Shown: one piece after another, positions 1 to 40,178 of the stretch
Layout: every line of letters begins with the position of its first letter
Numbering within the stretch: position 1 is the stretch's first letter
Source: Sphaerobacteraceae bacterium
GTDB taxonomy: Bacteria; Chloroflexota; Chloroflexia; Thermomicrobiales; Thermomicrobiaceae
Direction: 5' to 3'
Length of the DNA stretch: 40,178 nucleotides
Assembly: GCA_007695115.1 (NCBI GenBank)
Contig: REEK01000087.1
Coordinates: forward strand, 1 to 40,178
Notes under the pieces: model-generated
Database searches by the model: none
What the model was told of the DNA's origin: nothing
What the model saw: the letters and a program-made list of their open reading frames with translations, nothing else
Program-made: the position numbers and the translations under genes

Positions 1-1
1 A

Positions 2-463
2 CTCGGCATCATGCTCGATTTGTCTCATCTGAACCTGGCCGGCTTCAGAGATGTTGCCCGTCTGACCGATGCCCCACTGGTTGCGACCCATTCATCAGTC
101 CATCAGATCTGTCCGGTCAGTCGGAACCTGACCGACTGGCAGATCGACGCAATCGGCGACTCCGGTGGATTGATCGGTATCGCCTTCGATGTCAGCATGT
201 TGCGTCCGGATGGAGATCTGAATCCAGAAACGCCGCTATCGGTATTGATTGATCACCTTGACTATGTGGCGGATCGGATCGGGATCGAGCACGTGGCGTT
301 CGGCTCGGATTTCGACGGCGCGGTTATGCCGGTATCGCTGGCGGATGCGGCGGCCTTTCCGCCTCTCATTGCTGAGATGAGGCAGCGGGGCTATGATGGT
401 TCATCGCTGGACCGCGTGACGCACCAGAACTGGCTGCGTGTATTGCGTGCGACCTGGAGTTGA
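2..463 (+). CDS. Membrane dipeptidase (peptidase family M19), C-terminal part
   Basis: This is the 3' end of an M19 (renal dipeptidase-like) zinc metallopeptidase. Members hydrolyse dipeptides, often with a D-residue at the C-terminal position. The reading frame is open to the left edge of the window, so the N-terminal half is missing, including the first zinc ligands (HxD) and the bridging Glu. The visible part carries DLSHLN and ATHSS, which correspond to the two downstream His ligands. It also has the RNLTD loop and GSDFDGA, whose Asp is the conserved active-site residue. The ending NWLRVLRATW is typical of the family C-terminus. The ATG at 11 is internal to the family alignment and is not the real start. 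The gene begins a run of five same-strand genes and lies 21 nt before the next start. Family assignment is secure; the substrate is unknown. Confidence 0.88.
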   Translation, partial: LGIMLDLSHLNLAGFRDVARLTDAPLVATHSSVHQICPVSRNLTDWQIDAIGDSGGLIGIAFDVSMLRPDGDLNPETPLSVLIDHLDYVADRIGIEHVAFGSDFDGAVMPVSLADAAAFPPLIAEMRQRGYDGSSLDRVTHQNWLRVLRATWS

Positions 464-484
464 AAGAAACGGACTCACCTGACT

Positions 485-1105
485 ATGGCAACCCATATCG
501 TGTCCCCTGAAGACGTCAAGATTGCGGCTGCGGAAATGGTGACGACCCTGACGCCGATCGCTGAGAAAGACTGGGCAATCCCGGCTGCTAATCTGGAGTG
601 GTCGAGCCGTTTCACACTGGATCATACGGTCAATGCGCTCTCGAACTATTTCACTCACCTGGCCACACGGGCTCCTGCTCGCCGACCGCGTTTCCGTGAC
701 GTAAACAACGATCAGACGATCAGTGAGCTGCTTACGGCGATCGAGAGCGGCGGTGCGGTTCTGGCAGAAGTGTGCCGAGCTGCTCCAGATGATGCACGTG
801 GTTTCCACTCGGCCGGAATGGCCGACTGGAGCGGATTCATTGGAATGGGTTGCACTGAGATCCTGATTCATACGGACGATATCTCCCGGTCGTTCGATGT
901 CGACTTTCATCCCGATCCGGTTCTCTGTCGCCGGGTGCTGGATCGATTGTTCCCCTGGGCCCCGGCTGAGGGCGATGCCTGGCAGATCCTCCGCTGGGCG
1001 GCCGGTCGAACGGATCTCCCTGATCACGGCAAACTGGAATCGGGCTGGTTCTGGCATTGCGAACCGCTGGACGACTGGGATGGCTCGAACCCGACCCGCA
1101 GCTGA
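485..1105 (+). CDS. DinB / maleylpyruvate-isomerase-N-like protein, copy 1 (206 aa)
   Basis: The 206-residue protein has the look of the DinB/mycothiol-dependent maleylpyruvate isomerase N-terminal fold. A long N-terminal helical half contains WSSRFTLDHTVNAL, and there is a later signature GCTEILIHTDDI. In this superfamily that stretch corresponds to the E-x-x-x-H metal-binding segment, so a four-helix-bundle metalloprotein is likely. The enzymatic role is not known. It starts at an ATG 21 nt after the dipeptidase with only a weak purine-rich site (GAAAGAAACGGA). The next gene is a close paralogue of exactly the same length. That, plus short spacing to the two hydrolases, indicates one operon. 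The superfamily call is by pattern only; a thiol-dependent isomerase or transferase role is possible but not shown. Confidence 0.72.
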   Translation: MATHIVSPEDVKIAAAEMVTTLTPIAEKDWAIPAANLEWSSRFTLDHTVNALSNYFTHLATRAPARRPRFRDVNNDQTISELLTAIESGGAVLAEVCRAAPDDARGFHSAGMADWSGFIGMGCTEILIHTDDISRSFDVDFHPDPVLCRRVLDRLFPWAPAEGDAWQILRWAAGRTDLPDHGKLESGWFWHCEPLDDWDGSNPTRS

Positions 1106-1129
1106 TCGCGTCACCGAAAGGACGAGCCG

Positions 1130-1750
1130 ATGAGCCAGCACATTATTCTCCCGGACGATGTCCGACGCGCAGGACAGATCTGTATTGAAACGCTGTCTCC
1201 GGCACGGGATATGAACTGGCAACGGAACGCTGCTGGCCTCGACTGGAGCTGCCGCTTCACACTCGACCACATTGTCGGCGCGGTAACTGCCTATGCCGGT
1301 GATCTGGCAGTTCGCCGTGTCGAGCAGGTAGAAGTGCTGCGCAAGGCGAACGCGGAGCAGTCTATCAATGAGCTCTTGCAGCAGGTGGAGGTTGCCTCGG
1401 CAGTGCTGGCTGATGTCTGTGCCGCTGCACCTGACGACGCCCGTGGCTATCATCCGAGCGGCCCGGCTGACTGGAGTGGCTTCGCGGCGATGGGTTGTAC
1501 CGAGATCCTCATTCACACCGATGACATCTGCTGGGCATTCCGCATCGAATTCAACGTCGAGCCGGAGTTGTGTCGACGAATCCTCGACCGCCTGTTCCCG
1601 TGGGCGCCGCAGGAGGGGAACCCGTGGCAGATTATGCGATGGGCGACTGGACGAGGTTATCTCGAAGGATATGAATCCATCGGGCCAGATTGGGAGTGGC
1701 ATAGTCGTCCACTGGCCGAATGGAATCACGGAGAGGACCACCCGAAATGA
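1130..1750 (+). CDS. DinB / maleylpyruvate-isomerase-N-like protein, copy 2 (206 aa)
   Basis: This is a paralogue of the preceding gene and has the same length (206 aa). The two share a largely collinear sequence: WSCRFTLDHIVGAV near residue 40, AAPDDARGYHPSGPADWSGF, then GCTEILIHTDDICWAF, and FPWAPQEGNPWQIMRWATGR near the C-terminus. The EILIHTDD segment holds the likely metal-binding residues of the DinB/MDMPI fold. An AAAGGA ribosome site lies a few bases before the ATG. The stop overlaps the next start as ATGA (1747-1750), which implies translational coupling to the alpha/beta hydrolase. The pair probably arose by tandem duplication. The function is unknown, but close coupling suggests it acts in the same pathway as the hydrolases. 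Confidence 0.72.
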   Translation: MSQHIILPDDVRRAGQICIETLSPARDMNWQRNAAGLDWSCRFTLDHIVGAVTAYAGDLAVRRVEQVEVLRKANAEQSINELLQQVEVASAVLADVCAAAPDDARGYHPSGPADWSGFAAMGCTEILIHTDDICWAFRIEFNVEPELCRRILDRLFPWAPQEGNPWQIMRWATGRGYLEGYESIGPDWEWHSRPLAEWNHGEDHPK

Positions 1751-2559
1751 GCGCACGCGAACCGCAGGAGCAGCGAGTCCCCGGCGCCGGTGTCGAGATC
1801 AATGTCTGTCAGATGGGTGACCCATCGAAGCCCCCTGTCTTCATGATCCATGGAATCTACGATGAGTGGGCAAGCTGGAATCTCGTCTATGACGCATTTC
1901 TGGAACATTACCGGGTGATCGCCGTCGATCTCCGGGGCCATGGAAAGTCGGACAAGCCCCAGCGTGGCTATGAGTCAACCGACTACGCGGCTGACATGGC
2001 GGCGGTTATTCGTGCGCTGGATGTTGGCCCTGTTGCGGTGGTCGGTCATTCGCTCGGCGCCGTGACGACCGGGTTCCTGGCGGCCGACTATCCGGACCTG
2101 GTGAAGGCGGTCGTGCTGGAGGATCCTCCCGGCCGGTTCGATCCAAAGTCCGGCGGTCGCATGACGCCGATGCTCGATGCTAAACGACTCACTGAAGAGG
2201 AGACCTATCAGTTCTTCAAGGAGATGGGCCCGAATCTCGGCGAGGCTCGCTGGCGGGATCAGACGCGGCGACTCAGGAACACAGCGGACGGACCGTTCGA
2301 AATCATTCTCGAGTGGGCCGAGACCGGCAATGCGCCGGACATCGTCGGCGCGATGAGCCGGATCCAGTGCCCAGCCTTGTTGATGCAGTCGGACCCCGAT
2401 ACCGGTGGTGTTCTGCCAGATCATCTGGCGCAGGAGATCGTTCAGGGATTGTCGAAAGGCGAATTCCAGACGTTTCCGGGAGTCGGGCACAACATTCACA
2501 AGGACGCGCCAGACGACTTCGCCCGTGCGGCTATCGCGTTCCTTCAGAAGCACGCCTGA
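1747..2559 (+). CDS. Alpha/beta-fold hydrolase, copy 1 (270 aa)
   Basis: A serine hydrolase of the alpha/beta-hydrolase superfamily. The oxyanion-hole region HGIYDEW lies near residues 35-41. The nucleophile elbow GHSLG places Ser102 as the nucleophile. An acidic residue lies in QSDPDTGG (Asp216 or Asp218), and the catalytic His is His248 in GVGHNIH. DLRGHGKSD (61-69) is the usual strand-4 signature. A cap region lies between about residues 130 and 205. The start chosen is the ATG at 1747, which overlaps the previous stop as ATGA and has GGAGAGG upstream. An ATG 27 nt earlier lacks this spacing. Substrate cannot be read from sequence; esters, lactones and C-C bonds (MhpC-like) are all possible. 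It is probably cytoplasmic, as there is no signal peptide. Confidence 0.86.
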   Translation: MSAREPQEQRVPGAGVEINVCQMGDPSKPPVFMIHGIYDEWASWNLVYDAFLEHYRVIAVDLRGHGKSDKPQRGYESTDYAADMAAVIRALDVGPVAVVGHSLGAVTTGFLAADYPDLVKAVVLEDPPGRFDPKSGGRMTPMLDAKRLTEEETYQFFKEMGPNLGEARWRDQTRRLRNTADGPFEIILEWAETGNAPDIVGAMSRIQCPALLMQSDPDTGGVLPDHLAQEIVQGLSKGEFQTFPGVGHNIHKDAPDDFARAAIAFLQKHA

Positions 2560-2594
2560 TCCAGGGTCGAGCCGTCGAAGGGAGCCGTCAGCCG

Positions 2595-3407
2595 GTGTCA
2601 GCAGGTCAGCTAAAGGAACGAACGGTCTCGACCGGATCCATCGATCTCTACGTCGCGATGGTGGAGCAGTCAGATTCACCCACCCTGGTGCTGCTCCATG
2701 GTCTCTACGACCGGTGGGAAGTCTGGAGTCCGCTGATCGATCAACTGGGTGACACCTTTAGCGTAATAGCGCCGGATCTCCGGGGTCATGCCCGAAGTGA
2801 CCACCCGGATTCCGGATATGAACTGGCTGATTACGCCGCCGACGTTGTGGGAATGCTCGATACGCTCGGTATCACCCAGGCAATCGTCGCCGGGCATTCA
2901 CTCGGGGCGTTGATCGGTCTGGTTGCTGCCGCCGACCACGCAGATCGAGTGAGTCATCTGGTGATGATCGACCCCCCACTGCGACAGGGTGAACAGGGTC
3001 GTCAGTTGCTCGAAATCCTGCTTGAAGCCCGTCAGGGAGAGCCTGATGAGACGTACCAGCTCATCAGTGAACTCTACGCGTTCTCCGGCACGGAGCAGGA
3101 TTGGCGTCGCCAGACCGACTGGTTGCGTGCCACCTCGGAAGCGGCCTTGCAGGGCATGATCGCAATGAGCGATGACGCGGCGTTCGAGCGCTACCTTTCG
3201 CTGATCGAGCGGGTGACCTGCCCGGTGCTGCTGCTTCAGGCCGACCCGATGAGTGGTGGCGTGGTCAGTGATGCTGACGTGGCCGAGGCGCAACGGCGGC
3301 AGCCGCTGATGAGACAGGTCAGGGTCCCCGATACTGGCCACTCAGTTCATCAGGATGCACCGTCGCTGACCGCACGTGAGATTCTCTCCTTGACGGGGCA
3401 GGAATGA
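2595..3407 (+). CDS. Alpha/beta-fold hydrolase, copy 2 (270 aa)
   Basis: A second alpha/beta hydrolase, again 270 residues, collinear with the preceding copy: HGLYDRW near residue 35, DLRGHARSD, GHSLG with nucleophile Ser102, Asp217 in QADPMSGG, and His249 in DTGHSVH. The open frame extends upstream into the previous gene, but that part is a shadow. The likely start is the GTG at 2595, preceded by GAAGGGAG at a good distance, and it gives a protein the same length as its paralogue. It lies 35 nt after the first hydrolase in the same operon. The two copies differ in the cap region, so they may have different substrates. No downstream terminator is evident before the promoter-like sequence at 3445. 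Confidence 0.84.
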   Translation: MSAGQLKERTVSTGSIDLYVAMVEQSDSPTLVLLHGLYDRWEVWSPLIDQLGDTFSVIAPDLRGHARSDHPDSGYELADYAADVVGMLDTLGITQAIVAGHSLGALIGLVAAADHADRVSHLVMIDPPLRQGEQGRQLLEILLEARQGEPDETYQLISELYAFSGTEQDWRRQTDWLRATSEAALQGMIAMSDDAAFERYLSLIERVTCPVLLLQADPMSGGVVSDADVAEAQRRQPLMRQVRVPDTGHSVHQDAPSLTAREILSLTGQE

Positions 3408-3444
3408 TAGTCGCCCGCCTGACTCAATTCGGGCGCCCGAACTT

Positions 3445-3473
3445 TTGACAACCGGCGCCTGTCAAATTACCAT
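3445..3473 (+). promoter_or_regulatory. Candidate sigma-70-type promoter for the DHDPS-like gene
   Basis: A consensus -35 TTGACA at 3445-3450 is followed after 17 bp by TACCAT at 3468-3473, a 4-of-6 match to the -10 consensus. It lies in the 213-nt gap before the DHDPS-like gene, so this gene may be transcribed separately from the hydrolases. This rests on sequence match alone. Confidence 0.4.
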
Positions 3474-3620
3474 GCAGGTCGTGCCCCGGTGCAGCGAACG
3501 CTTGTGACGTGCCGGAAATCAATGGAAATCATTGGACTGACTTACTGGAGCGCGACTGACTGGACCCTGCACAGATGTGGGGACTAGACCGCGATGTTTC
3601 ATCACAGAGAGGACCAGCTT

Positions 3621-4496
3621 ATGAAGGGCATCTACAACATCATGGTCACGCCGTTTGACGGCAATGACCGTATCGACGAAGAGAGTTTGCGGAGCGTTGT
3701 TGATTTTCAGGTATCTAAAGGAGCCCACGGTCTGACGATTCTCGGGCTGCTCGGTGAGGGACAGAAACTCTCCGACGCCGAACGGGATCTGGTGATCGAT
3801 GTGGTGATGGATCAGGTGAAGGGCCGCATCCCGGTCGTGGTAACCACCAGCCATATGAGCCCATCCGTGGTGATCGAGCGATCGAAGCGGGCGAAAGAGC
3901 TCGGTGCCGAGGGCGTCATGATCTCCCCACCTACGCTGTTGCGGAACATGGACGCAGTGACTCAGTTCTACGCCACGCTCAAGAAGGAACTCGATATGCC
4001 GATCGTGGTGCAGGATGAGCCGGTGGCGACCAATGTCATCATGCCGGCGTCGTTCCTGGCCAACAATGGTCTTCCGATCATCAAGCTGGAAGATCCGCCG
4101 GTGCCGCAGAAGATCACCCAGATTCTGAACCAGAACCCTGATGCACAGATCCTCGGTGGTCTCGGTGGACAGTACTTCATCGAAGAGCTCGAACGCGGTG
4201 CGGTCGGCACGATGACCGGGTTCGCCTTCACTGAGGCACTGATCGAGATGTACGACCTCTTCAACGCCGGCAAGCAGCAGGAGGCACGGGATCTCTTTTA
4301 CAAATACACCCCGATCCTGCGCTACGAAGGCCAGGCGAACGTGAGTGTCTCGATTCGTAAAGAGATCCTCAAGCGCCGTGGGGCCATCAAGAACGCCGAT
4401 GTTCGATCACCTGGTGCCAAGCTGGATGCGCCGGGCATGGAGGAACTGACAAAACTGCTCGACTACACCGTTCAGGTGACGGGCAACCCGCTCTAG
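3621..4496 (+). CDS. DapA/NAL-superfamily (dihydrodipicolinate synthase-like) aldolase with atypical active site
   Basis: The 291-residue protein is a class I aldolase of the DHDPS/N-acetylneuraminate lyase superfamily (TIM barrel). Lys155 in LPIIKLED matches the Schiff-base lysine. The usual pyruvate-binding GTTGE is GLLGEG here, with Leu43-Leu44 in place of the Thr-Thr pair. The catalytic Tyr of the usual YNxP motif is Gln131, in QDEP. True lysine-pathway DapA activity is therefore unlikely; a different lyase or dehydratase reaction on a 2-oxo acid is more probable. The start is the ATG at 3621 with GAGAGG upstream; an in-frame ATG at 3594 lacks a site. The gene ends at a strong hairpin. 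It may belong to the upstream catabolic cluster functionally. Confidence 0.82.
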   Translation: MKGIYNIMVTPFDGNDRIDEESLRSVVDFQVSKGAHGLTILGLLGEGQKLSDAERDLVIDVVMDQVKGRIPVVVTTSHMSPSVVIERSKRAKELGAEGVMISPPTLLRNMDAVTQFYATLKKELDMPIVVQDEPVATNVIMPASFLANNGLPIIKLEDPPVPQKITQILNQNPDAQILGGLGGQYFIEELERGAVGTMTGFAFTEALIEMYDLFNAGKQQEARDLFYKYTPILRYEGQANVSVSIRKEILKRRGAIKNADVRSPGAKLDAPGMEELTKLLDYTVQVTGNPL

Positions 4497-4524
4497 CCCC
4501 AGCAGATTTCAAAGGCAATCGATA

Positions 4525-4548
4525 GCCGGGATGCAATCACATCCCGGC
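4525..4548 (+). terminator. Hairpin terminator after the DHDPS-like gene
   Basis: A perfect 9-bp stem, GCCGGGATG (4525-4533) with CATCCCGGC (4540-4548), closes a 6-nt loop. It is followed by a moderately T-rich run (GTTCTGTTGT). It lies between two convergent genes and could act in either direction. Confidence 0.72.
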
Positions 4549-4591
4549 GTTCTGTTGTCACATTGCCTGGGAAGGTGCGTGCTCCGGGGAG

Positions 4592-5536
4592 TTAGCGTCC
4601 CCCGATGAATCGGCGCAGGCCTCGACGTGGTTCCTGCTTCGGAACGTCTCGGCGCCTTCGGAAGGCTTCGTTGAGGCGGTACTCGATGTCCGGGAGTCTC
4701 AGGAGCAGATGGAATGGGCCGATCTGGCTCACCTGGGATCCCTCTGACTTGGCAACTCCGCCGACCACCACGATGTCATCGAACTCGGCGACGCTTATCG
4801 CCTCGGCAGCGAGTTGATCGAGTTCCCCGCCAAGGGCTCGGAGAAAGTCTTCATATCCCGTGGGCATGAGTTCTGACTTCTGACGATCCCAGGGTTCCTC
4901 GTTGCGCGACTCAAATGCGCGGGTAACCATATGCGGGAAGTCGGAATCAGGAAATTCGAGCGCCTCCGGCTCGCGGACACCCCGACGCTGCGCTCGAACC
5001 AGAAATCCGCCGGCCACTTCCACCAGATTTGCCGATCGGTAATGATATCGATCGAGCTGGCGTCCGATTACTCTCAGGCGGTTCTGATAGGTTGGCTGTC
5101 GCAGGTCGTCCGGCACCAACACCGCTCTTCGCTGATAGTCCAGTGCGTTGTCAGGACGATCTGAGCTCTTGATGAAATTGGCCACCCGTTCAACCAGCGT
5201 CTGCGCAGAATCAGGCTCTGAACGAGGCAGGTAATCGAGAATTCCCTGACGGAACGCGGCCACGGCGACACCTTCGGTGTTTGCTCCGGATGTCATGATG
5301 ACTGGCAAACGGGGCTTTCGTTGCCGCATTTGAACCAGCGCTTCCACCCCGGTCATATCAGGCAACTCGTAATCGATAATGCAGATGTCGCACTGATTGG
5401 CTGCAAGCCACAGGATCGCATCTTCACCTCGCTGGAAGTGGACCGGACGCGGCATTAGCAGACGGTCCATCATCTGCGTCATGGTGCGGTAGTACCCCGG
5501 ATCATCGATGAGCGCGAGTATCACAGGCCTTGGCAC
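4592..5536 (-). CDS. Response regulator with REC domain and unrecognised C-terminal region
   Basis: Residues 1-125 form a receiver domain: the acidic pair Asp11-Asp12, phosphoacceptor Asp55 in IIDYELPDMTG, and Thr82. The usual conserved Lys at the end of strand 5 is Arg105, in DYLPR, which may alter phosphorylation chemistry. Residues from about 130 to 314 do not match an output domain I recognise; there is no clear HTH, GGDEF or HisKA. This part begins with an Arg/Tyr-rich helix, contains a segment ending in DDIVVVGGVAKSEGSQVSQIGPFHLLLRL, and ends in a basic tail (RRRRD, EPRRGLRRF). It starts at a GTG four nt after the upstream regulator's stop with GGAGGA before it, so the two are co-transcribed with the kinase. 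It probably acts downstream of that kinase. Confidence 0.78.
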   Translation of the reverse strand: MPRPVILALIDDPGYYRTMTQMMDRLLMPRPVHFQRGEDAILWLAANQCDICIIDYELPDMTGVEALVQMRQRKPRLPVIMTSGANTEGVAVAAFRQGILDYLPRSEPDSAQTLVERVANFIKSSDRPDNALDYQRRAVLVPDDLRQPTYQNRLRVIGRQLDRYHYRSANLVEVAGGFLVRAQRRGVREPEALEFPDSDFPHMVTRAFESRNEEPWDRQKSELMPTGYEDFLRALGGELDQLAAEAISVAEFDDIVVVGGVAKSEGSQVSQIGPFHLLLRLPDIEYRLNEAFRRRRDVPKQEPRRGLRRFIGGR

Positions 5537-5540
5537 GTAT

Positions 5541-5978
5541 CTAGTCCTCCGATGCCTCGGTTGCCCGTTTCATTGCGGACCAGTACAGCAGTGTGTTCCC
5601 CAGAATCGCCCGAATATCGTGCATGTAGCTCGGTTTGCTGATATAGCCACTGGCACCCAGTTCATAGGCCCTGGCGACATCAGACGACAACTCCGACGAC
5701 GTCAGCATTACCACAGGGATGCGCTTTAACCGTTGATCCGCCTTGAGCTTCTGCAGAACCTCGAAACCTGACAAACCCGGCATGTTGATATCCAGCAGGA
5801 TCAGATCGGGAAGTGATTCGCAGGTTGCGAGTACCTCGAGGACTTCCTCTGGATCCTGGAACGCACGAGAGTGAACCGCGTGCTCAGTGTCCCGGAGGGC
5901 ACGGGTGATGAGGAGAATGTGGTCTGGATCGTCATCTACCAGGTAGACCTCGAGGACGTTTTCTTTGGGGGCGTTCAT
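5541..5978 (-). CDS. CheY/Rcp1-like single-domain response regulator
   Basis: The 145-residue protein is a stand-alone receiver. The acidic pair is Asp15-Asp16 (LVDDDPDH), phosphoacceptor Asp63 lies in LLDINMPGLSG, and Thr93 (MLTSS) and Lys115 (ISKP) complete the active site. The extended tail YWSAMKRATEASED is usual for regulators of the Rcp1 kind, which pair with phytochrome-type or multi-PAS kinases. No output domain is present, so it acts by protein contact or as a phosphorelay step. It lies 77 nt after the kinase gene and 4 nt before the second regulator on the same strand. It is the expected phosphate acceptor of the kinase. No strong ribosome site is seen before the ATG. Confidence 0.92.
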   Translation of the reverse strand: MNAPKENVLEVYLVDDDPDHILLITRALRDTEHAVHSRAFQDPEEVLEVLATCESLPDLILLDINMPGLSGFEVLQKLKADQRLKRIPVVMLTSSELSSDVARAYELGASGYISKPSYMHDIRAILGNTLLYWSAMKRATEASED

Positions 5979-6055
5979 CGGAATACACCAGCTTTCTGAA
6001 CACTATCATAGCAAAATTGTTGAATGCGTCAATGTAACTCCACCCAAAGACGAAA

Positions 6056-8266
6056 TCAGGAGAGTGTGAACGAGATTCTCGTTCCCTCTCCTTCAGCCGA
6101 TTCAAGCCAGAGTCGACCACCGTGGGTCGTGACGATTCGAGATACGATCGCAAGACCCAGTCCGGAACCATTCGGGTTCAACCGCTGCCCGCCTGGCAAC
6201 CTTGAGAACATTCCGACCGCAGATGACTGATACTCCGCCGGAATGCCTATCCCATTGTCCTGAACCGAGACCTTCCATCCATTGTCCGCTGTCTCACAGG
6301 AGATAACAATGACAGGAGTCCTGTTTTTCGGGGTGTACTTGATCGCGTTGTCGAGCAAATTCATGAAAAGCTGGGACATCCGGGTGTAGTGGGCTTGCAC
6401 CACGGGTAGCTGGTCAATTATTTCAATCTTCGCTTCCCGGGCTCCCGAGGTTCCGCTCAGTTCATCGACGATCTCCGTGACCAGTTTGTGTAAGTCGACG
6501 TTGTGCCGGCTTCCCTTCTCCGTTCGCCCAATGCGGGACAGCTCCAGTAGTCCGGTCAGCATCGCCTGCATGCGCCGGACATTGGCATGGATCCGTTCTA
6601 GGTAGGCCCGGCCAGTATCGTCCAGATGAGCCTCGTAGTCTGTCTGGATGATCTCAGCGATGCCCTGAATGGAAATCAGCGGTGAGCGAAGATCGTGTGA
6701 CACGGAGTAGATGAATGACTCCTGCTCGGCGGTGGTGTATTCGAGTGCAGCGGTCTTCTCTTCCAGCAGATCCACGAGTTGCTGCAATGCCTCTTCGTGA
6801 CGCCGCTGTTCTGAGATGTCGAGTACCGCACCAACCATCGCTATTGGAGTGTCTTCTTGATCGAGGACGACTTCTCCAGCGCCTCGCACCATGCGAACCG
6901 AACCATCTCGCCGCAGGATCCGGAAATCTATGTCATAGGTTGAGTTCGTTTTCGGGGCCGCTTTGATCGCCATGCCGAGTTGTTCCCGGTCTTCAGGATG
7001 GACTGCGCTCATGAAGTCATTGACTGTTAGTGGGACTTCGGGATCTTCATCCCTGTCGAGCAATCGGTACATCTCGGGTGACCAGATGAGTTGATTGGTG
7101 CTGAGGTCCCATTCGAAACTGCCGAGGTTTGTCAGTTGCTGGGCACGTTCCAGCGCGAGCTGAGCGGCCCGCGCTTCGGTTGCCGCCTGTTTTGCCTCGG
7201 TGATGTCGCTGGCTACAACCCAGAAATCTCCGGCGCCATCGGCTTTATCGATCGGGATCAGTTTGATACGCAATTCCGCCCGTTCACCGTCTGGACGTGT
7301 GGCGGTAAATTCCCCTTCCTCAGGGGTTCCCTGCTGAGCCGAGTCGATCTGGTCCTGCAGCAGCGCCTGATCTTCTTCGGCAATAAGCGATGTGATGAGT
7401 CGCCCACGGAGCTCGGCTTCGGGATACTTGAGAATCTCGACCGTCGCCGGGTTTACCGATTCGATAACTCCATGCCTGTCGATCGAGATGACGATGTCCT
7501 GATTGTTCTGAACGAGCGCGTTCAGCCTGGCGTTCTGCTCCTCAGCGGCATGCTGAAGATTCCTGAGTTCGGTGATGTCCCGATAACTCCAGAACCGGCC
7601 GAGAATCGAATTATCCTTATCCAGAACCGGAGCACTATGACGGAGCAGGACTCGCCCGTCGCGCAGGAGGAGTTCATCCTCGGCGATATCGCGAGAGTGA
7701 TCATAGGTCTGGAAACCTTCGAGGAATACACCGTCTGGATCGACTACCATCTGTGACGTGACCGCGCGTACATCCTGAATCGATCTGCGCTCCATCACCT
7801 CCCGAGGAATACCCCAGAGAGCCGCGTATCGCTCGTTCCAGAACAGGATCTCGCTCTCAGGAGAGACGATCACGATTCCGTCCATGGACACATGATGTTG
7901 AGCGGACAACAGCGCGGCTCGAAATACCCGGTCCCGGTTGTCGATCAAGTCCGCGGAGGTATCCCGAACCGTGCATTCGAGTATCGGTTTCGCTGACGTC
8001 TTCGGAACATGGAACTGAAGAGCGACATCGGAACCATCGGTATCCACCGTGAAACTCTGCTGATCGAACCATGGTCGTTCGCCACGATCGAGCTGGCCTA
8101 TACCCAGTGAGAATGCTGGCTGCAGGTGGGATGGAAGCAGATCGATGAACGAGGTGCCGGCTGGAACGTCACGTTCGCTGCCCGGCAGCCAGTCGAAACG
8201 CCCACTGGCAGAGCGAACAATTCCCTGCGTGTCGATTGAGAGCTTGCTGATAACCGATGCGTCCAT
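6056..8266 (-). CDS. Soluble multi-PAS sensor histidine kinase (736 aa)
   Basis: A cytoplasmic hybrid-free histidine kinase without membrane segments. Residues 1-110 look like a divergent PAS-type region. Three clearer PAS domains follow at about 115-240, 245-360 and 370-490, each ending in a DIT/DIS motif. The dimerisation and phosphoacceptor helix is at about 512-585, with His524 in SVSHDLRSPL. The ATP-binding domain runs from about 625 to the end: N box NLLDNAIKY (Asn640), G1 DNGIGI (670-675) and G2 GSGLGLA. The architecture and the paired Rcp1-like regulator recall light- or redox-sensing kinases, but no cofactor-binding Cys or GAF domain is evident, so the signal is unknown. It is the first gene of a three-gene operon and is divergent from the aminotransferase. 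Confidence 0.93.
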   Translation of the reverse strand: MDASVISKLSIDTQGIVRSASGRFDWLPGSERDVPAGTSFIDLLPSHLQPAFSLGIGQLDRGERPWFDQQSFTVDTDGSDVALQFHVPKTSAKPILECTVRDTSADLIDNRDRVFRAALLSAQHHVSMDGIVIVSPESEILFWNERYAALWGIPREVMERRSIQDVRAVTSQMVVDPDGVFLEGFQTYDHSRDIAEDELLLRDGRVLLRHSAPVLDKDNSILGRFWSYRDITELRNLQHAAEEQNARLNALVQNNQDIVISIDRHGVIESVNPATVEILKYPEAELRGRLITSLIAEEDQALLQDQIDSAQQGTPEEGEFTATRPDGERAELRIKLIPIDKADGAGDFWVVASDITEAKQAATEARAAQLALERAQQLTNLGSFEWDLSTNQLIWSPEMYRLLDRDEDPEVPLTVNDFMSAVHPEDREQLGMAIKAAPKTNSTYDIDFRILRRDGSVRMVRGAGEVVLDQEDTPIAMVGAVLDISEQRRHEEALQQLVDLLEEKTAALEYTTAEQESFIYSVSHDLRSPLISIQGIAEIIQTDYEAHLDDTGRAYLERIHANVRRMQAMLTGLLELSRIGRTEKGSRHNVDLHKLVTEIVDELSGTSGAREAKIEIIDQLPVVQAHYTRMSQLFMNLLDNAIKYTPKNRTPVIVISCETADNGWKVSVQDNGIGIPAEYQSSAVGMFSRLPGGQRLNPNGSGLGLAIVSRIVTTHGGRLWLESAEGEGTRISFTLS

Positions 8267-8402
8267 GAAGTCAACCGTTCCCGGGTAACTGAACCTGACG
8301 ATGTTGCAGATACTCCCTATGGTAACAGCATGGCGGGCCGAGTGTAGCGATCGCTGCCCGGCAAGAGTCTCCGTGCCCGTGTATCATCCCGGGAAACAAC
8401 GA

Positions 8403-8417
8403 ACTGGAGGCTCCAGT
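8403..8417. promoter_or_regulatory. 15-bp palindrome in the kinase/aminotransferase divergent region
   Basis: ACTGGAG and CTCCAGT flank a single central G (8403-8417), a perfect inverted repeat 9 nt upstream of the aminotransferase ribosome site. It could be a regulator's operator or a small leader hairpin. Nothing in the sequence says which protein would bind it. Confidence 0.3.
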
Positions 8418-8446
8418 CTCCATCAAGAGGAGGGAACGTCAGAACC

Positions 8447-9592
8447 GTGGAATCGTTTTATCGACCGTCAGACGGAGTGCAGCGAATCGTCGAAAAGTCC
8501 GAGCGCCCTTCTACACGACCCGGTCCCGAGATCATTTCGCTGGCGACCGGAGACCCGGATTTCGACACACCAGCACACATTCGCCAGGCGCTCCACGATG
8601 CAATCGATTCCGGCTATACGCACTACATCGACGGACGTGGCGATCCAGAGCTACGGGCAGCCATCGCAGCGGAAGCTTCACAACTCACCGAGAAGCCCGT
8701 GACTGACGCCGAGATCTGCATCACACATGGCGGCGCAGGATCACTCTCCTCGGCGATTCTGGGAACGGTAAACCCCGGCGATCGGGTGTTGATTCTGGAG
8801 CCGACCTATTCGTCCTACGCCGATCTGCTCTGGCTCATCGGCGCCGAGCCGGTATTCCTGAAGCAGACCGGGGACTTCCACCTCGATCTCGATCTCATTC
8901 GTGCCGAGGCGCCGAATGCGCGCATGATCATCATCTGTCACCCGAACAACCCGACCGGTGTGGTCTATACCCGGAGCGAGCTGGATGAACTGGTGGAGAT
9001 CGCCCGGGAGCATGATCTGCTGGTGATGTCGGACGAGGCCTACGAGGCGCTGGTGTTCGACGGTGTCGAGTTCGTCTCCACGTTGGCGATCCCTGAGCTG
9101 CGTGATCGTCTCATCTATTGCCAGACGTTCTCCAAGCGCTTCGCAATGACTGGCTGGCGTCTGGGGTACATGATTGCGCCGGCAGAGATCATCCGTCATG
9201 CTTCGACGGTTCATCGCACATTCAACGGCTCCGGGAACGCCGCCGTCCAGCGAGCGGCGCTTGCCGCGCTGACGGTTCCGTCCGATGCGCCGGAGAAGAT
9301 GCGGCAGGAGTACCAGGCCCGTCGGGAAATTGTCGCCGAGCTCATGGCCGGGACACCCGGTGCCGAGATCCGCGAGCCAGACGGATCCTTCTACTATTTC
9401 ATCAAGGTGACTGCGCCAAACGCGCCGGACGATCTGGTCGCCGCCGCGCTGGAGTATGGTGTGGCGATTCGCGCTGGCACTGAATACGGCCCTAGCGGCA
9501 AGGGCTACTTCCGGATTACCTTTGCTACCGATCGTGAGCAGCTCAGCGAGGGCGTTCGGCGACTGCGCCGGATGATCGAATCCTGGGGTTGA
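8447..9592 (+). CDS. PLP-dependent aminotransferase, class I/II (fold type I)
   Basis: The 381-residue protein is a complete aspartate-aminotransferase-superfamily enzyme. The PLP contacts are visible: Asn168 in CHPNNPTG, Asp196 and Tyr199 in MSDEAYEA, and the Schiff-base Lys230 in TFSKRFAMTGWR. The C-terminal substrate-carboxylate Arg lies in GYFRITFA. Substrate specificity cannot be assigned from the sequence. The start chosen is the GTG at 8447, preceded by AGAGGAGGG (8426-8434); no in-frame ATG gives a full N-terminus. It is followed after 55 nt by an IclR regulator with its own promoter-like sequence, which may control this gene or the neighbouring catabolic cluster. It is cytoplasmic. 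Confidence 0.92.
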   Translation: MESFYRPSDGVQRIVEKSERPSTRPGPEIISLATGDPDFDTPAHIRQALHDAIDSGYTHYIDGRGDPELRAAIAAEASQLTEKPVTDAEICITHGGAGSLSSAILGTVNPGDRVLILEPTYSSYADLLWLIGAEPVFLKQTGDFHLDLDLIRAEAPNARMIIICHPNNPTGVVYTRSELDELVEIAREHDLLVMSDEAYEALVFDGVEFVSTLAIPELRDRLIYCQTFSKRFAMTGWRLGYMIAPAEIIRHASTVHRTFNGSGNAAVQRAALAALTVPSDAPEKMRQEYQARREIVAELMAGTPGAEIREPDGSFYYFIKVTAPNAPDDLVAAALEYGVAIRAGTEYGPSGKGYFRITFATDREQLSEGVRRLRRMIESWG

Positions 9593-9610
9593 GCCGTTCG
9601 CAGAGCTTAA

Positions 9611-9639
9611 TTGACATTGCAGGCCCGAAAATCTAGACT
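9611..9639 (+). promoter_or_regulatory. Promoter of the IclR-type regulator
   Basis: A consensus TTGACA (9611-9616) is followed after 17 bp by TAGACT (9634-9639), 4 of 6 matches to the -10 consensus. Predicted transcription would begin near 9646, within a few bases of the GTG at 9648, which raises the possibility of a leaderless mRNA. Confidence 0.55.
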
Positions 9640-9647
9640 CAGCGTGT

Positions 9648-10481
9648 GTGAGCAATGTGAAACAGGTATTCGCGATGCGTGACGACTCTCGTTCTCGACA
9701 TTCAGTTCAGTCAGTTGAACGGGCGTTTGCTGTCCTGCGGTCGTTTACCGCGGAACGGCCGGTGCAGGGTGTCTCGGAAATCGCCTCGGCGCTGGACCTG
9801 AATCGCACCACGGTTCACCGATTGCTCGCCACGCTGGAGAGTTGCGGCGCGGTTCGAAGAGATCCGATCTCTCACCGGTACACGATAAGCGCTGGGGTTC
9901 TGCAGTTCGCCAACGTGTTTCATCAGACCAGCAACGTTCGAGACATCGCCCATCAGGCGATGGTTCGCCTGCGGGACGAGACAGGACAGACCGCCGCCCT
10001 GCATCTGCGTGAGGGGTTCGAGCGGGTGACGATCTCGCAGGTCGAATCCAATCAGGATCTGCGGATGACCTATCGAGACCTTGGCGTTCCGCAGCCGCTG
10101 CATCTGGGAGCCCCCGGCAAGGCGATCCTTGCCCATCTCTGTGAGGATGAAATCGAGGAGTACCTTTCCCGCCGTCATCTGGTGGCCTTTACCGAGAATT
10201 CGATTACCAATCCCGCGTTGATCCGTGCACAGCTGGAAAAGATCGTTCACCGCGGGATCAGCGTGAGTCGGGAAGAGCGACGCCCCGGTGTGGTTTCTGT
10301 GGCGGCGCCGGTCTTCAACGATGCCGGTCAGGTGATCGGGGCGATGAATATCTGCGGCCCGGTACATCGTGTCAGCGAGGAGCAGATCGAGCAGATCATC
10401 CCGCTGGTTCGTGAGGCCGCCCGCGAGACCTCCCGTCGTCTCGGCTGGATCGAGAGTCCTGTGGCAGAGACGGCCGACTAG
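9648..10481 (+). CDS. IclR-family transcriptional regulator
   Basis: This regulator has an N-terminal winged helix-turn-helix (about residues 20-85, with SVERAFAVLRSF, GVSEIASALDLNRTTVHRLL and the wing SHRYTIS). The C-terminal IclR effector-binding domain covers about residues 95-270 (RDIAHQAMVRLRDETGQTAALH, LGAPGKAILAHL, RPGVVSVAAPVF). IclR proteins usually control a nearby catabolic operon in response to a small carboxylate. Candidates here are the aminotransferase just upstream and the hydrolase/aldolase cluster. The start is uncertain. GTG 9648 lies almost at the predicted transcription start, while ATG 9675 has a weak AGG eight bases upstream. The gene ends eight nt before the first copy of a 57-58 bp direct repeat. 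Confidence 0.93.
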   Translation: MSNVKQVFAMRDDSRSRHSVQSVERAFAVLRSFTAERPVQGVSEIASALDLNRTTVHRLLATLESCGAVRRDPISHRYTISAGVLQFANVFHQTSNVRDIAHQAMVRLRDETGQTAALHLREGFERVTISQVESNQDLRMTYRDLGVPQPLHLGAPGKAILAHLCEDEIEEYLSRRHLVAFTENSITNPALIRAQLEKIVHRGISVSREERRPGVVSVAAPVFNDAGQVIGAMNICGPVHRVSEEQIEQIIPLVREAARETSRRLGWIESPVAETAD

Positions 10482-10488
10482 GCGCTTT

Positions 10489-10545
10489 GCTCTCCCCCGC
10501 CCCCTCGTCTTGACGAAACCCGCATTCTGCGCGACAAAAGGCATC
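10489..10545. repeat. 57-58 bp direct repeat, copy A
   Basis: From GCTCTCCCCCGCCCC through to AAAAGGCATC, this segment recurs almost exactly at 11247-11304, which has one extra C in the C-run. It holds the palindrome TCGTC-TT-GACGA (10505-10516). Copy A begins 8 nt after the iclR stop. The two copies bracket a two-gene cassette. On the minus strand both copies read as the same short peptide, which is a consequence of the repeat and not evidence of a gene. Confidence 0.9.
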
Positions 10546-10645
10546 TCCGATTGGCCCACAAAACTCGACGTTTCGCTGAGGTGGCCAGCGAGGACGATCT
10601 TGCGCCTTCTGGCCCCCGGCTAAGCAGGTAGACGTAGAATGTAAA

Positions 10646-10855
10646 ATGTCTGATAAAGATATCGAGAAGCTGATTCGTCAGGTGCGGCGCTCCGAAGGCT
10701 GGAGAGTTGAGCGTGATTCTAAACATTACAAGCTCTTCGCTCCCGACGGAGTAACGATCATCACTGTTTCTGTAACTCCATCCAGTCCCAACGTGATCAA
10801 GAAGGTCCGATCCCAATTGCGTCGTGCTGGACTGGATCTGGAAGGCGCTGACTAA
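10646..10855 (+). CDS. Small HicA-like protein (69 aa), putative toxin of a two-gene cassette
   Basis: The 69-residue protein has the order and length of the HicA dsRBD-like fold. An N-terminal helix (DKDIEKLIRQVRRSEGW) is followed by a strand leading into RDSKHYKLFAP, with His27 at the place of the catalytic HicA histidine. A further strand (TIITVSVTP) and a C-terminal helix (NVIKKVRSQLRRAGLDL) complete it. HicA toxins are mRNA interferases, but here the usual GSH is SKH, and a nuclease role is only inferred. The ATG has no good ribosome site; TAGAAT (10635-10640) lies five bases upstream, so the mRNA could be leaderless. The stop overlaps the next start (TAATG). The whole pair lies between the two direct-repeat copies. 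Confidence 0.62.
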   Translation: MSDKDIEKLIRQVRRSEGWRVERDSKHYKLFAPDGVTIITVSVTPSSPNVIKKVRSQLRRAGLDLEGAD

Positions 10856-11175
10856 TGTGGAACCTGGAAGTAACTGTAACCATAGCGTCGGCCCGGGATC
10901 TTGATCATCTCGGCTCATATGCCGGGGAACTGCTTGATGAGTTGGAACTCATTGCCGGTAATGCTGCACCGGTCGTGACCGGCCACTATACGGAGCCGAT
11001 CTCAACACTCGTCGTCAATATCGATATCGCAACTGAAGACCCCACCATTGCGGTTTCCGAGGCTCTTCAACTGATCAAGCAAGCCGCTGAACGTGCGAAC
11101 GTGCCGCTTGGCAGTGAGAGAACGATTTCTCTGAGCGTCCTTGACGATCTCCCAAACACTCCACTGCATGTGTAG
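10855..11175 (+). CDS. Unrecognised 106-aa partner of the HicA-like protein, putative antitoxin
   Basis: I do not recognise this family. The sequence suggests a compact alpha/beta protein: a strand (LEVTVTIA), a helix (DLDHLGSYAGELLDELELI), two strands (VVTGHYT and TLVVNIDIA), a long helix (IAVSEALQLIKQAAERANV) and a last strand (TISLSVL). The order is strand-helix-strand-strand-helix-strand, a ferredoxin-like arrangement. It is acidic, with no helix-turn-helix visible. It does not look like the canonical HicB encoded at 18137. Its ATG overlaps the stop of the HicA-like gene as TAATG, a coupling typical of toxin-antitoxin pairs. An antitoxin role is therefore plausible but rests on context alone. 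Confidence 0.5.
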   Translation: MWNLEVTVTIASARDLDHLGSYAGELLDELELIAGNAAPVVTGHYTEPISTLVVNIDIATEDPTIAVSEALQLIKQAAERANVPLGSERTISLSVLDDLPNTPLHV

Positions 11176-11246
11176 GTCTGGCCGGTATGCAGTATCCAGT
11201 GTTCGACCTCATGGCTTGCACCGGAAAGAGCGACAGTCTGCTGAAG

Positions 11247-11304
11247 GCTCTCCCCCCGCCCCCTCGTCTTGACGAAACCCGCATTCTGCGCGACAAAAGG
11301 CATC
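11247..11304. repeat. 57-58 bp direct repeat, copy B
   Basis: This is the second copy of the repeat at 10489-10545, in the same orientation, with six Cs in the run where copy A has five. It ends 12 nt before the ribosome-site region of the first BNR gene. It therefore sits exactly between the HicA-like cassette and that gene. Confidence 0.9.
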
Positions 11305-11329
11305 GATGGATTGTTTGAGAGGAGCATCG

Positions 11330-14300
11330 ATGTCTACATCAAATGACGAACGCATCTCACTCGATGATGCGCTGCTGGAGCGGCTCGACTGGCGACTGAT
11401 TGGCCCGCATCGTGGTGGCCGTGTCGTGGCCGTTGCCGGACACCCGACCGAAACCGGGACGTTTTACTTCGGTGCCTGTGCCGGTGGTGTCTGGAAAACC
11501 ACCGACGGCGGGAACACCTGGGAGAACATCTCCGACGGTTTCTTCAACACCGCGGCGGTCGGCGCGCTGGCCGTTTCCCAGTCCGATCCGAATGTAATCT
11601 ACGTCGGCACTGGCGAGACCTCGATCCGGGGGAACGTTTCCCACGGCGATGGTGTCTACAAATCGACCGATGCCGGCCGGACCTGGACGCACTGTGGCCT
11701 GAACGACACCCACGCGATCGGCCGGATGCGGATTCACCCGACGAACCCGGACGTCGTCTACGTTGCGGCACTCGGTCACGTCTGGGGACCGAACTCGGAA
11801 CGCGGGATCTTCCGATCCATTGATGGTGGAGAGACCTGGGAGCACGTTCTCTTCCAGAGTGAGGACGCCGGGGCGTTCGATCTCTCGATGGATACCAGCA
11901 ACCCACGACTGCTCTATGCCACTACCTGGCAAGCTCGGCGCTATCCGTACAGAATGACCTCCGGTGGCCCGGGAAGCGGAATCTTCCGATCGCGTGATGG
12001 TGGAGATACCTGGGACGAGATCTCCCGGAACAAGGGTCTGCCCGAAGGAACCCTCGGCAAGATCGGTATCGCTGCATCGCCAGCGAAACCGGGTCGAGTC
12101 TGGGCGCTGGTAGAAGCGACTGACGGCGCGATGTTCCGGTCAGATGACTACGGAGAGACCTGGCAGCGACTCAGCGAGAGCGCCGATCTCCGACGCCGTG
12201 CCTGGTACTACACCCATGTCTACGCCGATCCGGTCGATCCCGATACGGTCTGGGTGCTGAATCTCCGGAACTGGAAATCGATTGACGGCGGCAACACATT
12301 CTCGATGGTGCCGACCCCGCACGGCGACAATCACGCCATCTGGATCGATCCGAACGACACGAACCGCCTGATTCACGGCAACGATGGTGGCGCCTGTGTC
12401 TCCTACAACGGGGGGCTTTCCTGGTCGACCCTTCTGAATCAGCCAACCGCGCAGTTCTACCACGTGACTGCAGACAACCAGCATCCCTATCGGGTCTACG
12501 GATCGCAGCAGGACAACACCGCGATGTCGGTGCCCAGCGAGTCGGCCCGTGGCGCAGTCATCCCGCTGGAATGGTTCGAGCCGGGTGGTGGTGAGAGTGG
12601 CTACATCGCGGTTCGCCCGGACAATCCGGATGTGATGTATGCCGGTGCGATCGGCAGTGGTCCCGGCAATGGCCGTATGACACGCTTCGACCGCTCGACC
12701 GGGCAGACCCAGCTGATTCACGTCTGGCCGGAGGTGACCGGCATGGGTGTCGGTGCGCAGGACCTGAAATACCGGTTCCAGTGGACCTTCCCCATTGAGC
12801 TGTCGCCACACAACCCGGACGTGCTTTATGTCACGTCAAACGTCGTGCATCGCTCGACCGATGAGGGCATGTCCTGGGAAGATATTTCTCCGGACCTCTC
12901 CCGCGCCGAGCCACACATGCTGGAGCCGTCCGGTGGAGAGATCACCTGGGATAACACCGGTGCCGAGGCCTACGGCACGATCTTCGCATTCCGGGAGTCG
13001 CCGCACACGAAGGGGCTGCTCTGGGCCGGGACCGATGATGGCCTGGTCCACGTTTCCCATGACAACGGCGAAAACTGGGAGAACATCACCCCGGCCGATC
13101 TGCCGGACTGGGCGCTGATCAGCATTCTGGAGCCAAGTCCCCACGATGCCGGGACCGTCTACGTAGCCGCAACGCGATACAAGATGGACGATTTTGCCCC
13201 GTATCTCTACAAGACATCCGACTACGGCAAATCGTGGACGAAGATCGTTAACGGTATCCCGGAGGACGATTTCACCCGCACGATCCGCGAGGACGTGAAG
13301 CGCAAGGGTCTGCTCTTTGCCGGAACCGAGTCCGGTATCTATGTCTCCTACGATGATGGCGTCAACTGGCGGCGGATGGGCGGAAACCTGCCAGTGGTGC
13401 CAATTCACGACCTGATCATCAAGGACGATGACATGGTGGTGGCGACGCACGGCCGATCGTTCTGGATTCTGGACGACATCCAGCCATTGCGCGAGATGAC
13501 GGACCAGATCCGGAGCAAATCGATCCATCTGTTCGAGCCACCGGCGGTCAGTCGCTTCAAATACTACGGTCGCTGGGGTGACGATGGCCGACCGGCGGTC
13601 AGCTATGGTCGATTCGGCGGCTGGGTCAACGCTCATCGACAGACCACCGACACCTATGGCCAGCCAACCCAGGAGTTCTTCGATGCTGGCAAGAACCCGT
13701 CGGGCGGTGTGCCGTTCCACTACTACCTTGCAGCGGCTCCTGAGGGCGATGTCACGATCGAGGTGCTCGGCAAGGGCGGCGACGTTATCCGGTCGTTCTC
13801 CAGTGCCGACGAGAAAGCCAACGGTCGGAAGGTCACGAAGATCGTCGGGATGAACCGGTTTATCTGGGATATGCGCTATCCGGGAGCGAAATCGGTCGAG
13901 GGCCACAACATGCAGAGTGACTCACTGGCCGGCCCGATCGCGATGCCGGGCGAGTATCAGGTACGGGTGACGGTTGGCGACCACTCCGAGACCCAGGCGA
14001 TCACGATCCATAAGGATCAGCGGATTTCCGCCAGTGACGACGATTTGCAGGCGCAGTTCGATCTGCTGGCGCAGGTTCGGGACAAGCTCTCGGAGACCCA
14101 CGAGGCCGTTCTGCAGACCCGTTCGCTACGAGATCAGATCACTGGCTGGAAAGATCGGGCAGACAACCTGCGGATCACTGGCGCGGCCGATGAATTGACG
14201 AAGAAGCTGACCGAGATCGAAGAAGTGCTGATTCAGCCGAAGGCGTCGAGCTCGCTCGGCTATCCGGGTGGACTGAACGACAAGCTCGGAGCCCTGCCAC

Positions 14301-14473
14301 TCCTCATCGGGCACTCCGATACTCGCCCAACGAAGCAGCAGTATCAGGTGTTCGAGAAGCTCAGCGGTGAAGTCGATGCGCAGCTTGGGAAGCTGAACGC
14401 GCTGATGGAACAGGACGTGCCGCAATTTCAGAAGGCACTGGAAGAAGCCGGTGTCCCGGCAGTGAAGGTATAG
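11330..14473 (+). CDS. Giant BNR/Asp-box (VPS10/sialidase-like) beta-propeller protein, copy 1 (1047 aa)
   Basis: The first 700 or so residues are packed with Asp-box repeats of the form S-x-D-x-G-x-T-W (STDAGRTW, SIDGGETW, SRDGGDTW, SDDYGETW, STDEGMSW, SHDNGENW, TSDYGKSW, SYDDGVNW). This indicates one or two sortilin/VPS10-like beta-propellers. The segment HGRSFWILDDIQPL closes the propeller. After it come an Ig-like region (GVPFHYYL... to about residue 880) and a helical C-terminal region of about 150 residues. Such proteins are often annotated as glycosyl hydrolases, but I see no sialidase catalytic set. No signal peptide or membrane anchor is visible at the N-terminus. The start at 11330 has GAGAGGAGC upstream; an ATG at 11306 lies at the repeat edge. 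A close paralogue follows. Confidence 0.86.
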   Translation: MSTSNDERISLDDALLERLDWRLIGPHRGGRVVAVAGHPTETGTFYFGACAGGVWKTTDGGNTWENISDGFFNTAAVGALAVSQSDPNVIYVGTGETSIRGNVSHGDGVYKSTDAGRTWTHCGLNDTHAIGRMRIHPTNPDVVYVAALGHVWGPNSERGIFRSIDGGETWEHVLFQSEDAGAFDLSMDTSNPRLLYATTWQARRYPYRMTSGGPGSGIFRSRDGGDTWDEISRNKGLPEGTLGKIGIAASPAKPGRVWALVEATDGAMFRSDDYGETWQRLSESADLRRRAWYYTHVYADPVDPDTVWVLNLRNWKSIDGGNTFSMVPTPHGDNHAIWIDPNDTNRLIHGNDGGACVSYNGGLSWSTLLNQPTAQFYHVTADNQHPYRVYGSQQDNTAMSVPSESARGAVIPLEWFEPGGGESGYIAVRPDNPDVMYAGAIGSGPGNGRMTRFDRSTGQTQLIHVWPEVTGMGVGAQDLKYRFQWTFPIELSPHNPDVLYVTSNVVHRSTDEGMSWEDISPDLSRAEPHMLEPSGGEITWDNTGAEAYGTIFAFRESPHTKGLLWAGTDDGLVHVSHDNGENWENITPADLPDWALISILEPSPHDAGTVYVAATRYKMDDFAPYLYKTSDYGKSWTKIVNGIPEDDFTRTIREDVKRKGLLFAGTESGIYVSYDDGVNWRRMGGNLPVVPIHDLIIKDDDMVVATHGRSFWILDDIQPLREMTDQIRSKSIHLFEPPAVSRFKYYGRWGDDGRPAVSYGRFGGWVNAHRQTTDTYGQPTQEFFDAGKNPSGGVPFHYYLAAAPEGDVTIEVLGKGGDVIRSFSSADEKANGRKVTKIVGMNRFIWDMRYPGAKSVEGHNMQSDSLAGPIAMPGEYQVRVTVGDHSETQAITIHKDQRISASDDDLQAQFDLLAQVRDKLSETHEAVLQTRSLRDQITGWKDRADNLRITGAADELTKKLTEIEEVLIQPKASSSLGYPGGLNDKLGALPLLIGHSDTRPTKQQYQVFEKLSGEVDAQLGKLNALMEQDVPQFQKALEEAGVPAVKV

Positions 14474-14483
14474 AGAGTTGATG

Positions 14484-14539
14484 GCCCTCATCCCCTGACC
14501 CCTTCTCCCAAAGTTGGGAGAGGGGCCGGGGGTGAGGGC
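14484..14539. repeat. Long hairpin repeat element, copy 1
   Basis: An imperfect inverted repeat of about 56 nt runs from GCCCTCA (14484) to TGAGGGC (14539), with core TTCTCCCA-AAGT-TGGGAGAG. It begins 10 nt after the stop of the first BNR gene. The same core recurs at 17793 and 20601. No T-run follows, so it may serve as an mRNA 3'-end stabiliser rather than a classical terminator. Confidence 0.75.
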
Positions 14540-14586
14540 TGATACCCACGACGACGAACAAGATGTACAACAGGAAGGGAACCTGA

Positions 14587-17500
14587 ATGTCCAACCCGAA
14601 AGATACGGTACTGAGTAATCTCAAATGGAGGCCGATCGGGCCATTCCGTGGCGGACGTGTTGTCGCGGTGGCTGGCGATCCGGTCAACGATCAGGTCTTC
14701 TACTTCGGCTCCACCGGTGGTGGTGTCTGGAAGACCGAAGACGGCGGCGAATACTGGCGCTGTGTATCACACGGCTACTTCAAGCGAGCCTCCGTCGGTG
14801 CGCTGCAGGTGGCGCCGTCTGATCCAAACGTCATCTATGCCGGTATGGGCGAATCGACGATTCGAGGCAACGTCACCCACGGTGATGGTGTCTACAAATC
14901 GACCGACGCCGGCAAGACCTGGCACCATCTGGGTCTGACCGAAACCCGCAACATCTCCGAGATCGCCATTCATCCGGATAACCCGGATGTGGTCTACGTT
15001 GCGGCGCTGGGCCATGCGTTCGGCAAGAACAACGAGCGCGGCGTCTATCGCACCACCAACGGTGGCTGGACCTGGGAACAGGTTCTCTTCAAGAGCAACA
15101 AAGCCGGTGCCATCGACATCTCGATGGATCCGAACAACCCGCGTATTCTCTATGCCTCGATCTGGGAGGCATATCGCAGCCCCCACAGCATGAGCTCGGG
15201 TGGCGAGGATTCCGGTATCTACAAGTCGACCAACGGTGGCGACACCTGGATCGAAATTACCCGGAAGAATGGCCTGCCGAAGGGAATCCTCGGCAAGGTT
15301 GGCCTGGCAGTCTCTCCAGCGCAGAGTGATCGCGTCTGGGCAATCGTCGAGGCTGAAGATGGCGCGGTTTTCCGCTCCGATGATGGCGGAGACAACTGGA
15401 TTCGCCTGAGTGAAGACCGCAACCTGCGCCAGCGTGCCTGGTACTACCATCACATCATTGCTGATCCACAGGATCCGGAGACGGTCTACGTGCTCAACGT
15501 GGAGATGTGGAAGTCCACTGATGGTGGCAAGAACTTCGGCAAGATGTCGACGCCGCATCCGGACAACCACGATCTCTGGATCGATCCGAAGAACCCGCAG
15601 CGCATGGTTCAGGGCAACGACGGCGGCGGTACCGTGTCCTTCAACGGAGGCGCCTCGTGGTCGACGGTTTACAATCAGATGACGATGGAGTTCTACCACG
15701 TCACCACGGACAACCGGTTCCCGTACCGCGTCTATGGTGCCCAGCAGGACAACTCCACGCTGAGCACGGTGAGTCGCTCCAACTATGCCGCGATCACCAG
15801 CCGTGAGACGGTTGATGTCGGTGGTGGCGAGAGCGGATATATCGCGGTTCGGCCGGACAATCCGGACATCATTTTCGCTGGTAGCTATGGCGGGCTGATC
15901 ACCCGGTACGACATGAAGACCGGGCAGGCCAAGCCGATCAACGTCTGGCCGGAAGTCACGCTCGGCTGGCCGGCGAAGGACATGAAGTACCGCTTCCAGT
16001 GGACCTTCCCGATCGTCATCTCCCCGCATGATCCGGACACCCTCTTCGTGGGTGGCAATCATGTCTTCAAGTCGACCGACGAGGGGCAGTCATGGGAAGC
16101 GATCAGTGATGATCTCACCCGGGCCGAGCCACACACGCTGGAGGCATCCGGCGGGCCGATCACCAAGGACAGCACCGGCGCCGAGACCTACGCGACGGTC
16201 TTCTCCTTCGCTGAATCGCCGCTGAAGAAGGACCTCTACTGGGTCGGCACCGATGACGGACTGATTCACATCACCCGTAACGGTGGCAAGAAGTGGGAGA
16301 ACATCACCCCACCAGATTTGCCGGAGTTCTCGCTGATCAGCATCATCGAGGCCTCGCCACACGATGAGAAGACCGCCTACGTAGCGGCCACCCGGTACAA
16401 GTCGGACGATTTTGCGCCGTACCTGTACAAGACCAGCGACTACGGCAAGAACTGGACGCGCATCACCAACGGAATTGAGCCGGACCACTTCACCCGTGTT
16501 ATCCGCGAGGATCCGGCGAAGAAGGGTCTGCTCTACGCCGGAACCGAGGTCGGCATCTACGTTTCCTTCGATGATGGAGCCAACTGGGAACGCATGACCG
16601 GTAACCTGCCGGTAGTGCCGATTCACGACTTCGTGATCAAGGACGACGATCTGGTGGTTGGCACGCACGGTCGCTCGTTCTGGATTCTGGACGATCTGAC
16701 CGGTGTCCGTGAACTGGCGAATCTCGCCGAGGACACGAAATCGCATCTCTTCGACCTGCGTGATCCGGTTCGCTTCCGGACATCACGGAGTTTCGGACTC
16801 GATGCGCCGGGCAGCAAGAACTTCCACCGCATCGCTGGCGAGATGGCTACCTACGTCACCGAGACCAACGCCGAGGGAGAGCCGGAGACGATTCTCCTCG
16901 ACGCCGGTGAGAACCCGCCCGATGGTGTGCAGTTCAACTACTACCTGAAGGACAAGCCTGAGGGACAGATCAACCTGCAGATTCTGGACGGTAATGGCAA
17001 CGAGGTTCGCCGATTCGTCAGCAAGGATGAAGACGCGAAGGAAGAGCCACCGGTTCAGGGTGAGTTCCGTGACCCGAACATCCCGAAGAAGGCGGGCGTC
17101 AACCGCTTCGTCTGGGACATGCGTCACAAGGGTGCTTCCGACCTGCCGCATGATGCCTCGATGGGCATGATGCGCGGGGCGATGGCTGGACCGCTCGCGG
17201 TTCCCGGCAAGTACAAGGTCAAGCTGTCAGTCGGTGATCAGGAGCACACCCGTGAGTTCGAGCTTCTGCCCGATCCGCGAGTCGATGTCCCCCAGAAGGA
17301 GCTTGAAGAGCAACTCGACCTCTCGCTCAAGGTTCGCGACAAGCTCACCGAGACGCATGAGGCGATCAAGCGGGCTCGTCGAGTACGTGCCCAGATCGAT
17401 ACCTGGACCGAGCGGTTCAAGGATCGCAAGGGTGGCGACCAGATCGTCGAGGCTGGCGAGAAGATGAAGGAACGCGTCAGCGAGGTCGAAGGTGTCCTGA

Positions 17501-17754
17501 CCCAGGTCAAGGCCAAGAGCCTGCAGGACATTCTCAACTTCCCGACGATGCTCAACGCCAAGATCGGCGGCCTGATGGGCGCGATCGGTGCCGCAGACGG
17601 CGCACCGACGAAGCAGTCCTACGACGTGTTCGAAGACCTCTCCAAGCGCGTCGATGAGCAGATCAAGAAGCTCGACGAAGTCCTCAAGCAGGACGCGAAG
17701 GACCTCAACAAGATGATCGACAAGCAGGGTGTGGAGCCGGTCTCGATCGACTAG
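14587..17754 (+). CDS. Giant BNR/Asp-box (VPS10/sialidase-like) beta-propeller protein, copy 2 (1055 aa)
   Basis: A paralogue of the preceding gene, collinear over nearly its whole length. The N-terminal match is WRPIGPFRGGRVVAVAGDP. Asp boxes include STDAGKTW, STNGGDTW, SDDGGDNW, STDEGQSW, TSDYGKNW and SFDDGANW. The propeller closes at HGRSFWILDDL, and an Ig-like part (GVQFNYYL and NRFVWDMRH) follows. A charged helical C-terminal region (about residues 900-1055) is rich in Lys/Glu and likely forms a coiled coil. As with copy 1 no signal peptide is seen, so location is uncertain. The ATG at 14587 is preceded by AGGAAGGGAAC. The ligand or substrate is unknown. Tandem duplication is evident, and each copy is followed closely by a hairpin repeat. 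Confidence 0.86.
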   Translation: MSNPKDTVLSNLKWRPIGPFRGGRVVAVAGDPVNDQVFYFGSTGGGVWKTEDGGEYWRCVSHGYFKRASVGALQVAPSDPNVIYAGMGESTIRGNVTHGDGVYKSTDAGKTWHHLGLTETRNISEIAIHPDNPDVVYVAALGHAFGKNNERGVYRTTNGGWTWEQVLFKSNKAGAIDISMDPNNPRILYASIWEAYRSPHSMSSGGEDSGIYKSTNGGDTWIEITRKNGLPKGILGKVGLAVSPAQSDRVWAIVEAEDGAVFRSDDGGDNWIRLSEDRNLRQRAWYYHHIIADPQDPETVYVLNVEMWKSTDGGKNFGKMSTPHPDNHDLWIDPKNPQRMVQGNDGGGTVSFNGGASWSTVYNQMTMEFYHVTTDNRFPYRVYGAQQDNSTLSTVSRSNYAAITSRETVDVGGGESGYIAVRPDNPDIIFAGSYGGLITRYDMKTGQAKPINVWPEVTLGWPAKDMKYRFQWTFPIVISPHDPDTLFVGGNHVFKSTDEGQSWEAISDDLTRAEPHTLEASGGPITKDSTGAETYATVFSFAESPLKKDLYWVGTDDGLIHITRNGGKKWENITPPDLPEFSLISIIEASPHDEKTAYVAATRYKSDDFAPYLYKTSDYGKNWTRITNGIEPDHFTRVIREDPAKKGLLYAGTEVGIYVSFDDGANWERMTGNLPVVPIHDFVIKDDDLVVGTHGRSFWILDDLTGVRELANLAEDTKSHLFDLRDPVRFRTSRSFGLDAPGSKNFHRIAGEMATYVTETNAEGEPETILLDAGENPPDGVQFNYYLKDKPEGQINLQILDGNGNEVRRFVSKDEDAKEEPPVQGEFRDPNIPKKAGVNRFVWDMRHKGASDLPHDASMGMMRGAMAGPLAVPGKYKVKLSVGDQEHTREFELLPDPRVDVPQKELEEQLDLSLKVRDKLTETHEAIKRARRVRAQIDTWTERFKDRKGGDQIVEAGEKMKERVSEVEGVLTQVKAKSLQDILNFPTMLNAKIGGLMGAIGAADGAPTKQSYDVFEDLSKRVDEQIKKLDEVLKQDAKDLNKMIDKQGVEPVSID

Positions 17755-17792
17755 AGGCCGCGGCCCCTTCCAACTCATCGACTGTCCTCGAT

Positions 17793-17836
17793 TCACCCCT
17801 CTCCCAGATTTGGGAGAGGGGACGGGGGGTGAGAGC
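17793..17836. repeat. Hairpin repeat element, copy 2
   Basis: A perfect 11-bp stem, CCCCTCTCCCA (17796-17806) with TGGGAGAGGGG (17811-17821), closes a GATT loop, with flanking TCA/TGA ends. It lies 38 nt after the stop of the second BNR gene and is related to the elements at 14484 and 20601. Confidence 0.8.
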
Positions 17837-17865
17837 CGACCCCGTACTCGAAGGAGCCTCCCACA

Positions 17866-18045
17866 ATGCCACTCATCGCCGCACTGATCGGATTCGGACT
17901 TCTCTACATCGCCATCAACGAACTGCTCAAACGCATCACCGGCTGGCGTTCGACCCCGACTGCCGACTCACAGGATCACAGGTGGGGTTCACGAGCGCAG
18001 TGGGAATACCGCACCAACACCGCCCGGTACAGGCAGCAATTCTAG
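17866..18045 (+). CDS. Small single-pass membrane protein (59 aa)
   Basis: A short open frame reads MPLIAALIGFGLLYIAINEL at its start, a clear hydrophobic helix of about 18 residues. Next comes a basic turn (LKRITGW), then a polar tail rich in Arg, Gln and Tyr ending RYRQQF. AAGGAG (17851-17856) lies nine bases before the ATG, an almost ideal ribosome site, which is the main reason to call it. The topology would be N-out or N-in single pass with a basic cytoplasmic flank. It sits between the second BNR gene's hairpin and the hicBA pair. No family is recognised. A larger overlapping frame in another phase at 17829-18296 lacks such a site. Confidence 0.5.
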   Translation: MPLIAALIGFGLLYIAINELLKRITGWRSTPTADSQDHRWGSRAQWEYRTNTARYRQQF

Positions 18046-18100
18046 AATTCGGAAAACCGGTTCAAGTCACCAGCTGTCGATTACACTGGAGTCTGACAGC

Positions 18101-18113
18101 CGCGATGTTCGCG
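18101..18113. promoter_or_regulatory. 13-bp palindrome upstream of hicB
   Basis: CGCGA-TGT-TCGCG (18101-18113) lies 24 nt before the hicB ATG. HicB or HicAB complexes usually repress their own promoter, so this is a candidate operator. TACACT at 18082-18087 could be a -10, but its -35 is poor. Confidence 0.28.
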
Positions 18114-18136
18114 AGGTTTCGGAAGGATGGTTTTCG

Positions 18137-18370
18137 ATGGCTCGAACATATCAAGTGCTACTCGAATGGGATCCCGACGACAAAGTCTGGGTCACCTACG
18201 TGCCACATCTGGATTTCCTGTCCACGTTCGGCGACACGCGAGAGGAAGCGCTGGAACATACGCGTGAGGCGATCCTGCTCTATCTCGAAGGTCTAGAGGA
18301 ACACGAACTCGAAACGTACCCCAACGGGACACATGCGGAACTCGTTGAGGTGGAAGTCCCTGCCTCGTGA
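18137..18370 (+). CDS. hicB: HicB-family antitoxin
   Basis: The 77-residue protein matches the short HicB type with a partial RNase H-like fold: an opening strand (TYQVLLEWDPDDKVWVTYVPHL), the GDTREEALEHTREAILLYLEGL helix, and a short C-terminal tail without a DNA-binding domain. HicB binds and neutralises the HicA mRNA interferase. The ATG is preceded by GGAAGGA. Its stop overlaps the next start as GTGA, so toxin synthesis is coupled to antitoxin synthesis. The order antitoxin-toxin is the reverse of the classical hicAB order but is common for this pairing. It lacks a long C-terminal HTH/RHH domain, so autorepression would need another factor or the complex. Confidence 0.88.
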   Translation: MARTYQVLLEWDPDDKVWVTYVPHLDFLSTFGDTREEALEHTREAILLYLEGLEEHELETYPNGTHAELVEVEVPAS

Positions 18371-18597
18371 GTCGCCTCCCCAGGGTGAGCGGCCGAGAAA
18401 CCGTTCGGGCACTTGAACGCGCCGGATTTGTTGTGTCTCGCCAGCGTGGTAGTCATGTGCGTCTCTTTCGTGCGGGTGTTGGGCAGGTGATTGTTCCCCT
18501 TCATGGGAATCGCGACATCCCGGCCGGAACCCTTCGGAACATTCTCCGACAGGCGAACCTCAGCGTGGATGAGTTTATCGAGTTGCTTGAGGGCTAG
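18367..18597 (+). CDS. hicA: HicA-family toxin (mRNA interferase)
   Basis: The 76-residue protein is a typical HicA with a dsRBD-like fold: helix SGRETVRALERAGF, strand VVSRQRGSHVRLF with the catalytic His30 in GSH, strand VIVPLHGNRDIPAGT, and helix LRNILRQANLSVDEFIELL. HicA cleaves mRNA independently of codon position and inhibits growth until bound by HicB. It starts at the GTG at 18367, which overlaps the hicB stop by 4 nt. All key residues are present, so it is probably functional. It is followed by a MITE-like repeat. Confidence 0.92.
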   Translation: MSRLPRVSGRETVRALERAGFVVSRQRGSHVRLFRAGVGQVIVPLHGNRDIPAGTLRNILRQANLSVDEFIELLEG

Positions 18598-18632
18598 AGT
18601 ACACAGGGTTGTTCAGGTAACGCTTCGATCAC

Positions 18633-18721
18633 GTCATGTTGAGCGGAGTCGAAACATCTCAGTGGTTCCGGGGCTCTGGTGCCTGGGGGAGACGAAATCC
18701 TTCGACTTCGCTCAGGATGAC
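18633..18721. repeat. MITE-like imperfect inverted repeat, element 1 (89 bp)
   Basis: The ends are GTCATGTTGAGCGGAGTCGA and, inverted, GTCATCCTGAGCGAAGTCGA, an imperfect terminal inverted repeat of about 21 bp. It begins 35 nt after hicA. A related 88-bp element in opposite orientation lies at 20481-20568, on the other side of the sulfatase gene. It has no coding capacity. Elements with GTCAT...ATGAC ends are a familiar kind of interspersed repeat in several bacterial groups. Confidence 0.7.
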
Positions 18722-18812
18722 GAATCAGGGGCTCAGGACGACCCACCCGCCATCTTCCCAGCGCCAAACTGTATGCGAAGCTGCAGTACAAGCCACTGCG
18801 GCCACCAGCCCT

Positions 18813-20300
18813 TTACGGCAGGAACGACTTCTCCGTGTTCAGCCCCGTCTCTGGATCGAAGAACAGCTGCGTGGGGCGGCCGCCTTCTGTGCAGATGCTC
18901 CAGCGCAGTAGTCGCTCCTTCAAATCCTCCCGTACTCCCGCGTGTTCGGGGCTCAGGGAAAGGTTTGTCAGCTCCCACGGGTCAGCGTCAAGATCGTACA
19001 GCTCGTCAGTCTCATCCATCGGATCATAGATGTACTTGTAGTTCCCACTTCGCACCATCTTTGGGTGGCCTTCGGCCTCGCGCCAGCGCAAGAACGGGAT
19101 CGGAGGTGTCATCTGATCCCAGATCGGGTCTGCAGCGTCAGCCACATCTTCCAGGTGCAATCGCGGTCCCCCTGCTCCGTACTCGGCAAAGACAGCGTCG
19201 CGGGGAGGATCGTCACCGGTACCGGGCAGCATCTGCCCGTCAATGCCGGCTGGTCGATCGATACCGGCAAGTCCCAGACATGTGGGCATGACATCCAGCA
19301 GACTGACCAGGTTGTGATCGACGGCCCCTTCGGGCACGCGACCTGGCATTGACACAATTAACGGCACGCGGGTCATGGCGTCATAGAGTGTGCTCGACTT
19401 GCCCATCAAGCCACGTTCGCCAGCGTAATCACCGTGATCAGACGTGAAGACGACGATTGTATTGTCCGAGAAGTTGAGCCTGTCAAGCGTGTCGAGCAAC
19501 TCTCCCACCGCATCGTCGATAAACCGGATCATGCCGTAGTAGATCGAGACACAGCGGCGGATCTGGTCCTCGGGCATCTCCGCGAAGCCAAACAACCGTC
19601 GGAATACCTTGAGGCGCTCCATCCGGTGAGCGTTGTCATCATCCGGCCAGGGTGGCAACGTGATCTGGTCCGGTGGATGCATCGAGGCGTACGGCTCCGG
19701 GCATTGATACGGCTCATGGGGGTCCGGGATCGAGAGCCACAGGAAAAACGGTTGGTCCGGAGTCTGTTTCTCAAGGAACCGGGTCGCGCGCCGAGTAAGC
19801 ACCGCGGTCGGGCAAGAGTCGGCGGGGTTCGGGTTGATCGCCCAGTGAGCCGGCGACCACGGAGTCTGCTGAGAATCGTTATGAAGCCAGTCTACGACTT
19901 CAGCCTCACCGCTGTCCTCAGGTTCATCGGGTCCGAGATGGCCACAGATGGAACGCTCAGCGAAGAGGTTGTAGTCCACAGGTTGAAAGCAGTGGTCTTT
20001 CCCGATATGCCCGAGTTGGTAACCTGACTCCTTCAGGAGATGCGCGAAGTGTCGCTCATCGGGTGGCATCGGCAACTCGTTCGTGCGTGATCCGTGTCGG
20101 TGCGGATAGCGTCCGGTCCAGAACGAGACACGCGCTGGCGTACACAACGGCTGGGGTGTGTAGCAGTACTGATACTGAGTGCCACGCGCCGCAAGTCGCT
20201 CCAGCGACGGGGTCGGGACGTCCGGATTGCCATACATCTGTATCGCTGTGGCCTTCTGCTGGTCGGTCATGATGACAAGAATGTTTGGTCGATCAGACAT
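18813..20300 (-). CDS. Sulfatase (arylsulfatase / alkaline-phosphatase superfamily)
   Basis: The 495-residue protein is a formylglycine-dependent sulfatase that hydrolyses sulfate esters. The maturation motif C-x-P-x-R is present as CTPAR, with Cys53 to be converted to formylglycine, followed by SFWTGRYPHRHG. Metal ligands are seen in MTDQQ (Asp13) and in FTSDHGDYAGERGL; GHIGKDH carries the usual Lys and His. A C-terminal subdomain contains MVRSGNYKYIYDP and ELYDLDADPWELTNL, as in choline and related sulfatases. The start chosen is the ATG at 20300 with GGGAAAGGG close upstream; an ATG at 20336 has no site. No signal peptide is seen, so it probably acts in the cytoplasm. No sulfatase-maturing enzyme is in the window. 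Substrate is unknown. Confidence 0.93.
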   Translation of the reverse strand: MSDRPNILVIMTDQQKATAIQMYGNPDVPTPSLERLAARGTQYQYCYTPQPLCTPARVSFWTGRYPHRHGSRTNELPMPPDERHFAHLLKESGYQLGHIGKDHCFQPVDYNLFAERSICGHLGPDEPEDSGEAEVVDWLHNDSQQTPWSPAHWAINPNPADSCPTAVLTRRATRFLEKQTPDQPFFLWLSIPDPHEPYQCPEPYASMHPPDQITLPPWPDDDNAHRMERLKVFRRLFGFAEMPEDQIRRCVSIYYGMIRFIDDAVGELLDTLDRLNFSDNTIVVFTSDHGDYAGERGLMGKSSTLYDAMTRVPLIVSMPGRVPEGAVDHNLVSLLDVMPTCLGLAGIDRPAGIDGQMLPGTGDDPPRDAVFAEYGAGGPRLHLEDVADAADPIWDQMTPPIPFLRWREAEGHPKMVRSGNYKYIYDPMDETDELYDLDADPWELTNLSLSPEHAGVREDLKERLLRWSICTEGGRPTQLFFDPETGLNTEKSFLP

Positions 20301-20480
20301 TTCAGCCCTTTCCCGGAACCCTGAGCGATCATGCACGAAACGACGTCTTTCACGAGTGAACTGATTCTAGACCAGACGTGACGAACGCGTTCGGTGGCGC
20401 GAACGTCGCTCGGTTGACTCATGGGTGATTTTCGTCTGGCCAGACTGCTCATCACGGCACTGGTGGGGTGAGGCTTCGTT

Positions 20481-20568
20481 GTCATCTCGAGCTTGTCGAG
20501 AGACCTGAAGTGTTTGCGAAGGTTTGCGCGAGGCACCATCGAGATTCCTCCGCGTTGGTCGGAATGAC
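20481..20568. repeat. MITE-like imperfect inverted repeat, element 2 (88 bp)
   Basis: It runs from GTCATCTCGAGC to GGTCGGAATGAC. Its reverse complement resembles element 1 at 18633-18721: both share ATCTC-xx-TGGTxCC and a CGACxx(x)GCTC ending, followed by GATGAC. The two thus belong to one family in opposite orientation and flank the sulfatase gene. Confidence 0.6.
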
Positions 20569-20600
20569 AGCTAAACGCGGGTGGAGTGCTAGATAGAACA

Positions 20601-20646
20601 GCCCTCACCCCGTCCCTCTCCCAATGCTGGGAGAGGGAGAGTTTTT
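20601..20646 (+). repeat. Hairpin repeat element, copy 3, with a T-run
   Basis: It opens with GCCCTCACCCC as in copy 1. A perfect 11-bp stem, TCCCTCTCCCA (20613-20623) with TGGGAGAGGGA (20628-20638), closes an ATGC loop and is followed by GAG and TTTTTT. It would terminate plus-strand transcription, but neighbouring genes on both sides run on the minus strand. It is therefore best seen as a repeat copy. Confidence 0.72.
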
Positions 20647-20670
20647 TGCGCCTGGATTGCGGGGGCTGAA

Positions 20671-21231
20671 CTACGTCGTGGCTGCGGAGGTCTTTCGGCG
20701 ATCGGCGAAGTTGGGGTAGGACTTCGGGTCCTGGGCTGCTCCGCAAAGGGTGAACGGCGTTACCCGGATGTAGCAGCCGTTCTTCGTTTCGCTGGGAACC
20801 TCGTTGCTGTACATCCGGTGGATCTCTTCGACGATCCGGAACTCTTCCAGCTCGGCGGCATCGTCGCTACCAGGCTTGAGGATCGTGGCCCGGCCATTGA
20901 TGATCAGGGTGATGTCGTCATCTTTGTGCTTCGCCATGCTCACCCGTGATTCGTGCATCAGATAGCGGGTTCGCAGGGCGTTGGTGGTGCTGGGAACGTA
21001 GAACTTGCCGCGATAGACGATCGCTTTTGCCAGTGTGATCTGTGGCGAGCCGCTACTGGTGGCGACGGCAAGGGTGAAGGTGTGCAGTCCCTGAAGATGA
21101 CGGAGAATCTGCTCGCCGTTGAGCTTCTTGTCCGGTAGTCCGAGCTCCTGTTTGAGCTGAGGACTCGCCGTGCGGGCGCTGATGCCCACCATCTTCTTGA
21201 ATTCTTTGATCTCTTCCGCGGTCTCGTGCAT
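20671..21231 (-). CDS. Pyridoxamine-5'-phosphate-oxidase-family (split-barrel) flavoprotein
   Basis: The 186-residue protein contains a PPOX-like FMN-binding split barrel: strands FTLAVATSSGSPQITLAKAIVYRGKFYVPST, then TRYLMHESRVSMAKHKDDDITLIINGRATIL. The LxxxxRVSM and INGRA segments are those that contact the flavin or F420 phosphate in this family. An N-terminal extension of about 45 residues with Lys/Glu-rich helices precedes the barrel. It could be a flavin- or F420-binding reductase, or a heme/bilin-binding member; the sequence alone does not decide. AGAGGA directly precedes the ATG, and GAGGAG lies further up. It is divergent from the SnoaL-like gene across 117 nt. Confidence 0.8.
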   Translation of the reverse strand: MHETAEEIKEFKKMVGISARTASPQLKQELGLPDKKLNGEQILRHLQGLHTFTLAVATSSGSPQITLAKAIVYRGKFYVPSTTNALRTRYLMHESRVSMAKHKDDDITLIINGRATILKPGSDDAAELEEFRIVEEIHRMYSNEVPSETKNGCYIRVTPFTLCGAAQDPKSYPNFADRRKTSAATT

Positions 21232-21348
21232 TCCTCTGATCTCCTCGATGATGACTGGTGGTGTACTGTCAACAGCAAATGATAGCGCGTTGGTGATGGT
21301 ATTGTCTCATTGATTGCCGATGAAACCCATCGATGAGGAGGCCGCAAT

Positions 21349-21792
21349 ATGGGCATTGAAGCGAACCGGGCAGTGATCGCACGCTACTTCGCCGCCTGGG
21401 CCGACCCGGATGTCGAGCGGGCGATTGCGTCACTGGACTCGGTTGTGCATCCGGACATCGTCGACCACGCAGCTTACGAGGGCCAGGCTGCTGGGATTGA
21501 AGGAGTCCGGGAGTTCTGGCGAAAGTGGCGAACAGCTTTCCCTGATTTCACGGTCGAGATTTACGACTCGATTGCTGAGAGTGATCGGGTGGTGACTCGC
21601 TGGAGCATGCAGGGCACCCATCTCGGTGATTACGATGGCTATGCCCCGACCGGGCAACGCATCGGTCACAGCGCGATCTCGATCAATCGGGTGGTCGATG
21701 GCCTGATTACCGATGAGTGGATCGAGCTGGACCTGCATGGGTTGATCCAGCAACTCGAGACCGCCCGGAGTCGATCACAGGGAACGATCTAG
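21349..21792 (+). CDS. SnoaL-like (NTF2-fold) ester cyclase family protein
   Basis: The 147-residue protein has the NTF2-like fold of the SnoaL/ester-cyclase group: NRAVIARYFAAWADPDVERAIASL, HPDIVDHAAYEGQAAGIEGVREFWRKWRTAFPDFTVEI, DRVVTRWSMQGTHLGDYDGYAPTGQRI and DEWIELDLHGLIQQL. In SnoaL-type enzymes an Asp/His pair within the cone acts as base, and comparable residues are present (His60 area and WIELD). Most such stand-alone bacterial members have no known substrate. GAGGAGG lies upstream of the ATG. Its stop shares the palindrome CTAG with the stop of the convergent mrpG, so there is no room for a terminator between them. Confidence 0.86.
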   Translation: MGIEANRAVIARYFAAWADPDVERAIASLDSVVHPDIVDHAAYEGQAAGIEGVREFWRKWRTAFPDFTVEIYDSIAESDRVVTRWSMQGTHLGDYDGYAPTGQRIGHSAISINRVVDGLITDEWIELDLHGLIQQLETARSRSQGTI

Positions 21793-22199
21793 GTGTCGTC
21801 TCGGGCGTGGGGGCTGTCCGGGTCCGGCACGCGGGTCTTGAGGGTTTTCGGACTGTTGAGGGTGTGGTTCGAGTGATCGTATTTCCCCTTGAGCTCGTCC
21901 CACTTAGTGCCTTCCCAGAGCGGAACGCCAACGATGTAGCCGGCTCGACCGATCAGGTGAGCACCCACCGGTGCGGTGAGGAAGAAAAACAGGATCACCA
22001 GCAGTGCCCGGGTGAACACGCCCACATCCCCAAAGAAGATAGCGACCGCCGTCAGCACACACCCAACACCGAGCGTAGCCGACTTGGTGGCGACGTGCAT
22101 CCGGGTAAACAGGTCGGGCATCCGGAGAATTCCGATGCCGGCCAGCAACATCAGCGCCGCTCCCGTCGCCATCAGAATCACGATGATGACTTCGCTCAT
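21789..22199 (-). CDS. mrpG: Mrp/Mnh Na+/H+ antiporter subunit G
   Basis: The 136-residue protein is the last subunit of the hetero-oligomeric Mrp cation/proton antiporter. It has about three membrane helices: residues 4-26, 40-58 and 64-85. The family signature GILRMPDLFTRMHVATKSATLG follows the first helix. A hydrophilic C-terminal tail of about 45 residues (from the WEGTKWDELKGKYDHS part to the end) is longer than in many MrpG proteins and is probably cytoplasmic. The start ATG overlaps the mrpF stop as ATGA. Its stop coincides with the opposite-strand stop of the SnoaL gene in one CTAG palindrome. The subunit is needed for complex function, but its mechanistic role is unclear. Confidence 0.93.
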   Translation of the reverse strand: MSEVIIVILMATGAALMLLAGIGILRMPDLFTRMHVATKSATLGVGCVLTAVAIFFGDVGVFTRALLVILFFFLTAPVGAHLIGRAGYIVGVPLWEGTKWDELKGKYDHSNHTLNSPKTLKTRVPDPDSPHARDDT

Positions 22200-22489
22200 G
22201 GTCTCCCCCGCCGTTCGGTGTAGCGCGCAAAGGCGACCGTTCCCAGGAAGATGATCAGCGCCAAGACGATTGCCGCATCGATGAATACGGGCTGATCGAC
22301 CACCACGGCGTAGACGGCGAAGATTGCCACAGCGATCGCGGCAACCAGGTCGAGCGCAACGACCCGATCGGGTAGCGTCGGTCCTTTGACGAGCCGGAAG
22401 AAGGCCATCAACAGTGCGACGGTAAGTACGATCATCATGACGTTGACGGTGATCTCCATTGCGCTGGAGAGGCCAGTATCGAAGATCAT
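22196..22489 (-). CDS. mrpF: Mrp/Mnh Na+/H+ antiporter subunit F
   Basis: The 97-residue protein has three predicted membrane helices and the MrpF signature FFRLVKGPTLPDRVVALDLVA, in which the Asp residues are highly conserved. It is required for assembly and activity of the Mrp complex in the cytoplasmic membrane. The start at 22489 overlaps the mrpE stop (ATGA) with GAGGTG upstream. An internal ATG ten codons later (MEITVNV) is a possible alternative. It also overlaps mrpG by four nucleotides. Confidence 0.94.
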   Translation of the reverse strand: MIFDTGLSSAMEITVNVMMIVLTVALLMAFFRLVKGPTLPDRVVALDLVAAIAVAIFAVYAVVVDQPVFIDAAIVLALIIFLGTVAFARYTERRGRP

Positions 22490-22944
22490 CGCAGCACCTC
22501 GATTACCCGTCGCTCGAACCCGGCCTTGATCTCGTGCCGAAGCTCGTCTGGATCATCGACGAACATGGCGTGAAGGTAGAGCACGGATTTGTCGTCCGAT
22601 ACGTCCAGACTCAGCGTACCCGGCGTGAGCGAGATCAGATTGGCCAGCAGCGTTATCTCGGTATCGGTCTTTACACTGAGTGGAATGGCCACGACTCCCG
22701 GGCGCATGTACTGAGATGGCGTGATCACGTCGTAGGCCACCCGAAGGTTGGCCTTGAACAGTTCATAGATGAAGAACAGGGCAAACCTGACCACCAGAAT
22801 GAACTTCCGGCCGTAGTTCGTCGAACCGACTGCACGCTGAGCGAACACCACGACGAGGAACCCGATCGCGAAACCAACCAGAAGGTTCGCCGGATCGAAA
22901 TTGCCGGTTGCGGCGGCCCAGATCAGTGCCAGGAATACGTTCAA
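22486..22944 (-). CDS. mrpE: Mrp/Mnh Na+/H+ antiporter subunit E (start uncertain)
   Basis: This subunit of the Mrp complex has two or three N-terminal membrane helices ([43 protein letters not shown]). A cytoplasmic domain carries the MrpE signature [34 protein letters not shown]. The coordinates use the TTG at 22944. The family usually begins with a few more residues, and the frame continues upstream as INALLLNVF. There an ATA codon (22959-22957) overlaps the mrpD stop as ATAA, with GGAG seven bases before it. Every other overlapping junction in the operon is ATGA. A non-standard ATA or CTG start, or a sequence error, is possible. Confidence 0.88.
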
Positions 22945-22955
22945 CAGCAGGGCGT

Positions 22956-24482
22956 TTATGACTCGTCTCCAATCACTGCTTCAATGTAGAGCGACGGTTC
23001 AAGCAACTGCTCGGCTGTTTCGATCAGCAACGAAATGACCGGCTGAGCGAAGATTCCCATACCAACAGACAGCGTTGCAAGGATGATGATTGGCACGAAC
23101 ATCGCCAGCATCTGGCTGTTCCATCCTGGCCAGCTGTTTACCCCCGGTGGGAGCTCGTCGTTCTCCTCGGCTTCCGATGGTGTCCAGTAGCCTTCGGTCC
23201 AGATCTTGGTCATCGAGAAGAGCGTCAGGACACTGGTAAAGAGTGCCACGGCGACGATGATGTAGTGCTCGACTTCGAGGCTGCCGCGCACCAGGGTGAG
23301 CTTGGCGAAGAAGCCCGAGAACGGCGGCATACCGGCGAGCGCCATGGCCGAGACGAAGAACAGCGCCGAGATGTAGGGATGATAGCGATACAGACTGCCC
23401 AGTTGCTTCAGTTCGTAGGTTCCCTGCAGCCGGTAGGCCGCGCCACTGATGAGGAACAGGTTGGTCTTGGTGACCATGTTATGGACGATATAGAAGATCG
23501 ACCCGGCCAGTGCCAGCGGGGAAAGGATCGCCAGTCCCACCAGCATGTACCCGATCTGACTGATGATATGGAACGAGAGCAGTTTACGCACCTCGTACTG
23601 CGCCACGGCACCGAGCACACCGGTCACCATGGTCAACCCGGCGACTACCAGCAGGATCTGATGGGTATACCCGGTTTCCTGGGTGAAGATCAGGGTAAAG
23701 GCACGAATCAGCGCATAGACACCGACCTTGCTCAACAGGGCCGCCACCAGTGCCGTTACCGCAATCGGTGGCGTGTGATACGAGGCGGGCAGCCAGAAGA
23801 ACATCGGGAAGATGGCCGCCTTGATGCCGAACGATACCAGGAAGAGCATTCCGATGGTGGTTACCAGCCATGGTTCATCGACATCCTGCAGTTTCATGCC
23901 GAGATCGGCCATGTTCAGCGTTCCGGCCACACCGTAGAGCAGGCCAATGGCCGCCAGCAGGATCGCTGAGGAAATCAGGTTCAGGGCGACATACTTGATG
24001 GCGCCTTCGAGCTGGGCACGTTCACCACCGAGCGCGATCAAGACGAACGATGCGATGAGCATCACTTCGAACCAGACGAACAGGTTGAACATGTCGCCGG
24101 TCAGGAATGAGCCGGCAATCCCCATTAGCAGGATATGGAAGAGCGGGTAGAAACCGAACGACTCCCGGCGTGGGTCCATCGTCGCCAGTGAGTAGAGCGC
24201 AACCGTGAAGGCGATGAGTCCGGTCATCATAACCAATACGGCAGACAGGAGATCGGCCACGAACGGAATACCGAACGGTGCCGGCCAGCCACCCATATCG
24301 CTGACCAGAATACCTTCTGCCCGGACTTCCAGCAGCAGCGCGATTCCGGCGATCAGCAGCGCGGCCGCACCGATCGCTGAAATGATCCGTTGCGTCTCGC
24401 GCTGTTCGTAGAACAGCAGTGCAATGACGCCGGTAACCAGCGGTATAACGATTGGTAGTGCGACCAGAAGATCGTGGCTCAT
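22956..24482 (-). CDS. mrpD: Mrp/Mnh Na+/H+ antiporter subunit D
   Basis: The 508-residue membrane protein is homologous to the proton-pumping NuoM/NuoN subunits of respiratory complex I. About 14 helices are expected. The proton-antiporter core is seen at FPMFFWLPASYHTPPIAVTALVAALLSKVGVYALIR, where the Lys and surrounding residues form the half-channel, and at HIISQIGYMLVGLA. The acidic residue of helix 5 lies in FNLFVWFEVMLIASF. It forms part of the ion-translocating core with MrpA. It begins at the ATG at 24482, some 50 nt after mrpC. The stop TAA overlaps the ATA codon that may begin mrpE. Confidence 0.96.
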   Translation of the reverse strand: MSHDLLVALPIVIPLVTGVIALLFYEQRETQRIISAIGAAALLIAGIALLLEVRAEGILVSDMGGWPAPFGIPFVADLLSAVLVMMTGLIAFTVALYSLATMDPRRESFGFYPLFHILLMGIAGSFLTGDMFNLFVWFEVMLIASFVLIALGGERAQLEGAIKYVALNLISSAILLAAIGLLYGVAGTLNMADLGMKLQDVDEPWLVTTIGMLFLVSFGIKAAIFPMFFWLPASYHTPPIAVTALVAALLSKVGVYALIRAFTLIFTQETGYTHQILLVVAGLTMVTGVLGAVAQYEVRKLLSFHIISQIGYMLVGLAILSPLALAGSIFYIVHNMVTKTNLFLISGAAYRLQGTYELKQLGSLYRYHPYISALFFVSAMALAGMPPFSGFFAKLTLVRGSLEVEHYIIVAVALFTSVLTLFSMTKIWTEGYWTPSEAEENDELPPGVNSWPGWNSQMLAMFVPIIILATLSVGMGIFAQPVISLLIETAEQLLEPSLYIEAVIGDES

Positions 24483-24532
24483 GTGTCGGTCGGCCCCAAT
24501 TTATTCCGGCGCTGCCCGTTTCGCATAGTCAT

Positions 24533-24889
24533 CTAATCCTTGAACCCGTCGGTGCTACGCATCTCGTCCATGTCGTCAGTTCCAACTGTCTGATAGACCC
24601 GTTTCACCAGGACCAGCGTGAACGCCAGCACCCCGAACCCGATCACGATCGCCGTCAGGACCAGTGCCTGTGGGAGCGGATCAGCATAGGGAACGAGTGG
24701 CATCGATTCGCCCTCGGGAACCAGTGGCGGATTGCCCCGGGTCAGCCCGGCAACCGTGAAGATCGTCAGGTTGGCAGACTGGCTCAACAGCACCAGGCCG
24801 ATCGCCAGCTTGACGATGCTCCGCCTCAGCATCAGATAGATTCCGGAAGCAAACAGGCCGCCGATCAGGATGGCCATCAGGGTTTCCAC
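24533..24889 (-). CDS. mrpC: Mrp/Mnh Na+/H+ antiporter subunit C
   Basis: The 118-residue protein is a homologue of NuoK with three membrane helices: about residues 5-20, 28-48 and 75-98. The signature [27 protein letters not shown] leads into the second helix. The C-terminal end is short and acidic ([12 protein letters not shown]). It starts with GTG at 24889, one base after the mrpB stop, with GGAGGAG upstream. It works within the membrane arm of the Mrp complex. Confidence 0.94.
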
Positions 24890-24890
24890 G

Positions 24891-25304
24891 TCACTCCTCC
24901 GATAGCGTCAGGATGACAAGTAGCGTGACGCCGATTACCACCAGGAAGACGCCAATATCGAACAGCAGAAATGTCCCCAGGTGGATCTCGCCGAATCCCG
25001 GTATGTCGGTGTGGTACCAGAGATGGGCGAAGTATGGTTCGGACGCCAGTAGCGAGATGATGCCGGCGCCGCCAGCCATAGCCAGCCCGATGGCGATCAT
25101 CATCTGTGGGCGGATACCGAGCATGCGCCGGGCCGATTGCACGTCGAACGCGATGGCATAGAGCGCGAACGCGGCTGCGCCGACCAGACCGCCGATGAAG
25201 CCCCCGCCCGGTTCGTCATGGCCCCGCAAGAGCAGGAAGATCGAGAACAGCAGCATCACCGCCACCAGCGAACGTGTTGCGGTCTGCAGGATCAGCGATT
25301 TCAT
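24891..25304 (-). CDS. mrpB: Mrp/Mnh Na+/H+ antiporter subunit B
   Basis: The 137-residue protein has four membrane helices and the MrpB signature [28 protein letters not shown] after helix 1. The C-terminal pair [23 protein letters not shown] is also typical. The start is the ATG at 25304, which overlaps the mrpA stop as ATGA with GAGGAGAA before it; an upstream ATG at 25328 lies inside mrpA. It is a stand-alone MrpB here, not fused to MrpA. Confidence 0.94.
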
Positions 25305-27616
25305 TTCTCCTCGCTCCGATCCTCCCACAGCCGCAATCGCAGCAGGGCATAAACGCCGATGCCGGCCACGGCCAGCACAATGATCTCCCCAAAGGTATCG
25401 ATCGCCCGGAAGTCAACAAGAATGACGTTGACGACGTTGCGTCCGAAGGCGGAGGGATACGACTCTTCCGCGTGAAACTGCGAGATGCTGTCGTAGAAGC
25501 GCTCGTTGCTCACCACCAGCACCAGCAGAGTCATCAACAGGCCACCGGTACCGGCGATGATCGCGTCGCGAATCCGTGATCCGCGCTCCGAGAGCGTGGC
25601 GAATTGCGGCAGGCGATACAGCACCAGCACGAAGAGAATGACGGTAAGTGTCTCGACGAGGATCTGCGTCATTGCCAGGTCAGGAGCGCCATAGAGAATG
25701 TAGATCGTGGCGACGCCATACCCGACGATTCCGAGCGCAGCGACGGCCGCCAGTCGGGATTGTGCCCGGACGGCCATGATTGCCGACATCAGCACGATAG
25801 CAACGACTACCCACTCATAGATGCGGACGTCGGAGAGATCTCCGGCGAGCTGGATATTGCCGTAGGCCATCAGCGGGTAGATCGCCGAGACGACGAGTAC
25901 AACGATGATCGTCAAGAAGTAGAAGCGTAGATATCCGTTCTGGATGATCTTTGTCTGGGTGCGGGAGAGCCAGTCGAGCCCCGCCAGCAAATGCGCATAG
26001 ATCGCTTCCGGGCCGAGCGCGGCAAGCAGGTTCGTCTGATTAGTGACGGATCGGAGTTGTTGCCGGCCCATGAACACCACGACACCGACGGCAACGGTGA
26101 TGATGCTCATGATCAACATCGCGTTTACGCCGTGCCAGATGTAGAGCGTAACCTCGACCGGTTGCCCGGCGACTGCCGAGACGGCAGGTTCCATGATACT
26201 GGTATCGATCAGCGCGGGAATTGCACCGACGACGAGACTCAGCGTGCCGAGCACCAGTGGGCCGATGTAGAGCGATGCCGGTGCTTCGTGAGCGTGTTTC
26301 GGCGTTTCCTTCTCTTCACCGATAAACGGTTGAATCCCAGTGATTCCGGCAACCACCACCATAAGAATGTTGCTGACGACGGCCACCACCGCAATGATGA
26401 TTGCAAAGGTGTCCAGATCGAGAACAGCCTCATAGACCAGCTCTTTGCCGATGAATCCGAACAACGGCGGAATCCCGGCCATCGAGAGCGCGGCTACCGC
26501 GGCGCCGATCGAGGTGATCGGCATGAGTTTGCGCAGCCCGCCGAGAACGCGGATATCGCGAGTTCCGGTCTCGTGATCGATTGTCCCGGCAACCATGAAG
26601 AGGGCGCCCTTGTACAGCGAATGCACCACCAGGAAGACCATCGCCGCTTTGAGGGCGACGTCGGTGCCGATACCGATCAGCAGGGTGAGCGTTCCGAGCG
26701 AGCTGACCGTTGTATAGGCGAGCAGTTGCTTGAGATCGGTGCGCTGAACGGCGAGATAGGCGCCCAGCAGCATCGTGGCAGCGCCAAATGTCACGAGAAC
26801 GAATTGCCAGAGGTCGGTTCCGCCGATCGTCGGGTTGATCCGCGCCATCAGATACACGCCAGCTTTGACCATGGTAGCGGAGTGCAGGTAGGCGCTGACC
26901 GGTGTCGGTGCGGCCATTGCTCCCGGCAACCAGAAGTGGAATGGCACCTGAGCCGACTTGGTGAAGGCCCCGCCCAGAATCAGGAACATGATCGGCACGT
27001 AGAGCGCGTGATCCTGAATTACGTCCGCCTGATCGACCAGGACCGAGAACTCCCAGCCCCCACCAGCGATCGCCAGCAGGATCAGTCCAACCAGCAGAAA
27101 CTGACCACCGATACCGGTGACGAGCAGCGCCTGGCGGGCCGAGTATCTCGATTTAGAAGCGTTGTGATCGAACCCGATTAACAGGTAGGACGTCAGGCTG
27201 GTGAGTTCGAAGAAGACGAAGAACGTGATGATGTTGTCCGCGAGAACGACCCCGAGCATCGAGGCCATGAACATCAGAATGTAGAGGTAGAAGCGGCCGA
27301 GTTGATGATGGCCCTGCAGGTACCCGCCACCGTAGAGCATGATCAGGGTGCCGATTCCGCTGATCAGAAGGGCAAAAACGAGCCCGAGTCCATCGACGTG
27401 AAATGACAGGTTGATATTGAGGGCAGGGATCCACTCTATGGAGTAGCGGACCGATCCCCCGTCGGCGAGATCCGGAATGAAGGTAAGCAGGTAGATCGTG
27501 ATTGAAAGCGGCAGGAGTGCGATGACCCAGCCGACACGATCACCAAACCAGCGCGTGAGCCAGGGGGCGGCCAGTGCCACCAGAAACCCTGACAGAACTG
27601 CAACGAGAATCCCCAT
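25301..27616 (-). CDS. mrpA: Mrp/Mnh Na+/H+ antiporter subunit A
   Basis: The 771-residue protein is the largest Mrp subunit and is homologous to NuoL, with additional C-terminal helices. The conserved proton-pathway region is [32 protein letters not shown], and a Glu in [20 protein letters not shown] belongs to helix 5. The C-terminal part (from about residue 600) carries the domain with [35 protein letters not shown], which corresponds to the MbhD/DUF4040-like segment. Length and layout match ordinary full-length MrpA. It heads the operon A-B-C-D-E-F-G. Only a weak ribosome site precedes the ATG. Function is Na+(or K+)/H+ exchange for pH and sodium balance. Confidence 0.96.
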
Positions 27617-27658
27617 CCGGTCTGCCCGTCCCCATTGACGATGGTCGGATACGCTCCC

Positions 27659-27681
27659 TGCACTGGATCATGGACAGTGCA
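27659..27681. promoter_or_regulatory. Inverted repeat upstream of mrpA
   Basis: TGCACTG (27659-27665) and CAGTGCA (27675-27681) are a perfect 7-bp inverted repeat separated by nine bases, 43-65 nt upstream of the mrpA ATG. It could be an operator or a 5'-leader hairpin for the Mrp operon. No clear promoter hexamers were found next to it. Confidence 0.35.
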
Positions 27682-27789
27682 AACCATTGGCGCAGTTCTG
27701 GAACCAGCGGGCACATGGCACCCCGGTCCAGTTATTGCCAGATAAGAGGCTACCATACAGCGCCTCCGGCGTTAATACTCTATTGTGAA

Positions 27790-28926
27790 TCATGTAACAG
27801 AATCGTCGCCCGGGTCGGGGCCGTTCAGCGCAGTGCGCTCCTTGCGCCGGGTGTGAATCGCGTGGAGCGACAGCACAATCAGGGTGATCACGGTCAGCGG
27901 AATCACAAAGGCCAGCATGATCTGACTGTACTCGGGCAGCACTTCATGGTCCTGCGAGCGCAGGACCAGATATGCCGTGTAGGCGACGAAGTAGCCGAGA
28001 AACAGCCCACCTTCCCAGCGAGCGATCTCTGCACCAGTAAAGAAGATCGGCAGGCAGGCTACCGCGACCGCAATCATCACCAGCAGGTCGAAGTTCAGGG
28101 CTGAACTCGGTACCGGAATGTCCACGGGAACGATGAACCCGGCGACGCCCAGGACAAGGAAGATGTTGAAGATGTTGCTGCCGACTACGTTTCCGACGGC
28201 GAGGTCGCGTTCCCCTTTGATCGAGGCGATAACCGAGGTCGCGACTTCCGGCAGTGATGTCCCAATGGCGACCACCGTCAGGCCGATGATCATCTGGCTG
28301 ACGCCCAGCGCTTCGGCAACCTCGACAGCCCCCTGAACCAGCCAACGGGATCCCAGCACCAGGAGCACCAGTCCGATAACGATGTAGACCAGATGACGAC
28401 CGAGCCCGCGGTATCGCTGTCGTTCGACGGTGACAAACTCGCTTTCGTCCGGGATATCTACCGGCACCGTGCCTTTGCGGGTGCCGATGTAGAGCACGAC
28501 CCCGCTGTAGATAAAGGCCCCAAGGGCCAGAATCCCGCTCTCGATCCGCCCGATGCTTCCATTCATTGCCAGAACCAGCAACAGCACCGAGGCACCGATC
28601 ATGATCGGAACATCGAAGCGGACGAGCTGGCTCCGGACGACCAGTGGTGCCACCAGCGCGGCCATCCCGAGCACCAGAAGAATATTGGCGATGTTGCTTC
28701 CGATGACGTTGCCGAGGGCGAGATCGGTATCTCCGGCGAACCCTGCCTGCAGCGTCACTGCCACTTCGGGCGAGCTGGTGCCATAGGCGACGACGGTAAG
28801 ACCGATCACGAGCGGAGAGATACCGAGTGCAAGCGAGAGTCTCGTGGCGCCGCGAACGAGAACTTCTGCTCCTCCAACCAGGAGAACCAGACCGGCGATG
28901 ATAAACAGGATGGTGAGCAGGCTCAT
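27790..28926 (-). CDS. Calcium/sodium antiporter of the CaCA family (YrbG-like)
   Basis: The 378-residue membrane protein has the two inverted halves of the Ca2+:cation antiporter superfamily. The first alpha repeat includes VVAYGTSSPEVAVTLQAG and ALGNVIGSNIANILLVLG; the second includes VVAIGTSLPEVATSVIAS and AVGNVVGSNIFNIFLVLG. These carry the conserved Glu and Asn/Ser residues that bind the ions. A hydrophilic loop (about residues 147-175) separates the halves. It is slightly longer than ordinary members because of a charged C-terminal tail (HTRRKERTALNGPDPGDD). It ends 173 nt before mrpA on the same strand, so the locus groups two cation exchange systems. The direct ion pair is not provable from sequence. 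Confidence 0.94.
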   Translation of the reverse strand: MSLLTILFIIAGLVLLVGGAEVLVRGATRLSLALGISPLVIGLTVVAYGTSSPEVAVTLQAGFAGDTDLALGNVIGSNIANILLVLGMAALVAPLVVRSQLVRFDVPIMIGASVLLLVLAMNGSIGRIESGILALGAFIYSGVVLYIGTRKGTVPVDIPDESEFVTVERQRYRGLGRHLVYIVIGLVLLVLGSRWLVQGAVEVAEALGVSQMIIGLTVVAIGTSLPEVATSVIASIKGERDLAVGNVVGSNIFNIFLVLGVAGFIVPVDIPVPSSALNFDLLVMIAVAVACLPIFFTGAEIARWEGGLFLGYFVAYTAYLVLRSQDHEVLPEYSQIMLAFVIPLTVITLIVLSLHAIHTRRKERTALNGPDPGDDSVT

Positions 28927-29044
28927 GAGAGTGCGCGTAGCTTTCAGTTACCGGGAGTTGAGAACCGATTCAGAACGGTCCCCGGCATTCTAAGCCGATT
29001 TCACTCAATATGGTCACGTATCCGGTCGGAGTTGGCAACGAAAC

Positions 29045-29053
29045 TGCTATCAT
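29045..29053 (+). promoter_or_regulatory. Extended -10 promoter element for nadE
   Basis: TG-C-TATCAT (29045-29053) matches an extended -10. The -35 at the expected distance (GTCGGA, 29025-29030) is weak, as is usual for extended -10 promoters. It lies 57 nt before the nadE ATG. Confidence 0.4.
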
Positions 29054-29109
29054 GAAGGCGTTACGAGTTGATCCGCTGCACGTCATCTCATCGATGGAGG
29101 AGCATGTCA

Positions 29110-29853
29110 ATGGCGACACTTGCTGAAGCGATCGAACAGTGGATGTCCGATCAGGTCTCGTCGGCCGGAATGAACGGAGTCGTTGTCGGGCTTTCTGGCG
29201 GAATCGATTCCGCGGTCGTGGCAACACTGGCGGCACGAGCGCTCGGCCCTGAACGGGTAACCGGCGTGATTATGCCGGCCCACTCTCAGCTGGCAGATAT
29301 TGAAGACGCCCGGCTGTTAGCCGGGAGCATCGGCATCACCCCACTGGAGATCGATCTCTCGCATCCGTTCGATACGATGCTCTCAACACTTCCAGAGGGA
29401 AACGACATGGCCGTGGCAAACATCAAGCCCCGGCTGCGTATGATCACGCTTTATCACATTGCCAATACCAACGGTCTCATGGTGATTGGGACCGGCAATC
29501 GAACCGAGTTGCTGGTCGGCTACTTCACGAAGTACGGCGACGGCGGGGTTGATCTGCTCCCGCTCGGGTCGTTGTATAAGAATCAGGTTCGGGATCTGGC
29601 GCGCGAGATCGGCGTGCCGCAGCCGATCATCGATCGTCCACCGAGTGCCGGCCTCTGGGCCGGTCAGACCGACGAGGACGAGATGGGAATCACCTACGAG
29701 GAACTCGATGCCATCCTGGCGGCGATAGAGTCGGGCCAGCCGACATCCGGGTTCGATCCGGATCGCGTTCAGCAGGTCCAGCAGATGATGGCACGCTCCA
29801 GTCACAAGCTCTCGATGCCGCCGATATTTGCGCCCCAAGTCTCGCACGTGTAA
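29110..29853 (+). CDS. nadE: NAD+ synthase, ammonia-dependent type
   Basis: The 247-residue enzyme catalyses the last step of NAD biosynthesis, amidating nicotinate adenine dinucleotide with ATP. The PP-loop SGGIDS (residues 29-34) binds the pyrophosphate. GTGNRTELLVGYFTKYGDGGVDLLPLGSLYKNQVRDLA is the family's central signature, and RPPSAGLWAGQTDEDEMG is the conserved C-terminal loop. There is no N-terminal glutaminase (nitrilase) domain, so it should use ammonia directly or depend on a separate amidase. The start at ATG 29110 is preferred because GGAGGAG lies at an ideal distance; the ATG at 29104 is only a base or so from it. It is followed 14 nt later by a small membrane protein gene. Confidence 0.95.
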   Translation: MATLAEAIEQWMSDQVSSAGMNGVVVGLSGGIDSAVVATLAARALGPERVTGVIMPAHSQLADIEDARLLAGSIGITPLEIDLSHPFDTMLSTLPEGNDMAVANIKPRLRMITLYHIANTNGLMVIGTGNRTELLVGYFTKYGDGGVDLLPLGSLYKNQVRDLAREIGVPQPIIDRPPSAGLWAGQTDEDEMGITYEELDAILAAIESGQPTSGFDPDRVQQVQQMMARSSHKLSMPPIFAPQVSHV

Positions 29854-29867
29854 ACAGGAGATTGCCT

Positions 29868-30332
29868 ATGAGACGCGACGAATCAACTCACCGAACTGCG
29901 GCCGGAATCGTAGCCGGGCTGGTTGCCGGAACGGCATTCCTGCTGACCATGGCCGTGGATATTGCGCTGACTCGATACAAATCGAACGACTTGCGCTTGC
30001 TCTCGGGAATGGTTCCGGGGGGCGGTCGAATCTGGCCGATTCTCGGTACGGCGATGCACTTCTTCAACAGTGCTGCGCTGGGAGCGGTCTACGCACACGT
30101 CGAAGATCGCCTTCCCGGCCGGGGCTGGGTCAAGGGGACGATGTTCGGTCTGGCAGAGAACATGATTCTCTGGCCGATCATCACGATCCTCGATCGGGTT
30201 CACCCGGAGATCAAGCGCGGAACGCTTCAGCCGTTCAATCGGTTCACGCCGTTCATGCAGGAGATCCTCCGGCATATCGCCTATGGTGCGGTGCTGGGAT
30301 GGGCCTACGAGTTCCTGCGCAAGAAGAAGTAA
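29868..30332 (+). CDS. Small integral membrane protein of unknown function (154 aa)
   Basis: The 154-residue protein has about four hydrophobic segments: AAGIVAGLVAGTAFLLTMAVDIAL (12-35), ILGTAMHFFNSAALGAVYAHV (58-78), GTMFGLAENMILWPIITILD (89-108), and HIAYGAVLGWAYEFL near the end. It resembles the YagU/DUF1440-like group of bacterial membrane proteins in having a basic N-terminus and conserved small-residue helices, but I would not assign it firmly. AGGAG lies seven bases before the ATG at 29868; a TTG six bases upstream is less likely. It is close behind nadE and probably co-transcribed, although a shared role is not obvious. A hairpin follows the stop. Confidence 0.72.
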   Translation: MRRDESTHRTAAGIVAGLVAGTAFLLTMAVDIALTRYKSNDLRLLSGMVPGGGRIWPILGTAMHFFNSAALGAVYAHVEDRLPGRGWVKGTMFGLAENMILWPIITILDRVHPEIKRGTLQPFNRFTPFMQEILRHIAYGAVLGWAYEFLRKKK

Positions 30333-30344
30333 CACCGAACAAGC

Positions 30345-30371
30345 ACGCCGTGCTGGTTACCAGCACGGCGT
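30345..30371. terminator. Bidirectional hairpin terminator between convergent genes
   Basis: A perfect 12-bp stem, ACGCCGTGCTGG (30345-30356) with CCAGCACGGCGT (30360-30371), closes a three-base loop. It lies between the convergent genes ending at 30332 and 30404. The tails are only moderately T-rich (CCCCTCTC on the plus strand, GCTTGTTC on the minus strand). Confidence 0.68.
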
Positions 30372-30403
30372 CCCCTCTCGACTGATATGTAATTCCCCTG
30401 AAC

Positions 30404-31390
30404 CTAAATGACTTGATGCCAGGTCTGTCCGCGATCGGTGGTCTCGAAGACGTCGTTGTTCATGGTGGCCACGAACATCCGGTCAGGATCAGTGGAATCC
30501 AGCGCGATCGAGAACACAACGCCGCCCTCGACGATTGGCATATCGCCCTGACGGCTCTCCCACGATTCGCCCCCATCAGTCGTTTCGGCCAGTCCCATTG
30601 TCTCGGTGTACGCTACGATGCGCTCCGGTGCGACAGGATCGACCGTTACGGCAGCAACCTGCCCGAGATCACCCCCGGTCAACCCCCAGGTTGATCCACC
30701 ATCGCTGGAGACCATCAATCCTTGCTGGGTGCCGGCAAGCACTGTATTGGGATCATCTGCTGCGGCTGCCAGGCAGGGAACTCCCCAGCAGAGACCAAAT
30801 TCGGGCAACCCTTCTGGCTCCATTGCAACGAAGTTATGTCCACCATCTTCACTGCGATAGATCTGGCCCATAAATGCGCCGTAGAACCAGTCTGAGTCCG
30901 CTGGGCTAATCGTCATCGAGTGAAAGTCGACAACCTCATCGCCGACGCCGGTGAAGATCTGCTCGAAATTCCGACCCTCATCGTCAGAACGAAGGACTCC
31001 CAGATTTCCCCCACCTTGCGGATGCCCGCTTACGAAGATGGTCGAGGTATTCTGCGGATCCATCGAGAAACCCATGAGATCCGAGCGCTCATCTCCTACC
31101 TGATGAATCTGGCCATCTTCAACGGCGAATAGACCGAAATGGGAAGCCAGGTAGAGCCGCTCAGCCTCTGGATCGAAGCCGATCCCATGCAGGTGATTGG
31201 GGCTGTGTTCGTGTTCGATTGAGTCGACCGGCTCGAATCCCGCTTCGGCATCCCCGCCTGGCCAGAGCATGACGGCCGAGGCAATCAGAAGAATCGCGGC
31301 CACGCCGATAACAGCCGCCATGAGTGGTGATGGAAATGCGCGGGCTCTCGGGGTCCGGCTGTTCGGTCTGCGTCCTCGTGAATGAGACAT
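30404..31390 (-). CDS. Membrane-anchored BNR-repeat protein (F510_1955-type glycosyl-hydrolase-like)
   Basis: The 328-residue protein has a basic N-terminal tail (SHSRGRRPNSRTPRARAF), then a membrane helix at about residues 24-43 (an uncleaved anchor or signal). The rest is a single beta-propeller domain facing outward. It opens with HEHSPNHLHGIGFDPEAERLYLASHFGLF, a start shared with the group annotated as F510_1955 family glycosylhydrolases. Several Asp-box repeats follow: SDDEGRNF, SEDGGHNF, SSDGGSTW, TTDGGESW and TTDRGQTW. A catalytic role is not established, and the sialidase-like label rests on the repeats only. It lies 150 nt after manA on the same strand and converges on the small membrane protein gene. 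Confidence 0.82.
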   Translation of the reverse strand: MSHSRGRRPNSRTPRARAFPSPLMAAVIGVAAILLIASAVMLWPGGDAEAGFEPVDSIEHEHSPNHLHGIGFDPEAERLYLASHFGLFAVEDGQIHQVGDERSDLMGFSMDPQNTSTIFVSGHPQGGGNLGVLRSDDEGRNFEQIFTGVGDEVVDFHSMTISPADSDWFYGAFMGQIYRSEDGGHNFVAMEPEGLPEFGLCWGVPCLAAAADDPNTVLAGTQQGLMVSSDGGSTWGLTGGDLGQVAAVTVDPVAPERIVAYTETMGLAETTDGGESWESRQGDMPIVEGGVVFSIALDSTDPDRMFVATMNNDVFETTDRGQTWHQVI

Positions 31391-31540
31391 CTGGTGAGAT
31401 CCTGTCGATTCAGTGGGTTGCGATGATCTACCGGTCCAACGCGAACCGGATACAGTGACAACTGTACCTGACGACAGGGGTGGTTCACCCTATCCGTCGG
31501 GGTAGTCCCCGAAGATTGATCAACCTGTTGATCGAGAGGG

Positions 31541-32605
31541 TCAGGCGCTCTGGATATGACCCAGCATTCCGGCGAGACGGTGGATGTCTTCCGGCTGGTG
31601 TCCCGCCAGGAGAAGCGGCCGGAGCACATCCTGTTCGAGTTCCGGGACATAGCTGACGAGTAGCCTGGCAGGTCCGGTCAGTTCGAGTGTTTGCATTGCG
31701 GCAGGGATCAGAACAGTTTGCCCGACCGGAAGATCGATCTGATCGTTCTGCCAGCTGGCAACGGCCGAACCCTCGATCACGCTGACCAGTCGGAAACACT
31801 GCTGGTCGAAATCGACGGTCAGTTGGTGCTCCGGGATCTCCCATTCCTCGAGTGCGAAGTATCGGCACGCCGCGAGAATCGTTCTGCCTTCGGCTACCTG
31901 GAGTGGCGCGACCCGGTCGGCGCGCAGGTCCGGTTTGACGACTTCCAGCGATTGATTGACATGGAGCTCGCGCGCAACTCCTGCAGCATCAACCCGTCCC
32001 CAGTCGTACATCCGATAGGTGACATCGCTGGCTTGCTGAATCTCGTAGAGCAGAATACCTGGCCCGATTGCGTGGGTCGTGCCGGCTGGAATGAGCAGGG
32101 TATCGCCGCTGGTGACATGTTGATGCACGACCAGTTGATCCAGCGAGACGTTCTGTATCGCCTCAGCGAGCTCGGCACGAGAGATTCCCGGTTTCAGCCC
32201 GGTGATCAGCGTGGCGCCTGGTTCGGCATGGATGATGTACCAGGCTTCAGTCTTGCCCCGTTTACCGAGCGGAAGCGCTTCTTCATCGTTCGGGTGTACC
32301 TGCACTGACAGAACATCAGTGGCATCAATGAATTTGGCGAGCAACGGAAATTCGTCGAACGGCTGTGTGGCGGCGACGCCACGTGGCCCGAGTAACCAGT
32401 CGGGGTAATGCTGGAGAAGATCCGCGAGCGGTCGTCCAGACATCGGCCCGTTGAGCACCGCTGAATCTTGCTCGCTTTCCAGCGACTCTCCGTAAGGGTC
32501 AGGGGTCGGCAGCTTTTTGCCCAGGAGCGTTGCCAGTCGGCGGCCTCCCCAGATCTTGGGATCGAAGCGCGGCGTCAGAAGCAACGGGACAGGAGGTGGA
32601 TACAT
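31541..32605 (-). CDS. manA: Mannose-6-phosphate isomerase, class I
   Basis: The 354-residue enzyme interconverts fructose-6-phosphate and mannose-6-phosphate. It is of the short class I type. Zinc-site residues are visible: Gln102 and His104 in LSVQVHPND, Glu120 in GKTEAWYI, and His178 in IPAGTTHAIG. The region GILLYEIQQASDVTYRMYDWGR is the usual signature of the second cupin barrel. GESLES near residue 39 is part of the substrate loop. It follows the BFD-like gene by 15 nt and appears co-transcribed with a redox set, an unusual pairing. Mannose-6-phosphate would feed glycan or compatible-solute synthesis. No strong ribosome site is seen before the ATG. Confidence 0.93.
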   Translation of the reverse strand: MYPPPVPLLLTPRFDPKIWGGRRLATLLGKKLPTPDPYGESLESEQDSAVLNGPMSGRPLADLLQHYPDWLLGPRGVAATQPFDEFPLLAKFIDATDVLSVQVHPNDEEALPLGKRGKTEAWYIIHAEPGATLITGLKPGISRAELAEAIQNVSLDQLVVHQHVTSGDTLLIPAGTTHAIGPGILLYEIQQASDVTYRMYDWGRVDAAGVARELHVNQSLEVVKPDLRADRVAPLQVAEGRTILAACRYFALEEWEIPEHQLTVDFDQQCFRLVSVIEGSAVASWQNDQIDLPVGQTVLIPAAMQTLELTGPARLLVSYVPELEQDVLRPLLLAGHQPEDIHRLAGMLGHIQSA

Positions 32606-32620
32606 TGTGTCAGTGTCTGC

Positions 32621-32908
32621 CTATTCCTCAGGGTTGAGCTGGGCCAGGCTACCGAGCGTCACCAGTCGAGCCGGAGGACGTGCCGTCATTGGCTCCAGCG
32701 AATCTGCATCGACGCCACCCTCTGCCTCGATCATCTCGGCGACTGTCCGGAGGCAGAAAATGCCCTGACAGACGCCCATTCCGGCACGGGTGCGTCGCTT
32801 GACGTCGTTCAGTGTCAGATTTCCCTCCTGGATCGCGGCTGACACCGCTGATCGGGGGATCTCTTCACATCGACAGACGTAATCGCGCAGCCGATCGGGC
32901 AATTCCAT
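32621..32908 (-). CDS. BFD-like [2Fe-2S]-binding protein
   Basis: The 95-residue protein carries four cysteines in the bacterioferritin-associated-ferredoxin pattern: Cys12 and Cys14 in YVCRCEEI, and Cys47 and Cys52 in GVCQGIFC. They should bind one [2Fe-2S] cluster. The intervening SAVSAAIQEGNLTLNDVKRRTRAG is the usual helical part. In HcnB, OoxA and similar proteins this domain is the C-terminal module of the flavoprotein; here it is a separate protein encoded just downstream. The start at 32908 has AGAGG and AGGA before it; an ATG at 32926 is also possible. It probably relays electrons from the adjacent flavoprotein. Confidence 0.88.
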   Translation of the reverse strand: MELPDRLRDYVCRCEEIPRSAVSAAIQEGNLTLNDVKRRTRAGMGVCQGIFCLRTVAEMIEAEGGVDADSLEPMTARPPARLVTLGSLAQLNPEE

Positions 32909-32933
32909 GGTTCCTGTTCCTCTCATCGGCTGG

Positions 32934-33896
32934 TCAGGAAGGATTCAGCGAATCAGTCAGTCTGGATCGCTCGATTGCCTCGCGACGCCGTCGATTGGCT
33001 ACCGTATTGAGCAATCCCTGTGCCCTCGTGAGTTCTGCGTCACCAGCGCCAGCAGCAGCCTTCCCAGCCAGCTGACCTTCCGCAACGAGCTCCGGCAATG
33101 TGGCAATCCCCGCGGCATCCCCGGCCACGTACACGCCAACTTCGCTGGTCTGGCCGTTGAGATCCCGGAATGGTGTATATCCACCAAGTACCCGGACGAA
33201 CGCTCCCCGGGCTTGTGCCTGAAATGCCAGCTCGGCGTCCGGCTGTCGACCCATGGCGATAGCCAGCGCATCGACCTCGTAGACATCGTCCTCGATTTCG
33301 ACATGTGCCAGGCGGTTGGTTCCCGACGCCCGGAAATTGTCCACCGAACCGTGCCGCACAACGATCTCCACATCGCACCGTGCCAGGTCTCCGGCAAGCT
33401 CATCGGCGTCGTCGCCCTCGCCGAGGATCGCCCAGCGATGGCCGGGCAGCACGCGATGAACATGCAGGAACGTTTGAGCTGCGCGAGCGGTCAGCACTCC
33501 GGGAAGCGTCCATCCGGGAAATGGCGCGGCGATGTCGGTCGATCCGGTTGTCAGGATGATGGCGTCCGCTTGCACTTCTTCGGCGTGGTCCTCACTGGCC
33601 AGCGCCAGGACACGATCTTCGAAGAGTCCCCAGGCCACGGTGTTGAGGGACAGCGTCAGATTGCTGAAGCTGGCGAGAAGTGATTCAAGCTCGGCTGCCA
33701 CCTGTGGTCCCGGGCCTGTCGCCACTGGCAGACCTGCGTTGTCGGTGAGTGTCTGACTGATCCGCCAGTGGAGATGACCGCCTACCTTCGGGCTCTCATC
33801 GATGAGGAGTGTCCGGACGCCAGATTCTGCCGCAGCCAGCGCCGCGGCAATACCGGCTGGCCCGGCCCCCACGATGGCAACATCAACGGTCCTCAT
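32934..33896 (-). CDS. FAD-dependent pyridine-nucleotide-disulphide-type oxidoreductase (HcnB/OoxA-like)
   Basis: The 320-residue flavoprotein begins with a Rossmann FAD motif, VAIVGAGPAGIAAALAAAESG. Next come LLIDESPKVGGHLHW and a second site region (IILTTGSTDIAAPFPG, then HRWAILGEGDDADEL). The late FAD motif GVYVAGDAAGIATLPELVAEGQLAG is typical. The sequence resembles the alpha subunits of opine oxidases, HCN synthase HcnB and related dye-linked dehydrogenases, but lacks their C-terminal BFD domain, which is encoded by the next gene. The start ATG overlaps the ferredoxin-like gene's stop as ATGA with GGAGG upstream. No partner oxidase subunit (HcnC/OoxB, a DAO-family protein) is in view. 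The substrate is unknown; amino acids or opines are candidates. Confidence 0.86.
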   Translation of the reverse strand: MRTVDVAIVGAGPAGIAAALAAAESGVRTLLIDESPKVGGHLHWRISQTLTDNAGLPVATGPGPQVAAELESLLASFSNLTLSLNTVAWGLFEDRVLALASEDHAEEVQADAIILTTGSTDIAAPFPGWTLPGVLTARAAQTFLHVHRVLPGHRWAILGEGDDADELAGDLARCDVEIVVRHGSVDNFRASGTNRLAHVEIEDDVYEVDALAIAMGRQPDAELAFQAQARGAFVRVLGGYTPFRDLNGQTSEVGVYVAGDAAGIATLPELVAEGQLAGKAAAGAGDAELTRAQGLLNTVANRRRREAIERSRLTDSLNPS

Positions 33897-34249
33897 GGCT
33901 GGCTGTCCTCCCATTGACCGAGACCATGCTGGGTCTCCACGCGCATGCCTTCAGTGACTGGCGTGACGCAGGTGCGGACATTGAGCACACCATCGACGAT
34001 CATCAGGCAATCGCTGCAGCGGCCCACACCACAGAACACACCGCGGGACTCGCCGGATTCCGGCATTGCCCGGCAGATGTCGATTCCGTTGGCCATGAGC
34101 GCAGCCGCGATCGGTTCCCCACTTCGCGCGCTGAATGGTTGCCCGTCAACGGTGATCTCGACAGGCTCGACATCCGGGAGCGGGCCGAGCAGTTCATGCT
34201 CGTTCAACCGGCGGCCCCGGATTGCGGTCGAATCGCCAGAATCGGTCAT
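33893..34249 (-). CDS. [2Fe-2S] ferredoxin-like subunit (HcnA/sarcosine-oxidase-alpha-N-like)
   Basis: The 118-residue protein matches the small [2Fe-2S] subunit of HcnA or opine oxidase type. Residues 28-60 form the ubiquitin-like start (VEITVDGQPFSARSGEPIAAALMANGI). The cluster cysteines are Cys73, Cys78 and Cys81 in FCGVGRCSDC, plus Cys94 in VRTC. The start at 34249 has AGGGGG just upstream. A longer open frame to 34522 would run across the divergent promoter region and is not likely. It is the first gene of the set ferredoxin-FAD protein-BFD-manA and overlaps the flavoprotein start. It lies divergent from the substrate-binding protein array, so the two may serve one compound's uptake and oxidation. 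Confidence 0.88.
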   Translation of the reverse strand: MTDSGDSTAIRGRRLNEHELLGPLPDVEPVEITVDGQPFSARSGEPIAAALMANGIDICRAMPESGESRGVFCGVGRCSDCLMIVDGVLNVRTCVTPVTEGMRVETQHGLGQWEDSQP

Positions 34250-34345
34250 GCATCCCCCTGGAGAATGAACCTCGCCGTTTATCGATGGCGAATTGTCGCA
34301 GCACCCTTGTTCACCGTCAACGGGGATGCCGGCGCCGATCGCGTA

Positions 34346-34361
34346 GAGTTGACAGTAACTC
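34346..34361. promoter_or_regulatory. Inverted repeat over a candidate -35 in the divergent region
   Basis: GAGTT (34346-34350) and AACTC (34357-34361) flank GACAGT. Within this lies TTGACA (34349-34354), a consensus -35 directed at the first substrate-binding-protein gene, but the -10 at 16-19 bp is poor. It is a possible operator. Confidence 0.32.
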
Positions 34362-34431
34362 CTATATCGGGTTAACAATGGAGTTGCCCATCTGGATTGA
34401 TCGGGCACCGAATCTGAGGAGGGACCCAGGC

Positions 34432-36195
34432 GTGCAGACCCGAGACACCGATAACGTTCCCGCTCAAGCGTCATTCGATCGGCGGTCGTTTCTTCGTGCT
34501 GCAGCAATGCTGACCGCGGCAATTCCGCTGACCGGCGGACTTCTCAGTTCCTGCACCGGTGGCAACGGTATCGGATCATCGACATCGGGCGACGAAGAAC
34601 CGGAACCCGTTGACTCGATGGACGACGAAGAAGAATCGCCTGACTCGACCCCGGAACCCGAACTAACCGGAGAGTTCGCCGAGGCGGCGTTCGGCGGAGA
34701 CCTCCGGATTGCGCTGATCGACGAGCCGCCGACCTTCGATATTCACCAGACAACCACGTCAACAACTGCCTTCGTCAGCTGGCATATTTTCGAAGCGCTC
34801 TTCACCTGGGATGCAGACCTGAGCGTGATGCCCGAGATTCCCGAGGAATACACCGTATCTGAAGATGGTCTGGTCTACCGTTTCATTCTTCGCTCAGACA
34901 TGCTGTTTCATGACGGTGAACCATTGACCGCAAATGACGTGGTGGCATCGATCGAGCGCTGGGGCCGGCTTGTGGGACTCGGACAGAGCCTCCTGGAGTC
35001 AGTAGACCGGTTCGTAGTCGAGGACGAGCGGACGTTCGAGATTCATCTCACCGAGCCGTTTGGATCGCTCCCGGTGGCGCTGGCCCGTCAGAATCAGGGC
35101 TGTGCCATCTATCCAGCATGGGTAATCGAAGAAGACGGAGACGACCCGATCCAGACGTTGATCGGCACCGGCCCGTATCGGTTCGTGGAACACCGTCCTG
35201 ATCAGCACGTACTTCTGGAACGGTTCGAGGTGTATACCCCGGCACCCGGTGAAGTCGATGGGTATGGCGGGCCGAAGCACCGATTTCTCGATCAGCTGAT
35301 TTTCATTGCTGTTTCGGATGAAGCGAGCCGGGTTGCCGGTCTACAGGCGGGCGACTACGACTACCTGGAGAGCGTCAGCCCTGATCAGATAGAAGAACTG
35401 GAGCATACCTCCGACGTTGTTGTGGAGCTGGATTCGGCCTGTTGTTACCCGAATCTGGTGATCAACCAGCGGTCACACCTGATGCAGAATCATCAGGTGC
35501 GGAGAGCGGTTCAGCTGGCGCTCGATCATGAGCCAGTTCTTCAGGCCGGGTATGGAGACGGATACTACCGTCTCGATCCGAGCCTGATCATGGCGGAGAC
35601 GCCCTGGCACACCCGGGCCGGAGAAGAGAGTTACAACGTTCACGATATGGAGCAGGCATCGCAGCTTCTCTCCGACGCTGGGTACGATGGCACGCCAGTC
35701 CGGTTCATGGTGACCCAGGCGTATCGCGACCTGTACAACTCCTCGGTAGTGATTGCCCAACAGCTCGAAGATGTCGGATTCGAGATCGATATGCAGGTGA
35801 TGGACTGGGCGACCCTGTCCGATCGCCGCAACGACCCCGATATCTGGGACCTGTACCTCACACTGGCGACCTTCCGCCCAGACCCGATCATGCGCAATCT
35901 GACCTGCGAGGCTACCGGCTGGTGGTGTGATGATGAGAAAGAAGAGCTACTTCACCTGGTTCAGGTTGAGGGCAACTTCAACGAACGCTACGCAATCTGG
36001 GAAGAGATCCAGCGGATGTTCTACGATCAGGTCCCCCGGATCAAGCTGGGAGATACCTTCCCGGTACTGGCGCGGTCCCCGCGTATTCAGAATTTCCCCC
36101 GGACTACCCAGCTCCAACCGGCATTCTGGAATAGCTGGCTGAGCGGAGACGATACGCCACCTCCTTCTGATGGTGCATCCGCGCACAAACGTTGA
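34432..36195 (+). CDS. ABC transporter substrate-binding lipoprotein, family 5 (copy 1, 587 aa)
   Basis: An extracytoplasmic solute-binding protein of the peptide/opine/nickel type (SBP_bac_5). The N-terminus has a twin-arginine motif (DRRSFLRAAAML) and a lipobox ending LLSSC, so Cys41 should be lipidated after Tat export. An acidic, Pro/Ser-rich linker of about 45 residues follows. The binding domain begins at GGDLRIALIDEPPTFDIHQT and includes FRFILRSDMLFHDGEPLTANDVVASIERW-like features and IGTGPYRF, ending at LQPAFWNSWL. The start is the GTG at 34432 with GAGGAGGG ahead; an ATG at 34378 adds residues with no role. It is the least acidic linker of the three paralogues. Ligand is unknown. Confidence 0.9.
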   Translation: MQTRDTDNVPAQASFDRRSFLRAAAMLTAAIPLTGGLLSSCTGGNGIGSSTSGDEEPEPVDSMDDEEESPDSTPEPELTGEFAEAAFGGDLRIALIDEPPTFDIHQTTTSTTAFVSWHIFEALFTWDADLSVMPEIPEEYTVSEDGLVYRFILRSDMLFHDGEPLTANDVVASIERWGRLVGLGQSLLESVDRFVVEDERTFEIHLTEPFGSLPVALARQNQGCAIYPAWVIEEDGDDPIQTLIGTGPYRFVEHRPDQHVLLERFEVYTPAPGEVDGYGGPKHRFLDQLIFIAVSDEASRVAGLQAGDYDYLESVSPDQIEELEHTSDVVVELDSACCYPNLVINQRSHLMQNHQVRRAVQLALDHEPVLQAGYGDGYYRLDPSLIMAETPWHTRAGEESYNVHDMEQASQLLSDAGYDGTPVRFMVTQAYRDLYNSSVVIAQQLEDVGFEIDMQVMDWATLSDRRNDPDIWDLYLTLATFRPDPIMRNLTCEATGWWCDDEKEELLHLVQVEGNFNERYAIWEEIQRMFYDQVPRIKLGDTFPVLARSPRIQNFPRTTQLQPAFWNSWLSGDDTPPPSDGASAHKR

Positions 36196-36266
36196 ATTGG
36201 CACAAATGAGCAAATGTGCATACGTCAGTGCATAGATTAGTGGTGTTTGCTACGCTGTATGGTACG

Positions 36267-36292
36267 CACCTTGCGGGGTTTTCCTCAAGGTG
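36267..36292 (+). promoter_or_regulatory. Leader hairpin and GGTACGCACC motif before SBP copy 2
   Basis: GGTACGCACC (36261-36270) runs into a hairpin with arms CACCTTG (36267-36273) and CAAGGTG (36286-36292), extended internally by G-C pairs around a TTTT loop. It lies between SBP copies 1 and 2. A nearly identical decamer lies before copy 3. It may be an attenuator or RNA-processing site that sets the ratio of the copies. Confidence 0.4.
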
Positions 36293-36395
36293 GTAAACGT
36301 TGCCGCTGACGGTCATTACATTTGAGTGAGCCGCTCCAGGGCAGCGAATGCCCCGAAGCCGGCTTCTCATAATGTTCAACTTGGAGGAGGAGACT

Positions 36396-38195
36396 GTGAC
36401 AGATAGGTCTAGAGAGATTCTCGGAATTCTCGGAAATTCGAGTGAGGTAATGCTGAGTCGTCGCAAGATGCTCAAGAGCACTGCATTGCTCGGTGCTGGA
36501 GCTGCATTGCTTGCGGCCTGTGATCCGGATGACGATGACATTGTCGACGACGTCCCACTTGTCGATGATGACGATGACGAGGAACCAGCGGCAATCGAGC
36601 CGGATGACGACGATGATGACGCAGATGTCGACCCGGATGACGATGAAGACATGGTCGACGACGATCTCACGGACGATGACGATGACGACGACGAAGCTGA
36701 TGACACGGACGTCGCCGACGATGATCGTTACGGTGGCGAGCTCCGCATCGCCATCATTGGTGAGGCGCCTTCGCTGGACCTGCACATGTCCACCGCGACG
36801 GTAACCACGCTGATCTCGGCACACATGTTCGAGTTCCTGTTCACCTGGGATGAAGAATTCGAAATCATTCCGGATCTGGTTGACGACTGGGAAGTCTCGG
36901 ATGATGGCCTGACCAACCGCTTGCACCTGCGCGAAGGTGTGATGTTCCACAACGGTGAAGAGTTCACCGCGGAAGATGCCTACGCATCAATTGATCGCTG
37001 GGCCAACGTGCTGGGTGTCGGATTTGGCCAGGAACTCATGGAGATGACCGATGAGATGGAAGTTGAAGACGACCACACGCTGACATTCCATATGAATGAG
37101 CCGTTTGGTACCTTCGCCGTCTCGCTGGCGCGCCAGAGCAATTCCTGCGCGATCTATCCGGCCGAGCTGGTCGAAGAGGCCGAAGATGGCACACTCTCGG
37201 ACTTCGTGGGCACTGGCCCATACCAGTTCGTCGAAGCAGTTGCTGACCAGCACGTTCTGGTCGAACGCTTCGAGGACTACAGCTATCGCGATGAAGAAGC
37301 CAACGGCTATGGCGGACGCAAGTACGCCTACGCTGACACCATTCGCTTCATCCCGGTGCCAGACGAAGCTGCCCGAGTGGCAGGTATTCAGGCTGGCGAC
37401 TACGACTATCTCGAGTCCGTCGGTTCCGAGCAGTTCGAAGCGCTGGAAGACGACCCGAATGTCGTGGCCGAGACTGGGCCACCATCCAGCAACGACCTGA
37501 TCCTCTTCAATCTCGATCAGGGCCCGATGACCGACGTTACTCTGCGACGAGCTGTTCAGGCGACAGCCGATTGTGAAGAGATGCTCACCGCTGCGCACGG
37601 TGAAGGATTCTTCCGGCTCGATCCTGGCCACATGTGGCAGGAGACCATCTGGCACAGCACTGCCGGTGAAGAGCTCTACAACATGGCCGATCCGGATCTG
37701 GGTCAGGAATACCTCGAAGAGGCTGGCTATGATGGCGAGACGATCCGCATCATCACCACCCAGGAGTACATGGACATGTACTACACCGCAGTGGTGCTTG
37801 AGCAGCAGCTCGAAGACATCGGCATGAATGTCGAGGTCGAAGTATTTGACTGGTCAACGCTTCTCGAGACCCGTGGTGACACGTCCGCCTGGGACATTGC
37901 CATCACCGGCTTCGCCTTCCGGGTCGATCCGGCACAGCTGCACTCCAACAACTGTGACTGGGGTGGCCGCTGGTGCACGGACGAGAAGGAAGAGCTCGTA
38001 TCCCAGATGCTCTCCGAAGTTGATCTCGATGAGCGAATCAATCTCTGGGAGCAGATCCAGCAGCTGGCCTATGACGAAGCTGCATTCCTCAAGGTCGGTG
38101 AAGAGAACCAGCTTCTGGTCTACTCGCCGCGGATTCACGATGTGAACCTGACTCAGCTCGTGGCTGCGTTCTGGAACGTCTACATCGAGGAATAG
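36396..38195 (+). CDS. ABC transporter substrate-binding lipoprotein, family 5 (copy 2, 599 aa)
   Basis: A family-5 solute-binding lipoprotein. The Tat motif SRRKMLK lies at residues 21-27, and the lipobox LLAAC makes Cys42 the lipidated residue. Residues 43-110 form an extreme acidic linker, with 45 of 68 residues Asp or Glu by direct count. The folded domain starts at YGGELRIAIIGEAPSLDLHMS and contains the FVGTGPYQFVEAV and RIHDVNLTQLVAAFWNVY segments that match the other copies. GTG at 36396 with GGAGGAGGAG before it is the start; an ATG at 36348 has no site. The linker may hold the protein away from the wall or membrane, or bind cations. Ligand is unknown. Confidence 0.9.
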   Translation: MTDRSREILGILGNSSEVMLSRRKMLKSTALLGAGAALLAACDPDDDDIVDDVPLVDDDDDEEPAAIEPDDDDDDADVDPDDDEDMVDDDLTDDDDDDDEADDTDVADDDRYGGELRIAIIGEAPSLDLHMSTATVTTLISAHMFEFLFTWDEEFEIIPDLVDDWEVSDDGLTNRLHLREGVMFHNGEEFTAEDAYASIDRWANVLGVGFGQELMEMTDEMEVEDDHTLTFHMNEPFGTFAVSLARQSNSCAIYPAELVEEAEDGTLSDFVGTGPYQFVEAVADQHVLVERFEDYSYRDEEANGYGGRKYAYADTIRFIPVPDEAARVAGIQAGDYDYLESVGSEQFEALEDDPNVVAETGPPSSNDLILFNLDQGPMTDVTLRRAVQATADCEEMLTAAHGEGFFRLDPGHMWQETIWHSTAGEELYNMADPDLGQEYLEEAGYDGETIRIITTQEYMDMYYTAVVLEQQLEDIGMNVEVEVFDWSTLLETRGDTSAWDIAITGFAFRVDPAQLHSNNCDWGGRWCTDEKEELVSQMLSEVDLDERINLWEQIQQLAYDEAAFLKVGEENQLLVYSPRIHDVNLTQLVAAFWNVYIEE

Positions 38196-38215
38196 ACTCC
38201 ACACTTTAGTCGCCG

Positions 38216-38245
38216 CGAATGGAGGGGCCCCGGCTCCTTCATTCG
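38216..38245 (+). terminator. Imperfect hairpin between SBP copies 2 and 3
   Basis: CGAAT/ATTCG outer arms (38216-38220 and 38241-38245) and GGAG/CTCC inner arms enclose a GC-rich loop, 21 nt after the copy-2 stop. There is a 3-nt bulge and no T-run. It may reduce read-through or stabilise mRNA. Confidence 0.35.
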
Positions 38246-38282
38246 TATGTTGCTAACTGGACGCAATATGAGAGAATCTGCG

Positions 38283-38307
38283 GGTACGTACCGACGGCAT
38301 TTTGCCG
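38283..38307 (+). promoter_or_regulatory. Leader palindrome GGTACGTACC and small hairpin before SBP copy 3
   Basis: GGTACGTACC (38283-38292) is a perfect 10-bp palindrome, followed by the hairpin CGGCA-TTT-TGCCG (38295-38307) just before the GGAGGAGGAG ribosome site. The decamer differs by one base from the one in the copy-2 leader. Confidence 0.4.
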
Positions 38308-38326
38308 CACCTGGAGGAGGAGCCTG

Positions 38327-40132
38327 ATGGCAATTCGAGATCCGAAGATCCAGCAGTGGCTGGAGTCAATTCGCGACAATCAGATGTCGCGCCGGCAGCT
38401 GCTCAAGCGCGGTGCCGCACTCGGACTGGCTGTTCCGGCAGTTTCGTCACTGCTGGCTGCCTGTGAGGACGAAGCTGATGATGACGTCGTCGATGACGAT
38501 GCACCAGCTGTCGAGCCCGAGGATGACGATACCGAGGACGAAGTTGAGCCGGACGACGATCATGATGATGAAGAAGACGATCATGACGACGAAGAGCCGG
38601 TCGACACTGACGACGATGAAGAAGACGACCACGACGATGATGCTGTCGCTGAAGACGGCCACGAGGGCGGAACCCTTGAGGTTGCGCTGATCGGTGAGCC
38701 GCCAACGCTGGACGCACATCAGACCACGGCCACGATCGTTGCCTTCATCGCCTGGCACATCTATGAGCCGCTCTTCACCTGGGACGAAGACTTCCAGATT
38801 GCCCCCGAGCTGGCTGCCGAGCACGAGGTCAGCGACGATGGCATGACCAACACCCTTCACATCCGTGAGGGCATCACCTTCCACAACGGCGAAGATCTGA
38901 CGTCCGAAGATGTCGTCGCTTCGGTCGAGCGCTGGGCTGAGATCAGTGGTCTCGGTGGCAGTCTCATGGAGAACGTCGACGATATCGAAATCATCGATGA
39001 TCACACCATCGAGTTCCACATGACCGAGCCATACGGTGCGTTTGCCGTGGCACTGGGACGACAGAACCAGGGCTGCGCCATCTACCCGGCGTCGGTCATC
39101 GAAGAGAGTGGTGACGACAGCCTGTCAGATCATATTGGTACTGGCCCGTACGAACTGGTTGCCCGTGAAGCCGACCAGTACATCCACGTTCAGCGATACG
39201 AGGACTACGTTTCTCGCGAAGAGGAAACCAGTGGTTACGCTGGTATGAAGAACCAGTACATCGACGAGATCTACTTCCGCCCAGTGCCGGATGAAGCCGG
39301 CCGGATCGCTGGTCTGCAGGCGGGTGACTTCCACTACCTGGAGAGCATCATTCCTGACCACTTCGAGTCCCTGCAGGGCGACGACAACGTCGTTGCCGAG
39401 ATCATGGGAACCAGTGGCTGGGCCGTGTTCGTGATGAACAACGCAGACGGTATCTTCACCGATGTCACCATGCGTAAGGCGGTTCAGGCTGCGGTCGACG
39501 CCGAGCCAGTCCTGCAGGCAGGTTACGGAGACGGCTTCTTCGAGCTCGATCCGGGCATCATGACCACGGACACCGTCTGGAACTCGCAGGTCGGCGCAGA
39601 GTACTACAACCTCGGCGATCCGGACCTGGCGGCAGAGCTTCTCGAGGAAGCTGACTATGATGGAACTCCGATTCGCATCATGACCACCCAGGAGTACCAG
39701 CACCAGTACAACCAGGCGGTTATGCTGGAGCAGCAGCTCGCTGACGCCGGTTTCGAAGTTGACCTCGAGGTCTTCGACTGGGCGACGCTCACCGAGCGCC
39801 GCAACGACGAGACTGCCTGGGACATCTTCACCACCAGCTTCTCCTTCCGTGTCGATCCGATCCAGCTGCCGATGCTCCAGGGCACGTCCTGGCCAGGCTG
39901 GTGGGCAACCGACGAGAAGGTCGAACTGACCAACCGCCTCGAGCGCGAGACCGAGTTCGAGGATCGCTATGAGGTTCTCGAGCAGCTCCAGGAGCTCTTC
40001 TATGAGGAAGCTCCGCAGGTCAAGATCGGTGACTCGCTGGAGCTGAGCGCCCGTTCGGCCTCAGTTCAGAACTTCACCACGCCAACGCAGCTTCAGCCGG
40101 CGTTCTGGAACGTCTGGCTCGAAGAAGAGTAA
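38327..40132 (+). CDS. ABC transporter substrate-binding lipoprotein, family 5 (copy 3, 601 aa)
   Basis: The third family-5 solute-binding lipoprotein. A leading segment (MAIRDPKIQQWLESIRDNQM) precedes the Tat motif SRRQLLKR, and the lipobox LLAAC puts lipidation at Cys46. The acidic linker (47-112) has 44 Asp/Glu of 66 residues by direct count and also contains His within HDDEE and DDHDD runs, unlike copy 2. The binding domain begins at GGTLEVALIGEPPTLDAHQT, includes HIGTGPYELV, and ends LQPAFWNVWL. ATG 38327 with GGAGGAGGAG is the start. It closes the array and is followed by a hairpin at the window edge. No permease or ATPase gene is present in the window; they may lie beyond. Confidence 0.9.
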   Translation: MAIRDPKIQQWLESIRDNQMSRRQLLKRGAALGLAVPAVSSLLAACEDEADDDVVDDDAPAVEPEDDDTEDEVEPDDDHDDEEDDHDDEEPVDTDDDEEDDHDDDAVAEDGHEGGTLEVALIGEPPTLDAHQTTATIVAFIAWHIYEPLFTWDEDFQIAPELAAEHEVSDDGMTNTLHIREGITFHNGEDLTSEDVVASVERWAEISGLGGSLMENVDDIEIIDDHTIEFHMTEPYGAFAVALGRQNQGCAIYPASVIEESGDDSLSDHIGTGPYELVAREADQYIHVQRYEDYVSREEETSGYAGMKNQYIDEIYFRPVPDEAGRIAGLQAGDFHYLESIIPDHFESLQGDDNVVAEIMGTSGWAVFVMNNADGIFTDVTMRKAVQAAVDAEPVLQAGYGDGFFELDPGIMTTDTVWNSQVGAEYYNLGDPDLAAELLEEADYDGTPIRIMTTQEYQHQYNQAVMLEQQLADAGFEVDLEVFDWATLTERRNDETAWDIFTTSFSFRVDPIQLPMLQGTSWPGWWATDEKVELTNRLERETEFEDRYEVLEQLQELFYEEAPQVKIGDSLELSARSASVQNFTTPTQLQPAFWNVWLEEE

Positions 40133-40159
40133 TAGTTCGAACGGTGCTTTCCGGTTCGC

Positions 40160-40178
40160 GTCGCGGTAATCCCGCGAC
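40160..40178 (+). terminator. Probable terminator hairpin after SBP copy 3 (at window edge)
   Basis: A perfect 7-bp stem, GTCGCGG (40160-40166) with CCGCGAC (40172-40178), and a TAATC loop start 28 nt after the stop. The window ends at the last stem base, so a T-run cannot be checked. Confidence 0.45.

Follow-up and report, generated by a model that had tools for sequence, protein, structure and literature searches.

Between an IclR-type regulator gene and a BNR/sortilin-type gene of a Sphaerobacteraceae bacterium, the stretch of DNA analyzed here (40,178 nt, referred to as the window) carries two small genes enclosed by a direct repeat (Table 1). What kind of module do these genes form, and how did they come to lie at this site? 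A preliminary description had tentatively seen in them a toxin-antitoxin-like module of a HicA-like protein with an antitoxin of a new type, bracketed by near-exact direct repeats of 57/58 bp. The repeat is present as described, with one extra C in the right copy, located in a run upstream of a part that is identical without gaps over 52 nt (10494–10545 versus 11253–11304). When up to three mismatches were allowed, a 40-nt core of the repeat matched the window twice, against 0.00 matches expected, and the full repeat has two copies in the whole assembly (3.68 Mb, 186 contigs), a third match being a 17-nt chance match. A genome-wide repeat or regulon element was rejected on the basis of these two copies and of the core motif TTGAC-N8-CATTCTGCGCGA, exact copies of which occur only at this locus.

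Table 1. Features of the inserted gene pair and its surroundings (window coordinates)
Feature	Positions	Strand	Remarks
iclR-type regulator, left neighbour, outside the module	9648–10481	+	Pfam IclR_C 1.7e-41, HTH_IclR 4.4e-17
Left direct-repeat copy	10489–10545	+	57 nt; duplicate of the BNR-gene upstream region
Inserted DNA between the repeats	10546–11246		701 nt, absent from the empty site of G002; 758–759 nt with one repeat copy
HicA-like putative RNase toxin gene	10646–10855	+	69 aa; conserved H27 in SKH
Putative antitoxin gene, no DNA-binding domain	10855–11175	+	106 aa, acidic, predicted β-α-β-β-α-β
Right direct-repeat copy	11247–11304	+	58 nt; native upstream region of the BNR gene; conserved CTTGACG-N7-CATTCTGCGCGA-N-AA-N2-GGCAT
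BNR/sortilin-type gene, right neighbour, outside the module	11330–14473	+	Sortilin-Vps10 1.6e-31, BNR 1.2e-11

Since the conserved element of the right copy is kept 5' of the BNR orthologue in three related genomes (G002, G003 and G004), we regard the right copy as native and the left copy as its duplicate. A scan for the sigma-70 consensus and for terminators gave no results, and in particular no standard sigma-70 promoter in the left or the right copy. The duplicated BNR upstream element may nevertheless act as a promoter; the left copy might provide the module with one, while the right copy would keep the BNR gene served. The start of the BNR gene, previously placed at 11306, most likely lies at 11330, where GAGAGGAG is followed by ATG, an arrangement conserved in relatives. 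This gene is the first of two BNR/sortilin-type genes in tandem (the second at 14587–17754), which encode about 1050 aa each, share 56% mutual identity; the genome encodes at least four more paralogues.

The order of genes without the cassette is seen in G002, a genome of the same genus whose IclR is 98% identical: iclR is followed by a single repeat and the BNR gene (L014, 6523–6620). Given this empty site with one repeat, the window carries an insertion composed of the cassette and one repeat copy. The preliminary description had suggested looking for just such a locus, and the single-repeat site bears out its proposal that the pair moved or inserted as a unit between the two genes. The GC content of the inserted DNA is 53.5%, compared to 58.9% for the window and 60.6% and 60.8% for the neighbouring genes. 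A single, recent insertion placed the pair between iclR and the BNR gene, and the BNR upstream element was duplicated. With a filled site in one genome and an empty one in a close relative, the locus offers a clear-cut example of a recently acquired module and a long duplication of its target.

Among 200 relatives, the 106-aa partner was found in one, G003 (48% identity), a Thermomicrobiaceae metagenome-assembled genome of the same genus, which also encodes the HicA-like protein (76% identity). There, on contig SKTL01000095.1, kbl lies on one side of the pair and a DUF2283 gene on the other; the same BNR gene follows about 1.2 kb further downstream, and no repeat flanks the pair. The repeats therefore belong to the insertion site in the window and not to the module. 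The pair without repeats in a related genome is an outcome that the preliminary description had named as speaking against its proposal, but the insertion in the window still stands. That repeat and cassette were wrongly joined during assembly is highly improbable: the assembly is a draft, and the insertion occurs in one genome only, but both flanks are unique, no other contig carries the empty site or the repeat, and the pair is intact in G003.

Neither terminal inverted repeats nor a recombinase gene were seen in the insert, and an IS-like element was rejected, as the insert lacks a transposase/recombinase ORF and terminal inverted repeats. The insertion step would be best explained by a circular intermediate or by recombination assisted by sequence homology. 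We tentatively consider that the direct repeat arose in this manner instead of through a transposition-like target duplication, from a donor in which this BNR gene was already preceded by the pair, as in G003. Both known occurrences of the pair in the genus are upstream of this gene and in the same orientation, and a target-site duplication of 57–58 nt would be long, in addition to the lack of recombinase and terminal inverted repeats. On the other hand, a DUF2283 gene and a DUF998 gene separate the pair from the BNR gene in G003, where no repeat surrounds it. Moreover, the two copies in the window, identical over 52 nt, differ from the sequences in G002 and G003, so that both copies probably derive from the window's own lineage. 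Recombination of this kind bears solely on how the pair was inserted and does not conflict with a toxin-antitoxin function.

The two genes overlap by one base in TAATG, in agreement with the translational coupling proposed earlier, and the same one-base overlap is found in G003 (L006, 1966–2175 and 2175–2501). Between the window and G003, both genes exhibit an excess of third-position changes, with pN/pS values of 0.20 and 0.24. As third-position changes dominate at these ratios, both frames are real genes under purifying selection, and spurious ORFs were rejected on the same grounds.

The 69-aa protein (P0001) is HicA-like, as the preliminary description had recognized: it matches the PADLOC HicA-like profile PDLC02910 over its full length (E 1.7e-15; residues 2–61 on profile positions 5–61 of 61), its G003 homologue matches the same profile (E 8.2e-16), and P0001 also matches the phage families phrog_2089 (2.7e-11) and phrog_2053. 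With the Pfam HicA family (PF07927), P0001 scores 15.8 bits, under the curated cut-off of 27, which a related Streptomyces protein (L086) reaches with 27.3 bits. Its H27 is nearly invariant among 13 homologues and aligns with the GSH of a canonical HicA encoded elsewhere in the window. The protein is basic (14 K+R, 10 D+E). A PDB sequence search with P0001 returned no results, and it did not align with Adephagia gp91, a toxic HicA-like phage protein. By family membership, P0001 would adopt a dsRBD-type fold with a catalytic histidine, and its sequence suggests that it may be a toxin; LeBron gp82, a HicA-like phage protein, is non-toxic on over-expression (PMC13148394).

HicA-like domains of this sort were also encountered in other arrangements. 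A single 171-aa frame in a Chloroflexota genome (L077 in G361, 1480–1995) combines a HicA-like domain (5.1e-11) with a part that, on visual inspection, resembles a winged-helix DNA-binding domain, a fusion that does not appear in the list of known HicA fusions consulted. Members of the same HicA-like subfamily in Microbacterium and Gordonia phages (L080, L081) are flanked by genes on the opposite strand, and no recognizable partner lies downstream of them.

The 106-aa partner (P0002) is strongly acidic (16 D+E, 4 K+R). It matched no family in Pfam, NCBIfam, PHROGs or PADLOC, with two PHROG rows at E 0.11 and 0.45, and no Pfam family even at E up to 10. An AlphaFold2 model built from a two-sequence alignment (pLDDT 70) shows a ferredoxin-like β-α-β-β-α-β arrangement, the same order of elements that had been read from the sequence beforehand. 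Among the Foldseek and VIA matches listed, only the common ferredoxin-like arrangement recurs, with Z values of at most 8.6 (1j27, rmsd 3.0, 94 aligned) and no indication of function; a HicB structure is absent from these listed matches, which proves nothing. A tblastn search of phages and plasmids with the partner and scans of genomes and viral contigs gave no results, and one further scan led to the G003 contig only. Weak phylum-wide matches to the partner profile were taken as chance (best E 0.0035 outside the query's own genome, mostly inside long open frames).

HicB has a partial RNase H fold of the order β-β-β-α-β (PMC10865869). P0002 matched neither of the HicB profiles PF15919 and PF05534, its predicted topology differs, and profile comparisons revealed no similarity to the HicB encoded in the window or to Adephagia gp90. 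An ordinary HicB was rejected on the basis of the missing profile match and the differing predicted topology, in line with the earlier suspicion that the partner is unlike HicB. Because these two defining HicB features were tested and neither was found, we do not file the pair as HicAB.

The pair nonetheless resembles class 1 HicAB modules, in which a small hicA is followed by a small hicB without a DNA-binding domain (Gerdes 2024, PMC10865869): the HicA-like gene comes first, the second partner is small and devoid of a DNA-binding domain, and the genes overlap in a compact arrangement. It departs from them in the predicted partner fold and in the lack of a HicB profile match. About 7 kb from the cassette, the window contains a canonical module, with HicB (18137–18370; PF15919, 4.3e-6) preceding HicA (18367–18597; PF07927, 73.9 bits) and a 4-nt overlap. 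This module (18137–18597) shares small overlapping genes and the HicA histidine with the pair, but it has a true HicB, to which the partner shows no similarity, and the reversed gene order (hicB-hicA). For the HicA-/HicB-like pair gp91/gp90 of Adephagia, toxicity and rescue have been shown (PMC11373665). It, too, joins a HicA-like toxin of about 70 aa to a small partner; however, the antitoxin gene comes first there, and neither protein aligns with the pair in the window.

Relatives of the partner came to light on Streptomyces plasmids. One of these (L079) carries a HicA-like gene followed by a gene for a 267-aa protein whose N-terminal part shows a similar pattern, and a search with the N-domain of this protein retrieved seven further Streptomyces plasmids and four virus contigs. 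A HicA-like gene is located directly upstream in all 11 loci found via the partner domain, with a copy that looks frame-damaged in L093. In these relatives, the partner consists of the N-domain and a DNA-binding HTH (HTH_17, 1e-7 in L093). Structure prediction of the relatives covered virus-contig partners, and the L092 model (pLDDT 86) shows the β-α-β-β-α-β order followed by HTH helices. In L093 (a virus contig; 1711–1940), the HicA-like gene seems to run out of frame before its last third, so that this contig may have retained the partner but no functional toxin.

In a profile-profile comparison, in which the window side was a two-sequence alignment, the window partner family matched the twelve N-domains over residues 1–84 (P 5.6e-5, probability 66). 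The score of 30.2 compares with a maximum of 20.3 in 400 column shuffles and 14.0 for the reversed profile, a control that cannot separate homology from shared fold because shuffling destroys the order of secondary structure. The constant pairing with the same HicA-like subfamily separates the two in part. P0002 could instead be an independent ferredoxin-like protein that came to follow a HicA-like gene by convergence. This is in keeping with the lack of any BLASTP match, with the moderate profile match and with the generic, very common nature of the ferredoxin-like fold. We nevertheless judge convergence to be quite unlikely, given that the gene order with the same HicA-like subfamily recurs in 11 of 11 loci found via the partner, that the profile alignment is full-length and collinear, and that the predicted elements follow the same order with similar lengths. 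Homology of P0002 to the Streptomyces N-domain is thus supported, though not proved, by these sequence comparisons, and P0002 looks like a stand-alone version of this N-domain, which in Streptomyces plasmids and in viruses is part of a larger HicA partner. Of the new antitoxin type put forward in the preliminary description, the non-HicB nature of the partner holds up, while the type is not unique to the locus.

A system of a related layout is listed in PADLOC as the phage-defence candidate PDC-M06, in which a HicA-like protein (PDC-M06A) is accompanied by a partner with an HTH (PDC-M06B). In PDC-M06 and its Streptomyces plasmid and virus relatives, as in the window, a HicA-like gene is followed by the same kind of N-terminal domain. 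The PDC-M06B model matches the Streptomyces-type partners (3.1e-6, 1.2e-4 and 0.0064), mostly over the HTH part, and PDC-M06A matches P0001 weakly (0.0033, 0.029). These matches suggest that the wider kind is probably already listed as a phage-defence candidate. The window partner differs in having 106 aa, without the HTH or the C-terminal part, and neither P0002 nor P0003 matched PDC-M06B. Within the collection of papers searched, none mentioned PDC-M06.

Taken together, we suggest that the pair is probably a compact toxin-antitoxin module in which a HicA-type toxin is matched by a ferredoxin-like antitoxin that is not a HicB and lacks a DNA-binding domain. It has traits of type II systems, i.e. 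two small genes with a one-base overlap, an empty site in a relative and a patchy, mobile distribution (one of 200 relatives). In such a module, the HicA-like RNase would be made first and cut RNA; the acidic partner would be translated from the same mRNA via the one-base stop/start coupling, and would bind and block the RNase through its ferredoxin-like domain. We propose such a neutralization of P0001 by P0002, and the cellular purpose could be defence or self-maintenance. Autorepression is probably absent, since the DNA-binding domain of the relatives is missing here, as in class 1 and 2 HicAB modules (PMC10865869).

The missing HTH and C-terminal part could also mean that a two-domain antitoxin has decayed or been domesticated, leaving a pair with an RNA-binding or regulatory role and no working toxin-antitoxin function, as the weak Pfam HicA score of P0001 might likewise indicate. 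We consider this unlikely, as two species carry intact copies of both genes, which are under purifying selection, H27 is kept, and small antitoxins free of DNA-binding domains are common in class 1 and 2 HicA modules (PMC10865869). The toxin-antitoxin module that we favour would belong to a known kind of system, as a variant that has received little study and for which PADLOC already lists a candidate relative.

HicA and HicB have been described as a strictly exclusive pair (PMC2701414). A catalogue of 14 HicA contexts from 2024 lists HicA with a partial-RNase-H HicB, viperin or SMC (PMC10865869), and a partner of the fold predicted in the window is absent from these published contexts; a literature search for non-HicB partners of HicA returned no results. 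It is conceivable, and we propose with some reserve, that HicA-type RNase toxins are paired with a HicB-unrelated, ferredoxin-fold antitoxin in a separate branch that extends from Thermomicrobia to Streptomyces plasmids and viruses. This class would be missing from the 14 contexts and run counter to the rule of HicB as the sole partner of HicA, and the module in the window would have been captured via a duplicated neighbour element that serves as a ready-made promoter. If so, a HicA-type toxin can swap its antidote, like RelE and PIN toxins, and the anonymous candidate PDC-M06 would gain a mechanism. The stand-alone partner presents the presumed toxin-binding domain isolated at 106 residues, which would make co-expression and structural work simple.

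The surroundings of the BNR gene vary among the relatives. It follows iclR in the window genome and in G002, and the kbl gene of the window genome lies on another contig. In the kbl-BNR interval of G004, a DUF4258-like gene and a DUF2283 gene (L103, 1254–1762) occupy the place where G003 has the pair, which is followed there by its DUF2283 gene (L006, 1966–2786); DUF2283 is thus kept and the presumed toxin swapped. A literature search on DUF2283/DUF4258 pairs returned no results. Judging from the contents of the interval in G003 and G004, toxin-antitoxin-like genes enter and leave the region upstream of the BNR gene, which suggests that the kbl-BNR interval is a toxin-exchange spot and that DUF2283 is possibly linked in function to the HicA-like pair.
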